The translations under genes and the position numbers were made by a program. DNA of 64,000 nucleotides, taken from the NCBI GenBank assembly GCA_016865015.1, contig CP018226.1:124001-188000 (forward strand), written 5' to 3'. The notes under the pieces were generated by a model, which was not told the origin of the DNA, did no database searches, and saw nothing but the letters and a program-made list of their open reading frames with translations. This DNA comes from Rhizobiales bacterium IMCC20636 (GTDB lineage Bacteria; Pseudomonadota; Alphaproteobacteria; Rhizobiales; GCA-2746425). Position 1 is the stretch's first letter. Each line of letters opens with the position of its first letter. Shown one piece after another: positions 1 through 64,000 of the stretch.

Positions 1-101
1 TTTGCGTATGTTTCTGGTTCGCTGAGTCCGCTTGTAACTTTCAACATTTATTCAATTAACAGACATATGTGCGCAATGCGTACAGGGATTTAAACAAACA
101 T

Positions 102-1367
102 ATGGCCGAAATGAAGCTTTCTGATCTTAAACTGAAAAGCCCGACCGCATTGCTGATGCTTGCTGAACAGCATGACATCGAGAATGCAAGCACGATGCGC
201 AAACAGGAATTGATGTTTGCCATTTTGAAACAGCTTGCTGAAGAAGAAGTCGAGATTATTGGCGAAGGTGTGGTCGAGCTGTTGCAGGATGGCTTTGGCT
301 TTCTTCGCTCCCCGCAATCGAATTATCTTCCAGGACCTGATGACATCTACATATCACCGTCCCAGATACGCCGCTTTTCATTGCGGACTGGCGATACCGT
401 TGAAGGTCATATCAGAAGTCCAAAAGACGGCGAGCGTTATTTTGCGTTGTTGCGTGTCAACACGATCAACTTTGCTGATCCTGACCAGGCCCGTCACAAG
501 ACCCATTTTGATAATCTGACACCGCTCTATCCTGATGAGCGGTTCCGTATGGAGATCGATGATCCCACGCGTAAGGATTTGTCCGGTCGCGTGATCGATT
601 TGGTGGCGCCCTTGGGTAAAGGTCAACGTGCTTTGATCGTCGCGCCGCCACGGACTGGTAAGACGGTTCTGTTGCAGAACATCGCAAACTCCATCGCGGC
701 CAATCATCCGGAATGTTATCTCATTGTGTTGCTGATTGATGAGCGGCCGGAGGAGGTGACCGATATGCAGCGCTCGGTGAATGGCGAAGTGATTTCTTCT
801 ACATTTGATGAGCCCGCTTCGCGTCACGTCCAGGTTGCTGAAATGGTGATCGAAAAAGCCAAACGTCTGGTTGAGCATGGACGCGATGTTGTGATCCTGC
901 TGGATTCGGTTACGCGTCTGGGCCGAGCCTACAACACTGTGGTGCCTAGTTCCGGCAAGGTTCTGACCGGTGGTGTTGATGCCAACGCTCTGCAGCGTCC
1001 AAAACGTTTCTTTGGTGCTGCCCGTAATATAGAAGAAGGTGGCTCTTTGAGTATCATTGCCACTGCCCTGATCGATACAGGCAGTCGCATGGACGAAGTC
1101 ATCTTTGAGGAGTTCAAAGGCACTGGTAACTCTGAAATTGTGCTTGATCGCAAGGTTGCTGACAAGCGTACGTTCCCATCAATCGATATTCTGAAATCCG
1201 GTACAAGGAAGGAAGATTTGTTGATGAGCAAGGCGGAATTGCAGAAGGTATTTGTTCTGCGCCGTATTCTGTCTTCGATGGGTACCGTGGATGCGATTGA
1301 GTTCCTGCTGGATAAATTGAAGCAAACCAAGTCGAATGAAGAATTCTTCGACTCCATGAATACCTGA
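102..1367 (+). CDS. rho: transcription termination factor Rho
   Basis: Hexameric RNA-dependent ATPase that ends transcription at Rho-dependent sites. The N-terminal Rho domain is followed by the cold-shock-like RNA-binding fold ([17 protein letters not shown]), then the RecA-type ATPase with Walker A (APPRTGKT), Walker B ([16 protein letters not shown]) and the Q/R-loop region ([22 protein letters not shown]). I chose the ATG at 102 over the in-frame GTG at 69. It gives 421 residues, the usual Rho length, puts [15 protein letters not shown] at the N terminus as in relatives, and has AGGGA upstream. It is the first gene of the rho-mnmE-mnmG-rsmG-parAB series. No upstream gene is visible in the first 100 bases. 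Confidence 0.97.
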
Positions 1368-1457
1368 TCTGGAATCAAGTGAGATCATGCTAGATCGGGT
1401 TCGATTCGTATCCGTAATTAATGATCTTGCGAGTATGATGTATGTCTGGTTGTCCCG

Positions 1458-2828
1458 ATGAACACATCTAGTTGGTATCCGGAGACAATTTTTGCACTGG
1501 CCAGCGGTCGCACTCCAAGTGGTGTGGCCGTTGTTCGTGTCAGCGGCCGCGATGCACGCTCCGCGCTCGACGTGTTTCACGTGAAACAACCGGAACCCCG
1601 CCGAGCGCAACTATCCCTTTTGACAGGCTCAGAAGGCCTCCCTCTCGACCAGGGCCTGGTGTTCTGGTTTCCCGGGCCAGCCAGTTTTACCGGCGAAGAT
1701 GTTGTTGAATTCCACCTTCATGGCAGTGCGGCCGTTTTGGATGCTGTCTTCCAGACTCTCGGGACTCTGCGAAACTGGCGTATGGCTGAGCCCGGGGAAT
1801 TCACCCGGCGTGCTTTTGAAAACGGACGCATGGACCTGACGGAAGTTGAGGGCCTTGGAGACTTGTTGGCAGCACAGACCGAGGCTCAGCGCAGACAGGC
1901 CTTGAATCAATATACCGGCGCCTTGAGCATGCTCTATGATGGTTGGCGGCAGGCATTGTTGTCGCTCAGAGCTGCCGTTGAAGCGGATTTTGATTTTTCT
2001 GACGAGGACGATGTGCCGGGCTCCGTTGCCGAATTCGTATCCGATGACGCATTGTCTCTTGCACGGCAAATCCAAGCCCATCTGAATGATGGTCGTCGTG
2101 GTGAGATCATCCGGAGCGGTCTTCGCGTCGTACTGGTCGGCCTTCCCAATGCGGGCAAGAGCAGCCTCCTGAACGCTCTGGCGCAAAAGGATGTCGCTAT
2201 TGTCACGGATGTTCCCGGCACAACCCGTGATGTGCTGACCGTCTCTTTAAATTTGCGGGATCAACTGGTGATTCTGTCGGATACGGCCGGCATGCGTGAC
2301 AGCGATGATGCCATTGAGTTGGAAGGCATGCGCCGGGCTGAAGCGGCAGCTCGTTCTGCTGATCTGATATTGTCCTTGTGCCCTGCCGATCAACCTGGTT
2401 TCCATATTGCGTTTCGCAATCTGGACTCAGATGAACTTCCTCCAATATTGAAAGTTCGGACCAAGTCAGATCTTTTGTTGGAAACTGTCACTGGGGAACT
2501 TGGGCAGATCAACGATGAGATCGATGTCTCGGTCAAGTCTGGTACCGGTCTGGATGAGTTGATGTCTGAACTGGTTCGATTCGGTTCCGTGTCTAATGCG
2601 GAGCAAAGTGATACTGGTGATAATCCCCTGATCACCCGCACGCGGCATAGACTTGCACTTCAAAGCTGCGTTGAATCGTTGGAGTCCGCAGGAGACAATC
2701 TGTTGCCACTGGAGATCAGAGTTGAGTTTTTGCGAACAGCCTCAGATTCCCTGGGTCAGATTCTCGGTCGCATTGACGTTGAAGATATTCTCGGCCATAT
2801 CTTTTCTGAATTCTGTATTGGCAAATAG
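1458..2828 (+). CDS. mnmE: tRNA uridine-5-carboxymethylaminomethyl GTPase MnmE
   Basis: Potassium-dependent GTPase that, with MnmG, modifies U34 of tRNAs to cmnm5U. The 456-residue protein has the tetrahydrofolate-binding N-terminal domain (TIFALASGRTPSGVAVVR), a helical domain with the inserted G domain (P-loop GLPNAGKSS at about 228-236, DTAGMR at about 275-280), and the diagnostic C-terminal CxGK (FCIGK, last five residues), whose cysteine is needed for modification. Its partner mnmG follows directly. Codons 39-43 carry a perfect parS palindrome (separate entry), so this reading frame also serves chromosome segregation. Confidence 0.97.
   Translation: MNTSSWYPETIFALASGRTPSGVAVVRVSGRDARSALDVFHVKQPEPRRAQLSLLTGSEGLPLDQGLVFWFPGPASFTGEDVVEFHLHGSAAVLDAVFQTLGTLRNWRMAEPGEFTRRAFENGRMDLTEVEGLGDLLAAQTEAQRRQALNQYTGALSMLYDGWRQALLSLRAAVEADFDFSDEDDVPGSVAEFVSDDALSLARQIQAHLNDGRRGEIIRSGLRVVLVGLPNAGKSSLLNALAQKDVAIVTDVPGTTRDVLTVSLNLRDQLVILSDTAGMRDSDDAIELEGMRRAEAAARSADLILSLCPADQPGFHIAFRNLDSDELPPILKVRTKSDLLLETVTGELGQINDEIDVSVKSGTGLDELMSELVRFGSVSNAEQSDTGDNPLITRTRHRLALQSCVESLESAGDNLLPLEIRVEFLRTASDSLGQILGRIDVEDILGHIFSEFCIGK
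1573..1588. promoter_or_regulatory. parS: parS centromere site 1 (inside mnmE)
   Basis: Perfect 16-bp palindrome TGTTTCACGTGAAACA, identical to the widely conserved bacterial parS consensus. It sits in the mnmE coding sequence, where it encodes FHVK. ParB binds such sites, spreads, and forms the partition complex moved by ParA. parA and parB lie 4-5 kb downstream and a second identical site lies in rsmG. Confidence 0.93.
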
Positions 2829-2919
2829 TCCCGTTTATGGACGGGCACCGCCTCTGGCTCAATCATTGCTGTGATGTTTGATTGAAGTTGGGAGCTGGCT
2901 TGCAAGAGTGATCCTGAAT

Positions 2920-4773
2920 ATGCGCTATGATGTAATCGTAATTGGTGGGGGCCATGCCGGCTGTGAAGCAGCGGCGGCGTCTGCTCGATTCGGTGCCGAT
3001 ACGGCCTTGGTGACACATTCATATGACACAATTGGCGCTATGTCCTGTAATCCGGCCATTGGTGGTTTGGGCAAAGGCCATCTGGTTCGGGAGATTGATG
3101 CTCTTGACGGGTTGATGGGCCGCGTCGCCGATGAAGCTGGAATTCAGTTCCGAATGCTGAACCAGCGCAAAGGCCCGGCTGTGCAAGGACCAAGGGCCCA
3201 GATTGATCGTGCGCTCTATAAGGTGGGCATGCAGCGGGAAATTTCAGCTCAAAACAATCTCACTGTGGTGGAAGGATCTGCTGAAGCCATTCTGACCGAC
3301 GAATCCGGGATTTGTGGCCTGCAATTGGCGTCTGGCGAAACACTGCAATGTGGTGCGTTGGTCATTACAACGGGCACCTTTTTGCGTGGGCTCATCCATA
3401 TGGGTGATGAGCGCATAGAGGCCGGACGTGTTGGTGAGGCACCGTCTGTGGGTCTGGCGCATTCGTTTCTGGCCCATGGGTTCAAACTCGGTCGCCTAAA
3501 GACAGGCACGCCTCCGCGGCTGGATGGCCGGACAATCGATTGGGATCAGGTCCAGGAACAGCCTGGTGATGATATACCGGTGCCATTTTCATTTCTGAAT
3601 GATTCTATCACAACTCCTCAGATTCCTTGTCACCTGACCCGGACAACGCCTGAGACGCATAAGATCATTGCGGATAATCTGTCTCGTTCTGCGATGTATT
3701 CCGGCAATATTTCCGGAATTGGGCCGCGCTATTGTCCGTCAATTGAAGATAAGATTGTCCGGTTTGGTGATCGGGATAATCATCAGATCTTCCTTGAGCC
3801 TGAAGGGTTGAATGATCATACGATTTATCCAAATGGTATTTCCACCAGTCTCCCCCGGGATGTACAGGATCTTTTCGTGCGTTCTATTCCGGGTCTTGAG
3901 CGAGTAGAGATCCTGCAATCGGGGTATGCCATTGAATATGATCACGTTGATCCGCGCGAATTGAAGCCGACATTAGAAACCATTGCCTTGCCTGGGCTCT
4001 ATCTGGCTGGGCAAATCAACGGAACGACCGGCTATGAAGAAGCTGGCGGCCAGGGCCTGATTGCCGGAATGAACGCAGCGCGTCGCGCTGGGGCGTCCGA
4101 CGAAATCATCTTTGACCGGTCAGAGGCCTATCTTGGCGTCATGACGGATGATTTGACGACCAAGGGTGTCACCGAACCCTATCGGATGTTTACCTCGCGG
4201 GCGGAGTACCGACTTTCGCTGCGCGCTGACAATGCTGATCTGCGTTTGACCAAGAAAGGTCATGATTGCGGTATTGTTGGGGAAGATCGTTGGCAGCGTT
4301 TCAGTGCCTGGCAAGCCGAATTTTCCGACGTCGTGACCCATGCAAAGTCGGTCGAGGTTTTGCCGTCGGCTCTCGCGGGTGCTGGCATCAAGGTGAACCA
4401 GGATGGTCGGCGCCGTGATCTGTTCGGATTGCTGTCCTATCCAACGGTATCACTGGAAGCGTTGACGCCTTTCTGGCCGCAAATTCCTGAATTCAGTGCT
4501 CGCCTGAAACAGCAGATTGAAACCGAAGCTCAATATGCCGTCTATCTGGATCGGCAGCGTGCTGACATTCAAGCGTTCAAGCGCGATGAAAAAATCGCCT
4601 TGCCGCTGGATTTGGATTTCAGCCAATTGTCCGGGATATCCAACGAGGTGTGTCAGAAGCTGAAAGCGGCCAGGCCCGCCACATTGGGGCAGGCGTCCCG
4701 CATCGAAGGCGTGACACCTGCTGCGTTGACATTGTTGTTGGCTTATATCAAGCGACGCGGTAACGCGGCTTGA
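2920..4773 (+). CDS. mnmG: tRNA uridine-5-carboxymethylaminomethyl modification enzyme MnmG (GidA)
   Basis: FAD/NADH-dependent partner of MnmE in wobble-uridine modification. The N terminus [18 protein letters not shown] holds the dinucleotide-binding GxGxxG. Further family signatures are [21 protein letters not shown], the [10 protein letters not shown] stretch and a C-terminal helical domain involved in MnmE and tRNA contact. The ATG at 2920 is preferred (AAGAG about 11 nt upstream, 617 residues). In-frame TTG 2878 and GTG 2908 would only add unconserved residues. The gene lies 91 bp after mnmE and 28 bp before rsmG, consistent with one transcription unit. Confidence 0.96.
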
Positions 4774-4801
4774 ACCCCTCCATGATTGGTGAAGAATAGT
4801 A

Positions 4802-5458
4802 GTGTCAAATCTGGACTCCGACCGCGCGCGTTTTGAGCGCCAATATGATGTTCCTGCACTCACGATGGAGCGACTGGATGTCTATGCCGATTTGTTGCGA
4901 CATTGGCAGCGCGCCAAGAACATGGTGTCGAATACAACTTTGGATCAGTTCTGGTCGCGGCATGTGTTTGACAGTTATCAGCTGCTGGAATTGGGTCGAC
5001 CTGATGCTAATTGGGTCGATTTGGGCAGCGGTGCCGGCCTGCCAGGACTGGTGGTGGCCCTCGGGCGCACAGTATCCACAGAAAAAATGACGTCCGGTTC
5101 GGTCACATTGATTGAAGCAAACGGGCGCAAATGCGCCTTCCTGCGCGCTGTTTCACGTGAAACAAAAGTGCCGGTCACGATCCTGAATAATCGAATCGAG
5201 TCCGTATCGATTCCGGATTTGCCTCATTCTCCGGATATCATCACGGCAAGAGCGCTCGCGCCACTGGATAAATTGACCGAATTGATGGTGCCACTGATGG
5301 CGCCGGAAACTGTCGCACTTGTCCACAAAGGACAAGATTTTGCGTCTGAAATTGAAAAAGCATCTAAATATTGTGATTTCGATGTGATACAACACAAAAG
5401 TCAACTGGATGATCGCAGTGTGATTCTTGCCCTTTCGAAGTTGCGTTTACGTTCTTGA
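4802..5458 (+). CDS. rsmG: 16S rRNA (guanine527-N7)-methyltransferase RsmG (GidB)
   Basis: SAM-dependent methyltransferase that makes m7G527 in 16S rRNA. The 218-residue protein has the Rossmann motif (VDLGSGAGLPGLVVA), an acidic residue closing the second strand (VTLIEANGRKCAFLR) and ITARALAPLDKL, all typical of GidB. It starts with GTG at 4802 behind GGTGAAG. Loss of RsmG gives low-level streptomycin resistance in other bacteria. The codons for VSRET overlap the second parS site. The gene directly precedes parA, as is usual in alphaproteobacteria. Confidence 0.95.
   Translation: MSNLDSDRARFERQYDVPALTMERLDVYADLLRHWQRAKNMVSNTTLDQFWSRHVFDSYQLLELGRPDANWVDLGSGAGLPGLVVALGRTVSTEKMTSGSVTLIEANGRKCAFLRAVSRETKVPVTILNNRIESVSIPDLPHSPDIITARALAPLDKLTELMVPLMAPETVALVHKGQDFASEIEKASKYCDFDVIQHKSQLDDRSVILALSKLRLRS
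5149..5164. promoter_or_regulatory. parS: parS centromere site 2 (inside rsmG)
   Basis: A second perfect copy of the 16-bp palindrome TGTTTCACGTGAAACA, in the rsmG coding sequence 361 bp before the chosen parA start. Together with the mnmE copy 3.6 kb upstream it forms a parS pair next to parAB, as expected close to a chromosomal origin in alphaproteobacteria. Confidence 0.93.
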
Positions 5459-5511
5459 ACCGACCGATTGGCCTGATACAGGTGACGCGAATCTGCTTCT
5501 ATTTTGGATGA

Positions 5512-5517
5512 TATAAT
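5512..5517 (+). promoter_or_regulatory. possible parA -10 box (leaderless start)
   Basis: A consensus TATAAT sits 8 bp before the ATG at 5525, and no clear Shine-Dalgarno sequence lies between them. That spacing would place the transcription start at or next to the ATG, giving a leaderless parA mRNA. No good -35 hexamer is visible, so this is tentative. Confidence 0.3.
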
Positions 5518-5524
5518 CGTGTTG

Positions 5525-6385
5525 ATGGACCAACAAACCGCAAAAGACGACTCCGCCGTGATGACGCCCGTCGCGCCACACAAGCGCCCACGGGTGCTCG
5601 CCCTCGCCAATCAGAAGGGCGGTGTGGGTAAAACCACCACCGCGATCAATCTGGGTACGGCACTAGCCGCCATTGGCGAGCGGGTGCTGATTGTCGATCT
5701 AGATCCTCAGGGCAATGCCAGCACCGGCCTCGGCATTGATCGCAAGACCCGTAAATGCTCAACCTATGATGTTCTGTGCGGTGATGTCACAATGGCAGAG
5801 GCGGCCATGCACACATCCGTCCCGCGTCTGGATGTGGCGCCCTCCACTCTGGATTTGTTGGGGCTTGAGCTAGAAATTGCGCAAATGTCGGATCGAACTC
5901 ACAGGCTCCGTGCAGCCATTGATGATTTAAAGTTTGCGATTGACGGTTCCGGCGAGCCTTACACCTATGTTCTGGTTGATTGTCCGCCATCCCTGAACCT
6001 GTTGACCATCAATGCCATGACAGCGGCTGATGCCATCCTGGTGCCGCTGCAATGCGAGTTCTTTGCGCTGGAAGGTCTGAGTCAGTTGCTGACAACTGTC
6101 GAGCAGGTGCGCAAGACCCTGAATCCGGATTTGTCGATCCATGGTGTCGTGCTGACGATGGTTGATGATCGCAACAATCTGTCGCATCAGGTTGCACAGG
6201 ATGTGCGCGCCCATATGGGCAGCAAGGTGTATAATACGGTTATTCCCCGCAATGTGCGTGTGTCCGAGGCACCTTCCTATGGCAAGCCGGTCCTGTTATA
6301 TGACCTGAAATGTCGGGGCAGTCAGGCTTATATGAAGCTTGCTTCAGAAATAATTCAACGCGAGCGCACCCTGCGTGCGGCCTAA
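5525..6385 (+). CDS. parA: chromosome partitioning ATPase ParA (Soj)
   Basis: Deviant Walker-type ATPase that drives movement of ParB-parS complexes. The deviant Walker A KGGVGKTTTAIN begins near residue 31, followed by IVDLDPQGNASTGLG and the Walker B region YVLVDCPPSLNLLT. The basic C-terminal region matches chromosomal ParA proteins. The start is uncertain: ATG 5525 (286 residues) has a perfect -10 box just upstream but no Shine-Dalgarno, while TTG 5504 would give 293 residues. parB begins 19 bp after the stop, so the two genes are co-transcribed. Confidence 0.95.
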   Translation: MDQQTAKDDSAVMTPVAPHKRPRVLALANQKGGVGKTTTAINLGTALAAIGERVLIVDLDPQGNASTGLGIDRKTRKCSTYDVLCGDVTMAEAAMHTSVPRLDVAPSTLDLLGLELEIAQMSDRTHRLRAAIDDLKFAIDGSGEPYTYVLVDCPPSLNLLTINAMTAADAILVPLQCEFFALEGLSQLLTTVEQVRKTLNPDLSIHGVVLTMVDDRNNLSHQVAQDVRAHMGSKVYNTVIPRNVRVSEAPSYGKPVLLYDLKCRGSQAYMKLASEIIQRERTLRAA

Positions 6386-6404
6386 AAACAGAAGAGCCCT
6401 GATT

Positions 6405-7301
6405 ATGGCGGACGATATTTCCAAAAAGCGGCTGGGTCGTGGCCTAGCCGCGCTGCTGGGTGATGTGGACACAGATGCCGAAGCGGTTGAACGGGCGCGT
6501 TCTCAGCGCCGGGTGCCGATAGAATTTGTCAGTCCCAACCCGAACAATCCCAGGCGCAGTTTTTCTGTTGAGGATCTGGAGGATCTGACCCGGTCCGTGC
6601 GGGAAAAGGGTATTGTTCAACCCATTCTGGTGCGGCCGCAACCCGGTCAGCCGATCAGCGATAACCGGTACGAAATCATCGCCGGTGAGCGCCGTTGGCG
6701 CGCTGCACAACAGGCCGGTCTGCACGAAATACCTGTTTTAATTCAAGCGGTTAGTGACAGAGAAGCGCTGGAACTGGCGATTGTTGAAAACGTTCAACGT
6801 TCGGATCTCAACCCGATTGAGGAAGCCCGTGGCTATCAGCAATTGCTGGACGGGTTCGACTATACCCAGCAAGACCTTGCCACTGTGATTGGCAAAAGCC
6901 GAAGCCATGTTGCCAACACGCTGCGTCTTCTGAAATTGCCCGATGATGTGCAAAAATTGCTTCAGGACGGCGATCTGACGGCTGGACATGCCAAGATATT
7001 GGTGGCCGCTGACGATCCGGCTGCGCTTGCAAGCCAGATCATTGATGGCAATATGAGTGTGCGTGCTGCTGAAACTTTGGCGCGCAGTGCAGGTGAAGGC
7101 CAAAAGGGCTCTGAACCAGGAAAATCCGCTGCTGCGGCTCAAGCCAAGGATGCAGACACGCAAGCGCTCGAAAACAGCCTGTCCGAGGTGCTGGGGCTGT
7201 TGGTTGATCTTCGGCACAAGGCAAATGGATCCGGTGAATTGCGCATCACGTACAAAACGCTTGATCAGCTGGATTTCATTACGGCAAAGCTGAGGAACTG
7301 A
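6405..7301 (+). CDS. parB: chromosome partitioning protein ParB (CTPase, parS-binding)
   Basis: CTP-dependent DNA clamp that loads at parS. Visible parts of the 298-residue protein are an N-terminal ParA-interaction segment (KKRLGRGLAALLG), the CTP-binding motifs GERRWRA (about 94-100) and ENVQRSDLNPIEEA (about 128-141), the helix-turn-helix (TQQDLATVIGKSRSHVANT) and a C-terminal dimerisation domain. The ATG at 6405 has AGAAGAG upstream. An in-frame GTG at 6375 overlaps parA and seems less likely. The two parS sites upstream are its expected targets. Confidence 0.96.
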   Translation: MADDISKKRLGRGLAALLGDVDTDAEAVERARSQRRVPIEFVSPNPNNPRRSFSVEDLEDLTRSVREKGIVQPILVRPQPGQPISDNRYEIIAGERRWRAAQQAGLHEIPVLIQAVSDREALELAIVENVQRSDLNPIEEARGYQQLLDGFDYTQQDLATVIGKSRSHVANTLRLLKLPDDVQKLLQDGDLTAGHAKILVAADDPAALASQIIDGNMSVRAAETLARSAGEGQKGSEPGKSAAAAQAKDADTQALENSLSEVLGLLVDLRHKANGSGELRITYKTLDQLDFITAKLRN

Positions 7302-7423
7302 TTTTCTACCTCTGCCGCGACGACAGTTCGGTTTCCTCTTCCTGAAGGCTTTTTTCACCCTGAAAGACGGACTTGTGAAATTGAATCATGATTCCGTAGC
7401 TAACCACTTGTCCTTGTTGTCAA

Positions 7424-7452
7424 TTGACACCATATTGGATGAGAGTTTTTAA
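7424..7452 (+). promoter_or_regulatory. candidate promoter of the Bax1 gene
   Basis: A consensus -35 TTGACA (7424-7429) is followed after 17 bp by TTTTAA (7447-7452), 45 bp before the ATG at 7497, in the 195-bp space after parB. The -10 is weak. No other feature was seen in this gap. Confidence 0.35.
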
Positions 7453-7496
7453 CGGGGTTGCTCCTCCCATCCTTGATCCGATCTTAAGAGGATATT

Positions 7497-8270
7497 ATGG
7501 CTGATCTAAATCGTCGTACATTTGGGCAGGCAGGCGTTCAATCGCAGGCAGATATTGATGAAGGCCTTCGCGCCTACATGCTCAAAGTTTATAATTACAT
7601 GGCCATTGGCCTTGCGCTGACGGGCGTCGCCGCTCTGTTGTTCGCCAGTCTGGCGACAACGGGTGATGCGACTGCCGCTGCAGCGCAATTGCCAAATGGT
7701 AAAATGCTGACCGAATTCGGTGTTTTGTTATTCACATCACCTTTGCGCTGGGTTGTGATGCTGGCGCCTTTGGGCATGGTCTTCTTTCTGGCCTTCAAAG
7801 TGCAGACAATGAGTGTGGCCGCGGCCCAGACAACATTTTGGGTCTATGCAGCCATGGTTGGTGTCTCTCTGTCGTCGATCTTCCTGATCTACACGCCTGA
7901 AAGCGTCACGCAGGTGTTCTTCATCACCTCCGCATCCTTTCTGGGGCTGAGCCTTTATGGTTACACGACCAAAAAGGATTTGTCCGGTTGGGGTTCGTTC
8001 CTGATGATGGGCCTGATCGGCATTATCATCGCATCTGTTGTGAACATTTTCCTTGGATCGAGCGCATTGCAATTCGCTATCTCGGTCATCGGTGTTCTGG
8101 TGTTTGCCGGCCTCACCGCCTACGACACGCAACAGATCAAACAAATGTATGATGTCAATGATGACGGAACCGTTTCAGGTCGCAAGGCTATCATGGGCGC
8201 CCTGAAGCTCTATCTCGACTTCATCAACCTGTTCATCATGCTGCTGCATCTGTTCGGAAACCGCGAATAG
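7497..8270 (+). CDS. Bax inhibitor-1/YccA family membrane protein
   Basis: Integral membrane protein of the BI-1/TMBIM superfamily. Bacterial members are thought to be pH-gated Ca2+ leak channels or, like YccA, modulators of FtsH. About seven hydrophobic segments are visible across 257 residues (for example VYNYMAIGLALTGVAALLFA, WVVMLAPLGMVFFLAF and FAISVIGVLVFAGLTAYDTQ). The conserved C-terminal TAYDTQQIKQMY and LYLDFINLFIMLL match the family's aspartate-containing last segments. An AAGAGGA ribosome site precedes the ATG. It is a single-gene unit ended by a strong terminator. Confidence 0.93.
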   Translation: MADLNRRTFGQAGVQSQADIDEGLRAYMLKVYNYMAIGLALTGVAALLFASLATTGDATAAAAQLPNGKMLTEFGVLLFTSPLRWVVMLAPLGMVFFLAFKVQTMSVAAAQTTFWVYAAMVGVSLSSIFLIYTPESVTQVFFITSASFLGLSLYGYTTKKDLSGWGSFLMMGLIGIIIASVVNIFLGSSALQFAISVIGVLVFAGLTAYDTQQIKQMYDVNDDGTVSGRKAIMGALKLYLDFINLFIMLLHLFGNRE

Positions 8271-8297
8271 TAATCTGGCATAAATTGCATAATATCA

Positions 8298-8324
8298 AGC
8301 GCGGTCCAACGGACCGCGCTTTTT
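8298..8324 (+). terminator. Rho-independent terminator after the Bax1 gene
   Basis: Perfect 10-bp GC-rich stem (AGCGCGGTCC / GGACCGCGCT) with a 3-nt AAC loop, followed directly by TTTT, 28 bp after the stop codon. Confidence 0.92.
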
Positions 8325-8348
8325 GATTCGGATACGAAACCCGAGCGC

Positions 8349-8894
8349 ATGAAAGATATTTCGTCCAATGTTGAAATATTAGCACCGACAAAGGCAGATC
8401 TGCCTTTCCTTCAGGCCATCTACTCGGACGCCGTCTTGACCGGCACAGCATCATTCGAGCTGGAACCGCCAGATCTTGCCGAGTTCACACGGCGTTATCA
8501 TGCGCTGGTGGATCAGAATTTCCCCTATTTTGTGGCCAAGAACGCGGTCGGGAAACTGCTCGGATATGCCTATGCTGGTCCGTACAGACCACGCTTGGCT
8601 TACCGGTTCACGGTTGAAGATTCGATCTATATCGTACCTGATGCGCAAGGCCTTGGCGTTGGTCGGGTGCTGCTGTCAAAACTGGTTGAGGATGCCACCA
8701 AAAAGGGCTTTCGCCAGATGATCGCTGTCATTGGTGACAGTCAGCATAGAGCTTCAATTGCCTTGCATGAGCGGCTGGGATTTACCCATATTGGGGTGTT
8801 TCACGATATTGGCTGGAAGCAGAACAGATGGCTGGACAGCGTGTTGATGCAAAAATCCCTTGGCTCTGGTGCGCAGACGCCTGCTGAACTGTGA
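8349..8894 (+). CDS. GNAT N-acetyltransferase, phosphinothricin-acetyltransferase (Pat/MnaT) type
   Basis: Predicted acetyl-CoA-dependent amine acetyltransferase. The 181 residues cover the GNAT fold with the acetyl-CoA loop at GLGVGRVLLSKLVEDA. The pattern IYSDAVLTGTASFELEPPD near the N terminus, YAYAGPYRPRLAYRFTVEDSIYI in two adjoining stretches, and the C-terminal HDIGWKQNRWLDS match the PAT/Bar/YwnH/MnaT subfamily. Characterised members acetylate methionine sulfoximine or phosphinothricin, and the natural substrate here is unknown. The next gene starts on a GTG overlapping this stop codon, so the two are translationally coupled. Confidence 0.88.
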   Translation: MKDISSNVEILAPTKADLPFLQAIYSDAVLTGTASFELEPPDLAEFTRRYHALVDQNFPYFVAKNAVGKLLGYAYAGPYRPRLAYRFTVEDSIYIVPDAQGLGVGRVLLSKLVEDATKKGFRQMIAVIGDSQHRASIALHERLGFTHIGVFHDIGWKQNRWLDSVLMQKSLGSGAQTPAEL

Positions 8895-9316
8895 CTGGAG
8901 CGCGTGTGGCCGGGTATTCGAAGACACTGCTTTACAGAAAGCTTGGCCTGAAACCATACATGAAGGTGGTATGCCTGAACCCGGTGGAGAATTATCAAAG
9001 CCTGCTGGGGCCGGAGGTGCCTGAACTGTTGTTGGAGTACCAGTTGAGTGACTCCTGTGATTTCGTGCATCTGTTTACGAAATCGAGGGCCGAACTGGAA
9101 GATTCGCTTCCGAAATGTCAGGCATCGATCAAGCCAGATGGCATGATCTGGGTCTCCTGGCCGAAAAAACCCTCAAAAGTTGCGACAGATATTGTTGAAG
9201 ACACGATCCGAAGCATATGCCTTCCCTCCGGTCTTGTTGATGTGAAGGTCTGTGCCGTTGATGATATCTGGTCAGGCCTGAAGCTGATGATCCGCAAGGA
9301 ACTTCGGCAAGGCTGA
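8891..9316 (+). CDS. DUF3052 family protein
   Basis: 141-residue cytoplasmic protein of unknown function. The family pattern is clear: an N-terminal GYSKTLLYRKLGLKPYMK, then DFVHLFTKSRAEL, then MIWVSWPKKPSK, and a C-terminal GLVDVKVCAVDDIWSGLKL followed by a basic tail. The start is a GTG at 8891 overlapping the TGA of the acetyltransferase (GTGA). No catalytic residues can be assigned from sequence. The recurring small-protein shape and the conserved SWPK and WSGLK boxes are the only handle on its function. Confidence 0.82.
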   Translation: MTGARVAGYSKTLLYRKLGLKPYMKVVCLNPVENYQSLLGPEVPELLLEYQLSDSCDFVHLFTKSRAELEDSLPKCQASIKPDGMIWVSWPKKPSKVATDIVEDTIRSICLPSGLVDVKVCAVDDIWSGLKLMIRKELRQG

Positions 9317-9368
9317 GCTTGCGGCCTGGTGCCACCATTGAACTGAATGATTGACCGGAACCAATTTC

Positions 9369-10082
9369 ATGGCCGCCTCAAAGCCTAAAGAAACGGACCT
9401 TTATCTTCCGATCAAAGCCCTGCTTGAAAAACAGGGTTATGCAGTGAAGGGTGAAATCGGTGCCGCTGATGTGGTTGCGGTTCGCGGCACAGAAGACCCG
9501 GTTATCATCGAGCTGAAGACAGGTTTTTCCCTGTCCCTGTTTCATCAGGCGATTGATCGCCAGTCCATGAGTGATGTTGTCTATGTGGCAGTGCCGCGCA
9601 GCACGGGGCGTCTGTTTTCAAAAATGTTGAAGAACAACACATCCCTGTGCCGGCGCCTGGGACTGGGCCTGATGACGGTGCGACTGGCCGATTCATTTGT
9701 CGAAATTCATCTGGATCCAGCGCCCTACAAACCACGGGGGTCAAAGTCTCGCAAGGCACGCCTGTTGCGAGAGTTTGAAAAGCGCGTTGGCGATCCGAAT
9801 GAAGGCGGGGCAACCCGAAAGGGTTTGATAACGGCCTATCGACAGGATGCGCTGCGCTGCGTCGCGGTTCTATCCTCCAGCGGCCCTCTGAAAGCGGCCA
9901 AGGTTGCCGCAGAGACACGCGTGGAGCGCGCTAGGCGCATCATGGCTGATGATCACTACGGATGGTTTGAACGCGTCTCAGTCGGCGTTTACGGCCTCAC
10001 TCCGAAAGGGATCGAGGCCGCCTCCGAATATGCCAGTGAGTTGAAAAGCATCGCGTCTGCTCTACAATCCGAAGTGTCCTGA
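9369..10082 (+). CDS. DUF2161 family PD-(D/E)XK-type nuclease-like protein
   Basis: About 237 residues from the ATG at 9369 (an upstream in-frame TTG at 9351 would add six). The first 100 residues show a PD-(D/E)XK-like core: ETDLYLPIKALLEKQGY, then GAADVVAVRG and VIIELKTGFSLSLFHQAIDR, where D and E-x-K are the candidate metal-binding and catalytic residues. The C-terminal half looks like a winged-helix module (AAKVAAETRVERARRIMADDHYGW split over two helices). DUF2161 (COG5482) proteins are annotated as putative phosphodiesterases, and their real role is untested. It ends 33 bp from a convergent gene. Confidence 0.78.
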   Translation: MAASKPKETDLYLPIKALLEKQGYAVKGEIGAADVVAVRGTEDPVIIELKTGFSLSLFHQAIDRQSMSDVVYVAVPRSTGRLFSKMLKNNTSLCRRLGLGLMTVRLADSFVEIHLDPAPYKPRGSKSRKARLLREFEKRVGDPNEGGATRKGLITAYRQDALRCVAVLSSSGPLKAAKVAAETRVERARRIMADDHYGWFERVSVGVYGLTPKGIEAASEYASELKSIASALQSEVS

Positions 10083-10115
10083 TAGGCTCCAATCAGGGTC
10101 ATTGCCGATGCCACT

Positions 10116-10589
10116 TCAGGCGCTCAATTCCAATGATGGATTTACCGGAATGACAAAACTGTTGAAAGCGGCCGGTTCAGCAAGACTCGAATAGATCCGC
10201 ATCGCAATTTCGTTCTTCTCTGACACAAGCCAGCGCAGATAGGTCCAGTTGCGGGTGGTTCCAATCACGACCAGTTGTTTCACAAGCTCAGAACTGATGC
10301 CAAGCCCTCTGTGCGGATGATCAATATACAAATCATCCAACTGGCCAGTTCGGCGACCGCTGATTGCTTCCGGTAGGTCAAAAAAGATCGTGAAACCCAC
10401 AAGTTGATCATCCCGGAAAGCACCCAGAACTTCCGCTGTCTTGTCCTGCAGAAGGATTTCGGCATAATATTCATCTGGCCGACGTGGCGCGCCCCGGCGC
10501 AGCATTTGGGCGTATGAAGCGATAAGCGGCGCGAGTATATGCGCGTCGCCATCGGCCAAAAGTCGCATGCTGAGCCCATCAATTGCCAT
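10116..10589 (-). CDS. GNAT family N-acetyltransferase
   Basis: 157-residue acetyltransferase of unknown substrate. The GNAT core is visible as LGAFRDDQLVGFTIFF, LDDLYIDHPHRGLGIS (acetyl-CoA-binding R/Q-x-x-G-x-G/A type loop) and a C-terminal helix preceding AMRIYSSLAEPAAFNSF. It lies 3 bp downstream of leuB on the same strand, so it is probably co-transcribed with leuB. That need not mean a role in leucine synthesis. Confidence 0.85.
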   Translation of the reverse strand: MAIDGLSMRLLADGDAHILAPLIASYAQMLRRGAPRRPDEYYAEILLQDKTAEVLGAFRDDQLVGFTIFFDLPEAISGRRTGQLDDLYIDHPHRGLGISSELVKQLVVIGTTRNWTYLRWLVSEKNEIAMRIYSSLAEPAAFNSFVIPVNPSLELSA

Positions 10590-10592
10590 CGA

Positions 10593-11717
10593 TCAGGCCC
10601 CCGTTCCCTCAGACAATATATCAAGTTCGGCCAGAATGGCTTCACCCATGCCTGTGGTTCCGACCTTGGTCATGCCATCAGTATAGATATCCCCTGTGCG
10701 GAAGCCTTTGTCCAATACGCTGGAAATGGCTTTTTCAACCAGATCAGCCGTATCACCCATGTCCAGCGAATAGCGCAGGGCCATCGACAGGCTGGAAATC
10801 ATGGCGATGGGGTTGGCTTGACCGGTGCCGGCAATATCCGGTGCTGACCCATGAACCGGCTCATACATTGATTTGCGCCTGCCGGTCTTGGCATCCGGTG
10901 CGCCAAGCGATGCTGATGGCAACATGCCAAGCGAGCCGGTCAGCATCGCTGCAATGTCAGACAACACATCGCCAAACAGATTGTCGGTTACGATCACGTC
11001 GAACTGTTTTGGCTGACGGACCAGTTGCATGGCGCCGGCATCTGCCAGCATATGATCCAGTTCAACATCAGAAAATTCTTCTGCGTGAACCTTGGTGACG
11101 ACCTGGTTCCACAAAACGCCAGACTTCATCACATTGCGCTTCTCCATGGATGTGACCTTGTTATTGCGGGTCCTGGCCAGGTCGAAGGCAACGCGGGTAA
11201 TGCGCTCAATTTCATAAGTGTCGTAAATTTGCGTATCAATGCCGCGTTGCTGGCCGTTGCCCAGATCGATGATTTCTTTCGGTTCACCAAAATAAACCCC
11301 ACCTGTCAGCTCACGCACGATGAGAATATCAAGGTCTTCAACGATTTCGCGTTTCAGAGACGATGAATCCGCCAGCGCGCCGTAGCAGATGGCGGGGCGC
11401 AGATTGGCAAATAATTCCAGATCCTTGCGGAGCCGCAGCAATCCGGCCTCAGGGCGGACTTCGTAAGCCACATCATCCCATTTTGGGCCGCCCACAGCGC
11501 CGAACAGAACGGCATCAGATTCCTGTGCTAGATCAACGGCGCGATCGGAAACCGCAGCGCCATGTGTGTCATAGGCGGACCCACCGACCAGATCCTCCTC
11601 GATTTCAAACGACGCCAGCCCTGCCTTTTCAATCCAGGTCAAAACATTTCTGACTTCAGCCATAACTTCAGGGCCAATGCCGTCACCGGGAAGAAGAAGC
11701 AGTTTATGAGTGGTCAT
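10593..11717 (-). CDS. leuB: 3-isopropylmalate dehydrogenase
   Basis: NAD-dependent oxidative decarboxylation of 3-isopropylmalate, third step of leucine synthesis. The 374-residue protein has the [12 protein letters not shown] start, the [16 protein letters not shown] substrate arginines, [11 protein letters not shown], the metal- and substrate-binding [18 protein letters not shown], and the NAD site [20 protein letters not shown]. These separate LeuB from isocitrate dehydrogenase. leuD lies upstream on the same strand with a small ridA between them, and leuC and leuA are not in the window. A 139-bp gap separates it from ridA. Confidence 0.97.
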
Positions 11718-11856
11718 GTTAAAATCCTTGGTCGAATGATCAGTTAAGGGTGGATAAAGCGGCTTGAAAGCGCTGGCAAGAGGGCGCGGGGTGGAAGCCC
11801 GAGAAAAACCTCGAAATCTCGCAGGAAATCGCCAATCAGTCGATCAAATGGCTGTC

Positions 11857-12243
11857 TCAGCCAAGTGCTTTCATTGCAGTGACTTCGATTTCGATTTTCA
11901 TGGCGGGGTCGATTAGATCGCAAATCAGCATAGTGGCCGCAGGGCGGATGTCCTGGAAATAAGCGCCAACCAGCTTGAAGATGGTGCTGACATCATTGCG
12001 GTCCGGCACATAATAGACCGCACGGACAATGTCTGCCCGCTGAAATCCAGCCTCTGCAAATGTGGTATCAATGGTGGCAAAGATGTTTGCGACCTGCGCA
12101 TCCAATGCGTCAGGCAGTTCCATGGTGGAATAGTCGAAGCCGGTGGTACCGGCGACAAAACACCAATTGTCCTGAACGACCGCCCGGGAATAACCGGCTT
12201 TGTCCTCAAAAGGAGAGCCGGTTGAAACCAATTGTCGTTTCAT
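11857..12243 (-). CDS. RidA family protein (YjgF/YER057c/UK114)
   Basis: 128-residue member of the Rid family. RidA itself hydrolyses reactive 2-aminoacrylate and related enamines released by PLP enzymes, and so protects branched-chain amino-acid enzymes. Visible signatures are WCFVAGTTGFDY, DIVRAVYYVPDRNDV and the family C terminus DPAMKIEIEVTAMK. The canonical catalytic arginine region reads DIRPAATMLICDLIDP, with R kept before PAATM. It sits between leuD (20 bp upstream) and leuB, a setting that fits protection of amino-acid synthesis, although the subfamily is not certain. Confidence 0.88.
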   Translation of the reverse strand: MKRQLVSTGSPFEDKAGYSRAVVQDNWCFVAGTTGFDYSTMELPDALDAQVANIFATIDTTFAEAGFQRADIVRAVYYVPDRNDVSTIFKLVGAYFQDIRPAATMLICDLIDPAMKIEIEVTAMKALG

Positions 12244-12262
12244 GGGGCAGCGCTATGGGTGT

Positions 12263-12868
12263 TCAGGCCCAGGGATGGGTTTCGGACTGGCTGGCTTCGT
12301 AAGCATCGATGCTGGCAACTTTTTCCATGGTCAGGCCAATGTCATCAAGACCGTTCAGCAGGCAATGCTTCTTGAAGGCATCAATCTCGAATTTGATGAC
12401 TCCGCCATCTGGACCGTGAATCTGCTGGGTTTCCAGATCAATGCTCAGTGTAGCATTTGCGCCGCGCTCTGCATCATCCATCAATTTGTCGAGCTCTCCC
12501 GGCGTCACTACAATGGGAAGAATGCCGTTCTTGAAGCAATTATTGTAGAAAATATCGGCAAAACTGGTGGAAATCACGCAGGTGATGCCGAAATCCTTCA
12601 AGGCCCAAGGCGCGTGCTCGCGGCTGGAACCGCAGCCGAAATTATCGCCTGCGACCAGAATATTGGCATTGCGGTAGGCTGGCTTGTTCAGCACAAAATT
12701 TTCATTTTCCGAACCATCATCATTGTAGCGCATTTCAGAGAACAGAGCCGTTCCCAGACCGGTGCGCTTGATGGTCTTTAGATATTGCTTGGGGATGATC
12801 ATGTCCGTGTCGATATTGATGAACGGCATTGGTGCTGCAACAGCGGTCAATTTGTCGAACTTGTCCAT
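12263..12868 (-). CDS. leuD: 3-isopropylmalate dehydratase small subunit
   Basis: Small subunit of isopropylmalate isomerase, which works with LeuC in the second step of leucine synthesis. The 201 residues start at [20 protein letters not shown], with AGGGA eight bases before the ATG. Upstream in-frame codons to 12958 are unconserved and were excluded. Family motifs are [35 protein letters not shown] (substrate-recognition loop) and [18 protein letters not shown]. The gene is divergent from the BioF2-like gene at 13079, and the 210-bp gap must hold promoters for both. Confidence 0.96.
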
Positions 12869-13078
12869 TTTGTATTCCCTACATTGATTGCGCGCCGGTT
12901 TAGCCCAGCTTTGGGCGTTTGTGAAGCGGTGAGTTGCTGAAACTGCATTCCCGCTCACCGGGCCAGCACAGGAATCACACCCTTTTAACCATAGTATCGC
13001 TTAGAGAGATGCAATTAACGCGCAGTTTACAGCGCTGGGTGATGTTTACCTCTTGATTGAAAAGACTGCGGTGTAGCC

Positions 13079-14236
13079 ATGCCATCAACGGCAATCCTAG
13101 CAAATTTTGAAGATGACAGTGTCGCGGAAACTGTTGCCATGCCAGAGGTGTGGACGCTGCGGATGAAACGTGCGGATGCGCTGGATCATGAGGATCTGAT
13201 GGCGCTTGATGATCTCATCACCCGCGCAGGCGAGCAACGATCCGGCAATGTCTTCTTTGAACCGCGTGCGGTTCTGGCCTCCAGTCCGTTGTCAAAACAA
13301 CCGATTCATTGGCTGCTGTGGTCTCATCAGGGACGGCTTTGTTTTGCGGCACCCGTTATTGTCCGGAAGCTTGGCGGGGTTTCATTTCTGAAAATCTGGA
13401 CCCACACCTATGCGCCGTTGGGCACGCCGCTGATCACAGAGCCGTTTCAGGCGCAGCCATTTCTTGCAGAATTGGTGCAGCAGGGCTTTTCGGCTCTGGT
13501 CTGTCCCTGGCTGGAAACAGACAGCGTTCTGGCAAAAGCCATTGCGGATGACACGTCATTGCAGGATGGATTCTGGTCATGTCAGGCTGACCGTGTCTTT
13601 CTGACGTCGGATTGGACATTGGATTCATCTCTGTCCAAGCAGCGCCAGAAAAAACTACGCAAAATGCGGCGACAAGTGAATTTGACTCATCGGGCGCTGC
13701 GCGGAGAAGCCGCGCGTGACGATGGGTTTCGTCAATTCTGTGACCTGGAAGCCATGGGCTGGAAAGGCGAGGCCGGATCAGCTTTGAAGCAGCGAGAGAC
13801 ATCGCTGCACTTTGCACGGGAATTGCTGGCCGGTCATGCCGCCCGCGATACGCTGGTGATTGACAGTCTGGATGATCCGCAACGCAGCGGTGATCAGTCT
13901 GTCGCCATGACGATCAGCTTTGAACAGGCTGGACGCGGCGTGATCTGGAAAATCGGACATCATACGGATTATGATGCGGTGTCGCCCGGTTATCAGCTGA
14001 TTCTGGCAGCCTCTGAACGTTTTGTCGCCGGTGACAGCGACATCGCCATTGATTCACTGGCAGGTCCCGATCATCCAATGGTTGGCTGGTTGTGGCCCGG
14101 GCGACTGACCATCGGTACGCTGGTTATTCCGCTTGGCGGTTCAACAGTTCAGGCCAGACTCCTGTCCCGGACTTACGCGTTGGAACACCGCCTCAGAACA
14201 GTGGCGCGGGCGGTGCGTCAGCGGCTTCGCGGTTAG
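13079..14236 (+). CDS. BioF2/FemAB-like GNAT-fold protein
   Basis: 385-residue protein resembling the BioF2-type acetyltransferase domain found in CelD/FemAB-like proteins, which act in exopolysaccharide, cell-wall or peptide aminoacylation. A typical basic stretch LSKQRQKKLRKMRRQ begins the second half and is followed by FCDLEAMGWKGEAGSALKQR, a hallmark pattern (E-x-x-GWKG). VIWKIGHHTDYDAVSPGYQL is the second GNAT repeat. The substrate is unknown. The last 44 bp overlap the end of the convergent acyl-CoA synthetase gene. Confidence 0.78.
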   Translation: MPSTAILANFEDDSVAETVAMPEVWTLRMKRADALDHEDLMALDDLITRAGEQRSGNVFFEPRAVLASSPLSKQPIHWLLWSHQGRLCFAAPVIVRKLGGVSFLKIWTHTYAPLGTPLITEPFQAQPFLAELVQQGFSALVCPWLETDSVLAKAIADDTSLQDGFWSCQADRVFLTSDWTLDSSLSKQRQKKLRKMRRQVNLTHRALRGEAARDDGFRQFCDLEAMGWKGEAGSALKQRETSLHFARELLAGHAARDTLVIDSLDDPQRSGDQSVAMTISFEQAGRGVIWKIGHHTDYDAVSPGYQLILAASERFVAGDSDIAIDSLAGPDHPMVGWLWPGRLTIGTLVIPLGGSTVQARLLSRTYALEHRLRTVARAVRQRLRG

Positions 14237-15872
14237 CTTCGTCGCGCAATTCACGGCGGATGATTTTTCCCGATGTGGTGAGTGGCAGGTCTGCGCGAAA
14301 GCTGATCTCACGTGGAAAAGCATGGGCGGACAGGCGTTGACGCACATAGGCCTGGATTTGAATTGCCAAATCAGGTGAGGGCGTAAAGCCGGGCGCGGTT
14401 ACCACATAGGCTTTGACGATTTGCGTGCGCAGGGCATCCGGCTTGCCGACAACCGCCGCCAGAGTCACCGCTTCATGGCTGAGCAAACAGTCTTCGACTT
14501 CGGTGGGCCCTATCCGGTAGCCGGCAGATGTTATGATATCATCATCCCGCCCAATAAAGCTGACGAAGCCATCCTCATCCATGACGGCCTGATCGCCGGT
14601 GGCAAACCAATCCTTGTGCGGGCCCTTGAATTTGGCTGCGGTCTCTTCGGGTCGGTTCCAATAGGACAGCATCATCACCGGATCCGGTGCATGAATGGCG
14701 ATTTCCCCCTGCAGGCCGGGGGGCAACGCCAGGCCGTCCGGACCCAGTATTGCAACATTGTGGCCGGGGACAACGCGGCCGATGGCGCCAGCGCGGTTCA
14801 TATCCAGCGCGGCGCAAGATCCAAGCACCAGATTGCACTCGGTCTGGCCATAGGCATCATTGGCGGGGATGCCAAATGCCGATTCAGACCAGTGAAAGGT
14901 TGCCGCGTCCAGTGCTTCTCCGGCCGATGCAAGGGAACGCAAATGCAGATCAAAACGCCCTGCCGGATCAGGCACGGCGCGCAGCATTTTCAGCGCAGTT
15001 GGTGGCACGAACGCATTCACGATCCCGTGGGTCTGCATCAGATGAAACGCTTCTTCAGGATCGAATTTCTGGGTGGCACTGGAGACAATCGGGACGCCGA
15101 GCATCAGGGATGGCAACAACACATTCAGCAGACCGCCCGCCCAGGCCCAGTCTGCCGGCGTCCAGATGCGGTCACCGGTCTGTGGCAGGAAATTATGCGA
15201 CATCTGCATGCCCGGCAGATGACCCAGCAGCACACGATGGCCGTGCAGCGCACCCTTCGGTGGCCCTGTGGTGCCGGATGTGTAAATCATCATCGCCGGA
15301 TCATCCGGTGATGTCATCCGGGTGTGGAAAGTATCACAGGCTTTGTCCAGAATATCACGGAAATGGGTGACATGTGGTGGAACCGGTATACCGGTTGGCA
15401 GGTCGGTCACGATAATGCTGCGCAGTTCCGGCAATAGCGCTTTTATAGCTGTAAGTTTTTCATAGCCCTGACTGTTTGTGATAACGCATGAAGCGCCGGA
15501 ATCCGCCAATCGATAGGTCAGGGCATCGGTTCCAAACAGCAAAGCCAGTGGCACTGCGATCATTCCTGCCTTGTAGGTTGCCAGATGGGAAATCAGCGTT
15601 TCCGGACCCTGGGGCAGGAGGATTGCGATCCGATCACGGTCGCTATGGCCGGATGCGACAAGGTAATTAGCCAGCTTACTGGAATTTTTGCTTAGTTGGC
15701 TAAATGTCCAGTTCTCGACCGCGCCTTGCGGGGTGATGTGAGTCAGGGCAAGGCGATTTCCATCCTGGCTTTGCCAGGCCTCACAACAGGCATGGGCTAT
15801 GTTGAATTGCTTGGGAATGTTCCATTGGAAATCCCGGATCAAATTGTCATAGCTGGTAGCGGATTTGAGCAT
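14193..15872 (-). CDS. AMP-dependent acyl-CoA synthetase (acetyl/propionyl/medium-chain type)
   Basis: 559-residue member of the ANL superfamily: carboxylate + ATP + CoA gives acyl-CoA. The AMP-binding motif is MIYTSGTTGPPKGALHGH, the A5 region is NDAYGQTECNLVLGS, and the hinge ATGDQAVMDEDGFVSFIGRD is followed by ITSAGYRIGPTEVEDCL. The A10 catalytic lysine is in LPLTTSGKIIRRELR near the C terminus. The size and the WTPADWAWAGGLLN segment resemble acetate or propionate and medium-chain ligases rather than benzoate ligases. It is convergent with the BioF2-like gene and overlaps it by 44 bp. Confidence 0.9.
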   Translation of the reverse strand: MLKSATSYDNLIRDFQWNIPKQFNIAHACCEAWQSQDGNRLALTHITPQGAVENWTFSQLSKNSSKLANYLVASGHSDRDRIAILLPQGPETLISHLATYKAGMIAVPLALLFGTDALTYRLADSGASCVITNSQGYEKLTAIKALLPELRSIIVTDLPTGIPVPPHVTHFRDILDKACDTFHTRMTSPDDPAMMIYTSGTTGPPKGALHGHRVLLGHLPGMQMSHNFLPQTGDRIWTPADWAWAGGLLNVLLPSLMLGVPIVSSATQKFDPEEAFHLMQTHGIVNAFVPPTALKMLRAVPDPAGRFDLHLRSLASAGEALDAATFHWSESAFGIPANDAYGQTECNLVLGSCAALDMNRAGAIGRVVPGHNVAILGPDGLALPPGLQGEIAIHAPDPVMMLSYWNRPEETAAKFKGPHKDWFATGDQAVMDEDGFVSFIGRDDDIITSAGYRIGPTEVEDCLLSHEAVTLAAVVGKPDALRTQIVKAYVVTAPGFTPSPDLAIQIQAYVRQRLSAHAFPREISFRADLPLTTSGKIIRRELRDEANREAADAPPAPLF

Positions 15873-15904
15873 GTGGACTTATTGCTGGCCTTGTGGACGT
15901 TCGG

Positions 15905-16471
15905 TTACACCTGAACCTGGACGCCCAGGACCATAACCCAGAAAGTTTTCAGACCGGTGGTCGGGTTGTTGGAGACGCCAAGCCCGATTTCACGGACGGC
16001 AGGTTTGAGCATGTTCTTGCGGTGGCCGGGAGATTCCTGCCAGCCCACCATGGCCTGTTCAATTGTATCAAAGCCGCCGGAAATGTTCTCCGCAGCTTCC
16101 TGGGCCACATAGCCCGACGCGTGCAGGCGGCGGACAAAACTGTCTCCAAACCCGATCGAATGCTGCACTTTACCGGTTCTGGCCATCACCAGAGCATGGC
16201 GTTCCGCCAGTCGCTGCAATTTGGCATTGGGCGTGACAGCGCTTTGTCCGTGGCGGCGGCGATAGGCCGATGTCAGGGACGCGCCTCTGGAAATATGGTT
16301 TGACGTGGTGATGATGCGACCTTGTGCAGGATCAACACCATCCGGTTTGCTTTTTTCCGTTACGCCCAGATCAATGCCGGTGCCGACGCATCCGGTCAGT
16401 GTCAGAGTTGTGGGCACAAGCCCCGCAAGGACAATGTAATTCAGCAAATGCCGTCGGCTTGGCTCGGCCAT
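15905..16471 (-). CDS. CAP-domain (SCP/PR1) lipoprotein
   Basis: Small secreted CAP-superfamily protein, about 188 residues from the ATG at 16471, which has AAGGA upstream (a GTG at 16492 would add seven). A hydrophobic leader LLNYIVLAGLVPTTLTLTGC ends in a lipobox (LTGC), so a lipoprotein is likely. The CAP core shows LAERHALVMARTGKVQHS, AAENISGGFDTIEQAMVGW, and SPGHRKNMLKPAVREIGLG, which holds the conserved GHRKN-type signature. Bacterial CAP proteins have unknown or cell-envelope roles. It is followed on the same strand by the acyl-CoA synthetase 32 bp downstream. Confidence 0.85.
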   Translation of the reverse strand: MAEPSRRHLLNYIVLAGLVPTTLTLTGCVGTGIDLGVTEKSKPDGVDPAQGRIITTSNHISRGASLTSAYRRRHGQSAVTPNAKLQRLAERHALVMARTGKVQHSIGFGDSFVRRLHASGYVAQEAAENISGGFDTIEQAMVGWQESPGHRKNMLKPAVREIGLGVSNNPTTGLKTFWVMVLGVQVQV

Positions 16472-16503
16472 TGATGCAGTGTCCTTCGGCACGGATTTTG
16501 GAA

Positions 16504-16580
16504 TGGTGATCCCGACTGGATTCGAACCAGTGACCCTCAGATTAGGAATCTGATGCTCTATCCTGCTGAGCTACGGGACC
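16504..16580 (-). tRNA. tRNA-Arg (anticodon CCT)
   Basis: 77-nt cloverleaf on the minus strand: acceptor GGTCCCG / CGGGATC, D arm GCTC...GAGC, anticodon arm TCAGA-TTCCTAA-TCTGA with CCT at positions 34-36, T arm ACTGG-TTCGAAT-CCAGT, and an encoded 3' CCA. It reads AGG codons. No integrase or att-like duplication was seen nearby. Confidence 0.96.
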
Positions 16581-16728
16581 CCAGCACCTTTACGAGCCCT
16601 TGTTAGCAAAGGCTGACAGGAAATCAAAGTATGAAGCTGCGCAGGATGCATTTTTGCTGATTGTCATTCCAGCCTTGCGGTTGGCTGGATGGCGGGTTAA
16701 CTCAGGGCGTCAAGCTTAGGAGCGATTG

Positions 16729-17391
16729 ATGGCCCCCAAAACCAAGCGGATCGGCGCACCCTTCGGTCCGCGCGCGGTCAATATTGCGGAAACACGCGAG
16801 CGTATTTTGAAGGCTGCCATCGAGCAATTTGCGCAAGGTGGTTTTTCCGGTGCGCGGATTGAGGTGATCTGCAAACATGCGGATGTCAATCCGCGTATGA
16901 TCTATCATTATTTCGGAGACAAGGCCGGGCTGTATGTTGCGGTGCTGGAGCATGTATTGGGTCAGTTGCGCACTGAAGAACTGAAACTCGATGTGTCCCA
17001 AAGCGAGCCCCTGGAGGGGCTCCTGACAATGTTCGACTTTATTCACGGGCATTTCGCCAGTCATCCTGAACTGATCAGATTGCTGTCCTCCGAAAACCTT
17101 CTGGAAGGCGCGTTTTTGAAAAACTCCGATGCTACGCCATCAGTGGCTTCTCCGGTGGTTGAGCATATTGATACGTTGTTAAAGCGTGGCGAGGCTGACG
17201 GAGTGATCCGCACCGGTCTTGACCCTTTGCACCTCTATGTTGTGATGGTGGGGCTATCCTATTTTCACAAATCCAATGCCCATACGCTGTCCATCATCTG
17301 GGGCAGTTTGATGACATCGGAGGCTTGGCAGAATGAGCACAAGCGCATTGCGCGCGATATGCTGAAGACTTTTCTGAGGCCATGCCTCTAA
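16729..17391 (+). CDS. TetR/AcrR family transcriptional regulator
   Basis: 220-residue one-component regulator. The N-terminal helix-turn-helix is ETRERILKAAIEQFAQGGFS followed by VICKHADVNPRMIYHYFGDK, the standard TetR DNA-binding pattern. The ligand domain DPLHLYVVMVGLSYFHKSN is similar in layout to RutR/NicS-type regulators of nitrogen-heterocycle catabolism. It lies directly upstream of, and in the same direction as, the BMP/RutB-like operon, separated by 260 bp that hold a palindrome and a sigma-54 promoter, so it is a plausible pathway regulator. ATG 16729 was chosen over the adjacent TTG 16726. Confidence 0.88.
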   Translation: MAPKTKRIGAPFGPRAVNIAETRERILKAAIEQFAQGGFSGARIEVICKHADVNPRMIYHYFGDKAGLYVAVLEHVLGQLRTEELKLDVSQSEPLEGLLTMFDFIHGHFASHPELIRLLSSENLLEGAFLKNSDATPSVASPVVEHIDTLLKRGEADGVIRTGLDPLHLYVVMVGLSYFHKSNAHTLSIIWGSLMTSEAWQNEHKRIARDMLKTFLRPCL

Positions 17392-17443
17392 ATTGGTCAC
17401 ACTTCTAATTCGCTGAAATTATGGGCATATCTGCTGCATTATT

Positions 17444-17461
17444 GCGCAGAAATTTCTGCGC
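17444..17461. promoter_or_regulatory. 18-bp perfect palindrome upstream of the sigma-54 promoter
   Basis: GCGCAGAAATTTCTGCGC, a perfect inverted repeat, lies 53 bp after the tetR stop and about 130 bp before the -24 element. It could be a TetR-family operator or an enhancer-type site for a sigma-54 activator. It is not followed by a U-run, so a terminator is less likely. Confidence 0.5.
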
Positions 17462-17590
17462 GTCTGTTCGCATTCCTGTCAATTCCGGCTTTCATTTCCT
17501 GAAATTCTGGGGCTCTCGGCCTGCCAAGTGCTTTTAGTATATGATTTTTTACTAATTGTCGCAGACGCTGGCATGGGAAGCTTTATGTTC

Positions 17591-17606
17591 TGGCACGCAG
17601 ATTGCA
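17591..17606 (+). promoter_or_regulatory. sigma-54 (RpoN) -24/-12 promoter of the BMP importer operon
   Basis: TGGCACGCAGATTGCA matches the RpoN consensus TGGCAC-N5-TTGCW at every fixed position, with exactly 10 bp between the -24 GG (17592-17593) and the -12 GC (17604-17605). It lies 45 bp before the ATG at 17652. Such promoters need an enhancer-binding activator such as NtrC, which suggests nitrogen control. Confidence 0.85.
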
Positions 17607-17651
17607 TTAGTAAATTTGTAATTACTATTTCTCTCTCATCTGGAGCGCATT

Positions 17652-18731
17652 ATGAAGCTACGTCACATACTTGCAGCATCGCTCGCTATCTCAGCGATGA
17701 TAACTGCTCCTGTCCTCACCCCTGCATCCGCCGATCAGAATAAAATCGGTTTCGTGTATGTCGGCCCCGTTGCAGATTTCGGCTACAACATGTCGATGGA
17801 TCTGGGTCGCATCTACCTTGAAGAGCAAATTGAGGGTATCGAAACATCCTCTTTTGAGAATATCCCTGAATCCGCTGAAGTCGAGCAGGTCATGGAACGA
17901 CTTGTGCAAAGTGGTCATGGCATCATTTTTGCGACAAGCTATGGCTATCTTGATTATGCCATCTCGCTTGGCAAGAAATATCCTGATGTGACCTTTTTGC
18001 ATGCCGGCGGTCTGAAAACTTCCGAAAATGTCGGAACCTACTGGGCCGACAGTGATGATGGCATGTATCTGGCCGGTGTGGTTGCCGGATCCAAATCGGA
18101 GTCCGGCAAGCTTGGATTCGTCGGGGCCTTTCAGATTCCGCAATTGTTCCGGTCCATCAACGCTTTCACTCTGGGTGCACAATCTGTCAATCCCGACGCC
18201 ACTGTGACGGTTGTCTGGACCGGTGGCTGGTGGGAGCCACAGAAAGAAGCTGAAGCGGTCAATGCATTTGCCGATGAAGGTATCGATGTGATTGCCGAGC
18301 AGGTCGACAGTCCGATCACCATTGCCCAAACGGCTGAAAAACGCGGCGTCTTTGTCATTGGCAAGGATGTCAACATCATGGACCGTGCCCCCGCAGCCTG
18401 GCTGACAGGTGTTTCCTGGAACTGGGGCCCGATGATGAAACAGATGGTTGACGAAATTCACGCCGGTACATGGGAATCATCTCATGTGCGCAGTGATCTT
18501 GCTGGCGGTGCTGCGGTGTTTGATCCGTTTGGTGAAGCTGTCGCTGAAGCAACCCAAACCAAGGTGCTGGCTCTCAAGGATGACATCATCAGCGGATCCA
18601 AAAACATCTGGGAAGGTCCTATCCTGAGCCAGGATGGTACAGAAGTTGCAGCAGCTGGAGTAGCTCTGGATATGGATGCGGTGGAAACCATGGACTTCCT
18701 TGTGAAAGGCGTCGTTGGATCGACCAACTGA
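17652..18731 (+). CDS. BMP family ABC transporter substrate-binding protein
   Basis: Periplasmic binding protein of the BMP/PnrA/NupN class, which bind purine nucleosides and related ligands in characterised cases. The 359 residues begin with a signal peptide cleaved after PVLTPASA, followed by NKIGFVYVGPVADFGYNMSM, typical of BMP proteins. Other family patterns are IFATSYGYLDYAISLGKKYP and VAGSKSESGKLGFVGAF. It is the first gene of an operon with a hydrolase, a Rid protein, one ATPase and two permeases, transcribed from a sigma-54 promoter. A stem-loop follows the stop codon. The actual ligand is unknown. Confidence 0.93.
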   Translation: MKLRHILAASLAISAMITAPVLTPASADQNKIGFVYVGPVADFGYNMSMDLGRIYLEEQIEGIETSSFENIPESAEVEQVMERLVQSGHGIIFATSYGYLDYAISLGKKYPDVTFLHAGGLKTSENVGTYWADSDDGMYLAGVVAGSKSESGKLGFVGAFQIPQLFRSINAFTLGAQSVNPDATVTVVWTGGWWEPQKEAEAVNAFADEGIDVIAEQVDSPITIAQTAEKRGVFVIGKDVNIMDRAPAAWLTGVSWNWGPMMKQMVDEIHAGTWESSHVRSDLAGGAAVFDPFGEAVAEATQTKVLALKDDIISGSKNIWEGPILSQDGTEVAAAGVALDMDAVETMDFLVKGVVGSTN

Positions 18732-18752
18732 TCCGGGCTTGTCCTTGTATCT

Positions 18753-18785
18753 GCGGGGCCGGAGCAGCTTGGAATCCGGTCCCGC
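18753..18785 (+). terminator. intercistronic stem-loop after the BMP binding-protein gene
   Basis: 11-bp stem GCGGGGCCGGA / TCCGGTCCCGC (one G-U pair) with an 11-nt loop, followed by a pyrimidine run TTCCCTTTC. It stands 21 bp after the binding-protein stop and 28 bp before the next start. It is likely a partial terminator or 3'-end stabiliser that raises binding-protein mRNA over downstream genes. Confidence 0.65.
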
Positions 18786-18813
18786 TTCCCTTTCACCTGT
18801 CTGGAGATATTTC

Positions 18814-19626
18814 ATGCCTATCGCCCCCAAATTACTTCAGCTTTCCGGTCAGCTGATGGGCCAGTCCGAAAGTGAAGGCTGGATCGTGACATCCGATCAC
18901 GTGGATATGACCCGTCCTGCACAACCGATCCGCGCAATGCATCTGGATGCTGAACCACAATCAATCACCATCGATGCCAACAAGACAGCGTTGCTGATTG
19001 TCGACATGCAGAATGATTTTTGCACTGAAGGCGGCTGGCTGCATTCACGGGGTATCGATATCAGCCCGAACAGAAAGCCAATCGAACCGTTGAAAGCCTG
19101 CATCGAAGCCTGCCGCGCTCATGATGTGCCGGTGGTCTGGGTCAATTGGGGTGTGCGCAAGGATCTGCTGAACATCGCACCTTCCCTGCAACACGCCCAT
19201 AATCCACATGGCGATGAAACCAATCTTGCCCAGCCGGTTCCCGGAACCCGCTCAGAAGTCATTGCTGCAGGCAGTTGGGGAGCTAAAGTTGTCGATGAAA
19301 TCAATCCGGGTGACGCTGATCATCAGATCACAAAACATCGCTTCAGCGCATTCTGGGACTGTGAGACAGATGCGGTGTTGCGCAATCTGGGGGTAAAAAC
19401 CCTTCTGATTGGCGGCGTCAATATGGATCAATGTGTCATGACTACGCTCGAGGACGCCAGCTTTCTTGGCTATGATACGGTTCTCGTGGAAGATTGCACG
19501 GCCACCACTTCGCCTGCATTTTGTGTGCAATCAGTGCTCTACAATGTCAAATTGCTGTTCGGGTTTGTAACGCAGTCCGACACCATCGTCTCGGCCCTCG
19601 ATGTCGCTGAAGAGGCGGCGCCATGA
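18814..19626 (+). CDS. cysteine hydrolase, isochorismatase family, RutB-like
   Basis: 270-residue amidohydrolase with the cysteine-hydrolase triad: D64 in LLIVDMQNDF, K174 in ITKHRFSAFWD and nucleophile C207 in GVNMDQCVMTT. Several features follow ureidoacrylate amidohydrolase RutB rather than plain isochorismatases: the long N-terminal arm, the GGWLHSRGIDIS stretch, the GSW motif before the lysine loop, the F-W after it, and the C-terminal LYNVKLLFGFVT. RutB releases carbamate/ammonia from ureidoacrylate in uracil breakdown. The ATG at 18814 has GGAGA upstream. It overlaps the next gene by ATGA. The substrate assignment is an inference. Confidence 0.85.
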   Translation: MPIAPKLLQLSGQLMGQSESEGWIVTSDHVDMTRPAQPIRAMHLDAEPQSITIDANKTALLIVDMQNDFCTEGGWLHSRGIDISPNRKPIEPLKACIEACRAHDVPVVWVNWGVRKDLLNIAPSLQHAHNPHGDETNLAQPVPGTRSEVIAAGSWGAKVVDEINPGDADHQITKHRFSAFWDCETDAVLRNLGVKTLLIGGVNMDQCVMTTLEDASFLGYDTVLVEDCTATTSPAFCVQSVLYNVKLLFGFVTQSDTIVSALDVAEEAAP

Positions 19627-20108
19627 GCGAGAGGTTCGCCACTTTGGACATCGAGCAGCGTTTGATTGATTTGCAGATAGAACTGCCTGCGGTTCCACGG
19701 CCTATTGCAAATTTCGTGCCCTGGCAACGCCATGGGGACATCATATATCTGGCTGGTCAGGTGTGTGAGTTGAATGGAGATGCAGTCTACAAGGGCAGGG
19801 TCGGAGATGTGGTTGATCTGGCTGCGGCTCAGGACGGTGCGCGTATCTGTGCTCTCAATCTGCTGGCCGCCTTACGCGAAGCGTTGGGGCATGATCTGAA
19901 CCGGGTAAGCTCCTGTCTGCGGCTGGGTGGTTTTGTCCATTGCGCGCCGGACTTCCTGTCAGTTCCCCATGTCATAAATGGCGCTTCTGACCTGTTTCAT
20001 GACTTGTTCGGTCCGACTATCGGTGCTCATGCCCGGACGGCTGTGGGCGTTGCCCAATTGCCGCGTGGTGCGAGTGTCGAAGTCGACGCCATTTTTGCGG
20101 TGAGCTGA
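19623..20108 (+). CDS. RidA family protein (RutC-like role proposed)
   Basis: 161-residue Rid-family protein of the longer YjgF_endoribonc type. Recognisable parts are IANFVPWQRHGDIIYLAGQV, a domain strand SSCLRLGGFVHCAPDFLSVP and the C-terminal GPTIGAHARTAVGVAQLPRG, where R precedes TAVGVAQLP as in active Rid proteins. In uracil degradation the Rid protein RutC acts after RutB on 3-aminoacrylate. Here the two genes overlap by ATGA in the same order, so an enamine or imine deaminase step is plausible. The true substrate is unknown. Confidence 0.86.
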   Translation: MSERFATLDIEQRLIDLQIELPAVPRPIANFVPWQRHGDIIYLAGQVCELNGDAVYKGRVGDVVDLAAAQDGARICALNLLAALREALGHDLNRVSSCLRLGGFVHCAPDFLSVPHVINGASDLFHDLFGPTIGAHARTAVGVAQLPRGASVEVDAIFAVS

Positions 20109-20110
20109 GC

Positions 20111-21607
20111 GTGTCCGGTCCGGTTGTGGAATTCAAGGCAGCGACAAAGCGATTTGGTGCAACGGTAGCGGTTGACACAGCCACGCTCGACATTCGTTCT
20201 GGCGAGGTTCTGGCGGTGCTGGGTGAAAATGGCGCCGGTAAATCCACCCTGATGAAAATGCTGTATGGTATTCACCCACCCAGTGAAGGCCACATTCTGA
20301 TTGATGGCAAGCCAAGCGCCGTACAGGGGCCGGCAGATGCCATGCGCAATGGTATTGGCATGGTGTTTCAGCACTTCTCGCAATTTCCTGCGCTGTCGGT
20401 GCGCGACAATCTTCTTCTGGCCTGGCCGAAAACGCCGTTCTGGACCGGACGCAGGAATGCGGGCATCGCGCCAGCATTGGCAACGCTGGCAGAATTGGCA
20501 CCGCATATCGATCCGGATGTCAGAGTCGCCGATCTGTCGGTTGGTGAGCAACAATTGGTTGAATTGTCCAAAGTGCTCAACATTTCAGCCCGTATCGTGA
20601 TTTTTGATGAGCCTACATCGGTTCTGACCCCCGCCGAAGCGCATAATCTCCATGGCTTCATTCGTCGACTGGCGGATGATGGCATGGCCGTGATTCTGAT
20701 TACCCACAAGCTGGCGGACGTCACAGCCTGCGCAGACCGAATCGCAGTCATGCGGCGTGGTGCCATCGTGGATGTGTCAGCAAGCGGCGAAAAGCCGATC
20801 TCCAGTATTGTTTCGCTGATGATGGGAAAGGAGATCAAGAGGACCTTGACTGCACCCAAACCCATAAAGCAGCGGGTTGAACAACTGTTCCTCAACAATG
20901 TCTGTGCAAAGGCACCAGGCATGGAGCTGAGGAATATTTCGTTGCGGATTGCGAAGGGCGAAGTTTTGGGGATTGCCGGTGTTGCGGGGAATGGCCAGTC
21001 ATTGTTGGCCGATGTGATTGCGGGCCTCCATCCGATCACCAGCGGTGACGTTGTTCTGGAGGGGCAGAGTATTGCCCGTCGCGATGTCAGACAAACGCTG
21101 GCAACGCCGCTTGGATATATCCCGGAACAGCCTCGCGAAAATGCAGTCGTTGAAGATATGACCCTGCTGCGCAATCTCAATCTGCGCGCCCTGGCGGCCG
21201 GAAGCAGAGTCGATGATGAAGCTCTCGATCTGCTGTCGCGCTTCAACGTAAATCCGCCGGAACCAGGTCGGTTGGCGGGGTCCTTGTCTGGTGGAAATTT
21301 GCAGAAACTTGTCAGTGCACGGGAGCTAGGGACGCCCCGGTCGGGCGTTCTGGCCTGTTATCCAACTATGGGTCTGGATCTGGCAGCGATTGAGATGGTC
21401 TATCAGGAATTGTTTGCACAGGCAGAAGCAGGAGCTGCCGTGATCTGGATTTCTGAAGATCTGGATGACCTCATGCTCGCGGCTCATCGTATTGCCATTT
21501 TGCGAGAAGGCGAGGTGGTGGCGGTCAAAGACAATGACGGTACGCTCAGCCGTGACGAGATAGGCGCCCTCATGACCGGCTTGCGTATAGATGAGGTCGC
21601 GGCATGA
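20111..21607 (+). CDS. BMP-type (nucleoside-like) ABC transporter ATP-binding protein, duplicated
   Basis: 498-residue protein with two nucleotide-binding domains. The first has a full Walker A (GENGAGKST, residues 38-46), Q-loop FQHFSQFPALSV, signature LSVGEQQLVEL and Walker B IVIFDEPTSVLTP. The second is degenerate: its P-loop reads GVAGNGQSLLADV without GKS/T, and Walker B is replaced by ACYPTMGLDLAA, although SLSGGNLQKL is kept. That asymmetry is normal for NupO/RbsA-like ATPases. GTG start at 20111, 2 bp after the Rid stop, and ATGA overlap with the first permease. Confidence 0.93.
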   Translation: MSGPVVEFKAATKRFGATVAVDTATLDIRSGEVLAVLGENGAGKSTLMKMLYGIHPPSEGHILIDGKPSAVQGPADAMRNGIGMVFQHFSQFPALSVRDNLLLAWPKTPFWTGRRNAGIAPALATLAELAPHIDPDVRVADLSVGEQQLVELSKVLNISARIVIFDEPTSVLTPAEAHNLHGFIRRLADDGMAVILITHKLADVTACADRIAVMRRGAIVDVSASGEKPISSIVSLMMGKEIKRTLTAPKPIKQRVEQLFLNNVCAKAPGMELRNISLRIAKGEVLGIAGVAGNGQSLLADVIAGLHPITSGDVVLEGQSIARRDVRQTLATPLGYIPEQPRENAVVEDMTLLRNLNLRALAAGSRVDDEALDLLSRFNVNPPEPGRLAGSLSGGNLQKLVSARELGTPRSGVLACYPTMGLDLAAIEMVYQELFAQAEAGAAVIWISEDLDDLMLAAHRIAILREGEVVAVKDNDGTLSRDEIGALMTGLRIDEVAA

Positions 21608-22629
21608 GTCGATCGGCTTTTACGACCGGCCTGGTGACGGCGTTGGCGTTTGCCGTGTTGATTCTGGTGTTTTTTGCACTGCTCGGAAAACCGCCTTTCG
21701 TCATGGTCTCAAATCTGGTGATCTATGCTGTTGGTGACACCTATTCCATCTCCCAGACCTTTGCCAAGACAACGCCAATTCTGCTCTGTGCGCTGGCGGC
21801 AGCCGTACCCGGACGGCTTGGCCTGATTTCCGTGGGTGCTGAAGGGCAGCTTTATGCGGGAGCCATTGCTGGAACCGGGGCGGTGCTTCTTGCGCCTGCT
21901 TTGCCCGCGGTCCTGCTGGTACCCTTCATGCTGGCAAGCGCAGCGCTGGGTGGCGCCGCATACGGTTGTGTGCCTGGCTTGCTGCGTGCCCGTTTGCAGA
22001 TCAACGAGACCATTACCACTCTGGTGTTGAATTATGTTTCAGTTCTGCTCGTGAATGCGCTGGTATTCGGGCCCTGGAAAGATCCTGAAAGCCAGGGTTG
22101 GCCCGCGACAGCGTTCTTTCCGCAGGAGGCAATTCTGCCATCCCTGCCTGGCACACGCATTCATCTGGGCCTGTTGCTGGCGATTGTCTTCGCCATAGGC
22201 CTGCATGCGTTTTTCACGCGCGGACCTTCTTCGCAGAAAATCCGAATCCTGGCAGGCAACCGAAAGGTGGGTGAAATGTTCGGGTTGAATTTCGGGTTCT
22301 GGGTGGTGGCGATGATGTCACTTGGTGGCGCGATTGCGGGCATTGCCGGGATTGCAGAGGTTTCGGCGATACAGGGCCGTCTGCAGCCGAATATTTCGCT
22401 CGGATACGGGCTGACAGGGTTTCTGGTGGCGTGGTTGTCGCGGCATCAACCATTGGTCATCGTTCCGGTCGCGTTTCTGGTTGGTGGTCTTGTGGCGGCC
22501 AGTGACGCCTTACAGCTTTTCGCCAAGGTTCCGGCATCCAGTGCCGTCATATTACAGGGATTGCTGTTTGCCACCGCATTGGCCGTGCCAGGATTAATGA
22601 AACAGATGAGGTTGGGTTTTGGACGCTGA
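21604..22629 (+). CDS. ABC transporter permease, BMP/nucleoside type
   Basis: 341-residue inner-membrane permease of the NupP/BPD_transp_2 type with roughly nine hydrophobic segments. The signature GAEGQLYAGAIAGTGAVLLA (periplasmic-facing coupling region of this class) and QINETITTLVLNYVSVLLVN are clear, as is the late AIAGIAGIAEVSAIQGRLQP. It starts with ATG overlapping the ATPase stop (ATGA) and ends inside the next permease gene, so all three transport genes are translationally coupled. Confidence 0.92.
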   Translation: MSRSAFTTGLVTALAFAVLILVFFALLGKPPFVMVSNLVIYAVGDTYSISQTFAKTTPILLCALAAAVPGRLGLISVGAEGQLYAGAIAGTGAVLLAPALPAVLLVPFMLASAALGGAAYGCVPGLLRARLQINETITTLVLNYVSVLLVNALVFGPWKDPESQGWPATAFFPQEAILPSLPGTRIHLGLLLAIVFAIGLHAFFTRGPSSQKIRILAGNRKVGEMFGLNFGFWVVAMMSLGGAIAGIAGIAEVSAIQGRLQPNISLGYGLTGFLVAWLSRHQPLVIVPVAFLVGGLVAASDALQLFAKVPASSAVILQGLLFATALAVPGLMKQMRLGFGR

Positions 22630-23542
22630 ACTGTTTGCCATTCTGGCCGCTTGGAGTGTCGCGACCTTGCGCAGCGCAACGCCGCTGATTTTCGCAACCC
22701 TCGGTGAAACACTGACACAGCGTGTGGGTGTCATCAATCTGGGTATTGAAGGTGAAATGCTGATGGGTGCTTGTGTCGGGTTTGCGGTGGGCGTTGCCAC
22801 CAACAATCCTTGGCTGGGTCTGATGGCCGGTGCATTTGCAGGGGCTCTGCTGTCACTTGTCTATGCATTTCTGGTGCTGGTCACACACGCTAATCAGATT
22901 GGGTCTGGTCTGGCAGTCTGGATGATCGCGCTGGGGACCACATCCTATTTCGGTCGTGCGCTTGTGGGGCAGCAGGTCACGCCCTTGCCGAACCTTGGAT
23001 CTGACTGGATGGATGATATTCCCTTTCTGGGTGTGTTGTTCGACCAGATGACGATGGCCGTGCCATTGGCCATTGCGGCTGTTTTGTTTGCAGCCTGGTG
23101 GCTGGCCAATACTCGACCTGGCATGCAATGGCGAGCGGTGGGCGAATCCGCAGTGGTTGCAGCAGAAAATGGTATCAGGCCTCGTCTGGTGCGGCTGCAT
23201 GCCATTGTGGTCGGCGGATTGCTGGCCGGGTTCGGAGGCGCAATCCTATCGGTTGATTACACACAGACCTGGGCTCAGGAGATGACGAAAGGCCGTGGTC
23301 TGATTGCAGTCGGACTTGTCATTGTTGCGCGCTGGAAGCCGATATTGGTGCTGCCGATCTGCCTGGTTTTCGGGTTGGCGGAAGTGGCTACGCTGCGCGT
23401 TCAGTCTGCTGGGTTCGCAGTATCGCCACATCTGTTGGCAGCGGTGCCTTACCTTGTGGTTCTGCTGATCCTGATTGTCAGCCATATCATGCCACGCCGG
23501 GATACAGGCATGCCGGCTGATCTGAAATCGGTGTTTGCGTGA
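22619..23542 (+). CDS. ABC transporter permease, BMP/nucleoside type
   Basis: 307-residue second permease of the importer (NupQ-like). Family patterns are TPLIFATLGETLTQRVGVIN, NLGIEGEMLMGACVGFAVGV and the NGIRPRLVRLHAIVVGGLLA cytoplasmic loop. The reading frame opens with TTG at 22619, 11 bp inside the preceding gene, an unusual start that fits tight coupling. It is the last gene of the operon. The 141 bp to eptA contain only a short GGCT-GAAA-AGCC hairpin. Confidence 0.91.
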   Translation: MDAELFAILAAWSVATLRSATPLIFATLGETLTQRVGVINLGIEGEMLMGACVGFAVGVATNNPWLGLMAGAFAGALLSLVYAFLVLVTHANQIGSGLAVWMIALGTTSYFGRALVGQQVTPLPNLGSDWMDDIPFLGVLFDQMTMAVPLAIAAVLFAAWWLANTRPGMQWRAVGESAVVAAENGIRPRLVRLHAIVVGGLLAGFGGAILSVDYTQTWAQEMTKGRGLIAVGLVIVARWKPILVLPICLVFGLAEVATLRVQSAGFAVSPHLLAAVPYLVVLLILIVSHIMPRRDTGMPADLKSVFA

Positions 23543-23683
23543 ACCAGGGTGCAAAATTGGCTGAAAAGCCGCTTTCTTACACAGATGTAAACCAGATGTC
23601 ATAAAGGGGAAAACGCAAGGTTCTAGACAGAACACACACAGCGCAAAATATGGCGCTTCGTATGGTTCAGTCAGAGGTTTGTA

Positions 23684-25372
23684 ATGTTGCGTTTTTTCGG
23701 TCAAAACCGTCCATCTCTTACGCCTGCCAAACTAAGTCTTGTTGTATCGCTTTATCTTCTGGTGGTGCTGAACAGCGCTTTCTGGGCCAGAGGTGCAGAG
23801 GTGTTTTCCGGGCATGGAGGTCAATTGAGCCTGCTGGCGATTGCCCTCTTGCTCGCGCATATTGCCGGCTTGCTGTTGTTTTCCAACAAATATATATTCA
23901 AGCCGGTTCTGATGTCGCTGATTGTTGTGGCTGCAAGCGCAGCATATTTCGTTGATGAGTTTGGTGTCATCATCGATCACGACATGATCCGGAACACCAT
24001 TACCACCACGGTCAATGAAGCCAGACACCTTCTGACTGCTGACTTCTTGTTGCATATAGTGATTTACGCCCTGCTGCCGAGCCTGGCGGTGATGGCGGTT
24101 TTGGTGAAGCGCGCTCCGTTCCGCAAACAAATGGTGCGGACCAGCGCCAATATTGCCGTCTGCCTGCTGGTGGGAACAGCAATCTTGTATGTCAATTACC
24201 CGTCCTATTCGTCTGTCTTTCGCGAGCGCCAGGATTTCATGGGTGTCGTCAATCCTGCCGCCCCGGTCGCCGGTGCGATCAAATATATCCGCAGGGCAAT
24301 GCGTGAAACCAATGTGGTGGCTGCGCCTTATGGCACAGATGCCAGCCCGGGAGCTGCCTTGCGTGCGGCAGAAAAGCCGCTGTTTGTGGTTCTGATTGTG
24401 GGCGAAACAGCACGCGCGCAGAATTTTGGATTGAACGGTTATGCCCGCAACACCACGCCGCAACTGGCGCGGCACGATGTGATCAATTTTACCGACACAT
24501 CCAGTTGTGGCACGGCAACGGCTGTTTCAATGCCCTGCATGTTTTCCCATTTTACCAGAGCGAATTTCAGCAATCGCAAGGCAAAAGCCTCTGAGAACCT
24601 GCTTGATATTGCGCAGCGCGCCGGTTTTCAGGTTGAGTGGTGGGATAATAATACAGGCCACAAGGGCATCGCCAAACGTGTTGCTAACCAGAAATTTTCC
24701 AGCGGGACAGATCCGAACTTCTGTCGTGAAGGTGAGTGTGATGACGGAATTTTGACCGACAAGCTTCGCACTTTCATTGAAAAAGCCAACAGCAATACGT
24801 TGCTGGTCCTGCATCAGATTGGCAGTCACGGACCGACCTATTACCTACGCTACCCGGAGGAAATGGAAGTGTTTGCTCCGGCGTGCCGGACCGCTCAGTT
24901 TGCTGATTGCAGCCAGGAAGAAATCGTAGCCGCCTATGACAATACCATTCTGTATACCGACAAGAATGTGTCCGATATCATTGATCTGGCAGCCCAGAAT
25001 AATGATCGGCTGGCGAGCGCCGTGATCTATATGTCCGACCATGGTGAGTCTCTGGGCGAATCTGGCCTTTATCTGCACGGTGCGCCCTATTTCATTGCGC
25101 CAGACGTGCAGACCAAAGTTCCCTTTGTGGCGTGGTTTTCGGATCAATTCTCCGACCAGATGCACTTGAACACGGATTGCGTGCGCGCAAAGCAGGATGA
25201 TCCGGTGACACATGACGCGCTGTTTCACTCGATGCTCGGCTTGATGGACATCGAGACCAGCGTCCACAATTCCGCGCTTGATCTGTTTGGCAGCTGTGCT
25301 GTGCATGATGATCCGCAGATGGTCATGTCCCATGATCTCCAGCTGGACCCAGCGTCCAAGGCTCTTCAATGA
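23684..25372 (+). CDS. eptA: phosphoethanolamine-lipid A transferase (EptA/MCR family)
   Basis: 562-residue inner-membrane enzyme that moves phosphoethanolamine from phosphatidylethanolamine to lipid A, masking phosphate charge and lowering polymyxin binding. Five hydrophobic segments precede the periplasmic sulfatase-fold domain. Catalytic features visible are E241 in LIVGETARAQNFG, the nucleophile region SSCGTATAVSMPCMFS (T279), and MSDHGESLGESGLYLHG with the D-H zinc ligands, plus many paired cysteines as in EptA. dagK overlaps the stop (ATGA), and a PmrAB-like two-component system lies convergently downstream. The specific acceptor (lipid A or another glycolipid) is inferred. Confidence 0.92.
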   Translation: MLRFFGQNRPSLTPAKLSLVVSLYLLVVLNSAFWARGAEVFSGHGGQLSLLAIALLLAHIAGLLLFSNKYIFKPVLMSLIVVAASAAYFVDEFGVIIDHDMIRNTITTTVNEARHLLTADFLLHIVIYALLPSLAVMAVLVKRAPFRKQMVRTSANIAVCLLVGTAILYVNYPSYSSVFRERQDFMGVVNPAAPVAGAIKYIRRAMRETNVVAAPYGTDASPGAALRAAEKPLFVVLIVGETARAQNFGLNGYARNTTPQLARHDVINFTDTSSCGTATAVSMPCMFSHFTRANFSNRKAKASENLLDIAQRAGFQVEWWDNNTGHKGIAKRVANQKFSSGTDPNFCREGECDDGILTDKLRTFIEKANSNTLLVLHQIGSHGPTYYLRYPEEMEVFAPACRTAQFADCSQEEIVAAYDNTILYTDKNVSDIIDLAAQNNDRLASAVIYMSDHGESLGESGLYLHGAPYFIAPDVQTKVPFVAWFSDQFSDQMHLNTDCVRAKQDDPVTHDALFHSMLGLMDIETSVHNSALDLFGSCAVHDDPQMVMSHDLQLDPASKALQ

Positions 25373-25770
25373 AAAATTTGAAGATGCCCACAGCCGTGCC
25401 ACAACGCCAACATGGGTTTTCCCATGTTGTGGCGGCGACAAGATACTCTGCTGGCGGCGCAGGCCGATTGTTCGGCGAAACAGCCTTTCGCCATGAATGT
25501 GTTCTGTTTACTGCCATTTTGGTGGGATTTGGTCTGACCGGTGCCGGGATCGGCAATTATCTGGTGGCCGCCAGTCTGTTTTTCATGCTGGCCGCTGCTG
25601 AAGCTCTGAACACCGCCATCGAGATTATCGTCGATCAAATTTCACCACACTGGTCTTCCGCTGCCCGGGACGCGAAGGATCTGGGATCGTTTGCGGTGTT
25701 GTGTTTGTTGGCGGCCAATGGCGTTTACGCCGCTTACGTTATTGTTGATCTGCTTTGGATGGAAATGTGA
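25369..25770 (+). CDS. dgkA: diacylglycerol kinase, prokaryotic DagK type
   Basis: 133-residue membrane enzyme that phosphorylates diacylglycerol to phosphatidic acid. The three transmembrane helices and the family signature AAAEALNTAIEIIVDQI (E78, N81, E85, D89) followed by ARDAKDLGSFAV are intact. The gene overlaps eptA by ATGA. Because EptA leaves diacylglycerol when it takes the headgroup of phosphatidylethanolamine, DagK would recycle that by-product, so the pair makes biochemical sense. Its last 32 bp overlap the end of the convergent histidine kinase gene. Confidence 0.92.
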   Translation: MKNLKMPTAVPQRQHGFSHVVAATRYSAGGAGRLFGETAFRHECVLFTAILVGFGLTGAGIGNYLVAASLFFMLAAAEALNTAIEIIVDQISPHWSSAARDAKDLGSFAVLCLLAANGVYAAYVIVDLLWMEM

Positions 25771-27127
25771 TTTCGATCGTAAGTCCGGGCCGCTCCCGAT
25801 TGTCCGGATCGCTGTCCATCAACTGAATTTCGGCATCATGGAAATCTGCCACTGCCTTGACCAGGGCGAGACCCAGACCATTGCCCGATGTGGTGCGACT
25901 CTGCTCCAGGCGGTACAGCCGGCGCAGCACATTTTTGCGTTCTGATGCAGGAATTCCCGGACCATTATCCGCCACGCTGATGATCGGTTTGCCCCGTTTC
26001 CTGTGTGTGTCGATGGTGATGGCAGTGTCCTCAGGGCAGTGTCGGATGGCGTTTTCAACCAGATTGACCAGCATCTGCATCAGCAATCGTTCATCTCCCT
26101 TGATGGATACCGATTCACTGGTTGGCTGGACGCTGAGAGTCATGCCAGCATCGATTGCAACGTCGGAGTAAATATCTGCGACTGTTTCAATCAGGCTGGC
26201 GACATCGATCGTTGCGAAATGTGCATTATTGTGGGCGCTGGCCTCTATCTGGGCAATGCGCAGCAGGGCTTCAAAGGTTTGATTGATGTTTTCGCATTCC
26301 AGCCGTGCAGCTTCGAGTTTGCCTGATACCGCTTCGTTGTTGTCTTGCTCCCTGGATGCGTCTTCGATGATGATCGACAATCGGTTCAAGGGTGTTTTCA
26401 GATCATGGGCAATATCGGTCGTTACTTGCCGCATGCCATCAACGAGCAGTTTCAGCCGATCCAGCGCGTCATTGATGGTGCCGGACAATCTGTCGAGATC
26501 ATCATTTGGGTTTTGTCGGGGAATGCGTGCGGTCAGGTTTCCGTCTGCCACCAGATCCATTGTCTCCGCAACAGGGCGCAGCCGCTGCTGGACTTTCCGG
26601 CTGAGCAAGATCGCACCCAGGATCGCCAGACAAATGGCCAGTCCGGCCGTCCACGCCAGATTGACCAGTGTGATTTCCAGCAATTCATGGGAATCTTCCA
26701 GGCTCTGACCCACAATCAGCTGCATGTCGCCTACGGGTCGTGAATAGAGCCGATAGGCGTAATCATCGCCGCGTTTGATCTGGGGCAGTGCGTGTGTGGA
26801 GCCGCCTTCTTCAACCTGGAAGGGTTCGACATTGCCGGCAAGCCGGTCGCCGGCCTTGTTGGTCAGCAGCAATATACCGAGTTGAGGATCCCGCAGATCT
26901 GCCAGATTCTGAACATTCTGGACAAAGTCATCTGATGCCTCGGGATCCAGTTGCGCTGCAATGATCCGGTATTCAGCCCGTATCCTGTCATCGACAGTCT
27001 TGGTCAGTTCGTGGCTTACCAGCAGATAAGTTGCTGATGTTGCGATCAGAAACAGGAACAGAAAGAATCCGAAAAAGACAGCGGCCAGTTTTACCGCGGT
27101 GCTGCGATACAGCCTATCGAGGAACAT
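25739..27127 (-). CDS. sensor histidine kinase
   Basis: 462-residue membrane kinase, probable partner of the adjacent response regulator. Two transmembrane helices (about 14-36 and 154-176) flank a roughly 115-residue periplasmic sensor. A HAMP domain (about 177-229) leads to the phosphorylated histidine H241 in TDIAHDLKTPLNRL. The ATPase lobe has N box NLVENAIRHCP, G1 VADNGPGIP and G2 SGNGLGLALVKAVAD. I chose the ATG at 27127, which overlaps the regulator stop by 14 bp, over a frame extending to 27175. The position opposite eptA-dagK suggests PmrB-like control of envelope modification. Confidence 0.9.
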   Translation of the reverse strand: MFLDRLYRSTAVKLAAVFFGFFLFLFLIATSATYLLVSHELTKTVDDRIRAEYRIIAAQLDPEASDDFVQNVQNLADLRDPQLGILLLTNKAGDRLAGNVEPFQVEEGGSTHALPQIKRGDDYAYRLYSRPVGDMQLIVGQSLEDSHELLEITLVNLAWTAGLAICLAILGAILLSRKVQQRLRPVAETMDLVADGNLTARIPRQNPNDDLDRLSGTINDALDRLKLLVDGMRQVTTDIAHDLKTPLNRLSIIIEDASREQDNNEAVSGKLEAARLECENINQTFEALLRIAQIEASAHNNAHFATIDVASLIETVADIYSDVAIDAGMTLSVQPTSESVSIKGDERLLMQMLVNLVENAIRHCPEDTAITIDTHRKRGKPIISVADNGPGIPASERKNVLRRLYRLEQSRTTSGNGLGLALVKAVADFHDAEIQLMDSDPDNRERPGLTIEITFPSKADQQ

Positions 27128-27791
27128 GGATTGAATATCCTGTATTGCGGACGGTGTGCAGCAATGGCGTATCAAACGGCTTGTCGATTTTGGTCCGCAG
27201 GCGGGAAATCAGGGTTTCGACCACGCTGGTCTGGGGCAGGAAAGTGAAATCCCAGACCTGCTCCAGCAGCATGGTGCGCGTGACGATTCGGCCCTCGTTG
27301 CGCATCAGCACTTCCAGGACGGCAAATTCTCGTGGTTTCAGATTAATCGTCTGGCCCGAACGCCGGGTGGTGCGCCGGATCAGATCAAGCGTCAGATCCG
27401 CTACCTGCAATTCGGTGATCTGGGCTTTCAGCGAAGGGCGCCGTGCCAGGGCATTGATCCGGGCCATCAGTTCGGAAAAGGCAAAGGGCTTGACCAGATA
27501 ATCATCCGCACCGGCTTCCAGGCCTTCAACCCGATCATCGACACCGCTCATGGCTGTCAGCAGAATGATGGGTAGACCGGAGCCTGATCCGCGCAGGGAT
27601 TTGACGATTGAGACGCCGTCCAGTCCGGGCAGCATGCGGTCAATCACCGCCAGATCATAGGTCTCCTCAAGCGCATAGATGACACCGTCCTTACCATTGT
27701 TGACGCGATCCACAACGTGGCCAAGTTCCTGCAATCCCCGTTCGATGAATTCAGCGGTTGGGGTGTCGTCTTCAACAATCAGAATGCGCAT
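27114..27791 (-). CDS. OmpR/PhoB family response regulator
   Basis: 226-residue regulator beginning MRILIVEDDTPTAEFIERGL. The receiver has acidic D8-D9, the phosphoacceptor D51 in VIDRMLPGLDG, T in ILLTAMS and K in DDYLVKPFAFSEL. The C-terminal winged helix shows LKPREFAVLEVLMRNEGRIV and VVETLISRLRTKIDKPF, the OmpR type. ATG 27791 has GAGG seven bases upstream. The first gene of the regulator-kinase pair, it is a likely controller of the convergent eptA-dagK genes by analogy with PmrAB, which the sequence does not prove. Confidence 0.93.
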   Translation of the reverse strand: MRILIVEDDTPTAEFIERGLQELGHVVDRVNNGKDGVIYALEETYDLAVIDRMLPGLDGVSIVKSLRGSGSGLPIILLTAMSGVDDRVEGLEAGADDYLVKPFAFSELMARINALARRPSLKAQITELQVADLTLDLIRRTTRRSGQTINLKPREFAVLEVLMRNEGRIVTRTMLLEQVWDFTFLPQTSVVETLISRLRTKIDKPFDTPLLHTVRNTGYSIHVPR

Positions 27792-28357
27792 GCGTGATCC
27801 TCGAAAGTCTATCATTTCTGCGGCTTACGCAGTGGTTGCACTGTAGCAGTATCCATGGATTTGGACAGAAAAAACACACCGCAAGAAGGCCCGGAAGCGC
27901 TTGGGCTGGAAAAATCAAACTGAAAGGTAGGTGGGCCTTCCGTCAGGCCTGTCACGAGGTGTGGCTCCAGGCGAAATCTGGTGCGCTGATAGCTCACAGG
28001 CTTTGTGCCAGAATGATGCAGGATGACGGGAACACAGATATGAGAGGTCATTCAATAGTATCGCTTGATGGACAACACTGATTTCGATATCAATTTATGA
28101 CATCAAACTGGCGTTCTTCAGCGATGTTCAGGTGTTTTCCGGTTTTCGCAATCCTTTGGTTGGCTGATCGAATTTGTCGCTTGTCGTGTCACGACACCAA
28201 AAGCTCGTGGCGTCGAAGAATGGTTGCATGTCTGGTGGATCAATTGCCCAAATACAGATCAGCCTGTGTCTGGATCGACAAATAATCCCTCTGACACACA
28301 GGCGGGGTGTTGTGATAAGCGGTTGATGCCGCAACTAACTGAGAATGAGGAAAAATT
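27792..28357. other. intergenic region between the response regulator and marC
   Basis: 566 bp with no convincing gene. Short frames here lack a ribosome site and any recognisable domain. A 15-bp inverted repeat TGTCGTG-T-CACGACA lies at 28182-28196, and a looser TGTGTC...GACACA pair at about 28264-28298. The region must carry the regulator promoter (left) and the marC promoter (right), but neither could be identified. Confidence 0.5.
28182..28196. repeat. 15-bp inverted repeat
   Basis: TGTCGTGTCACGACA, 7-bp arms with a 1-bp centre, 160 bp upstream of marC. It could be an operator. No second copy was noticed. Confidence 0.35.
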
Positions 28358-28993
28358 TTGGATTGGGTTGGTCTCGCACGTGAATTCATAACGCTGTTTG
28401 TCGTCATTGATCCCGTGGGTTCCATTCCCGTGTTTCTGTTTGCCGCATCAGGTATCCCTACCAATTTGTATCGCAGGTTCGCAATTCGTGCTGTCGCAAT
28501 TGCCGGACTGGTTTTGTTCGCCTTTCTGATTGGCGGCCAATTCATGCTGGACGTGCTTGGACTGCGGTTCGGGTCCTTTCAGATTGCCGGCGGAATCATC
28601 CTGTTCCTGTTCGCCATGACGATGATTTTCGGTGATTCAAAGCCGACCCGGGAGATCGCCGATGCGGGCAATGAGCCGCTTGCCGGGGCAGTGTTTCCGC
28701 TGGCAATGCCGTCGATTGCATCGCCCGGTGCGATGTTGGCGATTGTGGTGTTGACGGATAATCGCAGCCAGTCTGTATCCGAGCAGGCCGTGACAGGTGG
28801 TCTGCTTATCATCGTGCTTCTGATAACATTGCTCTGCCTGTTGGGAGCTTCACTGATTTATCGCCTTATCGGCAAAACGGGTGTCAGCGTTATCAGCCGG
28901 GTGATGGGGATCATATTGGCGACCATTGCGGTCGATGCCGTGCTGGTTGGATTTGACACATTGGGTGTCCTGAGCGTCCAAACCGCGCCATGA
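28358..28993 (+). CDS. MarC family integral membrane protein
   Basis: 211-residue UPF0056/MarC membrane protein with about six hydrophobic helices. FITLFVVIDPVGSIPVFLF near the N terminus and FPLAMPSIASPGAMLAIVVL in the middle are the family's two conserved blocks. MarC was once linked to antibiotic resistance, but its function is not established. The start is a TTG at 28358 behind GAGGA, since no ATG lies near the conserved N terminus. It is convergent with the TetR gene, 66 bp apart. Confidence 0.88.
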   Translation: MDWVGLAREFITLFVVIDPVGSIPVFLFAASGIPTNLYRRFAIRAVAIAGLVLFAFLIGGQFMLDVLGLRFGSFQIAGGIILFLFAMTMIFGDSKPTREIADAGNEPLAGAVFPLAMPSIASPGAMLAIVVLTDNRSQSVSEQAVTGGLLIIVLLITLLCLLGASLIYRLIGKTGVSVISRVMGIILATIAVDAVLVGFDTLGVLSVQTAP

Positions 28994-29059
28994 TACCGGC
29001 GGTGGCATCGTCGCGCTGACAGCTGATGTCTGAAACATCGGCCACACACGGATCTTGTT

Positions 29060-29692
29060 TCAATCCTGTTCGACCGCGAAAGCCTGCAAGAAACGGTCAA
29101 CGGCATGTTCGATGGCGAGGCTGGGATCGTCGGGACACGGCATTCTGTAAATGTGCTGGCGAATGCCGATATAGACGATTCCGCCGTGCAGATTCCACAG
29201 ATCTTCCATGTCTGCCGTTTTTGAATTGGCTGATAATGCGTGCACCTCGCCGAGCAGAGGCTGTAAAATCATCTTGTTCATGTGGTCCAGATAGCGGCGG
29301 TTCAGTTCGGCTCCGGCAAGGCCCGAAAACATGAAAATCCGCATCCATTCATATTCGAAAATCAGCTTGCTGTAGTCTGTATAGAAAGCCAGCATCCGAT
29401 CTCTTAACGGGACACTGCGATCCACCAGACGCTGGCTCCAATCCGGCGACAGCCGGTCAATATAGACCTGAGCATAGACGGCTTCGATCAGGGATTCCTT
29501 GCTTTCAAAATAGTTGAAAAGCAGAGATTGCGTGATTCCCAGACGCTTGGCCAAATGACGGGTTTTGCCCTCAAGACCGACTTCAGCAAAAAATGCCACA
29601 GCCCCATCAACAATCTGCTGACGGCGCTCATCCGGTGGCAGTCGTCGTCGTTTGGACTTCGGGTCGATGATGTCGGTTTTGTTCATATCCAT
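29060..29692 (-). CDS. TetR/AcrR family transcriptional regulator
   Basis: About 210-residue regulator divergent from the molybdenum hydroxylase/TRAP operon and probably its repressor. The basic N-terminal arm KSKRRRLPPDERRQQIVDGA leads into the TetR helix-turn-helix HLAKRLGITQSLLFNYFESK. The ligand domain contains MRIFMFSGLAGAELNRRYLD, as seen in many regulators of aromatic or hydroxylase pathways. The start is ATG 29692 or ATG 29686, both close to GGGG. A perfect 16-bp palindrome in the divergent promoter region is a candidate operator. Confidence 0.88.
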   Translation of the reverse strand: MDMNKTDIIDPKSKRRRLPPDERRQQIVDGAVAFFAEVGLEGKTRHLAKRLGITQSLLFNYFESKESLIEAVYAQVYIDRLSPDWSQRLVDRSVPLRDRMLAFYTDYSKLIFEYEWMRIFMFSGLAGAELNRRYLDHMNKMILQPLLGEVHALSANSKTADMEDLWNLHGGIVYIGIRQHIYRMPCPDDPSLAIEHAVDRFLQAFAVEQD

Positions 29693-29742
29693 GACCCCGT
29701 TTGTGATCAAAAAAGATTCTTCTTGCAATCACAATCTATTTG

Positions 29743-29768
29743 TTGATCATATGATCAATAAGGATAAT
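29743..29768 (+). promoter_or_regulatory. promoter with TetR-type operator for the hydroxylase/TRAP operon
   Basis: Perfect 16-bp palindrome TTGATCATATGATCAA (29743-29758) followed by GATAAT (29763-29768), a 5/6 match to the -10 consensus. TTGTTG at 29740-29745 has the right 17-bp spacing to serve as -35. The palindrome therefore fills the spacer, a classical repression position. A second looser inverted repeat TTGTGAT-N20-ATCACAA lies at 29701-29734, next to the divergent tetR start. Confidence 0.6.
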
Positions 29769-29819
29769 CGTAACATCCAGTCAATGCGGGGAGCATTGAT
29801 TCTGAAGGGAGGACAGCTG

Positions 29820-30653
29820 ATGAAAGCATCTGCGGGCGGCTATGCCCGGGCCAATGATCTGTCGCATGCAATGGAGCTTCTGGCGTCATCTGATGGCTCT
29901 GGACGCGTGCTTGCTGGTGGTCAAAGCCTGATCGCGGCAATGAACATGCGGTTGTCGACCGGTGACATGCTCGTTGATATTTCGCGTCTTTCAGAACTTT
30001 CCGGCGTGACCGAGGAAGCCGACACCCTGCGCATCGGTGCGCTTACCAAACATGTCGAGATTGGCGCCGATCCGCTCATCCGTGCGCACGCGCCATTGCT
30101 GGCCGAGGCTGTCACTTGCATTGCACATGCGGCAATTCGCAATCGCGGAACTATTGGCGGGGCACTGGCTCATGCCGATCCGGCCGCAGAATTTCCGGCT
30201 TGCATGCTGGCTCTGGACGCAATTATTCACATTCAGGGATCGAATGGCGAGCGCAGTGTTGCCGCTGAAGATTTCTTTGAAGATCTTTTCGAAACCTCGC
30301 TCGAAGAAGATGAGATTCTAACTGCGATCACCGTTCCAAAGGCGGAAGCGGGCGAGCGGCAGGTCTTGCAGGAGATCGCGCGCCGTTCCGGAGATTATGC
30401 CCTTGTAGGCTTGTGCCTGGTGGCGCGCAGCACCGGGCATTGGGTTTCATTATTGTCGGTCGGTTCAACGCCGGTTCTGGCCCACAACGCCATGACGCTA
30501 CTTGATCAGGGCGATGTTGACGGTGCCGTGGTGGCGCTTCGCGCTGAAATTGACCCACCGTCGGATACACAGGCCAGCGCGGGTTATCGCCGCCATATCG
30601 CGGGCATTCTGCTGCGCCGTGCCGTTGCGCAGGCCAAGGGAGAGATCGCATGA
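29820..30653 (+). CDS. molybdenum hydroxylase FAD-binding subunit (CoxM/XdhB type)
   Basis: 277-residue medium subunit of a xanthine-dehydrogenase-family enzyme, passing electrons from the 2Fe-2S centres to FAD. VLAGGQSLIAAMNMRLS is the first FAD-binding motif, and TIGGALAHADPAAEFPA the second. The ATG at 29820 follows a perfect GGGAGG site, and upstream in-frame codons were discarded. It overlaps the iron-sulfur subunit by ATGA. Subunit order FAD, Fe-S, Mo with a TRAP transporter behind is a catabolic arrangement. The substrate is unknown. Confidence 0.93.
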   Translation: MKASAGGYARANDLSHAMELLASSDGSGRVLAGGQSLIAAMNMRLSTGDMLVDISRLSELSGVTEEADTLRIGALTKHVEIGADPLIRAHAPLLAEAVTCIAHAAIRNRGTIGGALAHADPAAEFPACMLALDAIIHIQGSNGERSVAAEDFFEDLFETSLEEDEILTAITVPKAEAGERQVLQEIARRSGDYALVGLCLVARSTGHWVSLLSVGSTPVLAHNAMTLLDQGDVDGAVVALRAEIDPPSDTQASAGYRRHIAGILLRRAVAQAKGEIA

Positions 30654-31165
30654 CCAGGATTTTTGCTGACCAGATTGATGTTGAGCTGACGGTCAATGGC
30701 GAGCCGGTTGAGGCGCGTGTGCCGGTCGGACAACACGTTATTGATTTTCTGCGCCAGAATCTGGGCCTGACCGGAGCGCATGCCAGTTGTGAACATGGGG
30801 TTTGTGGTGCCTGTACCATCCGGGTTGATGGCTCATCAGTGCGTGGTTGCCTTATGCTGGCCGCACAATTGGATGGCGCGGATGTCTGGACCATCGAAGG
30901 ATTGTCGGACAGCGACTCTATCCGCGATTTGCAAGAGGCGTTCATTGCACGCAATGCACTGCAATGCGGTTTCTGTACGCCCGGAATGCTGGTCGCGGCA
31001 GAAGAACTTTTGGCCCAGGGCGGGGTGCCCGAACGCACGGCAATTCGCGAACATCTGTCGGGCAATTACTGTCGCTGTACGGGCTATGAAGCCATTGTCG
31101 ATGCGGTGGAAACGGTGGCGCGGCAACGGGCTGGACAGGTACAGTCCGGGAAGGTGCGGGCATGA
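30650..31165 (+). CDS. molybdenum hydroxylase 2Fe-2S subunit (CoxS/XdhC-like small subunit)
   Basis: 171-residue small subunit with both clusters complete. The plant-ferredoxin-type N-terminal domain has C47, C52, C55 and C67 (SCEHGVCGACTIRVDG...GC). The C-terminal helical domain has C106, C109, C141 and C143 (QCGFCTPGM and NYCRCTGYEAI). It overlaps both neighbours by ATGA, as expected for a stoichiometric complex. No insertion or missing ligand was seen. Confidence 0.95.
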   Translation: MTRIFADQIDVELTVNGEPVEARVPVGQHVIDFLRQNLGLTGAHASCEHGVCGACTIRVDGSSVRGCLMLAAQLDGADVWTIEGLSDSDSIRDLQEAFIARNALQCGFCTPGMLVAAEELLAQGGVPERTAIREHLSGNYCRCTGYEAIVDAVETVARQRAGQVQSGKVRA

Positions 31166-33543
31166 CCATTCAATTTGGCAATCCCGACCGCCCAAATTCC
31201 TACATCGGCAAGACTGTGCCGCGCCCGAATGCCGGTCGACTGGTTGAGGGACGGGGCAAATATGTTGACGACATCACCTTGCCACGGATGCTTCATGTTG
31301 CCTTTGTGCGCTCGCCATTTGCGCATGCCAAAATTCTTGGCATTGATGCGGAAGAGGCCAAATCGGTCAAGGGCGTGCTGCGGATTTTCACCGGAGCCGA
31401 TCTGGCTGAAATCTGTACGCCCTGGGTTGCTGTTCTGGAACATCTGAAGGGGCTCAAATCGCCTCCGGAGTATCCGATGGCTCTGGACCGCGCCTGCTGG
31501 GTTGGTGAACCGGTGGTGGCCGTGGTTGCAACGTCCCGCTCTGCGGCGGAAGACGGCGCGGCGTTGGTTGAGGTGGATTATGACCCGCTGCCGATCGTCA
31601 CGGATATGATGAGTGCGCTGGATGCAACAACGCCCGTGCTGCATACCGAGTTGGGTGACAATCTGGCGTTTCAACGGCTGCATGAAGAGGGTGACGTCGA
31701 CAGCGTGTTCCAGACCGCGCACAAGGTTGTGTCGGCGCATTTCAAGACAGGCCGACATACTGGCGTTACGCCGGAGCCGCGTTCCATTCTGGTCGACTGG
31801 AATCCTGCTGAACGACAGATGACGGCCTATCACGCAACGCAAGCGCCGCACATGATGCAGACCGCTCTGGCTGAACATCTGGACATTCCCGAATCCCGTG
31901 TACGGGTTATTTGCGGCGATGTCGGTGGGTCCTACGGGATCAAGGTGCATGTCTATCCGGATGAAGTTGCAACTGCTGCGATTGCCAAGATCATGGCGCG
32001 TCCGGTCAAATTCATCGCCGACCGTCTGGAAAGCTTTACCACTGATATTCATGCCCGCGACCATGAGATCGAGGCCAGGATCGCGGTGGATGCCGAGGGT
32101 AAGATCCTGGCAATCGATGTGGATGACTGGACGGCCATCGGCGCGTATTCAGTCTATCCGCGAACATCGGCCATCGAGGGCAATCAGGTCGTGAATCTAT
32201 GCGGTGGTCCTTATGATTTTGCCAATTACCGTGCCAAGACGACTGTGGTTTTCCAGAACAAGACGCCAACCTGCCAATATCGCGCAGTCGGGCATCCTAT
32301 TGCAGTGACTGTGACCGAGGGTCTGGTTGATATGGCCGCGGCCGCACTTGGCATGGACCCGGTCGAGATACGCCGCCGGAACATGTATGCCGATGATGTC
32401 TATCCCGTCACTTCGCCCGCAAAGATGCGGTTTGAAGGGCTGTCGCATCACCAGAGCATGGACAAGCTGGTGGCGCTGATGGATTACGATGCGCTGCGCG
32501 CGGATCAGGCCGAGGCCCGTGCGCGCGGTGTTCATCGCGGCATCGGCATTGCAAGTTTCATCGAATTGACCAATCCGTCACCCTTTATGTACGGCATTGG
32601 TGGCGCACGCATTTCGGCGCAGGACGGCTGTACTGTGCGGATGGATCCGGACGGATCCATCGTGGCGCTGTCCGGGGTAACGGAACAGGGACAGGGCACC
32701 GAAGCGATGCTGTCGCAGATCGTCGCTGAAGGCGTGGGCGTGCATCCGGAGAATGTGCGGGTCATCACTGGCGATACACAGGTTACCCCCTATGGCGGAG
32801 GCACCTGGGCTTCGCGCGGAGCGGGCATTGGCGGAGAAGCGGCGCTGCGCTCGGCGCAGGCTCTGCGGGACTCAATTCTGGAAGTTGCAGCCGCCATGCT
32901 GCAGGCCGATCAGGCGTCTTTGGATATTCGGGATGGTCAGGTCGTGGACACGGATACCGGCGCGCAGCGCATGCCGCTCGAAGAACTGGGGCGCATCGTC
33001 TATTTCCGGGGCGATACACTGCCCGATGGTCTGCCGCGCGAATTGGTGCAGACCAGACATTACATCACATCCGAATACCCGTTTGCGTTCACCAATGGTG
33101 TGCAGGCCAGCTATCTGGAGGTCGATACCGAGACCGGCATCGTGACCCTTCTGAAGCATTGGTGCGTTGAGGATTGCGGACGCATCATCAATCCGCAATT
33201 GGTCGATGAACAAATCAGGGGCGGCATCGTGCAGGGGCTCGGTGGCGCGCTGTTTGAAGAAATTCATTATGACAGCGAAGGCCAGCTGCTCAACGGCTCA
33301 ATGGCTGACTATCTGGTGCCGATGGCAGGCGAGATGCCCGACATGATTGTCGGCCATGTGGAAACGCCGACCAAGGAAAGCGCGCTGGGCGCCAAAGGAG
33401 CGGGTGAGGCCGGCACTGCTGGCGCACCAGCCGCTGTGATGAACGCGATTAATGACGCCTTGCGGCCTTTGGGTGCGCAGGTGACGGAAATGCCCTTCAC
33501 GCCAGAGCGCATCCTACGCGCGCTTGGTTCTATCGAAGATTGA
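31162..33543 (+). CDS. molybdenum hydroxylase large subunit, molybdopterin-binding (CoxL/XdhA-like)
   Basis: 793-residue catalytic subunit. Typical blocks are GKTVPRPNAGRLVEGRGKYV, the molybdopterin loop CGDVGGSYGIKVHVYPDE, and the C-terminal GAKGAGEAGTAGAPAAVMNA with the base glutamate in GEAG. It lacks the AYxCSFR active-site loop of true CO dehydrogenase. The usual YRGAGRPE motif reads YRAVGHPIA, so the substrate-orienting arginine and glutamate of xanthine oxidoreductases are replaced. It is therefore a hydroxylase of unknown substrate. Cofactor-maturation genes are absent nearby. The operon continues into a TRAP importer. Confidence 0.9.
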   Translation: MTIQFGNPDRPNSYIGKTVPRPNAGRLVEGRGKYVDDITLPRMLHVAFVRSPFAHAKILGIDAEEAKSVKGVLRIFTGADLAEICTPWVAVLEHLKGLKSPPEYPMALDRACWVGEPVVAVVATSRSAAEDGAALVEVDYDPLPIVTDMMSALDATTPVLHTELGDNLAFQRLHEEGDVDSVFQTAHKVVSAHFKTGRHTGVTPEPRSILVDWNPAERQMTAYHATQAPHMMQTALAEHLDIPESRVRVICGDVGGSYGIKVHVYPDEVATAAIAKIMARPVKFIADRLESFTTDIHARDHEIEARIAVDAEGKILAIDVDDWTAIGAYSVYPRTSAIEGNQVVNLCGGPYDFANYRAKTTVVFQNKTPTCQYRAVGHPIAVTVTEGLVDMAAAALGMDPVEIRRRNMYADDVYPVTSPAKMRFEGLSHHQSMDKLVALMDYDALRADQAEARARGVHRGIGIASFIELTNPSPFMYGIGGARISAQDGCTVRMDPDGSIVALSGVTEQGQGTEAMLSQIVAEGVGVHPENVRVITGDTQVTPYGGGTWASRGAGIGGEAALRSAQALRDSILEVAAAMLQADQASLDIRDGQVVDTDTGAQRMPLEELGRIVYFRGDTLPDGLPRELVQTRHYITSEYPFAFTNGVQASYLEVDTETGIVTLLKHWCVEDCGRIINPQLVDEQIRGGIVQGLGGALFEEIHYDSEGQLLNGSMADYLVPMAGEMPDMIVGHVETPTKESALGAKGAGEAGTAGAPAAVMNAINDALRPLGAQVTEMPFTPERILRALGSIED

Positions 33544-33591
33544 AACCACTAAGGGATGCAAAACAGCATCTTTGTTCAGGGAGGAACAACC

Positions 33592-34647
33592 ATGAAATAT
33601 ACACTATTGAGTGCAGTTGCCGCATTTGGGATCGGTGCCGCAGGATTGGCCTCGGCTCAGGAGCAGATCACGGTCAATATCGGCTCTTCACATCCGGAGG
33701 CCAATATCTGGGTCTACGCCATGAAGAACACTTTCCAACCGGAAGTGAACCGCATTCTGGCGGAAGCCGGCGAGTACCAGGTCAACTGGAACGAAGCCTA
33801 TGCCGGAACGCTGTACAAGTTCACTGACACCCGCGAAGCGGTGATGGACGGAATCGTCGATGTCGGCATGGTGGGCACGGTTTGGGAAGGGGCCAATATG
33901 CCGCTCCAGAACGTCACCTATTTCACGCCTTTCGCGACATCCGATCACAAGATGATCATCGAAATTTTTGATGATTTGAGCCAGAACCTGCCAGAGTTGG
34001 CCAATAGCTGGTCTGAAAACGGCATGGTTCATCTGTCATCGCTGATCACAGATAGCTATGACATCTATGCCACCTTCCCGGTGAAGACGATGGCTGATCT
34101 GCAAAACCGCAAGCTGAATGCACCAGGGACATCAGCAAACTGGCTGCAGAAAACCGGCGCGACGCCTGTTGATGGTGCGCTGACCACCTATTACACCAAC
34201 ATTCAGACCGGTGTTACCGAAGGCACGTTGTCCTTCGCCTCGGGCATCCTGCCGACGCGCGTTTATGAAGTTGCACCTGAATTGACCCGTGTCGGGATCG
34301 GTTCGATGTATTTTGGCGGTATCGCTGCCAATGAAGACTTCTTCAACGGATTGCCAGAGCCCGTCCAGCAGGCGTTCCGCGGCGCAGCCAAGGCGACTTC
34401 GGCCGCACATGGTGATTATGTGGCTGATCTGGCCAAGCGTGCGATGGTCGAAATGCAGGCAGCAGGTCTGACAGTTCACGACCTTCCAGAGTCAGAAAAG
34501 ACAGCGTGGGTTGATGGTCTTCCAGACATCGTTGCGCCATGGCTTGAGCAAACAGGCGATGCAGGCAAAGTGGTTCTCAAGGCGTATTTCGATGCGCTGC
34601 GTGAACGCGGCGCTACGCCATTGCGCAACTGGGATGAAGGTCGCTAA
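33592..34647 (+). CDS. dctP: TRAP transporter substrate-binding protein (DctP family)
   Basis: 351-residue periplasmic protein for Na+/H+-driven uptake of an organic acid. The signal peptide is cleaved after GIGAAGLASA. Family patterns include TDTREAVMDGIVDVGMVGTV, LQNRKLNAPGTSANWLQKTG (a DctP carboxylate-binding arginine is expected in the R-K-L region) and YTNIQTGVTEGTLSFAS. The ATG at 33592 follows AGGGAGG. It is 48 bp behind the hydroxylase large subunit, so the imported compound is probably the hydroxylase substrate or a precursor. A stem-loop separates it from dctQ. Confidence 0.92.
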   Translation: MKYTLLSAVAAFGIGAAGLASAQEQITVNIGSSHPEANIWVYAMKNTFQPEVNRILAEAGEYQVNWNEAYAGTLYKFTDTREAVMDGIVDVGMVGTVWEGANMPLQNVTYFTPFATSDHKMIIEIFDDLSQNLPELANSWSENGMVHLSSLITDSYDIYATFPVKTMADLQNRKLNAPGTSANWLQKTGATPVDGALTTYYTNIQTGVTEGTLSFASGILPTRVYEVAPELTRVGIGSMYFGGIAANEDFFNGLPEPVQQAFRGAAKATSAAHGDYVADLAKRAMVEMQAAGLTVHDLPESEKTAWVDGLPDIVAPWLEQTGDAGKVVLKAYFDALRERGATPLRNWDEGR

Positions 34648-34666
34648 ATCCCGATCTTGAACAACA

Positions 34667-34700
34667 GGCTCTGGTCGTTCAAAGTCCGGCCAGAGCCTTT
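34667..34700 (+). terminator. intercistronic stem-loop between dctP and dctQ
   Basis: 10-bp stem GGCTCTGGTC / GGCCAGAGCC (one G-U) with an 11-nt loop, followed by TTT and, after CGCA, five more T. It is probably a partial terminator or stabiliser that favours binding-protein expression. Confidence 0.75.
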
Positions 34701-34744
34701 CGCATTTTTACGAATATATGAGCCGCTGATATGAGCCCATCAAT

Positions 34745-35311
34745 ATGAGCAAGGACTATCCCATCGATGAACCGGACCGGTTCGTCCCCAGCTTTGCCGA
34801 GGCTCCAGTTGGAGCCATTCTTGGCAGCGTTGCGGCAGTGATGTTTTCGGTTGGGACCCTGTGTATTGGCGGGCTGATGGCACTGGTTGTGGCTGACGTT
34901 CTTGGCCGCAACTTTTTCAATGCGCCCATTACAGGTGTGTCCGAGATTGCAGCGCGCACAGTCGTCGCCATCGTGTTTCTGCAGGTGGCAGCGGCCATTC
35001 AGCAGAAGCGGCTGACACGGGCGGATTTTCTTGTGCGCAGGCTCGAGCGGGCGTCGCCCCGTCTGGTGTATTGGCTGGAGGCGTTTTTTGCGCTGTCCGG
35101 GGCCGTCGTGTTTGCCCTGATATTCTGGGCCTCATGGCCCAAGATGATGGATGCCTGGACCGGCGCTGAATTCTTTGGTGTTCAGGGCGTTTTCACCATT
35201 CCCACCTTTCCTTTCCGGGCAATCACCGTGCTCGGTTCCGCTGTGGCGTCGCTTTCGGCGCTGTATCGCATGGCTGATGAAGTGCGCAGCCTTCGGAGCA
35301 AAGCGACATGA
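34745..35311 (+). CDS. dctQ: TRAP transporter small permease (DctQ)
   Basis: 188-residue protein with four transmembrane helices (starting near residues 25, 65, 103 and 147) and the DctQ pattern VVADVLGRNFFNAPITGVSE followed by AARTVVAIVFLQVAAAIQQK. It pairs with DctM to form the membrane part of the TRAP system. The ATG at 34745 lies 97 bp after dctP, and dctM starts inside its last codons (ATGA). Confidence 0.91.
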   Translation: MSKDYPIDEPDRFVPSFAEAPVGAILGSVAAVMFSVGTLCIGGLMALVVADVLGRNFFNAPITGVSEIAARTVVAIVFLQVAAAIQQKRLTRADFLVRRLERASPRLVYWLEAFFALSGAVVFALIFWASWPKMMDAWTGAEFFGVQGVFTIPTFPFRAITVLGSAVASLSALYRMADEVRSLRSKAT

Positions 35312-36636
35312 CCACACTGACCATCGGCTTCATTTTGATCGCTGTTCTTGTCGGGCTGGTCCTGGTGGGAATGCAGATTGCCTACGCGCTGATTTCAGTG
35401 GCGTTTGTCGGCATCTGGGTGATTCGCGACAATATGGATCTGGCATTCAAGATGCTGGAATTGACCGCGTATAGCGGGATTGCGGATTATCTTTTTGCGA
35501 CAATTCCACTGTTTGTGCTGATGGGCCTCCTCGTCAGTGTCTCCAATGTGGGGCGCGACACATTCGAGGTTGCCGAAGAGTTGTTGCGTCGCATGGTCTG
35601 TGGGCTTGGAGTTGCCACTGTTGCGGCCAATACGATTTTTGCGGCGGTGACAGGCGTGTCCATTGCGTCGGCGGCGGTGTTTACACAAGTTGCCGTGCCG
35701 GAAATGACGCGCCACGGCTATCGCCCGGCGTTTTCCGCAGGGACTGTGGCCGGGTCCTCGGTTCTGGGCATGCTGATCCCTCCAAGCCTGCTGCTGATCA
35801 TTTATGGCGTGCTGGCCGAGGTCTCGATTGGTGGCATGTTCCTGGCAGGTATTCTGCCGGGGCTGATGCTGGCAGGCGGATTTGTTGCGATGCTGATCGG
35901 CATCACCATCGTCTTTCCACGTTTTGTGTTGTCAGATCCTGATGCCTCCAAGGCACGGAGGCAGGATAATGACGCCAAGAAAATGCCGCTGTCGACGATG
36001 TTCAGCAAGCTGATACCGATTATCCTGCTGGTCGTTCTGGTGTTGGGCGGGCTGTATACCGGCTATTTCACACCAACCGAGGCCGGCGGTATCGGCGCAT
36101 TTGGTGCGCTGATTGTGGCGTTGTCGCGCAGGACACTGGATCGCAAGCGGTTGTGGGAGGTGATGAAGCAAACGGCAATCATCTCCGTGTCGATTCTGTT
36201 GCTGCTGATCGCGGCGAGCTTTTATTCACGCATGTTGTCGATTGCCGGGCTTCCAAACGCGATTGCCGGCCTTGTGCAGGGGTCCGGTTTCGGACCGATG
36301 CAGTTCCTGCTGCTGTATGCGATCATCATTCTGCTGATGGGGATGATCCTGGACAGCACATCGATCCTGCTGATCATGGTGCCAATTGCCGCGCCGATTG
36401 CGCAAGGCATGGGCATTGATTTGAGCCATTTTGGAATCATCACGGTTCTGGCCGTCGAGATCGGCCTGCTGACACCGCCCTTCGGGATATCGGTGTTTAC
36501 CGTCCACAACACGCTCAATGACCCGAATGTCTCGGTCGAGCAAATCTTCGCTGCGACTCTGCCATTTGTCGGAGTGATGCTGCTTGTCCTGCTCGTGGTT
36601 GCCCTGTTTCCGTTTACTGCGACAGCATTTCTGTAA
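35308..36636 (+). CDS. dctM: TRAP transporter large permease (DctM)
   Basis: 442-residue elevator-type transport subunit with about twelve hydrophobic helices. Recognisable DctM blocks are GSSVLGMLIPPSLLLIIYGV (the conserved PPS hairpin), GYFTPTEAGGIGAFGALIVA and MILDSTSILLIMVPIAAPIA, and the late EIGLLTPPFGISVFTVHNTL. It is the last gene of the hydroxylase/TRAP operon. The following 620 bp to lacI contain no gene and hold a repeat element. Confidence 0.94.
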   Translation: MTTLTIGFILIAVLVGLVLVGMQIAYALISVAFVGIWVIRDNMDLAFKMLELTAYSGIADYLFATIPLFVLMGLLVSVSNVGRDTFEVAEELLRRMVCGLGVATVAANTIFAAVTGVSIASAAVFTQVAVPEMTRHGYRPAFSAGTVAGSSVLGMLIPPSLLLIIYGVLAEVSIGGMFLAGILPGLMLAGGFVAMLIGITIVFPRFVLSDPDASKARRQDNDAKKMPLSTMFSKLIPIILLVVLVLGGLYTGYFTPTEAGGIGAFGALIVALSRRTLDRKRLWEVMKQTAIISVSILLLLIAASFYSRMLSIAGLPNAIAGLVQGSGFGPMQFLLLYAIIILLMGMILDSTSILLIMVPIAAPIAQGMGIDLSHFGIITVLAVEIGLLTPPFGISVFTVHNTLNDPNVSVEQIFAATLPFVGVMLLVLLVVALFPFTATAFL

Positions 36637-36880
36637 AGCAGATGTGACCTTCCAATAGGTTACCCATTCGGTCTGGATCGTGGAGATTGGCGTTACCAGA
36701 CTTCAATACTTCCTGGAGGGCAGGACAAAACCCCATGCCCCCGGTACCAACGGCAAAGCCGAAATGGGCTTATGTGAGGGGGCGCATCAGGCATCCGTTT
36801 CATGGTCATTCGAGCCGGTCGCCTGACGACAATGCTGATCGTTCTTTCTCAGATATGCGGGGCTCGTTGTGTTCACAGAG

Positions 36881-37155
36881 TGGATTCTCGGAACAAGTCC
36901 GAGAACGACGGCGGTGGAGCTGGGTGTGACTCTGTGAGAAATTCACGGCGGTGGGGTTGGTTGTCACTCTATGAACAATTGATTGAGACGTGGATTTTGA
37001 AAATTTGCATTCCGATAAACGCTCTGCCCGTAGTTCAATACCGGGCCTTTGCCATATGCACTCACCCGATACATTCGCTGTCCACCCCACCGCCACACGC
37101 TCCGTCCCCTTCTGCCACCCACCGTCGTCGTTCTCGGACTTGTTCCGAGGACCCA
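36881..37155. repeat. MITE-like intergenic repeat element, copy 1
   Basis: Two inverted arms of about 30 bp (36881-36910 and 37126-37155) match at about 28 of 30 positions. Each is itself a hairpin, TTCTCGGA-N5-TCCGAGAA or TCCGAGGA, ending in CGTCG on the inner side. The interior has a tandem duplication of about 37 bp starting at 36910 (GGCGGTGG units). The same arm design flanks copy 2 at 59132-59375. There is no transposase. The rest of the gap (36637-36880 and 37156-37257) shows nothing recognisable. Confidence 0.7.
36910..36983. repeat. two degenerate 37-bp tandem units inside repeat copy 1
   Basis: The unit beginning GGCGGTGGAGCTGGGTGTG is followed by one beginning GGCGGTGGGGTTGGTTGTC. 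Both continue with a CACTCTATGA-like or GACTCTGTGA-like block. Similarity is roughly three quarters by eye. Confidence 0.5.
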
Positions 37156-37257
37156 TTTCAGCGCGCCACCGATTTGACCACATGAACACACATGTAGAAT
37201 TGGCGCAGGTCGCACGGTTGAATAAACGATAAAGCCTCTGGAAATGTTTTGGCTGGC

Positions 37258-38298
37258 TCAGGATATTGAGGCAGTGGATTGGCCGACTATCAGTTTGGGT
37301 GCGAATTCAATAAAGCGGGGCAACTCGGTTGTGTTTTTGCCTTCCAGCCGTTCAATAAGCCAGGTTGCGGCGCACGCAGCCATGTCTCCAATTGGTTGCT
37401 CGGCATGGGTCAGCGTTGGTGAGATGAGTTCACTCCAGGGTACTGAATCAATGGTCGCAATCGAAATGTCTTCCGGGCAGCGGAGCTTCAGGTCTCTTGC
37501 TGCGCGCAAGGCGCCGATCGCCGTTACATTGTTGGCCGTTATCAATGCGGTTGGCCGATCCTGCTTGCGCAATAATTTGAGCGCTGCGCGATAGGACGCG
37601 TCTTCATCATATTCACCGAATCCGAGATATTTGTCTTCCAGTGTCAAACCGGCCTCCGACAGGCTCTCGCGCAGCCCGTCGAGTCGTTCGGTGCCGCTCC
37701 ACTGGCGCAGGTTGCCTGCGACATGTCCAATCTTGCGATGACCGAGTTCGACCAGATGCCGGACCAGCAATTCCATGGCCATGCGATTGTCCAATCCGAC
37801 ATGGTCGCAGGCCAGGCCTGAGAGTTTATGACCATAGGTGACGAAGCGAATTGAACTGGCCGCAAGTGCCTCGACATATTTTTCATCCGAGCCAGAGGGC
37901 ATGATGATGGCAGCGCGGATATTCAATTGCTCAAATTTATTAACGAACTCCAGATCTCTCTTGGGATCATGTGACGCGGTCGTCGTCATGACCATGTAGC
38001 CAGTATCATTGGCGGTTTGTTGCGCCTGTCCGAGCACGGCGCCACCATGGGGGTTCGTCAGATCGGCCAGAATGATGCCAACAATGTTGTTGCGTCCGGT
38101 TTTCAGGCTTTGGGCAAGCGGGTTTGGTGTGTAGCCGGCTGCCGCTGCCGCGCTGAGAATGCGCTCACGGGTTTTGGGCGAGACGCGCTCTGGCGCACTG
38201 AACGCAAGCGACACGGTCGATTTCGCTACGCCGGCGCTCTTTGCAATGTCAGCTGCTGTTGCGCGCCTAGAAATGATAGCCACTTTCAAAAATCCCAC
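37258..38298 (-). CDS. LacI family transcriptional regulator
   Basis: About 341-346-residue repressor divergent from the sugar ABC/sulfatase operon. The N-terminal helix-turn-helix reads ATAADIAKSAGVAKSTVSLA, then the hinge TPNPLAQSLKTGRNNIVGII, where L-A-Q-S-L-K is the minor-groove hinge, and a periplasmic-binding-like ligand domain ending in PEDISIATIDSVPW. The start is GTG at either 38298 or 38283. The latter has GGGA at better spacing. Two operator-like palindromes lie in the divergent region, one overlapping its own start, implying autoregulation. Confidence 0.92.
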   Translation of the reverse strand: MGFLKVAIISRRATAADIAKSAGVAKSTVSLAFSAPERVSPKTRERILSAAAAAGYTPNPLAQSLKTGRNNIVGIILADLTNPHGGAVLGQAQQTANDTGYMVMTTTASHDPKRDLEFVNKFEQLNIRAAIIMPSGSDEKYVEALAASSIRFVTYGHKLSGLACDHVGLDNRMAMELLVRHLVELGHRKIGHVAGNLRQWSGTERLDGLRESLSEAGLTLEDKYLGFGEYDEDASYRAALKLLRKQDRPTALITANNVTAIGALRAARDLKLRCPEDISIATIDSVPWSELISPTLTHAEQPIGDMAACAATWLIERLEGKNTTELPRFIEFAPKLIVGQSTASIS

Positions 38299-38301
38299 AC
38301 T

Positions 38302-38321
38302 TTATAAAATCGGTTCGATAC
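38302..38321. promoter_or_regulatory. LacI-type operator O2 near the regulator start
   Basis: TTATAAAATCGGTTCGATAC matches the perfect operator at 38398-38417 in 16 of 20 positions. It lies just upstream of the lacI start codon, 96 bp from the other site. Autorepression or looping is possible. Confidence 0.6.
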
Positions 38322-38365
38322 TAGATCAAAAATTTTGTCGGATACAAATCGACATCACGGTTATG

Positions 38366-38395
38366 TTGACAAATTCAGAGTAAATACGCTACCTT
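38366..38395 (+). promoter_or_regulatory. promoter of the sugar ABC/sulfatase operon
   Basis: A consensus -35 TTGACA (38366-38371) and -10 TACCTT (38390-38395) have an 18-bp spacer. The palindromic operator begins 2 bp downstream and covers the expected start site. Confidence 0.6.
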
Positions 38396-38397
38396 AA

Positions 38398-38417
38398 TTA
38401 TCGAACCGGTTCGATAA
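38398..38417. promoter_or_regulatory. LacI-type operator O1
   Basis: TTATCGAACCGGTTCGATAA, a perfect 20-bp palindrome with the central CG typical of LacI/GalR operators, sits immediately after the -10 box of the importer operon and 39 bp before its first ATG. Confidence 0.85.
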
Positions 38418-38455
38418 ATGGTTTGACGACCAGCGTTTCATTGGAGGAAACAGAA

Positions 38456-39727
38456 ATGCAAAACATGTTTAAAACGGCTCTGCTGCTTGGTTGCAGTGCC
38501 TTTATTGCGCTCCCGGCATTTGCTGAGACAACGATCAGCTTCAGATATAATGATCCGGATCCGGAAGTCATCGAGGCTGCGATTGATGCCTTTGAGGCGG
38601 AAAACCCCGACATCAATGTCGAATTGGAGCGTATCTCCTGGGGTGATTCACGGACACAATTCCTGCGTGAAGCTGCTGTGGGCACAGGCCCTGATATCGT
38701 TCATATCGCCTTTGTCTGGCCGCTCGAAATGGGCAGCGCCGGTGCATTGCTGCCCTTGAATGATCTGATCGAAAAAAACGGCGCGGGCTCTGGCTTTGAC
38801 AATTTCATAGCAACTGATCTGGCGCGCGACGCAGATGGCAACATCTTCGCTCTGCCCTGGACAGCTGATACGTGGACGCTGGTCTATATGCCTTCAGTTC
38901 TGGAGGAAGCGGGCGTTGACGTGCCAAAGACCTGGGATGATCTGCAGGCAGCCAGTCGCGCGGTCACAGAAAAAACCGGTAAGGTCGGGTTCGGCTTTCC
39001 AGCTGGTGGCGGTGCGACCAATACACCCTGGTTCCTGCTGAACTATCATCTGTGGTCTAATGGTCACGCTCTCGTGGAAGAAGACGGAAATGGCGGGTTT
39101 CAGGTTGGTGTAGACGTTGCATCTCTTGCCGACAGCTTCAAATTCTTCGCTGACTTCATGGGTGAAGGCGGCAATCCGCAATCCAATATCGCATTGGGTG
39201 GCCTTGCAGATATCGGTTCACTGGCTCCCATGATCGAAGGTGATCAAGCCTTCGCACTGGTGCCGCCAAATGTTGCGAAAGCAATGATTGCGGCTTATCA
39301 GGAAAAAAGCGGATCGAGTGATGTACCTTTTGCATCCACCAGTCTTCCAACGGGTTCCGTTGGCGGGGTCAGCCACATGGGCGGGCGTATGCTCGGCATC
39401 AATGCCAATTCCGAACATGCTGATGAATCGTACAAGTTCATTCAGTTTTTGATCTCCACCGAGTTCTTCTCTGACTTTCTGACAGCGCAGTTCCCGGCCA
39501 GCAAGTCTGCTCTGGCTGCCTTGGAGTATCCGGCAGGTCTTGAAGGCTATGGCATGCAATTGCCGAATGCCAGAACCTGGGGCGCATATGCCAATGGCAA
39601 AACGCCTATCGGAACCATGTGGAGTGAAACGGGTCGAGAGTTCGGCGCAATTCTGGTCGGTGATAAAACACCCGAAGAAGCTGCTCAGTCACTGATCGAT
39701 ACGATCAATGACATGCTGAACGGTTAA
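38456..39727 (+). CDS. sugar ABC transporter substrate-binding protein (family 1)
   Basis: 423-residue periplasmic carbohydrate-binding protein of the UgpB/MalE-like family. The signal peptide is cleaved after IALPAFA, then ETTISFRYNDPDPEVIEAAI. Cluster-B type patterns include LREAAVGTGPDIVHIAFVWP, LPWTADTWTLVYMPSVLEEA and GGRMLGINANSEHADESYKF. The ATG at 38456 follows GGAGG. It is the first gene of the LacI-controlled operon. A strong palindromic stem-loop follows the stop. A sulfatase at the operon end suggests the ligand is a sulfated saccharide, which the protein sequence alone cannot show. Confidence 0.92.
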   Translation: MQNMFKTALLLGCSAFIALPAFAETTISFRYNDPDPEVIEAAIDAFEAENPDINVELERISWGDSRTQFLREAAVGTGPDIVHIAFVWPLEMGSAGALLPLNDLIEKNGAGSGFDNFIATDLARDADGNIFALPWTADTWTLVYMPSVLEEAGVDVPKTWDDLQAASRAVTEKTGKVGFGFPAGGGATNTPWFLLNYHLWSNGHALVEEDGNGGFQVGVDVASLADSFKFFADFMGEGGNPQSNIALGGLADIGSLAPMIEGDQAFALVPPNVAKAMIAAYQEKSGSSDVPFASTSLPTGSVGGVSHMGGRMLGINANSEHADESYKFIQFLISTEFFSDFLTAQFPASKSALAALEYPAGLEGYGMQLPNARTWGAYANGKTPIGTMWSETGREFGAILVGDKTPEEAAQSLIDTINDMLNG

Positions 39728-39734
39728 TCCAAAC

Positions 39735-39764
39735 CAGGCCAGCCAATTGGCTGGCCTGCTTTTT
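39735..39764 (+). terminator. intercistronic stem-loop after the sugar-binding-protein gene
   Basis: Perfect 24-bp palindrome (arms CAGGCCAGCCAA / TTGGCTGGCCTG, 39735-39758) followed by CTTTTT, 8 bp after the stop codon and 16 bp before the permease ATG. It has terminator shape yet lies within the operon, so partial read-through is expected. Confidence 0.8.
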
Positions 39765-39779
39765 CCCCACGAGGAATTT

Positions 39780-40694
39780 ATGCTCAGCTATTCCAAGGAT
39801 CAGCGAAAATTTGTCTTGTTGATGCTGTTGCCAGCGTTTGGCATGACAGCAGCATTTTTCCTCTGGCCCACAATCTACAACATCAAGAACAGCTTCACAG
39901 ACCTTAGTCTTCTGGGTTTGCGTGAGGGTGGCAAGTGGGTTGGGCTCGACAATTACATCGCATTGTTCAACGATTCCGATTTCAAGAAAGTTGTCTTCAA
40001 CACGCTGTTCTGGCTGACATTTGTCTCGGTCAGCATTCGGCTTGTTCTGGGCTTTGCGATCGCGCTTTTCATCGAATCCCAGCTTGTGCGTCGCTTGCGT
40101 TTGACGGTGCCGCTGCGCATGGCCGCGCTTCTGCCATGGGCCACACCCGACATTGTGGCGGTTACAGTGTGGAAGCAGATTTTCGATGGCCGCACAGGTG
40201 TCATCAATAACAAGCTGCTCGAATGGGGCTTCATTGATCAGCCGATCGTTTTTCTGGGTGACCCGTCCTATGTCTGGCCCGCCGTCATCACAATCATCGT
40301 GTGGAATGGCCTGCCCATCATCGTCCTGACGATGGCTGCAGCACTGCAAACCGTGCCGCGCGATCTGTATGAAGCGGCAGATATTGACGGGGCCAAAAGC
40401 TGGACAAAATTCTGGCATGTAACCTTCCCCCATGCCCTGCCGGCTCTGGCTGTGCTTGGGCTCCTTACAACCATCTGGACGTTCAACAATTTCATCTATG
40501 TCTGGATGTCGACAAGTGCAGGACCCGGCACGTTTTCAAATGTTCTGGCGACCGAAGTTTATCTACAGGCATTCGTGAACTTCAAGCTTGGCCTGTCATC
40601 AGCAATTGGCACATTCATGGCAGCTCTGGCGATGGTATTTGGCGTCATCTACTTCCGCTATGTCGTGACAAAACGGTTTGGAGGTCTGATGTGA
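39780..40694 (+). CDS. sugar ABC transporter permease (MalF/UgpA type)
   Basis: 304-residue permease with six hydrophobic helices. The ATG at 39780 follows GAGGA. The EAA loop that contacts the ATPase reads LYEAADIDGAKSWTKFWHVT, and the N terminus FVLLMLLPAFGMTAAFFLWP is standard for this class. The second permease overlaps its stop through a GTG start (GTGA). Confidence 0.93.
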   Translation: MLSYSKDQRKFVLLMLLPAFGMTAAFFLWPTIYNIKNSFTDLSLLGLREGGKWVGLDNYIALFNDSDFKKVVFNTLFWLTFVSVSIRLVLGFAIALFIESQLVRRLRLTVPLRMAALLPWATPDIVAVTVWKQIFDGRTGVINNKLLEWGFIDQPIVFLGDPSYVWPAVITIIVWNGLPIIVLTMAAALQTVPRDLYEAADIDGAKSWTKFWHVTFPHALPALAVLGLLTTIWTFNNFIYVWMSTSAGPGTFSNVLATEVYLQAFVNFKLGLSSAIGTFMAALAMVFGVIYFRYVVTKRFGGLM

Positions 40695-41569
40695 CCGATA
40701 TTGCAATGAACCCACCAGCGGTGAAACGGCGCAAGCGCGGCCTGACACGCAAGCACAGCCCGGTTAAAACCACAGCAGCAATCGTGTTGTCAGTCTTGCT
40801 CATTTTCTTCTTTGCCTCGCCCGTGGTATGGATTTACTGGGCGTCATTCAAGCCCAGTGCTTCCCTGATCGGGTCGGGCACGCAAGACCTTGTTTTCACG
40901 TTTGAAAACTACAAGAATGTCTGGAAGAACGACTTTGGACGCTTCATGTTCAACAGTCTGTTCATCTGTGGCATCTCGGTCATTATCTCGACCAGTGTGG
41001 CGGTCTGCGCATCCTACGTTCTGTCGCGCTATCGTTTTGCGCACAAGAAGTGGCTGTTCGGCTTTCTGGTGCTGACGCAGATCTTTCCGTGGATCGTGAT
41101 GATGACGCCATTGTTCATCATGTTTGCGAAATTTGATCTCATCAATAATCATTTCGCACTGATGTTCTGTTACGTCACGATCACCCTGCCGTTTTCAATC
41201 TATCTCATGGTCGGCTATCTGGAAGCTCTGCCCATTGACCTTGATGAAGCAGCCTTGATGGATGGGTGCTCGCGTTTCCAGACCATGCGCCACATCATTC
41301 TGCCATTGCTCGCTCCGGGCATTGTTGCCACGGCAACCTATTCGTTCCTCCTGATGTGGACCGAATTCCTGCTGGCGATCGCGCTGTTGACAAAAACGTC
41401 ACTGAAAACACTGCCGCTCGGTCTGGCACTGTTCTTTGGTGAAGAAACCGTTGATTGGGGTGCTGTGATGGCCGCCTCTGCACTCACAACCCTGCCCGCC
41501 TTGCTCTTGTTCCTGCCGGTTCAGTCACGCCTTATTGCTGGCCTGTCCGCTGGTTCGGTCAAGGGTTAA
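40691..41569 (+). CDS. sugar ABC transporter permease (MalG/UgpE type)
   Basis: 292-residue permease with six hydrophobic helices and the EAA motif DLDEAALMDGCSRFQTMRHI. The ASFKPSASLIGSG segment after the first helix and the C-terminal QSRLIAGLSAGSVKG are typical of carbohydrate importers. It begins with GTG overlapping the preceding stop. The ATPase gene starts 2 bp after its stop. Confidence 0.93.
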   Translation: MTDIAMNPPAVKRRKRGLTRKHSPVKTTAAIVLSVLLIFFFASPVVWIYWASFKPSASLIGSGTQDLVFTFENYKNVWKNDFGRFMFNSLFICGISVIISTSVAVCASYVLSRYRFAHKKWLFGFLVLTQIFPWIVMMTPLFIMFAKFDLINNHFALMFCYVTITLPFSIYLMVGYLEALPIDLDEAALMDGCSRFQTMRHIILPLLAPGIVATATYSFLLMWTEFLLAIALLTKTSLKTLPLGLALFFGEETVDWGAVMAASALTTLPALLLFLPVQSRLIAGLSAGSVKG

Positions 41570-41571
41570 AA

Positions 41572-42684
41572 ATGGAAACCACAATAGTGACCAGCCAATA
41601 TCCTGCCCTTGAGTTGAAAAACGTTGAAAAGCGTTTTGAAAACGTTATTGCCCTTCAGGGTCTCAGTTTTTCTGTCGAGCCTGGTGCCTTCGTTGCAATT
41701 GTTGGCCCGTCAGGTTGCGGAAAGTCGACGCTCTTGCGCTTGATCGCAGGCCTGGAGGCAACATCTGACGGAGAAATCTGGCTGGACAATGAAGACGTGA
41801 CAGAAGCATCGGCAGGCGAACGGGGCCTTGCAATGGTGTTTCAATCCTATGCGCTTTATCCGCACAAGACCGTCCGCGAAAACATGGCGTTTTCACTCAA
41901 AATTGCAAAACGGCCCAAAGCGGAGATTGAAAGCCGTGTCGCAGAGGCCGCCCGCGCCCTGCAATTGGAGGCCTATCTCGACAGATTGCCCAAGCAACTC
42001 TCCGGCGGGCAGAGACAGCGCGTCGCAATTGGCCGCGCGATTGTTCGCAAGCCCAAAGTGTTTCTGTTTGATGAGCCGCTGTCAAACCTTGATGCAGCCC
42101 TGCGTGCTGAAACCCGCGTCGAATTGGCCGAGCTTCACCAACGGCTGGCTGCAACCATGATTTACGTCACGCATGACCAGGTCGAAGCGATGACGCTCGC
42201 TGATCAGATTATCATCCTCAATGCCGGTCAAATACAACAGATGGGCAGCCCCAAGGAGCTCTATAACGAGCCGAAAAATGCTTTCGTGGCAGGCTTTATT
42301 GGCTCGCCGAAAATGAATTTTGTCTCCGGCACTATAAATGAGGGTGTATTTCAATCGACAGATCTGTCGATTCCCGGTCTTGGCCAGACTGCATCCGGTG
42401 CCATTACGCTGGGTGTGCGTCCTGAAGCTTTGATGCTTGCAGACAGCGACAAGGGCATTGGTCAGATCGAAGTTTCAATTGTCGAATATCTTGGCGATGA
42501 GAGCGTCATTCATGGTCGCCTGGCTGATGGCACGCCCATCATTCTGCGCGAAAAGGGTGGCGTCGAGCTCAATACCGGTGACCGGGTTTTCATCGATATT
42601 GAAAATGTGGATGCGCTTCACTTCTTTTCACCTGACAGTGGTGAACGCATCGTGCGATCTCCAAAAACTCCGAACAAAGGATAG
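41572..42684 (+). CDS. sugar ABC transporter ATP-binding protein (MalK/UgpC type)
   Basis: 370-residue ATPase from the ATG at 41572 (AAGGG seven bases upstream). Walker [12 protein letters not shown]-loop [12 protein letters not shown], signature [19 protein letters not shown], Walker [13 protein letters not shown] and the H-loop [11 protein letters not shown] are all intact. The C-terminal OB-fold regulatory domain ([16 protein letters not shown]) marks the MalK/UgpC group. The sulfatase follows 3 bp after the stop. Confidence 0.94.
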
Positions 42685-42687
42685 ACG

Positions 42688-44070
42688 ATGGGAACGAAAC
42701 CGAACTTCATTTTTATTATTGCAGATGACCATCGCTCCAATTCCATCGGTGCGCATGGCTGCGGTGAAGTCTCAACTCCCAATCTGGACGCACTGGCAAA
42801 ACGTGGCGCAGATTTTCGCAGTGCCCATTGCCAGGGTGGCTTCAATCCTGCTGTTTGTACGCCGTCGCGCGCAACTGTGATGACCGGCAGAAGCGTGTTT
42901 GATCTGACTCCGCCTGATGAACGCGATGCCGATGACTTCAGTGTTGGCGCAATCATTCCCCCGCAAATGTCCACAATGCCACAAATGTTACGTGAAGCAG
43001 GCTACCGAACCCATGCCGTCGGCAAATGGCACAATGACAAACCAGCTTTTGCGCGCAGTTTTGCAACAGCAGACAAAATCCTGTTTGACGGGATGTCCGA
43101 ACATGAGGAAATGGTCCTGCAGGATCATGATCCCAGCGGAGTGTATGACGAAGACCGGGCGCGTAAGATACCCGGCTATTCAACCGACATATTCAAGGAT
43201 GCAGCGCTGAATTTTGTTGAAACGGTCGATCAGGATGAACCGTTCTTCCTCTATATTGCGTTCACGGCGCCGCATGACCCCAGAACACCACCCGAAAGCT
43301 GGGCTGTTGATCCGTCAGGTGTCTCTTTGCCAAATTCCTATATGCCGGTGCATCCATTTGATAATGGCGAAGCGCTCATTCGTGATGAAATGCTGGAAGC
43401 GTTTCCACGCTCTCCGGACGCCATTCGGCAACATATTGCCGATTATTACGGCATGATTGCACATATGGATGACGCTATTGGCCAGATCATCAAAGCGACC
43501 GAAGACAAGGGTTTGCTCGCCAATACAATCATTGTTTACACGGCCGATCATGGGATCGGGCTGGGCAATCATGGCCTGATGGGCAAACAAAATGTGTATG
43601 AGCACAGTCTGCATATTCCGCTGATATTTGCCGGGCCACAGGTTCCGGAAGGACAGCAATCAGATGATCTGGTGTGGCATGGAGACACCCATGCGACAGT
43701 GTTGTCACTGGCCGGACTTGAGGCCGCTCCCGAATGCGGTGGCGGCAATCTTATCGGGCAGGGTGATGACCAGACAATTGGATCCAACCGCCAGTATTTT
43801 GGCGCGGTTTATCGTGACTCCCAACGCATGATTCGGGATGAGCGCTACAAGCTTATCCGTTACTACAAGGATACCAGACCCCGCGCGACGACCGGCAACA
43901 GCCCGACACCCGGTTCAGACCTGTTGCAGCTGTTTGACCTTCAAAGTGACCCTGATGAGCTGATCAATCTTGCCTTTATGCCAGCTCACCGTGCCACACG
44001 CGAACGGCTTTCGGGAGCCATGGAAAGCTGGCAGCTGGAAATGGGTGATCGCTGCGCTCAGTCAGCATAG
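42688..44070 (+). CDS. type I (formylglycine) sulfatase, cytoplasmic
   Basis: 460-residue arylsulfatase-family hydrolase. The metal-binding start NFIFIIADDHRSNSIGAHG and the formylglycine motif CTPSR (C57-R61, within VCTPSRATVMTGR) are intact, so C57 should be oxidised by a formylglycine-generating enzyme encoded elsewhere. Later metal and substrate residues lie in VGKWHNDKP and TADHGIGLGNHGLMGKQN. No signal peptide is present, so it likely acts in the cytoplasm on a sulfated molecule brought in by the upstream ABC importer. S1 subfamily and substrate are unknown. Last gene of the LacI-controlled operon. Confidence 0.92.
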   Translation: MGTKPNFIFIIADDHRSNSIGAHGCGEVSTPNLDALAKRGADFRSAHCQGGFNPAVCTPSRATVMTGRSVFDLTPPDERDADDFSVGAIIPPQMSTMPQMLREAGYRTHAVGKWHNDKPAFARSFATADKILFDGMSEHEEMVLQDHDPSGVYDEDRARKIPGYSTDIFKDAALNFVETVDQDEPFFLYIAFTAPHDPRTPPESWAVDPSGVSLPNSYMPVHPFDNGEALIRDEMLEAFPRSPDAIRQHIADYYGMIAHMDDAIGQIIKATEDKGLLANTIIVYTADHGIGLGNHGLMGKQNVYEHSLHIPLIFAGPQVPEGQQSDDLVWHGDTHATVLSLAGLEAAPECGGGNLIGQGDDQTIGSNRQYFGAVYRDSQRMIRDERYKLIRYYKDTRPRATTGNSPTPGSDLLQLFDLQSDPDELINLAFMPAHRATRERLSGAMESWQLEMGDRCAQSA

Positions 44071-44209
44071 CATTCGGTGTGTTCAGCGGTTTGATTCCTC
44101 CGGGGCAAAGTTTGGCTGGGATCAGATTGCCGCGGCATTGGCGGACCGGGAAAATCTGAGACCATTCCGTTCGGTGCACTATGAGATTTCACGCAAGGCA
44201 AAAGTGAAC

Positions 44210-45067
44210 CTATTCTCTGTGCGGTAAAATCGTTCCAGCGACACGCAAACCATTGTCCAGAAGTGTATAAACCTCGTCGCGACAATCGATATCTCGGTCG
44301 AACCGCGCGAGCCAATACCGCACCGCGTAGGTGATGCCTGCCTTTTCGTAAGCTTGTACACGAACATCCGGGGCTGGATGTTTTTGTATCAGTTTCGCGT
44401 CCTTCAACGCGGCAAGCATGATTTTTCTGGCGCGTTCAATCGGCATCGAGTTATCGAGCGTAATGTTGATTTGCGCACGATATAGTGGCTTGGGTGCCGA
44501 ATAGTTGGTGATGCGTTGCCGTGCAATCTTGCTGTTGGGCAAGATCGTATAGGTCGCATCCCGGGTTAGTATCCGTGTTGTACGCCAGCCGATTTCAATC
44601 ACCCTGCCTCGAGATAAACCATCGATATCGACCCAATCGCCAATGCGAAACGGTCCTTCGATGCCCAGTGCTATTCCAGACAGCGTATCGGCCACGACGT
44701 TTCGAATGGCAAAGCCCAGCATCGCGAGGATAAGTCCGGATCCGGCAATAGCTCCAACGGCACCTTGCCCCATGAAGAGTGCTGCTGTTGCGGCGGAGGC
44801 AATAAGAAACAGTACTGCTGCGACCAGATCTTTCAGGAGACGTGGATAGGGCTGCCGCCGCACCCGCGCCTGGTCGAACGTCAAGGAGAGCACACGGCTG
44901 AGCAGCCATGCCGATGCAAAATAGGTCAACGCAGTGACCGCTCTTGACAGGTTGTGGCTGGGACCGAAGAATTCGGTGAGTTTGGCTTGGTAAATCAACA
45001 TAGCCATGCCCGGCAACACGAGAGCAGTCGGCCAAATCAGACGCTTGCCATGTTGTTTAACAGTCAT
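44210..45067 (-). CDS. MscS family mechanosensitive ion channel
   Basis: 285-residue small-conductance channel. Three to four hydrophobic helices precede the pore helix region AVGAIAGSGLILAMLGFAIR, rich in small residues as in MscS TM3, then the beta domain GIEGPFRIGDWVDIDGLSRG and RTTRILTRDATYTILPNSKI. No cyclic-nucleotide-binding domain is attached. The ATG at 45067 has GGGAGG upstream and overlaps the stop of a small zinc-ribbon frame (ATGA). Likely role: relief of hypo-osmotic shock. Confidence 0.9.
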   Translation of the reverse strand: MTVKQHGKRLIWPTALVLPGMAMLIYQAKLTEFFGPSHNLSRAVTALTYFASAWLLSRVLSLTFDQARVRRQPYPRLLKDLVAAVLFLIASAATAALFMGQGAVGAIAGSGLILAMLGFAIRNVVADTLSGIALGIEGPFRIGDWVDIDGLSRGRVIEIGWRTTRILTRDATYTILPNSKIARQRITNYSAPKPLYRAQINITLDNSMPIERARKIMLAALKDAKLIQKHPAPDVRVQAYEKAGITYAVRYWLARFDRDIDCRDEVYTLLDNGLRVAGTILPHRE

Positions 45068-45303
45068 CGCACAGGACCTCCCCCCACTGCTGCATTGGTG
45101 CAATGTCGCCTAAAAGAGGTCTTGCAGGGGCACTGCGCATCGTGCGTGCGCATTTGTGATTGATGATTGTGCGAACACAATGAATTGGCGATGCCCGTCG
45201 CCTGCGAGATGGGGAAGAAACAAAACGGGCAGCGATATCCGGCTGCGCGTGGCATCAAATTGCTGCAATTGGTACAGCGTTTGTGAAAAACAGGAAGAGT
45301 CAT
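45064..45303 (-). CDS. possible small zinc-ribbon protein upstream of mscS
   Basis: 79-residue frame with two CxxC knuckles, RCTNCSNLMPRAAGYRCPFC, the spacing expected of a zinc ribbon, followed by further His and Cys residues. Its TGA overlaps the mscS ATG (ATGA), which suggests translational coupling and argues for a real gene. Against it: no strong ribosome site before ATG 45303 (or GTG 45312), and I recognise no family. The function is unknown. Confidence 0.35.
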   Translation of the reverse strand: MTLPVFHKRCTNCSNLMPRAAGYRCPFCFFPISQATGIANSLCSHNHQSQMRTHDAQCPCKTSFRRHCTNAAVGGGPVR

Positions 45304-45449
45304 CTTACTCACTCATACAGAAAGTGGCTGGGGAGCATGTTGATCAAAGCTTACCCGGAGTGAGATATACGACGTTTGTTATCGTGTCGGAGAACTCCCT
45401 CCGGGCTTTTCAAGTGCGGCCGAAAAGACCTTTGTCATTGGTGTCATTT

Positions 45450-45896
45450 TCAAATGTTTTCGTTCGGCTGTTTATCTGGCTGACTGACACTCAAGACCTT
45501 CAGCCTGCGATACTGGTCATCTCTGGTATTCCAACTGAAGCATGCACCTTCACTGTGACCCAGCAGAGCGGCCCCAATTGGTGCCAGCACAGAGACTTTT
45601 TGTTGATCGATGTCAGCGTCTGAAGGAAACACCAGAACAATCGTTTTTTGTTGCCCGGTGTCCTCGTCAAGATAGGTCACCGTACTGCCAATCGAAGCTG
45701 TTGTTGCTGGCATTTTCGCGGCTTTGACGATGCGCGCGCGACCGAGGTCGTCGAGCAATTGTTGCGCAAGCGCCGGATTGCGTTTCATGGCACTTTCGGC
45801 CAGCGCTTCGATCTTTGCCAGATGATCAGAGTTGATTATTATTTTAGAAGCACGCGAACGCTTCTTGCGCGGAATTGGTGTGGTTTGGGTTTGCAT
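45450..45896 (-). CDS. Rnk-like nucleoside diphosphate kinase regulator (GreA/GreB C-terminal domain)
   Basis: 148-residue protein resembling Rnk, which binds RNA polymerase in the secondary channel region without the GreA coiled coil. The N-terminal part IIINSDHLAKIEALAES is the Rnk dimer/coiled segment. The C-terminal FKBP-like domain has IGSTVTYLDEDTGQQKTIVL, VFPSDADIDQQKVSVLAPIG and AALLGHSEGACFSW. A basic N-terminal extension (PRKKRSRASK) is added relative to classical Rnk. The effect on nucleotide pools or transcription here is inferred from family only. No neighbour gives context. Confidence 0.78.
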   Translation of the reverse strand: MQTQTTPIPRKKRSRASKIIINSDHLAKIEALAESAMKRNPALAQQLLDDLGRARIVKAAKMPATTASIGSTVTYLDEDTGQQKTIVLVFPSDADIDQQKVSVLAPIGAALLGHSEGACFSWNTRDDQYRRLKVLSVSQPDKQPNENI

Positions 45897-46036
45897 GATT
45901 TATTTCCAATCGTGGTTTTGATTGTGCATCCGGGTCGCAATGCGAGCCTGGAACTGCACTTTGTAAATTTGTTGGGTAAGTGAATAGTCTGAACTATCGA
46001 GCTCTATAGGCGGCAACGCCTTGCGAGTTGAAAAAT

Positions 46037-46174
46037 CGACGGGTTATGGACCTGTCATTCGTAGCAGGTCTTCGTGCGATTGCTTATAGTTCATGCCATT
46101 CAGAGGTTTTAGATGGCCCCGGGGGTGCGTTAGACGCAAACGCGTCTAGACCGCCCGGGGAAACGGGCGGTTTT
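46037..46174 (+). ncRNA. candidate small RNA ending in a strong terminator
   Basis: A consecutive series of hairpins on the + strand: GACCTG-N10-CAGGTC (46049-46070), TAGACGC-AAAC-GCGTCTA (46131-46148) and the terminator at 46150-46174. No + strand coding gene precedes this terminator, because rnk points the other way, so it probably ends a non-coding transcript. The 5' end is a guess, no clear promoter was found, and I recognise no known RNA family. Confidence 0.4.
46150..46174 (+). terminator. Rho-independent terminator with no upstream + strand gene
   Basis: 8-bp stem ACCGCCCG / CGGGCGGT with a 6-nt GGGAAA loop, running directly into TTT. On the minus strand it lacks a U-run, so it works on the + strand. 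Confidence 0.85.
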
Positions 46175-46437
46175 GCGGAACAAACCGGAAATAAGTAAAT
46201 CTTGCCATCATAACTATATAGGTAGGAATGCTACCGACTTTAGTCAACTCGATTTGTTGACCGAGCAAAGGATTGATCAGCTTTGATGCTTTCAGGTCTC
46301 GTTCTGGACAAAAGGTCGCATCCAGCCGGACCGAATTGACAGATGCTGCGCTAAGTCCCATGTCTTAGTCATGATGATGTTCAGCCCCATATTAAGATTT
46401 TTGCTTTTTGCAGGATCACTCCTGAACCGCCAGTAGC

Positions 46438-46480
46438 CCCCGGTCGGATCAGGCCTTCGGCCTGTCCTTCCTCCGGGGGA
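46438..46480. repeat. nested GC-rich hairpin in the rnk-DUF1127 gap
   Basis: Outer stem CCCCCGG / CCGGGGG encloses an inner stem CAGGCC-TTC-GGCCTG with extra GGA/TCC pairing. It is not followed by a U-run on either strand. The rest of 46175-46613 shows nothing I can name. This may be a 5' leader structure for the DUF1127 gene or an independent structured element. Confidence 0.5.
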
Positions 46481-46613
46481 CTTCCTGATTACAGCTTTAT
46501 AGATTTAAACCGAGTGCGGTCGAATTCCGTGGAGTGGTTGCGCAATGGTTTTGTGACAGCGCATGCCACACCGTTCGCCAATTGCTCAGCTTCAGATCAC
46601 TCTGGAGGATGAT

Positions 46614-46913
46614 ATGTCTGAACATTGCAGTCCAATCACCGCCGCCACATCTTTGCAACAGTACAGAACCGGCGTTGCAAACGGCTGGTTCGGACGCTGG
46701 TTCCAAAAGGTGAAGTGGCGCTGGCAGCGCAATAAGATGATCGCGACCTTGACTGAGTTCGATAACAGTCTTCTGGCCGACATCGGGATCACGCGAGGTG
46801 AAATCACTCACGCTGTCGACGGCCTTCTTCAGGAAGGCCGGAACGCGAGACGAAACAAGATCAAATCCGCGGAGTTGGCACAATCCGAAGTCAGGCCGAA
46901 GATGGCTGCATAA
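46614..46913 (+). CDS. DUF1127 domain small protein
   Basis: 99-residue basic protein. The DUF1127 box is WQRNKMIATLTEFDNSLLAD followed by IGITRGEI, matching the family's L-x-x-L-D-D-x-x-L-x-D-I-G-I-x-R pattern, and an amphipathic W-rich helix (WFGRWFQKVKWRW) precedes it. Members in Agrobacterium and Rhodobacter affect RNA turnover, phosphate response and cell aggregation. The ATG at 46614 has GGAGG upstream, and an earlier frame start at 46563 was rejected. A stem-loop follows 16 bp after the stop. Single-gene unit. Confidence 0.85.
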   Translation: MSEHCSPITAATSLQQYRTGVANGWFGRWFQKVKWRWQRNKMIATLTEFDNSLLADIGITRGEITHAVDGLLQEGRNARRNKIKSAELAQSEVRPKMAA

Positions 46914-46928
46914 TGGATTGTGCCTTCA

Positions 46929-46963
46929 GGCGTCCTGCCTTTTCCCCCAAACGGCAGGGCGCC
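46929..46963 (+). terminator. stem-loop after the DUF1127 gene
   Basis: 11-bp stem GGCGTCCTGCC / GGCAGGGCGCC (one G-U) with a 13-nt loop. There is no U-run after it, so it may be a 3' stabilising structure rather than a strict intrinsic terminator. Confidence 0.5.
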
Positions 46964-47233
46964 CACAAATCAGGGCTGTATCTAACAGGTTTTAAACGCT
47001 GCTTGCTTGCGATGAGGATGACTGATGAATAGCGACGTTTGCCTAGCCGCTTTTAACCCAATTGGCTTCGCCTATTGGCAGTGTTTTTTTGACATCCCTT
47101 GGCAATGACCGGCTGAGCCTGAGTTTGCGGACGTGCAATCAACAGGTGCGTAATGACCTTTCAATTCCGACCAAATGGACACCCCATTCGAAATTCATAT
47201 CCAGCGATACGCATCCTGGGGACGGCCATCCAA
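46964..47233. other. intergenic region without recognisable content
   Basis: 270 bp between the DUF1127 stem-loop and the end of the GGDEF/EAL gene. No gene, repeat or clear regulatory site was seen. Confidence 0.5.
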
Positions 47234-49420
47234 TCAGGCGACGAGACTGATTGCAGTAATCCTTTGTCGTGCGAGTTCGGCCGACATGGGTCTGCCCAGC
47301 AAATAGCCCTGCCCCAGAGTGCAGCCAATGGAGGTCATGACCGAGAGCTGCTCCTGGGTTTCAATGCCTTCAGCAACAGTTTTGATATCCAATTCGCCAG
47401 CAAGCTGTGCAACGGATCGGACAATCGCATTTGAAAGCTTGTCCGTATCGGCCAGGTCAACAAAGGACCGGTCGATTTTCAGTTTGTCAAAAGGGAACAG
47501 TTGCAGATGCGTAAGCGATGAATAGCCTGTGCCGAAATCATCCAGCGCGATGCTGACTCCAAGGCCCTTGATCTCATGCAATTCACTGATTGAGGCCTGA
47601 TCCTGCAAGAGAGCCGTTTCAGTGACTTCCAGCTCGAGGCGTTCCGGTGCGAATTTCCAGCGTTTCAAAGCTTTGCGGACCTGATTTACAAAATCGCTCT
47701 GGCCCAATTGTTTTGGAGAGACATTGACCGACAGACTGATGGATTCGTCCCATTGGCAGGCTTCCTCCAAAGCTTTGTTGAGAACCCAGTTGCCGACATG
47801 CCCGATGGACCCATCCCGCTCGGTTGCCTGGATGATATCCTGTGGTGAAATTCGATCGTCAGGATCACCGTTCCAGCGGATAAGAGCCTCAAAGCCACAA
47901 TCGCGATTGCTGTTGAGGCAAAGGATCGGTTGATACACCAGTGCGAGGTTGTCGGTTGAGTCCGCGTTGCGAACAGTTGTTTGTATGCGCTTGGTTCGGG
48001 ACAGTTCCGCTTCAATTCTGCGATTGAACATCTGGTAACTTGACCGGCCATTTTCCTTGGCCTTGTATAGTGCAAAGTCGGCACGGGAGAGTATCTCTTC
48101 CAGACTGGTTGTCTGTTTGTCAGCTTCATAGGATCCCACGCTGACACTGAAATTTATGATGCTCTGTCCATAGTTCAGCTCGTTGCGCATGCGCTTGACA
48201 ATAGTTCGGGCGATAGAGGGAATGATGTCGTGGTCTGTTTTTCCATCGATCTGCAGCAATATGGCAAACTCGTCACCTCCCAAACGGATCACGACGTCCT
48301 CACTGCGCGCGCATTCTGTCAGCCGTTCGGCAACACAGACGATCACTGCATCGCCACCAGCATGGCCAAAATTGTCGTTGACCTTCTTGAATTCGTCTAT
48401 GTCAATCAGAATGACTGCCATTCGCTTTGATGTGTCGGCTGCCATGCTTTCAAACTGACATGCAAACTTGGCCCGATTGCCCAGGCCTGTCTGGCTGTCA
48501 TGCAGCGATGCATGCTCGATTTTTTCCTGAGCGCGCATGCGCTCTGTGATGTCGGAATGGGTTGAAACCCAGCCACCATTCGGCATGGCCGCGTGGACCG
48601 AGGAAATGATGCGCCCACTGTTGAGGCGCACGCCACCGGGTACAATTTCACCTCTTGCAAGACCCGCCCGCAAGGCGGCAAGCATCTCTTCGAAACCGCC
48701 TTCAAAACCCTCAAACCCGTTTTTCAGATCTTGTTTTTCAATCAGTTCTTTAAGCGATACACCTCTATAAATATCGTCTGCTGATTTTTCGAAAATATCG
48801 ATGAAGCGCTGGTTCCACAATGTCATTTTGGCATCGGCATCGAACACCGTCAGCCCCTGGTCCATATTATCCATCGTAATGCGCAACTCATCCTGGCTTT
48901 CTTGCGCAATTTTTTTTGCTTCATAGCTGGCGAGCAGGGAATTGACGATCAATTGGGTATGGGACAATGTGTGGCGAATCCGGTCCGAAATTGTCCTTGC
49001 CTTGTGGTCGACAATGGAGAGGATTCCCAGCATACCGGATGCGTCTACCGACAAAGGCAGTCCGACATAAAACCTGATGCATGACGGTTCAGCACCAACC
49101 GCTTCGGCGGCCAGATTCTTGAGAGTTTCTGCGTCATCAATTGCAAATAGCTGATTGTCGTCGCCGACCTGACTGGCGCAATGTTTAATCGTAGCCTCAT
49201 CGGCAGCAGTTAATCCAAACGACGCGATGACTCGATGGTGGTCACCTTCATTCATCGAAAGCATCACACCCGGGCATTCAAGTCTGCTGGCGATAAATTC
49301 CAGGATTTCCTGAATTTGTGGTAGATCGTCCACACCCATTTGGGCAAAACGGGAGGCGATTGATCTTTGGTCTGCTCTTGCCTGCGCGTCCTGTTTTATC
49401 TTGGAATCCAGATTGATCAT
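47234..49420 (-). CDS. GAF-PAS-GGDEF-EAL bifunctional cyclic-di-GMP protein
   Basis: 728-residue cytoplasmic protein with an N-terminal GAF-like domain (about 25-165), a PAS domain (about 180-295, LTVFDADAKMTLWNQRF), GGDEF (about 305-470) and EAL (about 490-725). The cyclase site is intact (GGDEF at 381-385), with an RxxD inhibitory site (RSED, 372-375) exactly five residues before it. The phosphodiesterase site is also intact: EAL at 511-513, DDFGTGYSS, KIDRSFV and AEGIET. Both activities are therefore possible, with sensory input choosing between them. It is a single gene, and nothing nearby shows its pathway. Confidence 0.93.
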   Translation of the reverse strand: MINLDSKIKQDAQARADQRSIASRFAQMGVDDLPQIQEILEFIASRLECPGVMLSMNEGDHHRVIASFGLTAADEATIKHCASQVGDDNQLFAIDDAETLKNLAAEAVGAEPSCIRFYVGLPLSVDASGMLGILSIVDHKARTISDRIRHTLSHTQLIVNSLLASYEAKKIAQESQDELRITMDNMDQGLTVFDADAKMTLWNQRFIDIFEKSADDIYRGVSLKELIEKQDLKNGFEGFEGGFEEMLAALRAGLARGEIVPGGVRLNSGRIISSVHAAMPNGGWVSTHSDITERMRAQEKIEHASLHDSQTGLGNRAKFACQFESMAADTSKRMAVILIDIDEFKKVNDNFGHAGGDAVIVCVAERLTECARSEDVVIRLGGDEFAILLQIDGKTDHDIIPSIARTIVKRMRNELNYGQSIINFSVSVGSYEADKQTTSLEEILSRADFALYKAKENGRSSYQMFNRRIEAELSRTKRIQTTVRNADSTDNLALVYQPILCLNSNRDCGFEALIRWNGDPDDRISPQDIIQATERDGSIGHVGNWVLNKALEEACQWDESISLSVNVSPKQLGQSDFVNQVRKALKRWKFAPERLELEVTETALLQDQASISELHEIKGLGVSIALDDFGTGYSSLTHLQLFPFDKLKIDRSFVDLADTDKLSNAIVRSVAQLAGELDIKTVAEGIETQEQLSVMTSIGCTLGQGYLLGRPMSAELARQRITAISLVA

Positions 49421-49711
49421 CGTTTCAGGCCTTCAACAGGATCGCCTGAGGCCAGGCCCCGGCATTGGGAAATCGGTTGTACGCCACATGGTTCCTGATC
49501 TTGGTTTTGAGCCACATTCCCGAGAATTGCCCCTAAATATTTGTATTTGATCTCATCGCAGTGTGATCACTGGATGCTGGATGAATTCAATTTGAGGGGC
49601 TACCGTCAACGTCTTCGCCCCTAATGCGCATTGGGCGGAAATCATAAGTGTCGTCGATTAAGAACTGACTAATTTGGCTCTTAGAATACCAGATAGCTGT
49701 TAAGGGTTTTC

Positions 49712-49939
49712 TCAATCGGGTTGGTGGCGGGAAGAACCAATGGGTTTTTCCAGACCTTCGTCTGACGATTTTTCGCCATCATCATAGGCCAGGTTGATCA
49801 GTACGGCTGGATCGCGCTCCCACAGTCCTGCCCAAGAACTTTTGGAATTCGGTCGGTCACCATCGGGATAGCGGCAGGACCGCCACAGAGAATTTGCAGC
49901 CATCTTCAACGTCCCAAGCCACAGGCTGAATCTAAACAT
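49712..49939 (-). CDS. hypothetical small protein overlapping the luxR 3' end
   Basis: 75-residue frame starting 8 bp inside the end of the PAS-LuxR gene, same strand. It is rich in Trp and Ser/Asp (SLWRSCRYPDGDRPN and WAGLWERDPAVLINLAYDD). The overlap and normal codon choice suggest a real gene. There is no recognisable domain and no strong ribosome site. ATG 49903 (MAANSLWRSC) is an alternative start. The gap from here to 49421 is otherwise empty. Confidence 0.3.
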   Translation of the reverse strand: MFRFSLWLGTLKMAANSLWRSCRYPDGDRPNSKSSWAGLWERDPAVLINLAYDDGEKSSDEGLEKPIGSSRHQPD

Positions 49940-50480
49940 CAAGCCCGGTCATATGGGCCAGAAGTTCGGCTGCGTTTCTGACGCCGAATTTTTTCAGCAG
50001 ACGGCTTCGCACATCTTCGATGGTGCGGGGGGAAAGATTCAGACTGCGAGCGATTTGCTTGCTGGTCTGGCCCTTGCTGAGTTGCAATACGATCTGGCGT
50101 TCTCTTGGTGTCAGTTGAACCTTTGGAACCGCGTCTGAAATCTTGGCAAAGCTGAGGACAGTGCGTTGCAGCGGGTCATCACGTGTCAGGGTACGGGCGC
50201 GGAAGCGGCACCAGAAGGGCGCGCCATCGCGCCGTTTCATGATCCGCTCATCGGAATAGATGCCCTGTTCCTGCAAGGGCTTCAGGCCGATATCGCGGAT
50301 GGCCTCAAATTCCCTGCGCGTGGAATAGAGCATTCGGAAGGACTGGTCGATCAAATCGGCTCGGTCATAGCCGAACAAGGCGGCAAAGCTGATGTTGCAG
50401 CTTTTGATGATACGGCGCTCTGTCAGGACAATTCCGATGGGCGCTTCGTCAAAAGCCAGCATGGCCAGATCATGGGACAT
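49932..50480 (-). CDS. PAS domain LuxR-type transcriptional regulator
   Basis: 182-residue regulator. The PAS domain occupies about residues 5-115 (IGIVLTERRIIKSCNISFAA, RRDGAPFWCRFRARTL). The C-terminal LuxR/NarL helix-turn-helix reads LTPRERQIVLQLSKGQTSKQ then IARSLNLSPRTIEDVRSRLL. No autoinducer-binding or receiver domain is present, so the signal is probably a small ligand or redox state sensed by PAS. It is divergent from the M20/ABC/ALDH operon with 96 bp between starts, and an 18-bp inverted repeat lies in that gap, so it likely controls that operon. Confidence 0.9.
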   Translation of the reverse strand: MSHDLAMLAFDEAPIGIVLTERRIIKSCNISFAALFGYDRADLIDQSFRMLYSTRREFEAIRDIGLKPLQEQGIYSDERIMKRRDGAPFWCRFRARTLTRDDPLQRTVLSFAKISDAVPKVQLTPRERQIVLQLSKGQTSKQIARSLNLSPRTIEDVRSRLLKKFGVRNAAELLAHMTGLDV

Positions 50481-50516
50481 TGAGGGCGCTCCTTCGTGAG
50501 AGAGTATCCGTGTTTA

Positions 50517-50534
50517 TACGGTATTGAGACCGTA
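50517..50534. promoter_or_regulatory. candidate LuxR-type operator between luxR and the M20 operon
   Basis: Inverted repeat TACGGT-ATTGAG-ACCGTA (6-6-6) in the middle of the 96-bp divergent intergenic region. Its size and position suit a LuxR/NarL-family dimer site. The sequence evidence is the symmetry only. Confidence 0.55.
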
Positions 50535-50576
50535 GGGAAATCTGCTGATAGTGGTTGTCTGGATGGAGTGATGCAG

Positions 50577-51881
50577 ATGACGAAAACGCAGCCCGATATT
50601 GCAGAAGAGTTGAGTGCCTTGGTAGATGCGCGCCGCGATGATCTGATTGCCTTGACGCAGGATCTGATCCGGATTCCGACGCTCAATCCGCCGGGCGATC
50701 ATTATCTTGAAATTTGCGAGTTCCTGTCACAGCGGCTGACCGCCAGCGGGTTTGAGGTGGAATTGATCCGTGCAGACGGCACGCCTGGTGACAGTGATGC
50801 CTATCCGCGCTGGAATGTGGTGGCCCGCCGTGAAGGGGCTGGCAAGGGCGACTGCGTTCATTTCAACTCCCATACCGATGTGGTGGAGGTCGGTCGCGGC
50901 TGGTCATTCGACCCGTTTGCCGGGACCCTTGAGGATGGCAAGATCTACGGGCGCGGGGCGTGTGACATGAAGGGCGGTCTGGCAGCTTCCATCATTGCCG
51001 CCGAGGCCTTCTTGCAGCGGTGCCCAGAATTTTCCGGCGCGATTGAAATATCCGGTACGGCGGATGAGGAAACCGGCGGCTATGGCGGTGTCGCCTATCT
51101 GGCGGAAAAGGGTTTTTTTTCGCCGGAGCGCGTGCAGCATGTGATTATTCCCGAACCCTTGAACAAGGATCGGGTCTGTCTGGGGCATCGCGGGGTCTGG
51201 TGGGCGGAAATCGAGACCCATGGCGAGATAGCCCATGGGTCGATGCCGTTTCTCGGTGATTGCGCCGTGCGCCATATGGGTGCAGTTCTGGACGAGATGG
51301 AAACCACATTGTTCCCGGCACTGCTGGAAAAACGAACCGCCATGCCGGTGGTGCCTGAACAGGCCCGGCAATCGACGCTGAACATCAACTCCCTTCATGG
51401 CGGCCAGGCTGAATTGCCCGCCGAGTTCACCGGTTGGCCATCAGCCTGTGTGCCCGACAGTTGTCGCATGGTGATTGATCGCCGCTTTCTGGTTGAGGAA
51501 AAAATCGAGGACGTCAAACAGGAAGTCAATGATGTTCTGGAGCGGGTGAAAGCCAGGCGTGACAGGTTCAGATATGATCTGAAGGAGATGCATCAGGTTC
51601 TGCCCACCATGACAGACCGCGACGCGCCAATTGTAAAAACAGTTTCAAGGGCGATTGAAGAGGTGCTAGGAGTAGCGCCGCAATATGTGGTGTCTCCGGG
51701 AACCTACGACCAGAAGCATATTGACCGTATCGGACGGCTTAAGAACTGCATCGCATACGGTCCCGGGATACTGGATCTGGCACACAAGCCCGACGAATAT
51801 GTCGGTGTGGATGATATGATTGACTCGGCCAAGGTTATGGCGCGCACACTTTTGGCGCTGCTGACAGATGACGAGGGCTGA
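50577..51881 (+). CDS. M20 family metallopeptidase/deacylase (ArgE/DapE type)
   Basis: 434-residue zinc hydrolase of the acetylornithine deacetylase / succinyl-diaminopimelate desuccinylase group. Metal and catalytic residues are visible in CVHFNSHTDVVEVG (H and D), GRGACDMKGG (bridging D) and ISGTADEETGGYGG (catalytic E and ligand E), plus a late ligand-containing KHIDRIG. The dimerisation lid domain lies at about 190-310. ATG 50577 has GGAG eight bases upstream, and ATG 50571 is an alternative. First gene of an operon with a peptide-type ABC importer, so it probably removes an N-acyl or similar group from an imported compound. Confidence 0.91.
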   Translation: MTKTQPDIAEELSALVDARRDDLIALTQDLIRIPTLNPPGDHYLEICEFLSQRLTASGFEVELIRADGTPGDSDAYPRWNVVARREGAGKGDCVHFNSHTDVVEVGRGWSFDPFAGTLEDGKIYGRGACDMKGGLAASIIAAEAFLQRCPEFSGAIEISGTADEETGGYGGVAYLAEKGFFSPERVQHVIIPEPLNKDRVCLGHRGVWWAEIETHGEIAHGSMPFLGDCAVRHMGAVLDEMETTLFPALLEKRTAMPVVPEQARQSTLNINSLHGGQAELPAEFTGWPSACVPDSCRMVIDRRFLVEEKIEDVKQEVNDVLERVKARRDRFRYDLKEMHQVLPTMTDRDAPIVKTVSRAIEEVLGVAPQYVVSPGTYDQKHIDRIGRLKNCIAYGPGILDLAHKPDEYVGVDDMIDSAKVMARTLLALLTDDEG

Positions 51882-51899
51882 TCAGGAGAGGGACTGAGC

Positions 51900-53387
51900 A
51901 TGACAAATATGAAAACGGGTTATGTAATTGCGGCCGCTGTTGCAATTGCACTGACTGGCGGGGCTGCCCAGGCTGCCAAGACCGATATCGTGATCGGCTT
52001 GCAATTGGAGCCGCCGCATCTCGACCCCACTGGCGCTGCCGCAGGTGCCATCGATCAGGTGGTCTATTCCAATGTGTTTGAAGGGCTGACCCGCTTCGCA
52101 TCGGATGGCTCGATTATTCCCGGTCTGGCAAAATCCTGGGAGATTTCCGATGATGGGCTGAGCTATATTTTTCACCTCAATGAAGGCGTCACCTTTCATG
52201 ATGGCAGCGCCATGGATGCTGAGGATGTAAAATTCTCGCTGGACCGTGCCCGCGCTGAAGACAGCACAAATGCCCAGAAAGCCCTGTTTGCAGATATTGC
52301 CTCAGTAGAGGCGATGGATCTGGCGACCGTGAAGGTGACCCTGTCCAAACAAAATGGCAGTTTCCTGTTCAACATGGCCTGGGGGGACGCAGTTATTGTG
52401 GCCCCTGAAAGCATCGCCGATATCAAGACCAAGCCGATTGGAACCGGGCCGTTTGTTCTGTCGAACTGGGTGCAGGGTGACCGTATTGAGCTGGCTAAGA
52501 ATCCTGATTACTGGGGCAGTGCAATCAGCCTGGATAAAGCCACTTTCAAATTCATCTCCGATCCGACAGCGGCGTTTGCTGCGGTGATGGCGGAAGATGT
52601 GAATGCCTTCATGGCGTTTCCCGCACCTGAAAACCTGCCACAATTTGATGCCGATCCGCGCTTCAAGGTTCTGGTCGGATCGACAGAAGGTGAGACCATT
52701 CTGGCGATCAACAACAAATTGCCACCCTTCGACAATGTGAAAATACGCGAAGCAGTTGCCCATGCGATTGATCGTCAGGCGATTATCGACGGAGCCATGT
52801 TTGGCTATGGCACACCGATTGGCACCCATTTTGCGCCACATAATCCGGCCTATATCGATCTGACCGCACTGTCCGCCTATGATCCTGAAAAATCAAAGGC
52901 TCTGCTGGCAGAAGCCGGTTTTGCGGATGGTTTCACCACCACCCTGAAACTGCCACCGCCATCCTATGCACGGCGCGGCGGAGAGATCATTGCATCCCAG
53001 TTGAAAGCTGTCGGCATCACGGTTGAAATCAGCAATCTGGAATGGGCGCAGTGGCTGGAGCAGGTGTTCCGCGGCAAGGATTTCGGTCTCAGCATTGTGT
53101 CTCACACCGAGCCAATGGATATCGGAATTTATGGTCGTGAGGATTATTATTTCCAATATGGCAAGCCAGAATTTCAGGCGTTGATGGCGGAACTGAATGC
53201 CACGACCGACCCGGCCGAACGGACCTCGATTCTGCAAGCGGCCCAGACCATGATATCGGAAGACTATGTCAACGCGTATCTGTTTCAGCTGGCCAATACA
53301 GGCGTTGCCAATGCCAAGATCGAAGGTCTGTGGGCCAATGCACCAACGCAGGCGGTTGATCTGACCGGCGTTTCCTGGACCGACTAG
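51900..53387 (+). CDS. peptide-type ABC transporter substrate-binding protein (family 5)
   Basis: 495-residue periplasmic binding protein of the DppA/OppA family. The signal peptide is cleaved near GGAAQAA, then VIGLQLEPPHLDPTGAAAGA. Family 5 patterns are LAKSWEISDDGLSYIFHLNE, GVTFHDGSAMDAEDVKFSLD and PIGTGPFVLSNWVQGDRIEL. ATG 51900, with ATG 51909 possible. 18 bp after the deacylase stop, and followed by a perfect stem-loop. Ligand unknown. Such proteins also bind opines, N-acyl amino acids and oligosaccharides, not only peptides. Confidence 0.93.
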   Translation: MTNMKTGYVIAAAVAIALTGGAAQAAKTDIVIGLQLEPPHLDPTGAAAGAIDQVVYSNVFEGLTRFASDGSIIPGLAKSWEISDDGLSYIFHLNEGVTFHDGSAMDAEDVKFSLDRARAEDSTNAQKALFADIASVEAMDLATVKVTLSKQNGSFLFNMAWGDAVIVAPESIADIKTKPIGTGPFVLSNWVQGDRIELAKNPDYWGSAISLDKATFKFISDPTAAFAAVMAEDVNAFMAFPAPENLPQFDADPRFKVLVGSTEGETILAINNKLPPFDNVKIREAVAHAIDRQAIIDGAMFGYGTPIGTHFAPHNPAYIDLTALSAYDPEKSKALLAEAGFADGFTTTLKLPPPSYARRGGEIIASQLKAVGITVEISNLEWAQWLEQVFRGKDFGLSIVSHTEPMDIGIYGREDYYFQYGKPEFQALMAELNATTDPAERTSILQAAQTMISEDYVNAYLFQLANTGVANAKIEGLWANAPTQAVDLTGVSWTD

Positions 53388-53396
53388 ATGGTTTCT

Positions 53397-53424
53397 GGCA
53401 TCCCGGCTCAATGTCCGGGATGCC
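53397..53424 (+). terminator. intercistronic stem-loop after the family 5 binding-protein gene
   Basis: Perfect 10-bp stem GGCATCCCGG / CCGGGATGCC with an 8-nt loop, 9 bp after the stop codon. A T-run (ATTTTT) occurs only 11 bp later. It is likely an mRNA stabiliser or partial terminator inside the operon. Confidence 0.75.
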
Positions 53425-53457
53425 CGTCGCCGACATTTTTGAGCGGAACCCGATGAG

Positions 53458-54405
53458 ATGCTGCGTTATACGCTGAAACGGTTGTTGTCTTTGAGCGTCA
53501 GCCTTTTGGTCGCCAGCATCATCATATTTCTGGCGATCGAAGTGGTTCCAGGTGACCCCGCCTCCTACATGCTGGGCATCAATGCGCAGCCTGATACGAT
53601 TGCCGCTCTGCGGGAAGAGCTTGGGCTGAATGTCTCGGCAGTCGAGCGCTATGTGAATTGGGTCAGCGGCATGCTGACCGGCAATTTCGGCACATCTTAT
53701 ACCTATCGCACCCCGGTGGTGGACATGATCGGAGATCGGATGTGGATTTCCCTTCCGCTGGCATTGTATGCGCTTCTGCTTTCCACACTGATTGCCTTTC
53801 CAGCCGGCATACTGGCTGCCAGTAAACGCGGCTCGGTGGCCGATACGCTGGTGATGGGGATAACCCAACTGGGGGTGGCCATACCGAATTTCTGGTTTGC
53901 GATGTTGATGGTTCTGGTTTTCGCCATCAATTTGCGCTGGTTTTCCGCTGGCGGCTTTCCGGGGTGGGATGGCGGCTTCTGGCTGGCTGTGAAGGCGCTC
54001 ACCCTGCCAGCCGTTTCCCTGGCCCTGCCGCAGGCATCCATTCTGGCGCGGGTGATGCGCTCGGCACTGCTGGATACGCTGGGTGAGGATTTTGTGCGCA
54101 GTGCGCGTGCCAAAGGGCTCAACCGCCGTCAGGCATTGTGGCGTCATGCCTTGCGCAATGCGATGATCCCGGTTCTGACCATCATCGGCCTGCAATTCTC
54201 GTTTCTGCTGGCGGGTGCCATCATCATTGAAAACGTGTTTTTCCTGCCGGGGTTAGGGCGTCTGGTGTTTCAGAGCATCTCGCAGCGCGATCTGATTGTG
54301 GTGGAAAGCGTGGTGATGCTGCTGGTGTTTGCCGTGGTCATCGTCAATTTTTCGGTCGACATCGCCTATGCGCTGGTTGATCCGCGCTTGCGGAGGCGCA
54401 GTTGA
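53458..54405 (+). CDS. peptide-type ABC transporter permease (DppB type)
   Basis: 315-residue permease with six helices. The N terminus MLRYTLKRLLSLSVSLLVAS and the VPGDPASYMLGINA segment are DppB hallmarks, and the EAA loop is DFVRSARAKGLNRRQALWRH. The end overlaps the next start by one base (TGATG), so translation is coupled. Confidence 0.94.
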   Translation: MLRYTLKRLLSLSVSLLVASIIIFLAIEVVPGDPASYMLGINAQPDTIAALREELGLNVSAVERYVNWVSGMLTGNFGTSYTYRTPVVDMIGDRMWISLPLALYALLLSTLIAFPAGILAASKRGSVADTLVMGITQLGVAIPNFWFAMLMVLVFAINLRWFSAGGFPGWDGGFWLAVKALTLPAVSLALPQASILARVMRSALLDTLGEDFVRSARAKGLNRRQALWRHALRNAMIPVLTIIGLQFSFLLAGAIIIENVFFLPGLGRLVFQSISQRDLIVVESVVMLLVFAVVIVNFSVDIAYALVDPRLRRRS

Positions 54406-55274
54406 TGGCGGTTTCCGATCCATCACTGAGTGAGCCGGGCCTGCTGCGACAGGTTCTGCGATCGCGCAGTCTGATCATCGGTGTTGTGTTGAGCGCACTG
54501 TTTATCGGCGCGGCGCTGGTGTCCTATGTGTGGACACCGTTTGACGCGGAAACAATGAATATTCCAAACAAGCTGAAACCACCGAATCTGGTGCACTGGT
54601 TCGGGACAGATCATTTTGGCCGCGATATCTTCTCCATGATCATGGTCGGGGCGCGCACATCCATTGCGGTTGCACTGATTGCTGTCGGCATTGGCATGTT
54701 GCTGGGTGTGCCCCTCGGTCTGGCCTCTGCCGCGCGGCGGGGCAGCTGGCTGGATGAGCTGATCATGCGTGGCAATGATCTGGTGTTTGCCTTTCCCGCG
54801 CTTCTGATTGCCATCATGATCACGGCTGTGTTTGGCCCAAGTGCGGTGAACGCCATCATTGCCATTGGTATTTTTAACATTCCGGTTTTCGCCCGGCTGA
54901 CGCGTGGCTCGGCCCTGTCACTATGGACGCGGGATTATGTCTTGTCGGCGCGGGTGGCGGGAAAAGGCGCGTTGCGCATTTCCGTCGAGCATATTCTGCC
55001 CAACATCACCAATCTGCTGATTGTCCAGGGCACGATCCAGTTTTCACTGGGCATTCTGGCCGAGGCGGGCCTGAGCTATGTGGGGCTTGGCGCGCAACCG
55101 CCCATCCCGAGCTGGGGACGCATGCTGGCGGACAGCCAGACCCTGATTACCCTGGCTCCGCATATGGCGCTGTTTCCCGGATTTGCCATATTGTTGACGG
55201 TGCTGGGGCTCAATCTGATGGGAGACGGATTGCGTGATCTTCTGGACCCGCGGCTGCGGAATGCACGCCGATGA
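54405..55274 (+). CDS. peptide-type ABC transporter permease (DppC type)
   Basis: 289-residue permease. An N-terminal cytoplasmic tail leads to the first helix, followed by the DppC motif HWFGTDHFGRDIFSMIMVGA. The EAA loop is YVLSARVAGKGALRISVEHI and the C terminus is MGDGLRDLLDPRLRNARR. ATG 54405 is preferred over the adjoining TTG 54402. ATGA overlap with the ATPase gene. Confidence 0.94.
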   Translation: MAVSDPSLSEPGLLRQVLRSRSLIIGVVLSALFIGAALVSYVWTPFDAETMNIPNKLKPPNLVHWFGTDHFGRDIFSMIMVGARTSIAVALIAVGIGMLLGVPLGLASAARRGSWLDELIMRGNDLVFAFPALLIAIMITAVFGPSAVNAIIAIGIFNIPVFARLTRGSALSLWTRDYVLSARVAGKGALRISVEHILPNITNLLIVQGTIQFSLGILAEAGLSYVGLGAQPPIPSWGRMLADSQTLITLAPHMALFPGFAILLTVLGLNLMGDGLRDLLDPRLRNARR

Positions 55275-56884
55275 GCCTGTTGCAGATTGATCAGTTGAAC
55301 CTCGCCATTCACGGCACGCCGATCTTGCGGGATGTATCGTTTCATCTGGATGCGGGCCAGATTGTCGGGGTTATCGGCGAATCCGGCTCGGGCAAATCCA
55401 TGACCGCCTATTCGGTGATGCAATTGCTGCCCGAGGGATCCACCACGACCGGGGCGATACGATTGAATGGCGACAATCTGCTGGACCTGTCTGAAGAGCA
55501 GATGTGCGCCCTGCGCGGTGATGAGTTGGGCATGGTGTTTCAGGAACCCATGACGGCGCTTAATCCGGTGAAAAGCATCGGCGATCAGGTGGCGGAAACA
55601 GTGCGTATCCACCGCAAGGCGTCACGCGCAGAGTCATTGCGCATCGCCCGCGAGACACTGGACCGGGTGGAACTGCCGGCTGACCGTTTTCCGCTGTCGC
55701 GTTTTCCCCATGAATTGTCCGGCGGCCAGCGCCAGCGTGTGGTGATCGCGATGGCCATTGCCTTGCGTCCTAAGGTGCTGATTGCCGATGAGCCGACCAC
55801 GGCGCTGGATGTGACGACACAGGCACAGATATTGAAGCTTCTGCGGCGGCTGGTGCGCGAAGACAATATGGCGCTGATGCTGATTTCTCATGATCTGGCA
55901 GTGGTGTCTGATCTGGCCGATGAGATTGTCATCATGAAATCGGGTACAGTGGTGGAAACCGGATCCGCCAAAACCCTGTTTCAATCGATGACCCACCCTT
56001 ACACGAAGAAGCTGTTTGAAGCCTCGTCCCATGTGCCGGACCGGGCGGAAGCGGAGAGCCGGACTGCGGCGCCGCTGCTGAAGGTCAGCCATGTCTCGCG
56101 GGATTATGCGCTGCCGCGCACATCGCTGTTTGCGCCGCCACCCAAATTCCGCGCCGTCAATGATGTCAGTTTTCAGATACAGCAGGGAGAAAGCCTTGGT
56201 CTGGTGGGGGAAAGCGGCTGCGGCAAATCCACCTTGACGCGGGCCATTTTAGGGCTGGAAGAAGTTCAGGAAGGCACCATCCTGATTGACGGCGTACCGG
56301 TGTTTTCCGGCCATCAGGTGCGGCGTGATATCAGGCAGAAAATGCAGGTGGTGTTTCAGGACCCTTATGGCTCCTTCAATCCACGTCATCGGGTTGCCCG
56401 GCTGGTGTGCGAACCGTTCCATTTGCTGGATAGGCCGCCACGCGGAGCAGCACGGGCAGAGGCTGTGGCAGAGGCGCTGGAAAGCGTGGGCCTGGATGAG
56501 GCGGACGGGCGCAAATATATTCACGAATTTTCCGGCGGTCAGCGCCAGCGCATTGCCATTGCGCGGGCATTGATCATCAAGCCGAAACTGATTGTGCTGG
56601 ATGAGGCCGTGTCGGCGCTGGATGTCTCCATCCGGGCGCAGATTCTGGACCTTCTGGCGGATTTGTCCGACCGGTTTGGCCTGACCTATCTGTTTATCTC
56701 CCATGATTTGTCTGTGGTGCGGTCCATCACCGACCGTGTTCTGGTCATGAAGGCCGGGCAGATTGTGGAAGAAGGCCGGACAGATGCCGTTTTTGACAAT
56801 CCGCAACATGCCTACACACAATCCCTGATCGCGGCCGCACCGCGCCTTCCTGACAGACAGGAACAGAAAGAGGTTTCCCAATGA
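55271..56884 (+). CDS. peptide-type ABC transporter ATP-binding protein, fused DppD-DppF
   Basis: 537-residue protein with two complete nucleotide-binding domains fused head to tail. Domain 1: Walker A GESGSGKSM, signature [20 protein letters not shown], Walker B IADEPTTALDVTTQ. Domain 2 (from about residue 270): Walker [17 protein letters not shown], signature FSGGQRQRIAIARALIIKPK, Walker B VLDEAVSALDVSI, where E-A-V replaces the usual E-P-T. Each domain carries the oligopeptide-type C-terminal extension (HPYTKKLFEA, HAYTQSLIAA). ATGA overlaps on both sides. Confidence 0.94.
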   Translation: MSLLQIDQLNLAIHGTPILRDVSFHLDAGQIVGVIGESGSGKSMTAYSVMQLLPEGSTTTGAIRLNGDNLLDLSEEQMCALRGDELGMVFQEPMTALNPVKSIGDQVAETVRIHRKASRAESLRIARETLDRVELPADRFPLSRFPHELSGGQRQRVVIAMAIALRPKVLIADEPTTALDVTTQAQILKLLRRLVREDNMALMLISHDLAVVSDLADEIVIMKSGTVVETGSAKTLFQSMTHPYTKKLFEASSHVPDRAEAESRTAAPLLKVSHVSRDYALPRTSLFAPPPKFRAVNDVSFQIQQGESLGLVGESGCGKSTLTRAILGLEEVQEGTILIDGVPVFSGHQVRRDIRQKMQVVFQDPYGSFNPRHRVARLVCEPFHLLDRPPRGAARAEAVAEALESVGLDEADGRKYIHEFSGGQRQRIAIARALIIKPKLIVLDEAVSALDVSIRAQILDLLADLSDRFGLTYLFISHDLSVVRSITDRVLVMKAGQIVEEGRTDAVFDNPQHAYTQSLIAAAPRLPDRQEQKEVSQ

Positions 56885-58338
56885 CACTTCCGCAAGATCT
56901 CTGGTTCGACCCATCCTTGTGCTTTATCGGTGGGCGCTGGGTACCGCCTGTAAAAGGTGAGTTTCTGCCGCTTGAAAACCCGTCAAATGGCGCGGTCCTT
57001 TGCCAGATTGCCCGTGGCACGAGCGATGATATTGATGCAGCTGTCGCTGCCGCCAGCCATGCCAGCGCTGGTGCATGGGGGCGGATGACCGCACCGGAGC
57101 GCGGGCGTGTTCTGACGCGGCTTGGCTATCTCATTCTGGACCGGACGGATGAGCTGGCCGAGCTGGAGGCGCTGGATGTGGGCAAGCCTCTGAAGCAGGC
57201 TCGCGCCGATGTGCTGGCGCTGGCGCGCTATATGGAATTCTATGGTGGGGCGGCGGACAAGATACACGGAACCACAATCCCCTATCTTGATGGCTATACC
57301 GTCTATTCCCTGCGCGAACCCCATGGTGTGACCGGCCATATCGTGCCGTGGAATTATCCGATGCAGATCATCGGGCGTTCTGTGGGGGCGGCTTTGGCGA
57401 TGGGCAATGCCGCGGTTCTGAAACCAGCGGAAGAAGCCTGTCTGACGGCTCTCGGTTTTGCGGCGCTGGCCGATGAGGCTGGCTTGCCAGCAGGGGCCTT
57501 GAATGTGGTGCCGGGCCTTGGCGAAGAAGCCGGCGCGGCGCTGGCGGCACATAAGGGCGTCCACCATATCTCCTTTACGGGCTCTGTTGCGGTGGGATCG
57601 CTGATCCAGGCGGCTGCTGCGCCCAATTGTGTGCCGGTGACGCTGGAACTGGGCGGAAAATCGCCGCAGCTGGTGTTTGATGATGCGGATCTGGACGCCG
57701 CGCTGCCATTCCTGGTCAATGCCGGTATTCAAAATGCCGGGCAGACCTGCTCTGCCTCCTCGCGCATACTGGTGCAGCGGGGCCTTTATGATGAAGTCGT
57801 GGCGGCGATGGCGGGGCGCTATGAAGCGTTGCAGGTCGGGCCGGCTCTGGCTGATCTGGATATCGGACCGCTGATCTCCGCACGGCAAAAACAGATTGTC
57901 ACCGGGTTTCTGGCTGAAGGCGGGGATCTGGACCGGGTGGCCACCGGTCAGATTGTCGAGGATGCGCCTGACAGCGGTCATTATGTTGCGCCGGTTCTGT
58001 TTGCAGGGGTCACGCCGGAGCATGTGCTGGCGCAAAGCGAAATTTTCGGGCCGGTGCAGGTCATCATTCCGTTTGATGATGAGGCTGAGGCCATCGCCAT
58101 TGCCAATGGCACGGATTACGGGCTGGTCGCCTCAGTGTGGACCCGCGATGGCGCGCGGCAGATGCGTGTCGCCAAGGCGATTCATTCCGGGCAGGTCTTC
58201 ATCAATAATTACGGCGCCGGCGGCGGTGTGGAACTGCCCTTTGGCGGTGTCGGAAAGTCCGGTCATGGCCGGGAAAAGGGATTTGAGGCGCTGTACGGGT
58301 TTTCACGCTTGAAAACCGTTGCAGCCTATCACGGATAG
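56881..58338 (+). CDS. NAD(P)-dependent aldehyde dehydrogenase
   Basis: 485-residue ALDH-superfamily enzyme oxidising an aldehyde to its acid. The oxyanion asparagine is in IVPWNYPMQIIG (N158), the general base is E256 in VTLELGGKSPQLVF, and the nucleophile is C290 in NAGQTCSASSRIL. The layout (GGRWVPPVKGEFLPLENPSN at the N terminus) resembles betaine-aldehyde and aminoaldehyde dehydrogenases, which would fit an amine or N-acyl-amino compound, but the subfamily is not certain. The gene overlaps the ATPase stop (ATGA) and precedes an SDR by 11 bp. Confidence 0.92.
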   Translation: MTLPQDLWFDPSLCFIGGRWVPPVKGEFLPLENPSNGAVLCQIARGTSDDIDAAVAAASHASAGAWGRMTAPERGRVLTRLGYLILDRTDELAELEALDVGKPLKQARADVLALARYMEFYGGAADKIHGTTIPYLDGYTVYSLREPHGVTGHIVPWNYPMQIIGRSVGAALAMGNAAVLKPAEEACLTALGFAALADEAGLPAGALNVVPGLGEEAGAALAAHKGVHHISFTGSVAVGSLIQAAAAPNCVPVTLELGGKSPQLVFDDADLDAALPFLVNAGIQNAGQTCSASSRILVQRGLYDEVVAAMAGRYEALQVGPALADLDIGPLISARQKQIVTGFLAEGGDLDRVATGQIVEDAPDSGHYVAPVLFAGVTPEHVLAQSEIFGPVQVIIPFDDEAEAIAIANGTDYGLVASVWTRDGARQMRVAKAIHSGQVFINNYGAGGGVELPFGGVGKSGHGREKGFEALYGFSRLKTVAAYHG

Positions 58339-58349
58339 GGAGACAGAAC

Positions 58350-59096
58350 ATGCGGTTAGACGGCAAGACAGCCATTGTGACAGGCGGAGCCTCGGGCTTT
58401 GGCGCAGGTATTGTGCGCAAATTCATCGCCGAAGGGGCGCGGGTGATGGTTGCGGATATCAATGCAGCAGGCGCGCAGGCCATGGCAGCTGACATGGGCG
58501 ATCAGGCGGTGGCGTTTGGCGTTGATCTGACCCAAGGTGATCAGGTGAAAGCCATGGCTGATACAGCGTTTGAGACCTTTGGCGGGCTAGATATTCTGGT
58601 CAATAATGCCGGTATCACCCATCTTCCGGCACCGATGGAAGATGTCAGCGAAGAGGATTTCGACCGGGTTCTGGCGGTCAATGTCAAATCGGTTTATTTG
58701 ACGGCTAAATATATTGTCCCGCATATGAAAAACCGGTCTTCAGGGGCCATTTTGAATGTGGCATCTACCGCCGGTGTCAGCCCGCGTCCGAACCTCAACT
58801 GGTACAATTGCAGCAAGGGCTGGATGATCACCGCCACACGCACCATGGCGGTCGAACTGGCGCCATCCGGCATCCGCGTCAACGCCATCAATCCGGTGGC
58901 TGGCGAAACCCCGCTGCTGAAATCCTTCATGGGCGAGGACACTCCGGAAATCCGAGCCAAATTCCTCGCAACAATCCCACTTGGCCGGTTTTCCACGCCG
59001 GAAGATATGGGCGCGGTATCGTGCTTTCTGTGCTCGGATGAGGCCAGCATGGTGACCGGTGTGTGCATGGAAGTGGATGGCGGGCGGTGTATTTGA
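58350..59096 (+). CDS. short-chain dehydrogenase/reductase (SDR)
   Basis: 248-residue classical SDR. TGGASGFGAGIVRKF is the cofactor loop, followed by D in VMVADINAAG, which favours NAD over NADP, then NNAGITHLP and the active-site NVASTAGVS ... WYNCSKGWM with Y-x-x-x-K. The last gene of the LuxR-flanked operon, it may oxidise an alcohol to the aldehyde or ketone handled by the adjacent ALDH. The sequence gives no substrate. Followed by repeat element copy 2. Confidence 0.93.
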   Translation: MRLDGKTAIVTGGASGFGAGIVRKFIAEGARVMVADINAAGAQAMAADMGDQAVAFGVDLTQGDQVKAMADTAFETFGGLDILVNNAGITHLPAPMEDVSEEDFDRVLAVNVKSVYLTAKYIVPHMKNRSSGAILNVASTAGVSPRPNLNWYNCSKGWMITATRTMAVELAPSGIRVNAINPVAGETPLLKSFMGEDTPEIRAKFLATIPLGRFSTPEDMGAVSCFLCSDEASMVTGVCMEVDGGRCI

Positions 59097-59131
59097 ATTG
59101 AGATGGTTGCCGGTATCAGACGCTTCCGCCG

Positions 59132-59375
59132 GTGGGTTCTCGGAATAAATCCGAGAACGACGAGTGAGGTTTGGGCTTTAGCGCGGTGTGGTCTGGTTTG
59201 GCGGGTAGTTTCCAGGCTCTGTCGGCTGCTGCACGGCTCTGTTGGTTGCTGCACGGTTACGTGGGCTGTTGTAGGGCTACATTGGTTGTCTCCGGAACTG
59301 ACTGGTTTAACCAGCTTTCACCAACCTCAGTGACACCCTCTCCGCGTCGTCCTTGGATTTATTCCGAGGACCCAG
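59132..59375. repeat. MITE-like intergenic repeat element, copy 2
   Basis: Inverted arms of about 30 bp (59132-59162 and 59345-59375) match in about 27 of 30 positions. Each is a hairpin built on TTCTCGGA-N5-TCCGAGAA or the CCTTGGA-N5-TCCGAGGA variant with CGTCG on the inner side. The arm design and orientation equal copy 1 at 36881-37155, with loop ATAAA here instead of ACAAG. The interior of 182 bp carries degenerate 20-bp tandem repeats. It fills the 296-bp gap between convergent genes and contains no open frame of note. Confidence 0.7.
59215..59294. repeat. four degenerate 20-bp tandem repeats
   Basis: Units start GGCTCTGTCGGCTGCTGCAC, GGCTCTGTTGGTTGCTGCAC, GGTTACGTGGGCTGTTGTAG and GGCTACATTGGTTGTCTCCG. 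The first two are nearly identical and the last two are drifted. No spacer separates them, so this is not a CRISPR. Confidence 0.65.
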
Positions 59376-59392
59376 AACGTTAAATAGCCATG

Positions 59393-60283
59393 TCAGACAT
59401 ATTTGCGCCAGTTGTGCTGCTCTTTGAACCCGAGCATTTCCCGGATCTTGCGGTTTGAGTAGAGCGCTTCCTCTTCGTCCAGTGTGTGCTTCAGGGGAAC
59501 GTTGGGGAAGAAGCGTTTAGCGATTTCGGCGCTTGGAATATTGACTGAATTATTGTTGTTGCCAGCATTGAAGACCTGATAGCCAAGGCCGTCTTTCTCA
59601 AGGCACAGATCAACAATCTGGCCCAAATCGCGGGCGTCGATGTAGCAGAAGATATTGCGGCGGCGCTGGATCGGATTTTCGAAGAAACCGGGGAAGCGGT
59701 CATATTCGTGTGGCTCGATGACATTGCCGATGCGCAGGGCATAAATGTCGAAACCGGAGCGGCGCTGAAAGGCGCGGGCAGTTTCTTCATTGACCACTTT
59801 TGACAGGCCATAGCTGTCCATCGGGTTGATCTTGTAATCCTCATCCACCGGCAAATAGTCCGGATCGACCTCGCCATCGGCAAAGCAGATGCCATAGGTG
59901 GTTTCCGACGAGGCGATGATGATCTTGCGGATGCCCAGTTTCACAGCCGCTTCAATAACGTTGTAGGTGCCGATGGTGTTGACGCGGAATGTCTCATTGT
60001 CAGGATTGATGAGGATGCGCGGAACCGCGGCAAAATGAACCACGGCATCAAATTTCGGAACGCCGGTGCCTGGCTCCAACTCGCCGAAATTGGCGTAGGA
60101 GGTCATGGCATTGAACATTTCACCGGACTGGGTGATGTCCGCTGTCAGATTATCGACGCCGGGATGATCGAGGGGCTTCAGATCGACATTGAGCACCTTG
60201 TGGCCCTGATCCAGCAGATAGGGCACCACATGTTTGCCGGCCTTGCCGGAGCCACCTGTGAAAAGAATACGTTTGGCGGTCAT
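59393..60283 (-). CDS. NAD-dependent epimerase/dehydratase (extended SDR)
   Basis: 296-residue extended SDR acting on a nucleotide-sugar or sugar acid. The N terminus MTAKRILFTGGSGKAGKHVV has the GxxGxxG NAD loop, and the catalytic Y-x-x-x-K is in NPMDSYGLSKVVNEETA, with S in IIIASSETTYGI. Length and the early FTGGSGKAGKHVVPYLLDQG also fit uronate dehydrogenase-like enzymes. ATG 60283 has AGGAT upstream. It lies 4 bp after the Crp/Fnr gene on the same strand, so the two form a unit. The reaction is uncertain. Confidence 0.87.
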   Translation of the reverse strand: MTAKRILFTGGSGKAGKHVVPYLLDQGHKVLNVDLKPLDHPGVDNLTADITQSGEMFNAMTSYANFGELEPGTGVPKFDAVVHFAAVPRILINPDNETFRVNTIGTYNVIEAAVKLGIRKIIIASSETTYGICFADGEVDPDYLPVDEDYKINPMDSYGLSKVVNEETARAFQRRSGFDIYALRIGNVIEPHEYDRFPGFFENPIQRRRNIFCYIDARDLGQIVDLCLEKDGLGYQVFNAGNNNNSVNIPSAEIAKRFFPNVPLKHTLDEEEALYSNRKIREMLGFKEQHNWRKYV

Positions 60284-60287
60284 GATA

Positions 60288-60878
60288 TCATCCTGTTGTT
60301 CGGGACTCGATTTTGGCCAATTCATATCTGCCCCGCCCGGTTTTGACCAGCTTGCCTTGTCGGGTCAATTGAGCCAGCGCCCGATAGGTGGCTTCATGGG
60401 TGAGGCCGATATCTGCGGCCAGCGACGTCACACTGCCCGTCAGCATGCCATCTGCAATGGCTGCAAAAATGCGCTGCGGAGCGCTTTTGATGGAGAATAA
60501 TTCGAGTTTGCGGCGCTGGGCCTGCATCTCTGTGGCGAAACGCGCTGACAGGGCAAAGGCAAACAGCGAATTCTGCCGCATTGTCTTGAGAATCTGGATC
60601 TTGTTCATGGCCACCAACTCGCTGGGCTCACAGGCGATAGCATCACAATGATAGTTGCTGGAAAACAGGGATGCTTCCGCAAATGTCTGACCGCCATGGG
60701 CATTGTGAATGATGATGGCTTCACCTGCCTCGGTGTGACGCCGCAATTGCACATGGCCGGATCGCAGAAAATACAGGAAAGATGGCGGGTCCGATTGACG
60801 GAACAATATCTCGCCCTTGCCAAGTTTCCTTGGTTTCAGGGCTGTATTGGGCAGCGTGTTGAAGGGGACAGGTAACAT
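60288..60878 (-). CDS. Crp/Fnr family transcriptional regulator
   Basis: 196-residue regulator. The cyclic-nucleotide-binding-like beta roll covers about residues 18-110 (LGKGEILFRQSDPPSFLYFL, GGQTFAEASLFSSNYHCDAI), and the C-terminal winged helix has VTSLAADIGLTHEATYRALA. The phosphate-binding arginine of classical CRP is not evident. The N terminus lacks the four cysteines of Fnr, so it is a ligand-type member with unknown signal. A CRP-shaped inverted repeat lies 9 bp upstream of the ATG, in the gap to a divergent gene, suggesting autoregulation. Confidence 0.9.
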   Translation of the reverse strand: MLPVPFNTLPNTALKPRKLGKGEILFRQSDPPSFLYFLRSGHVQLRRHTEAGEAIIIHNAHGGQTFAEASLFSSNYHCDAIACEPSELVAMNKIQILKTMRQNSLFAFALSARFATEMQAQRRKLELFSIKSAPQRIFAAIADGMLTGSVTSLAADIGLTHEATYRALAQLTRQGKLVKTGRGRYELAKIESRTTG

Positions 60879-60887
60879 CAGCCAGAT

Positions 60888-60905
60888 ATATGACTGAAAT
60901 CATAT
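60888..60905. promoter_or_regulatory. CRP-shaped operator in the divergent crp region
   Basis: ATATGA-CTGAAA-TCATAT, an inverted repeat with the N6 centre and TGA/TCA half-site ends of CRP/FNR sites. It lies between the crp start (60878) and the divergent His-rich gene (60971). Confidence 0.6.
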
Positions 60906-60970
60906 GGAAGCAAATCGATCCATATTATGGTGCTGCACATAGAGTGATCTTGCTCCAAAAGGACTTTGCC

Positions 60971-61546
60971 ATGCGATTGAAACTTATCGGCGTTGCCATA
61001 GGCAGTGCCCTGATTCTGGCCAGCGCCGGACTGGCTGTATCAATAGATCAGCATCAGGGGCATGCGGGCCATGGAGGCCATGAGGCTGCCGAACTCGATT
61101 TGCCGACAGAAGGTGGACAATCGGCGTTTGCTGCGCTCGTCGAAATAGTGGCTTTGCTGGAAGCCGATCCGAAGACGGACTGGTCAAAGGTTAACATTGC
61201 CGGCTTGCGCCAGCATCTGGTGGATATGAACGAACTGACGTTGGGGGCTGAAGCTACGCAGGTTCTGGGAACTGACCAGATTGTGTTTTCTATCCGAGGT
61301 GAGGGCAAAACGCTGCGCGCGATTCAGGCCATGGTTCCGGCACATGCAAGGGAACTTGACAAGATGGCGCAATGGTCCGTGTCCGCTGAAACCACAGCGG
61401 ATGGCGCAACTTTGATTGTGAAGCCGCAAGACGGGCGCGATCTGGAGAAAGTCAGCGCCCTTGGCTTTTTTGGTCTGATGGCGACTGGGGCGCACCACCA
61501 ATCGCATCATTTTGCGATGGCAAAGGGCACCCTGCACGCCCATTGA
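60971..61546 (+). CDS. exported His-rich protein of unknown function
   Basis: 191-residue secreted protein. ATG 60971 has AAGGAC upstream and begins a signal peptide (LKLIGVAIGSALILASAGLA). The mature N terminus is HQGHAGHGGHEAAE, a likely metal-binding segment, and the end is GAHHQSHHFAMAKGTLHAH, also rich in histidine. The middle (DWSKVNIAGLRQHLVDMNEL, IQAMVPAHARELDKMAQW) looks helical. I do not recognise a named family. The two His clusters suggest a periplasmic copper, zinc or nickel binder. It is divergent from the Crp/Fnr gene and may be controlled by it. Confidence 0.75.
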   Translation: MRLKLIGVAIGSALILASAGLAVSIDQHQGHAGHGGHEAAELDLPTEGGQSAFAALVEIVALLEADPKTDWSKVNIAGLRQHLVDMNELTLGAEATQVLGTDQIVFSIRGEGKTLRAIQAMVPAHARELDKMAQWSVSAETTADGATLIVKPQDGRDLEKVSALGFFGLMATGAHHQSHHFAMAKGTLHAH

Positions 61547-61552
61547 CGCGGT

Positions 61553-62800
61553 TCAAAAGCGGCCCGGCGCGAAAGGTTCCAGAGCAAGTTTTGGGGATTT
61601 GCCTTCAATGGCGTCTGCGATGATGTCTGCGGTGACGGGCCCGAGGGTCAGGCCCTGATGGCCATGGCCGAAGGCGCACCAATGGTTCTTCTGGCGAGGC
61701 ATTTCGCCGATGACAGGCATCATGTCGGGCATGCATGGCCGGATGCCCATCCATGGGGTGGTTTCCACACGACGGCCCAAAGGATGCAGCTTTCGGGCGA
61801 TTGGTTCAGTCTGCTCTATCTGAATGGGTGAGGGTGGCGTGGTCAGAGACGCAAATTCAGCGCCGGTGGTGAGCCGTATGCCAGCGGCTTTCGGTGTCAG
61901 GACATAGCCATTGGCTTCGTCGGCCAGTGTGGCGGTTAATGGCGCGTCCGGGACGGGCTCAAAGTGGATGTGATAACCGCGTTTGAGGCCCATTGGCAGT
62001 TTCAGGCCAAACTTCGCTGTCAGCAGGGCGGCATGGGCACCCAGTGCATTGACCACATGGGTGCCTTGCAGGGGGCCGGAGTCGCTGGAGACGGTGTAGC
62101 CTTCTCCGGTTTGCACCAAAGTCATGGCATCAGCAGAGACAAATTGGCCGCCAAGCTTCTTGAACTTCTTGAACAATTTCATCAGCAGGGCATGGGGATC
62201 ACTGACGATCACAGATTGATAATATTGGGTGGCGGCGCAGAATTCCGGAGCGATGTGCGGCAGTACCTGCCGGATTGCCTCGGTTCCCTCCAGATGGGTC
62301 AGTGGCAAATTGAAGCGCTCGGCCATCAGATCGGCTTCACGGCGGGCCGCATTGAAAGCGCGCTGGGAGCGGAAACCGGACAGGATGCCATCCGGTGACA
62401 GCAATTCCCTGGCATCGGTGCCTTCCATGGCGCGTTCATAGCTTATGATGCAGCGTTCGATCAGGCTGGCATATGGCGTGGCCAGAGCGTGGTGCCGGGT
62501 TTTTGAGGAATGCCACCAATAGCGGATCAGGAATGGCAGCATGGCAGGCATGGAGGGCAGATGCAGACGCGCTGCGGTGCTCTGGCCAGCAAAGGTCTTC
62601 AGCAGGGTGATGATATTGCGGGGCATGGCATAGGGCAGCACGGCTTCACGCTGGATGACACCGCTATTGCCGAAGGATGCGCCAAGCCCGGGAGTGTTGC
62701 GATCGATCAGTATCGTGCCAATGCCACGCTTTTGCAGCTCCAGCGCCGTTGATACGCCGACAATACCGGCACCGAGGACCAGAACTTCAGCCTTTTTCAT
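61553..62800 (-). CDS. FAD-dependent D-amino acid dehydrogenase-like oxidoreductase (DadA family)
   Basis: 415-residue membrane-associated amine oxidase. N-terminal FAD loop AEVLVLGAGIVGVSTALELQ, then LIDRNTPGLGASFGNSGVI, the usual DadA/glycine-oxidase family region. GIRPCMPDMMPVIGEMPRQK and WCAFGHGHQGLTLGPVTADI near the C terminus are typical. It should deaminate a D-amino acid to a 2-oxo acid. ATG 62800 lies 2 bp after the preceding ATPase stop, so it is the distal gene of a peptide-type importer operon. Confidence 0.89.
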   Translation of the reverse strand: MKKAEVLVLGAGIVGVSTALELQKRGIGTILIDRNTPGLGASFGNSGVIQREAVLPYAMPRNIITLLKTFAGQSTAARLHLPSMPAMLPFLIRYWWHSSKTRHHALATPYASLIERCIISYERAMEGTDARELLSPDGILSGFRSQRAFNAARREADLMAERFNLPLTHLEGTEAIRQVLPHIAPEFCAATQYYQSVIVSDPHALLMKLFKKFKKLGGQFVSADAMTLVQTGEGYTVSSDSGPLQGTHVVNALGAHAALLTAKFGLKLPMGLKRGYHIHFEPVPDAPLTATLADEANGYVLTPKAAGIRLTTGAEFASLTTPPSPIQIEQTEPIARKLHPLGRRVETTPWMGIRPCMPDMMPVIGEMPRQKNHWCAFGHGHQGLTLGPVTADIIADAIEGKSPKLALEPFAPGRF

Positions 62801-62802
62801 GG

Positions 62803-63570
62803 TTACTGCGCTGCCTCGGACGATGTGAATCCCAGAGAGCTTGCAAGCAGATGACGGGTGTAGGGATGGCTGGCATTTTGCCCACGCATATCTTCCACAG
62901 ACAGGATTTCCACGATGTAACCGTTCTGCATCACCGCCATGCGACTGCACATGTGGCTGACAACGGACAGATCGTGGCTGACCATCAGAAATGTCAGACC
63001 ACGCTGGGCACGTAGATCGGTCAGCAGATTGAGGATTTCCGCCTGGACCGAGACATCCAGCGCCGAGGTAGGCTCATCGAGCAGCAGGATGCGGGGCTCT
63101 GGAGCAAGGGCTCTGGCAATCGCGACGCGCTGGCGCTGGCCGCCGGATAATTGGTGTGGATAGCGGAAGCGGAACGAGGGGCCGAGCCCGACATCCAGCA
63201 GCAGTTTGTCGATGCGGTTTTCAATGTCATCAAAGCCATGCAGTGACAGTGTTTCGCTCAAAACCTGATCGACCGTATGGCGGGGATGCAGGGAAGCATA
63301 AGGGTCCTGAAACACCATCTGCACGGTTTTATAGAATTCGCTGTCGCGTTTGTGACCGAGCGTCTTGCCATCGATGATGATGGTGCCGCTCCAGGTTTCG
63401 GCAAGGCCGGTAATGGCGCGCAGGATTGTGGATTTTCCGGAGCCGGATTCGCCGACCAGCCCAAAGCTTTCCCCCAGTGGCACTGCAAAATTGGCATTCT
63501 TGACAGCATCAACGCGGTTGGCTCCCTGGCCGAACCAGACATCCAGATCTTTCAGAATGATACCGCTCAT
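62803..63570 (-). CDS. peptide-type ABC transporter ATP-binding protein (DppF/OppF type)
   Basis: 255-residue ATPase with Walker A GESGSGKSTILRAITG, Q-loop FQDPYASLHPRHTV, signature [20 protein letters not shown], Walker B LLLDEPTSALDVSV and the peptide-family C-terminal HPYTRHLLAS. It starts on an ATG overlapping the stop of the upstream ATPase (ATGA) and is followed 2 bp later by the DadA-like gene. Confidence 0.94.
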   Translation of the reverse strand: MSGIILKDLDVWFGQGANRVDAVKNANFAVPLGESFGLVGESGSGKSTILRAITGLAETWSGTIIIDGKTLGHKRDSEFYKTVQMVFQDPYASLHPRHTVDQVLSETLSLHGFDDIENRIDKLLLDVGLGPSFRFRYPHQLSGGQRQRVAIARALAPEPRILLLDEPTSALDVSVQAEILNLLTDLRAQRGLTFLMVSHDLSVVSHMCSRMAVMQNGYIVEILSVEDMRGQNASHPYTRHLLASSLGFTSSEAAQ

Positions 63571-64000
63571 AACACACCACTGACGCTTGGTTCATCCCGC
63601 CAGGCCGGGTCACGTTTCAAAACTTCCAGTTTGTCACATGGCTTGTCGAGCTGGGGCAGGGAATTCAGAAGGCCCCGTGTATAGGGATGTTTGGCTTCAT
63701 GCAATTTGTCAGCGTCACAGACTTCGACAATGCGCCCGCCATACATGATCAGCACCCGGTCACAGAAGGAGGCGACCAGATTGAGATCGTGACTGATGAA
63801 GATCAGGCCCATGCCACGCTCGCGCACCAGCTTGTCCATGATGTCCAGAACCTGCGTCTGCACTGATACATCTAGCGCGGAGGTTGGTTCATCGGCGATC
63901 AGGATTTTGGGATCGGGGATCATCATCATGGCGATCATGACACGCTGGCCCATGCCGCCTGACATTTCGTGTGGATAGGCGTTGAAGACCCGCTCCGGAT
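63567..64000 (-). CDS. peptide-type ABC transporter ATP-binding protein (DppD/OppD type), 5' end beyond window
   Basis: Only the C-terminal part is in the window. The frame is open to the right edge and already in mid-domain there (PERVFNAYPHEMSGGMGQRV). Visible: signature MSGGMGQRVMIAMMM, Walker B LIADEPTSALDVSVQ, H-loop ISHDLNLVASF and the C-terminal extension HPYTRGLLNSLPQLD. The apparent ATG at 63965 is internal to the signature motif and not a start. It pairs with the OppF-type gene downstream, and permeases and binding protein should lie beyond the window. Confidence 0.93.
   Translation of the reverse strand, partial: PERVFNAYPHEMSGGMGQRVMIAMMMIPDPKILIADEPTSALDVSVQTQVLDIMDKLVRERGMGLIFISHDLNLVASFCDRVLIMYGGRIVEVCDADKLHEAKHPYTRGLLNSLPQLDKPCDKLEVLKRDPAWRDEPSVSGVL

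Follow-up and report, generated by a model that had tools for sequence, protein, structure and literature searches.

Gene content and recurrence of the locus

Within the 64,000-nucleotide stretch of the Rhizobiales bacterium IMCC20636 genome analyzed here (the window), positions 16729-23542 contain seven genes, all on the + strand. The first (16729..17391) encodes a TetR-family regulator with the Pfam domains TetR_N and TetR_C_29; we place its start at the ATG at 16729, and the mechanical open reading frame opens with a TTG at 16726. It is followed by a gene for a BMP/AtzT-type binding protein (17652..18731; Pfam Bmp, 150.4 bits against a cut-off of 24.1), with what we judged by eye to be a putative N-terminal signal sequence, and by a gene for an isochorismatase-type cysteine hydrolase (HYD, 18814..19626; Pfam Isochorismatase) of a subfamily marked by the signature G-V-N-x-D-Q-C. 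A Rid-family protein of 161 amino acids (RID, 19623..20108; Pfam YjgF_endoribonc and Ribonuc_L-PSP), a duplicated ABC transporter ATPase with two ABC_tran stretches in one protein (ATP, 20111..21607) and two BPD_transp_2 permeases (PM1, 21604..22629; PM2, 22619..23542) complete the unit. HYD and RID overlap by 4 bases, ATP and PM1 by 4 and PM1 and PM2 by 11, and the gap between RID and ATP is 2 bases. These Pfam domains bear out the list of parts (TetR, BMP, hydrolase, Rid, duplicated ATPase, two permeases) given in an earlier reading of this DNA made from the sequence only.

The order TetR-BMP-HYD-RID-ATP-PM1-PM2 is common to six other loci (L037, L038, L039, L063, L183 and L184), so the arrangement is not due to chance. 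Another copy, L064, is rearranged (ATP-PM1-PM2-BMP-HYD-RID), with no TetR gene within the 16.7 kb examined. Membership was assigned from BLAST matches, and the gene calls for L037-L054 and L182-L193 are crude and include some antisense open reading frames. The operon is rare: three of the 198 other genomes in the order sample have it and, by Rid and TetR alone, at least 2 of 384 other genomes in the class sample, where G277 and G490 were examined among the Rid matches at 44-54% identity. In the four other genomes of the same genus in the order sample, there was no hydrolase above 40% identity. The open-access texts searched, covering part of the matches, contained no description of an operon combining a BMP protein, a cysteine hydrolase and a Rid protein.

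Further linked enzymes were sought by BLAST of all open reading frames of at least 100 amino acids that flank the operon in the window and in its six complete copies, and were rejected: flanks are shared only between L183 and L184. The latter are two genomes of one genus. Two weak flank matches to the window (26% identity in L038 and 38% in L039) lie at unlike places.

A predicted sigma-54 promoter flanked by candidate operators

The sigma-54 promoter proposed in the sequence-only reading corresponds to a perfect match (TGGCACGCAGATTGCA, 17591..17606, + strand, 0 mismatches) upstream of the BMP gene. The window has no other perfect match, and the 4.79-Mb genome has six in all; a backward-pattern control gave none. 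A site before the BMP gene is present in four of the seven other copies (L037 and L038, 0 mismatches; L063, 1; L039, 2), L183 and L184 have just poor sites with 2 mismatches, and none was found before the BMP gene of L064.

Two candidate TetR operators, O1 (TTAGTATATGATTTTTTACTAA, 17534..17555) and O2 (TAGTAAATTTGTAATTACTA, 17608..17627, immediately 3' of the promoter), both unstranded, correspond to the inverted repeat TTAGTA-N10-TACTA. The genome has no third copy of the repeat, and these two flank the sigma-54 promoter; the pattern was derived from the sites themselves, and its backward control had 8 genome matches. Near-copies were compared with 2000 base shuffles of each region, and were reached by 0 shuffles for L037, 2 for L038, 10 for L183, 0 for L184 and 1 for L182. 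L037 has a second operator-like copy with 2 mismatches, at a spacing that matches the window. The sequence in L063 is weak (3 mismatches, reached by 86 of 2000 shuffles), that in L039 is unsupported (4 mismatches, 262 of 2000), and the pattern is absent from L064. For more distant TetR relatives, an operator-like palindrome with at most 2 mismatches is present in five of nine loci (L058, L059, L131, L186 and L215; no shuffle control) and not in L108, L126, L129 or L214. Given the near-copies beside several related TetR genes and the two genomic sites here, TTAGTA-N10-TACTA is a good operator candidate for the local TetR.

Upstream of the promoter there is also a perfect 16-base palindrome (CGCAGAAATTTCTGCG, 17445..17460, unstranded), a possible activator site, whose arms GCGCAGA/TCTGCGC are present upstream in L037 too, with a longer spacer. 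The 660 bases upstream of the BMP gene contain no site with fewer than 3 mismatches to the NtrC consensus TGCACY-N5-RGTGCA. Judged by the sigma-54 site and the operator candidates around it, the locus appears to be under nitrogen control, with repression by a local regulator. Signs of the nitrogen control suggested earlier are thus present, both here and in four of the seven other copies. For Bradyrhizobium DOA9, PMC13207237 reports a sigma-54 site at a BMP gene and, three locus tags further on, an isochorismatase gene that was downregulated in that RpoN study; the pair may belong to this operon or to the sister type described below.

Among 83 loci of the wider hydrolase family examined, the BMP gene is divergent from the hydrolase gene in 14, and 10 of these 14 gaps have a sigma-54-like site with at most 1 mismatch; such sites number 15 in 6,074 bp of gaps versus 3 in the other 208,713 bp, and several of the 14 loci are close relatives, so the counts are not independent. 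These sister loci, with a BMP transporter divergent from a hydrolase-amidase pair, share with the operon a hydrolase about 45-50% identical and, in L058, L059, L126, L129 and L131, a TetR protein 50-53% identical, with the palindrome in three of these five. They differ in having another BMP subfamily (23-28% identity) and an amidase, and no Rid match. Some carry TetR and a gamma-glutamyltransferase, the latter not in the operon.

The hydrolase belongs to a clade apart from RutB and BiuH

The catalytic triad D64, K174 and C207 is invariant in 14 of 14 rows of one alignment and 19 of 19 rows of a second, and all the features picked out in the sequence-only reading (the D-K-C triad, GSW, F-W after the lysine loop and the FGFVT end) were found. 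The closest solved relative is RutB, with 33% identity across 220 residues. RutB is also the best NCBIfam model, at 148.7 bits of a required 377.95 (E. coli RutB control, 457.3). The BiuH model gave 114.6 bits of a required 370. TrtA, at 64.9 bits, is a weaker match than the RutB and BiuH proteins. In an AlphaFold model (pLDDT 80), the predicted fold is nearest to RutB and BiuH.

We built a tree from 59 chosen rows: 29 of 80 loci in one set, 16 further order-sample loci, 5 operon loci, 4 plasmid loci, L040, 3 references and the window; neither the triuret hydrolase TrtA nor the guanylurea hydrolase GuuH was among them. In this tree the clade that contains the hydrolase is supported and leaves out RutB (100/99) as well as BiuH. 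The split of the two big clades reflects midpoint rooting, with a long-branch warning for L060, L032, L031 and L022. The ureido-hydrolase kinship that had been proposed was therefore not recovered as a grouping with either enzyme. The clade has the signature G-V-N-x-D-Q-C; RutB has A-T-N-V-C where the operon hydrolases have N-x-D-Q-C. Phe177 is present in 8 of 8 operon hydrolases, where RutB has Tyr and BiuH has Lys145, which contacts biuret (PMC5806882), and was seen in one row outside the clade (L032). Hydrolases with the G-V-N-x-D-Q-C signature were seen in Pseudomonadota, Cyanobacteriota, Bacillota, Actinomycetota and Deinococcota, and we know of no characterized member of the clade.

These results bear on biuret, triuret or cyanuric acid as a substrate taken up through the BMP importer. 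PMC12625717 places BMP transporters (bmpA-nupABC) beside biuret and triuret hydrolases (biuH, trtA) in nitrifiers, and the window has the same pairing of a BMP-type ABC importer with an isochorismatase-family hydrolase. In addition, each of the two plasmid BMP loci examined, of 388 matched, has a ring-opening amidohydrolase or formamidase and two cysteine hydrolases, and their BMP proteins have Gln165 like that of the operon. However, Phe177 in place of Lys145 led us to reject identity with biuret hydrolase, in agreement with the model score and the tree. By Pfam, the operon has no ring-opening amidohydrolase, allophanate hydrolase or decarboxylase; it lacks atzF or trtB and instead has a Rid gene. 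We consider this use of the operon very unlikely.

The operon resembles rut in composition and not by descent

The locus is like rut in having a TetR-family regulator, a cysteine hydrolase of RutB-like fold and a Rid protein in one unit, and the order of the chemistry is plausibly the same. In contrast to rut, it lacks RutA, RutF and RutG, with a BMP-type ABC importer in place of RutG, and its proteins belong to other subfamilies (regulator 25%, hydrolase 33% and Rid 21% identical). The TetR protein had been set beside RutR in the sequence-only reading. It is not specifically RutR-like: it scored 50.1 bits of a required 368 with the RutR model, nearly equal to ScbR (45 bits) and BetI (42 bits), and its 25% identity is to E. 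coli RutR. The Rid protein had no match at E ≤ 0.01 to the RutC model TIGR03610, for which E. coli RutC scored 249.8 versus a required 169.1.

The absence of RutA, already remarked on in the sequence-only reading, extends to the whole genome, where the best match reached 22.3 of a required 498.3 bits. Elsewhere in the genome (L192) there is a reductive pyrimidine cluster, as read from genes for a dihydropyrimidinase (603.7 bits), a hydantoinase/carbamoylase-family amidase, an omega-aminotransferase and a methylmalonate-semialdehyde dehydrogenase. On the model scores, the tree and this cluster we reject a rut operon that has lost RutA. Because regulator, hydrolase and Rid miss their models, RutA is absent and pyrimidines have a reductive cluster elsewhere, we conclude that the locus is not rut by descent.

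The operon might still run the lower part of the rut pathway on ureidoacrylate, or its peroxy or methyl form, imported after release by other organisms; the hydrolase would then do the work of RutB and the Rid protein that of RutC, to yield malonic semialdehyde. According to PMC8113886, RutB and RutC convert ureidoacrylate to 3-aminoacrylate and then to malonate semialdehyde. The closeness of RutB among solved proteins and NCBIfam models is consistent with this, as is the methylmalonate-semialdehyde dehydrogenase elsewhere in the genome (718.8 bits). Against it are the shortfall in the RutB score, the clade that excludes RutB, the change of the RutB Tyr to Phe177 and of A-T-N-V-C to N-x-D-Q-C, and the failure of the Rid and TetR proteins to match RutC and RutR. 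On balance we find it unlikely.

The Rid protein retains catalytic residues

R138 and E153 of the Rid protein align with the catalytic Arg and Glu of RutC (the Arg as given in PMC8113886). All eight operon copies have both residues, as does 3d01. The protein therefore has the Arg and Glu of RidA, RutC and Rid1-3 by which imine/enamine deaminases are recognized; Rid subfamilies with both residues are predicted to be imine hydrolases (PMC4433059). Alternatively, the Rid protein could merely guard against a side product.

The operon could also serve to take up and inactivate an amide-containing natural product, such as a lactam whose ring the hydrolase would open; its role would then be protective rather than nutritional. 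RutB is reported to open a gamma-lactam (PMC12553813), and on a Streptomyces plasmid a member of the wider family has ATP-grasp, methyltransferase and MFS genes as neighbors. The sigma-54 site, the dedicated importer and the Rid protein suit nutrient use better, and we regard inactivation as very improbable.

The binding protein has an altered AtzT-type pocket

The solved binding proteins nearest to the BMP protein are AtzT (242 bits), which binds guanine and 2-hydroxyatrazine, and 3s99 (235 bits), which is said to hold adenine. At the pocket positions listed in PMC6834077 (AtzT numbering), all eight operon copies have Y45, S97, Y98, M139, Q165, S169, W194, Q218 and D220. The stacking pair Y45/W194 of AtzT is kept. 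AtzT Glu165, Asn169, Asn218 and Asn220 are replaced by Gln, Ser, Gln and Asp, changing the E165, N218 and N220 contacts, and the AtzT-type guanine pocket is not preserved. Asp220 is not peculiar to the operon proteins, being found also in 3s99, L061, L062 and L188. The predicted structure of the BMP protein, built on a two-row alignment, has a mean pLDDT of 48.5.

The same genome has five other BMP loci, three of which adjoin genes for cytidine deaminase (L187), guanine deaminase (L190) and xanthine dehydrogenase (L188). This distribution, and AtzT (a nucleobase/triazine protein) and 3s99 being nearest rather than nucleoside binders, make the earlier label of a nucleoside-type importer doubtful. 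They bear likewise on purine or nucleoside uptake as the role of the importer, with the hydrolase as a side activity. BMP family proteins often bind nucleosides, and 3s99 scores close to AtzT; AtzT retains guanine, to which its Glu165 hydrogen-bonds (PMC6834077). That residue is Gln, and Asn218/Asn220 are Gln/Asp, in all eight copies, no nucleosidase, deaminase or phosphorylase was found in the operon by Pfam, and purine and cytidine genes adjoin other BMP loci. Purine or nucleoside uptake is, in our view, quite improbable.

The nearest importer system is atzRSTUVW of Pseudomonas sp. ADP, which contains AtzT and in which the importer operon has a sigma-54 promoter and is induced by nitrogen starvation (PMC6834077). 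The window operon likewise lies behind a sigma-54 promoter, here a predicted one. It differs in the pocket substitutions, in also having a hydrolase and a Rid protein, and in having TetR in place of AtzR. AtzR is a LysR-type regulator.

A proposed nitrogen-scavenging operon

We propose, with a probability of roughly two in three, that the locus is a self-contained nitrogen-scavenging operon in which sigma-54 and TetR control an importer, a hydrolase and then Rid deamination of a flat amide or ureido compound. The gene content, the kept order, the cis sequences, the residues and the clades are what we observed. When nitrogen is limiting, the transporter and enzyme genes would be transcribed by sigma-54 RNA polymerase together with an activator of the NtrC type, which we assume, and the local TetR on the two promoter-flanking operators would block transcription until the substrate or an intermediate freed it. 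The AtzT-like BMP protein would capture a small flat compound that carries a ureido, carboxamide or ring-amide group, with Tyr45 and Trp194 stacking on either side of it, for import by the ABC transporter. The hydrolase (Asp64-Lys174-Cys207) would then cut one amide-type C-N bond. One product would be ammonia or carbamate; the other, an amine that is itself an enamine or imine or turns into one, would be hydrolyzed by the Rid protein to a carbonyl compound and a second ammonia. Each binding and catalytic step is our inference, and so are the effector, the activator and what the cis sequences do. Of the earlier proposal of import and cleavage for ammonia, the coupling of importer genes to a hydrolase and an Arg/Glu-bearing Rid protein supports the general scheme; the kinship with rut does not stand.

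More tentatively, the G-V-N-x-D-Q-C hydrolases may be a third major ureide/amide family beside RutB and BiuH, serving undescribed catabolism of natural nitrogen compounds. The operon substrate might then be a flat amide new as a nitrogen source. A single TetR lineage, using a single operator, might control at least three different gene sets whose pathways lead to one shared inducing intermediate.

The operon is a compact, testable unit for a nitrogen source, with an importer, two enzymes, a regulator, and a predicted promoter and operators. It also opens a way into a wide hydrolase family in which we found no characterized member, and the ligand of its BMP protein would hint at the roles of many loci annotated merely as 'cysteine hydrolase'.

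Organization and distribution of the operon

Seven genes on the + strand at 16729-23542 encode a TetR regulator, a BMP binding protein, an isochorismatase-type cysteine hydrolase (HYD), a Rid protein (RID), a duplicated ABC ATPase (ATP) and two permeases (PM1 and PM2), confirming the gene set described in the sequence-only reading. HYD and RID overlap by 4 bases, ATPase and PM1 by 4, and PM1 and PM2 by 11; RID and the ATPase gene are separated by 2 bases. The opposite strand upstream carries a tRNA-Arg (cct) gene directly next to the operon (16504-16580, minus strand) and genes for a CAP-domain protein and for one resembling acyl-CoA synthetases. Downstream is an EptA-like phosphoethanolamine--lipid A transferase gene (23684-25372; 568.5 bits, domain cut-off 500), apparently without relation to the operon. 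None of these neighbors looks like an operon member.

The order TetR-BMP-HYD-RID-ATP-PM1-PM2 was found again in 3 of the 198 other genomes of the order sample (loci L037, L038 and L039), on one named contig (L063), and at two loci (L183 and L184) in the class sample of 385 genomes. A rearranged copy in a Variovorax MAG (L064) reads ATP-PM1-PM2-BMP-HYD-RID, with no TetR gene within the 16.7 kb examined. The phylum sample (398 genomes) contained two more hydrolases at E <= 1e-80, neither of them inside this operon. Four further genomes in the order sample belong to the window's genus (G080, G040, G115 and G145), and these had no orthologue, the best match being 40% identical. No flanking genes were common to the copies or shared with the window, except between L183 and L184, which are from one genus, and for two weak matches in unlike places. 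The few scattered copies and their unshared flanks mark the operon, as judged from these genome comparisons, as a rare, scattered and self-contained unit. Because of this scattered distribution, the tRNA-Arg gene is a possible insertion point. A search among open-access papers found no description of this operon.

The L063 copy, which has a sigma-54-like site, lies on a contig labelled Frankia sp. RB7 (Actinomycetota), whereas the operon is proteobacterial elsewhere. Because actinobacteria are not known to have sigma-54, we suspect the label or the assembly.

The hydrolase and its family

The solved structures nearest to HYD were RutB (134 bits) and then biuret hydrolases (94 bits), and an AlphaFold model (mean pLDDT 80, 19 sequences) had a fold nearest to RutB and BiuH. 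HYD is 33% identical to E. coli RutB over 220 residues. It scored 149 of the required 378 with the RutB model, with which E. coli RutB itself scores 457, and 115 of the required 370 with the BiuH model. In a 59-row maximum-likelihood tree (midpoint root, with a long-branch warning), the eight operon hydrolases grouped together (support 100/99) inside a 43-row clade; RutB and both BiuH proteins fell outside it, among the other 16 rows (100/99). Asn203 and Asp205 were present in all 43 clade rows and Gln206, preceding the catalytic Cys, in 40, whereas RutB has A-T-N-V-C and BiuH T-T-D-V-C at this Cys. Position 177 is Phe in 8/8 operon hydrolases, and the clade's remaining 35 rows have Met, Ile or Leu there; the position corresponds to Tyr in RutB and to Lys145 in BiuH, which hydrogen-bonds biuret (PMC5806882, excerpt). 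No characterised member of the family behind the operon was found.

Recurrent neighbors in the wider family are cupin, creatininase, amidase, Amidohydro_1, FAD-binding, AtzH-like, gamma-glutamyltransferase and peptidase S15 genes, each name being assigned from one representative protein. The annotated plasmid loci examined had largely the same set. Such neighbors would all fit a role in breaking down amides or N-heterocycles. In cyanobacteria (L085, L091, L095 and others), hydrolases of the HYD family are frequent and often followed by a cupin gene.

The BMP gene was divergent from the hydrolase gene in 14 of 83 loci, several of them close relatives, and 10 of the 14 had sigma-54-like sites between the two genes (15 in 6,074 bp of such gaps vs 3 in 208,713 bp elsewhere in the same loci). 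Such sites lie between a BMP transporter operon and a divergent hydrolase gene in L072, L097, L112, L116, L120, L121 and L130; L097, L112, L116, L120 and L130 have one site per strand.

The binding protein

Among solved structures, the BMP protein was closest to AtzT (242 bits) and 3s99 from Brucella (235 bits). AtzT retains guanine and binds 2-hydroxyatrazine, and is encoded in an operon with a sigma-54 promoter (PMC6834077, excerpt). The ring-sandwiching Tyr45 and Trp194, and Ser97 (AtzT numbers), are kept in all eight operon copies, whereas Glu165, Asn169, Asn218 and Asn220 of AtzT are replaced by Gln, Ser, Gln and Asp in all eight. Gln165 is also found in the BMP proteins of plasmid loci L061 and L062, the two examined of 388 matching records, which carry a ring-opening amidohydrolase or formamidase plus cysteine hydrolases. 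Asp220 is common to the operon proteins, L061, L062, 3s99 and the xanthine-dehydrogenase-linked protein of L188. These residues seem to point away from guanine and towards a flat ligand that has an amide-like edge. The window's genome has six BMP genes; three of the others adjoin genes for cytidine deaminase (L187), xanthine dehydrogenase (L188) and guanine deaminase (L190).

The Rid protein

RID matched the YjgF_endoribonc domain and the solved proteins 3d01 and PA0814, and is presumably a member of subfamily Rid1. We rejected RutC as its identity because the RutC model, although it recognizes E. coli RutC, gave no match to RID, which is only 21% identical to RutC. R138 and E153 align with the catalytic Arg (PMC8113886, excerpt) and Glu of RutC and are the same in 8/8 operon copies; Rid subfamilies with such an Arg and Glu are predicted imine hydrolases (PMC4433059, excerpt).

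A separate locus, L182 (G567:C8:49000-68500), has a TetR gene (68% identity), an operator-like site and two tandem Rid copies 66-69% identical to that of the operon. Its other genes are mostly unlike those of the operon and include formamidase-family, NMT1-type ABC transporter, S-Me-THD (thiohydantoin desulfurase-like), luciferase-like monooxygenase and molybdenum-hydroxylase FAD subunit genes. With related TetR, operator and Rid elements amid other genes, L182 may therefore represent a different route that converges on this operon's inducer and Rid substrate.

Predicted promoter and candidate operators

The sigma-54 site TGGCACGCAGATTGCA (17591-17606, + strand) is the sole perfect match in the window and one of six genome-wide; the backward-read pattern had none. 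Ahead of the BMP gene, the site has no mismatches in L037 and L038, one in L063 and two in L039. Only poor sites precede the operon in L183 and L184, and none in L064.

The pattern TTAGTA-N10-TACTA, derived from these sites themselves, occurs at two places in the whole genome (backward control, 8 matches), both flanking the promoter (candidate operators at 17534-17555 and 17608-17627) and 73 bases apart. L037 also has the pair, 72 bases apart, the upstream member with two mismatches. Near-copies lie ahead of the operon in L038, L183 and L184 and beside the TetR/amidase boundary of L182; shuffling the bases of the region 2000 times matched each of them 0 to 10 times. The L063 site is weak (86/2000 shuffles match), and an operator in L039 is unsupported (262/2000). 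Among nine loci with more distantly related TetR genes, five had similar palindromes (<=2 mismatches).

A perfect palindrome, CGCAGAAATTTCTGCG (17445-17460), lies upstream of the promoter, and the L037 upstream region has the same arms with a longer spacer. This palindrome may be where an activator binds; it departs from the NtrC consensus (TGCACY-N5-RGTGCA), and no NtrC-like site with fewer than three mismatches was found in the 660 bases ahead of the BMP gene. We envisage a nitrogen-activated promoter that TetR would keep shut until relieved by an effector; NtrC as the activator is our assumption. The excerpted text of PMC13207237 lists a Bradyrhizobium DOA9 BMP gene with a sigma-54 site and, three locus tags on, an isochorismatase gene reported as downregulated, a possible parallel.

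Relation to rut

RutA was absent from the genome (best match, 22 of the required 498 bits), and a cluster at another place in it encodes enzymes of the reductive pyrimidine pathway. For these reasons, and from the RutB and RutC model results, we rejected the operon as a member of rut. In nitrifiers, bmpA-nupABC lies beside biuH and trtA (PMC12625717, excerpt), so the pairing of a BMP importer with a ureide hydrolase is not new in itself. The sequence-only reading had proposed a rut-like nitrogen-scavenging locus. The proposed kinship to rut does not hold, given a hydrolase clade without RutB and a RID that misses the RutC model; the type of system, putative nitrogen scavenging by import and hydrolysis, stands. 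The operon may still function in the manner of rut's lower half.
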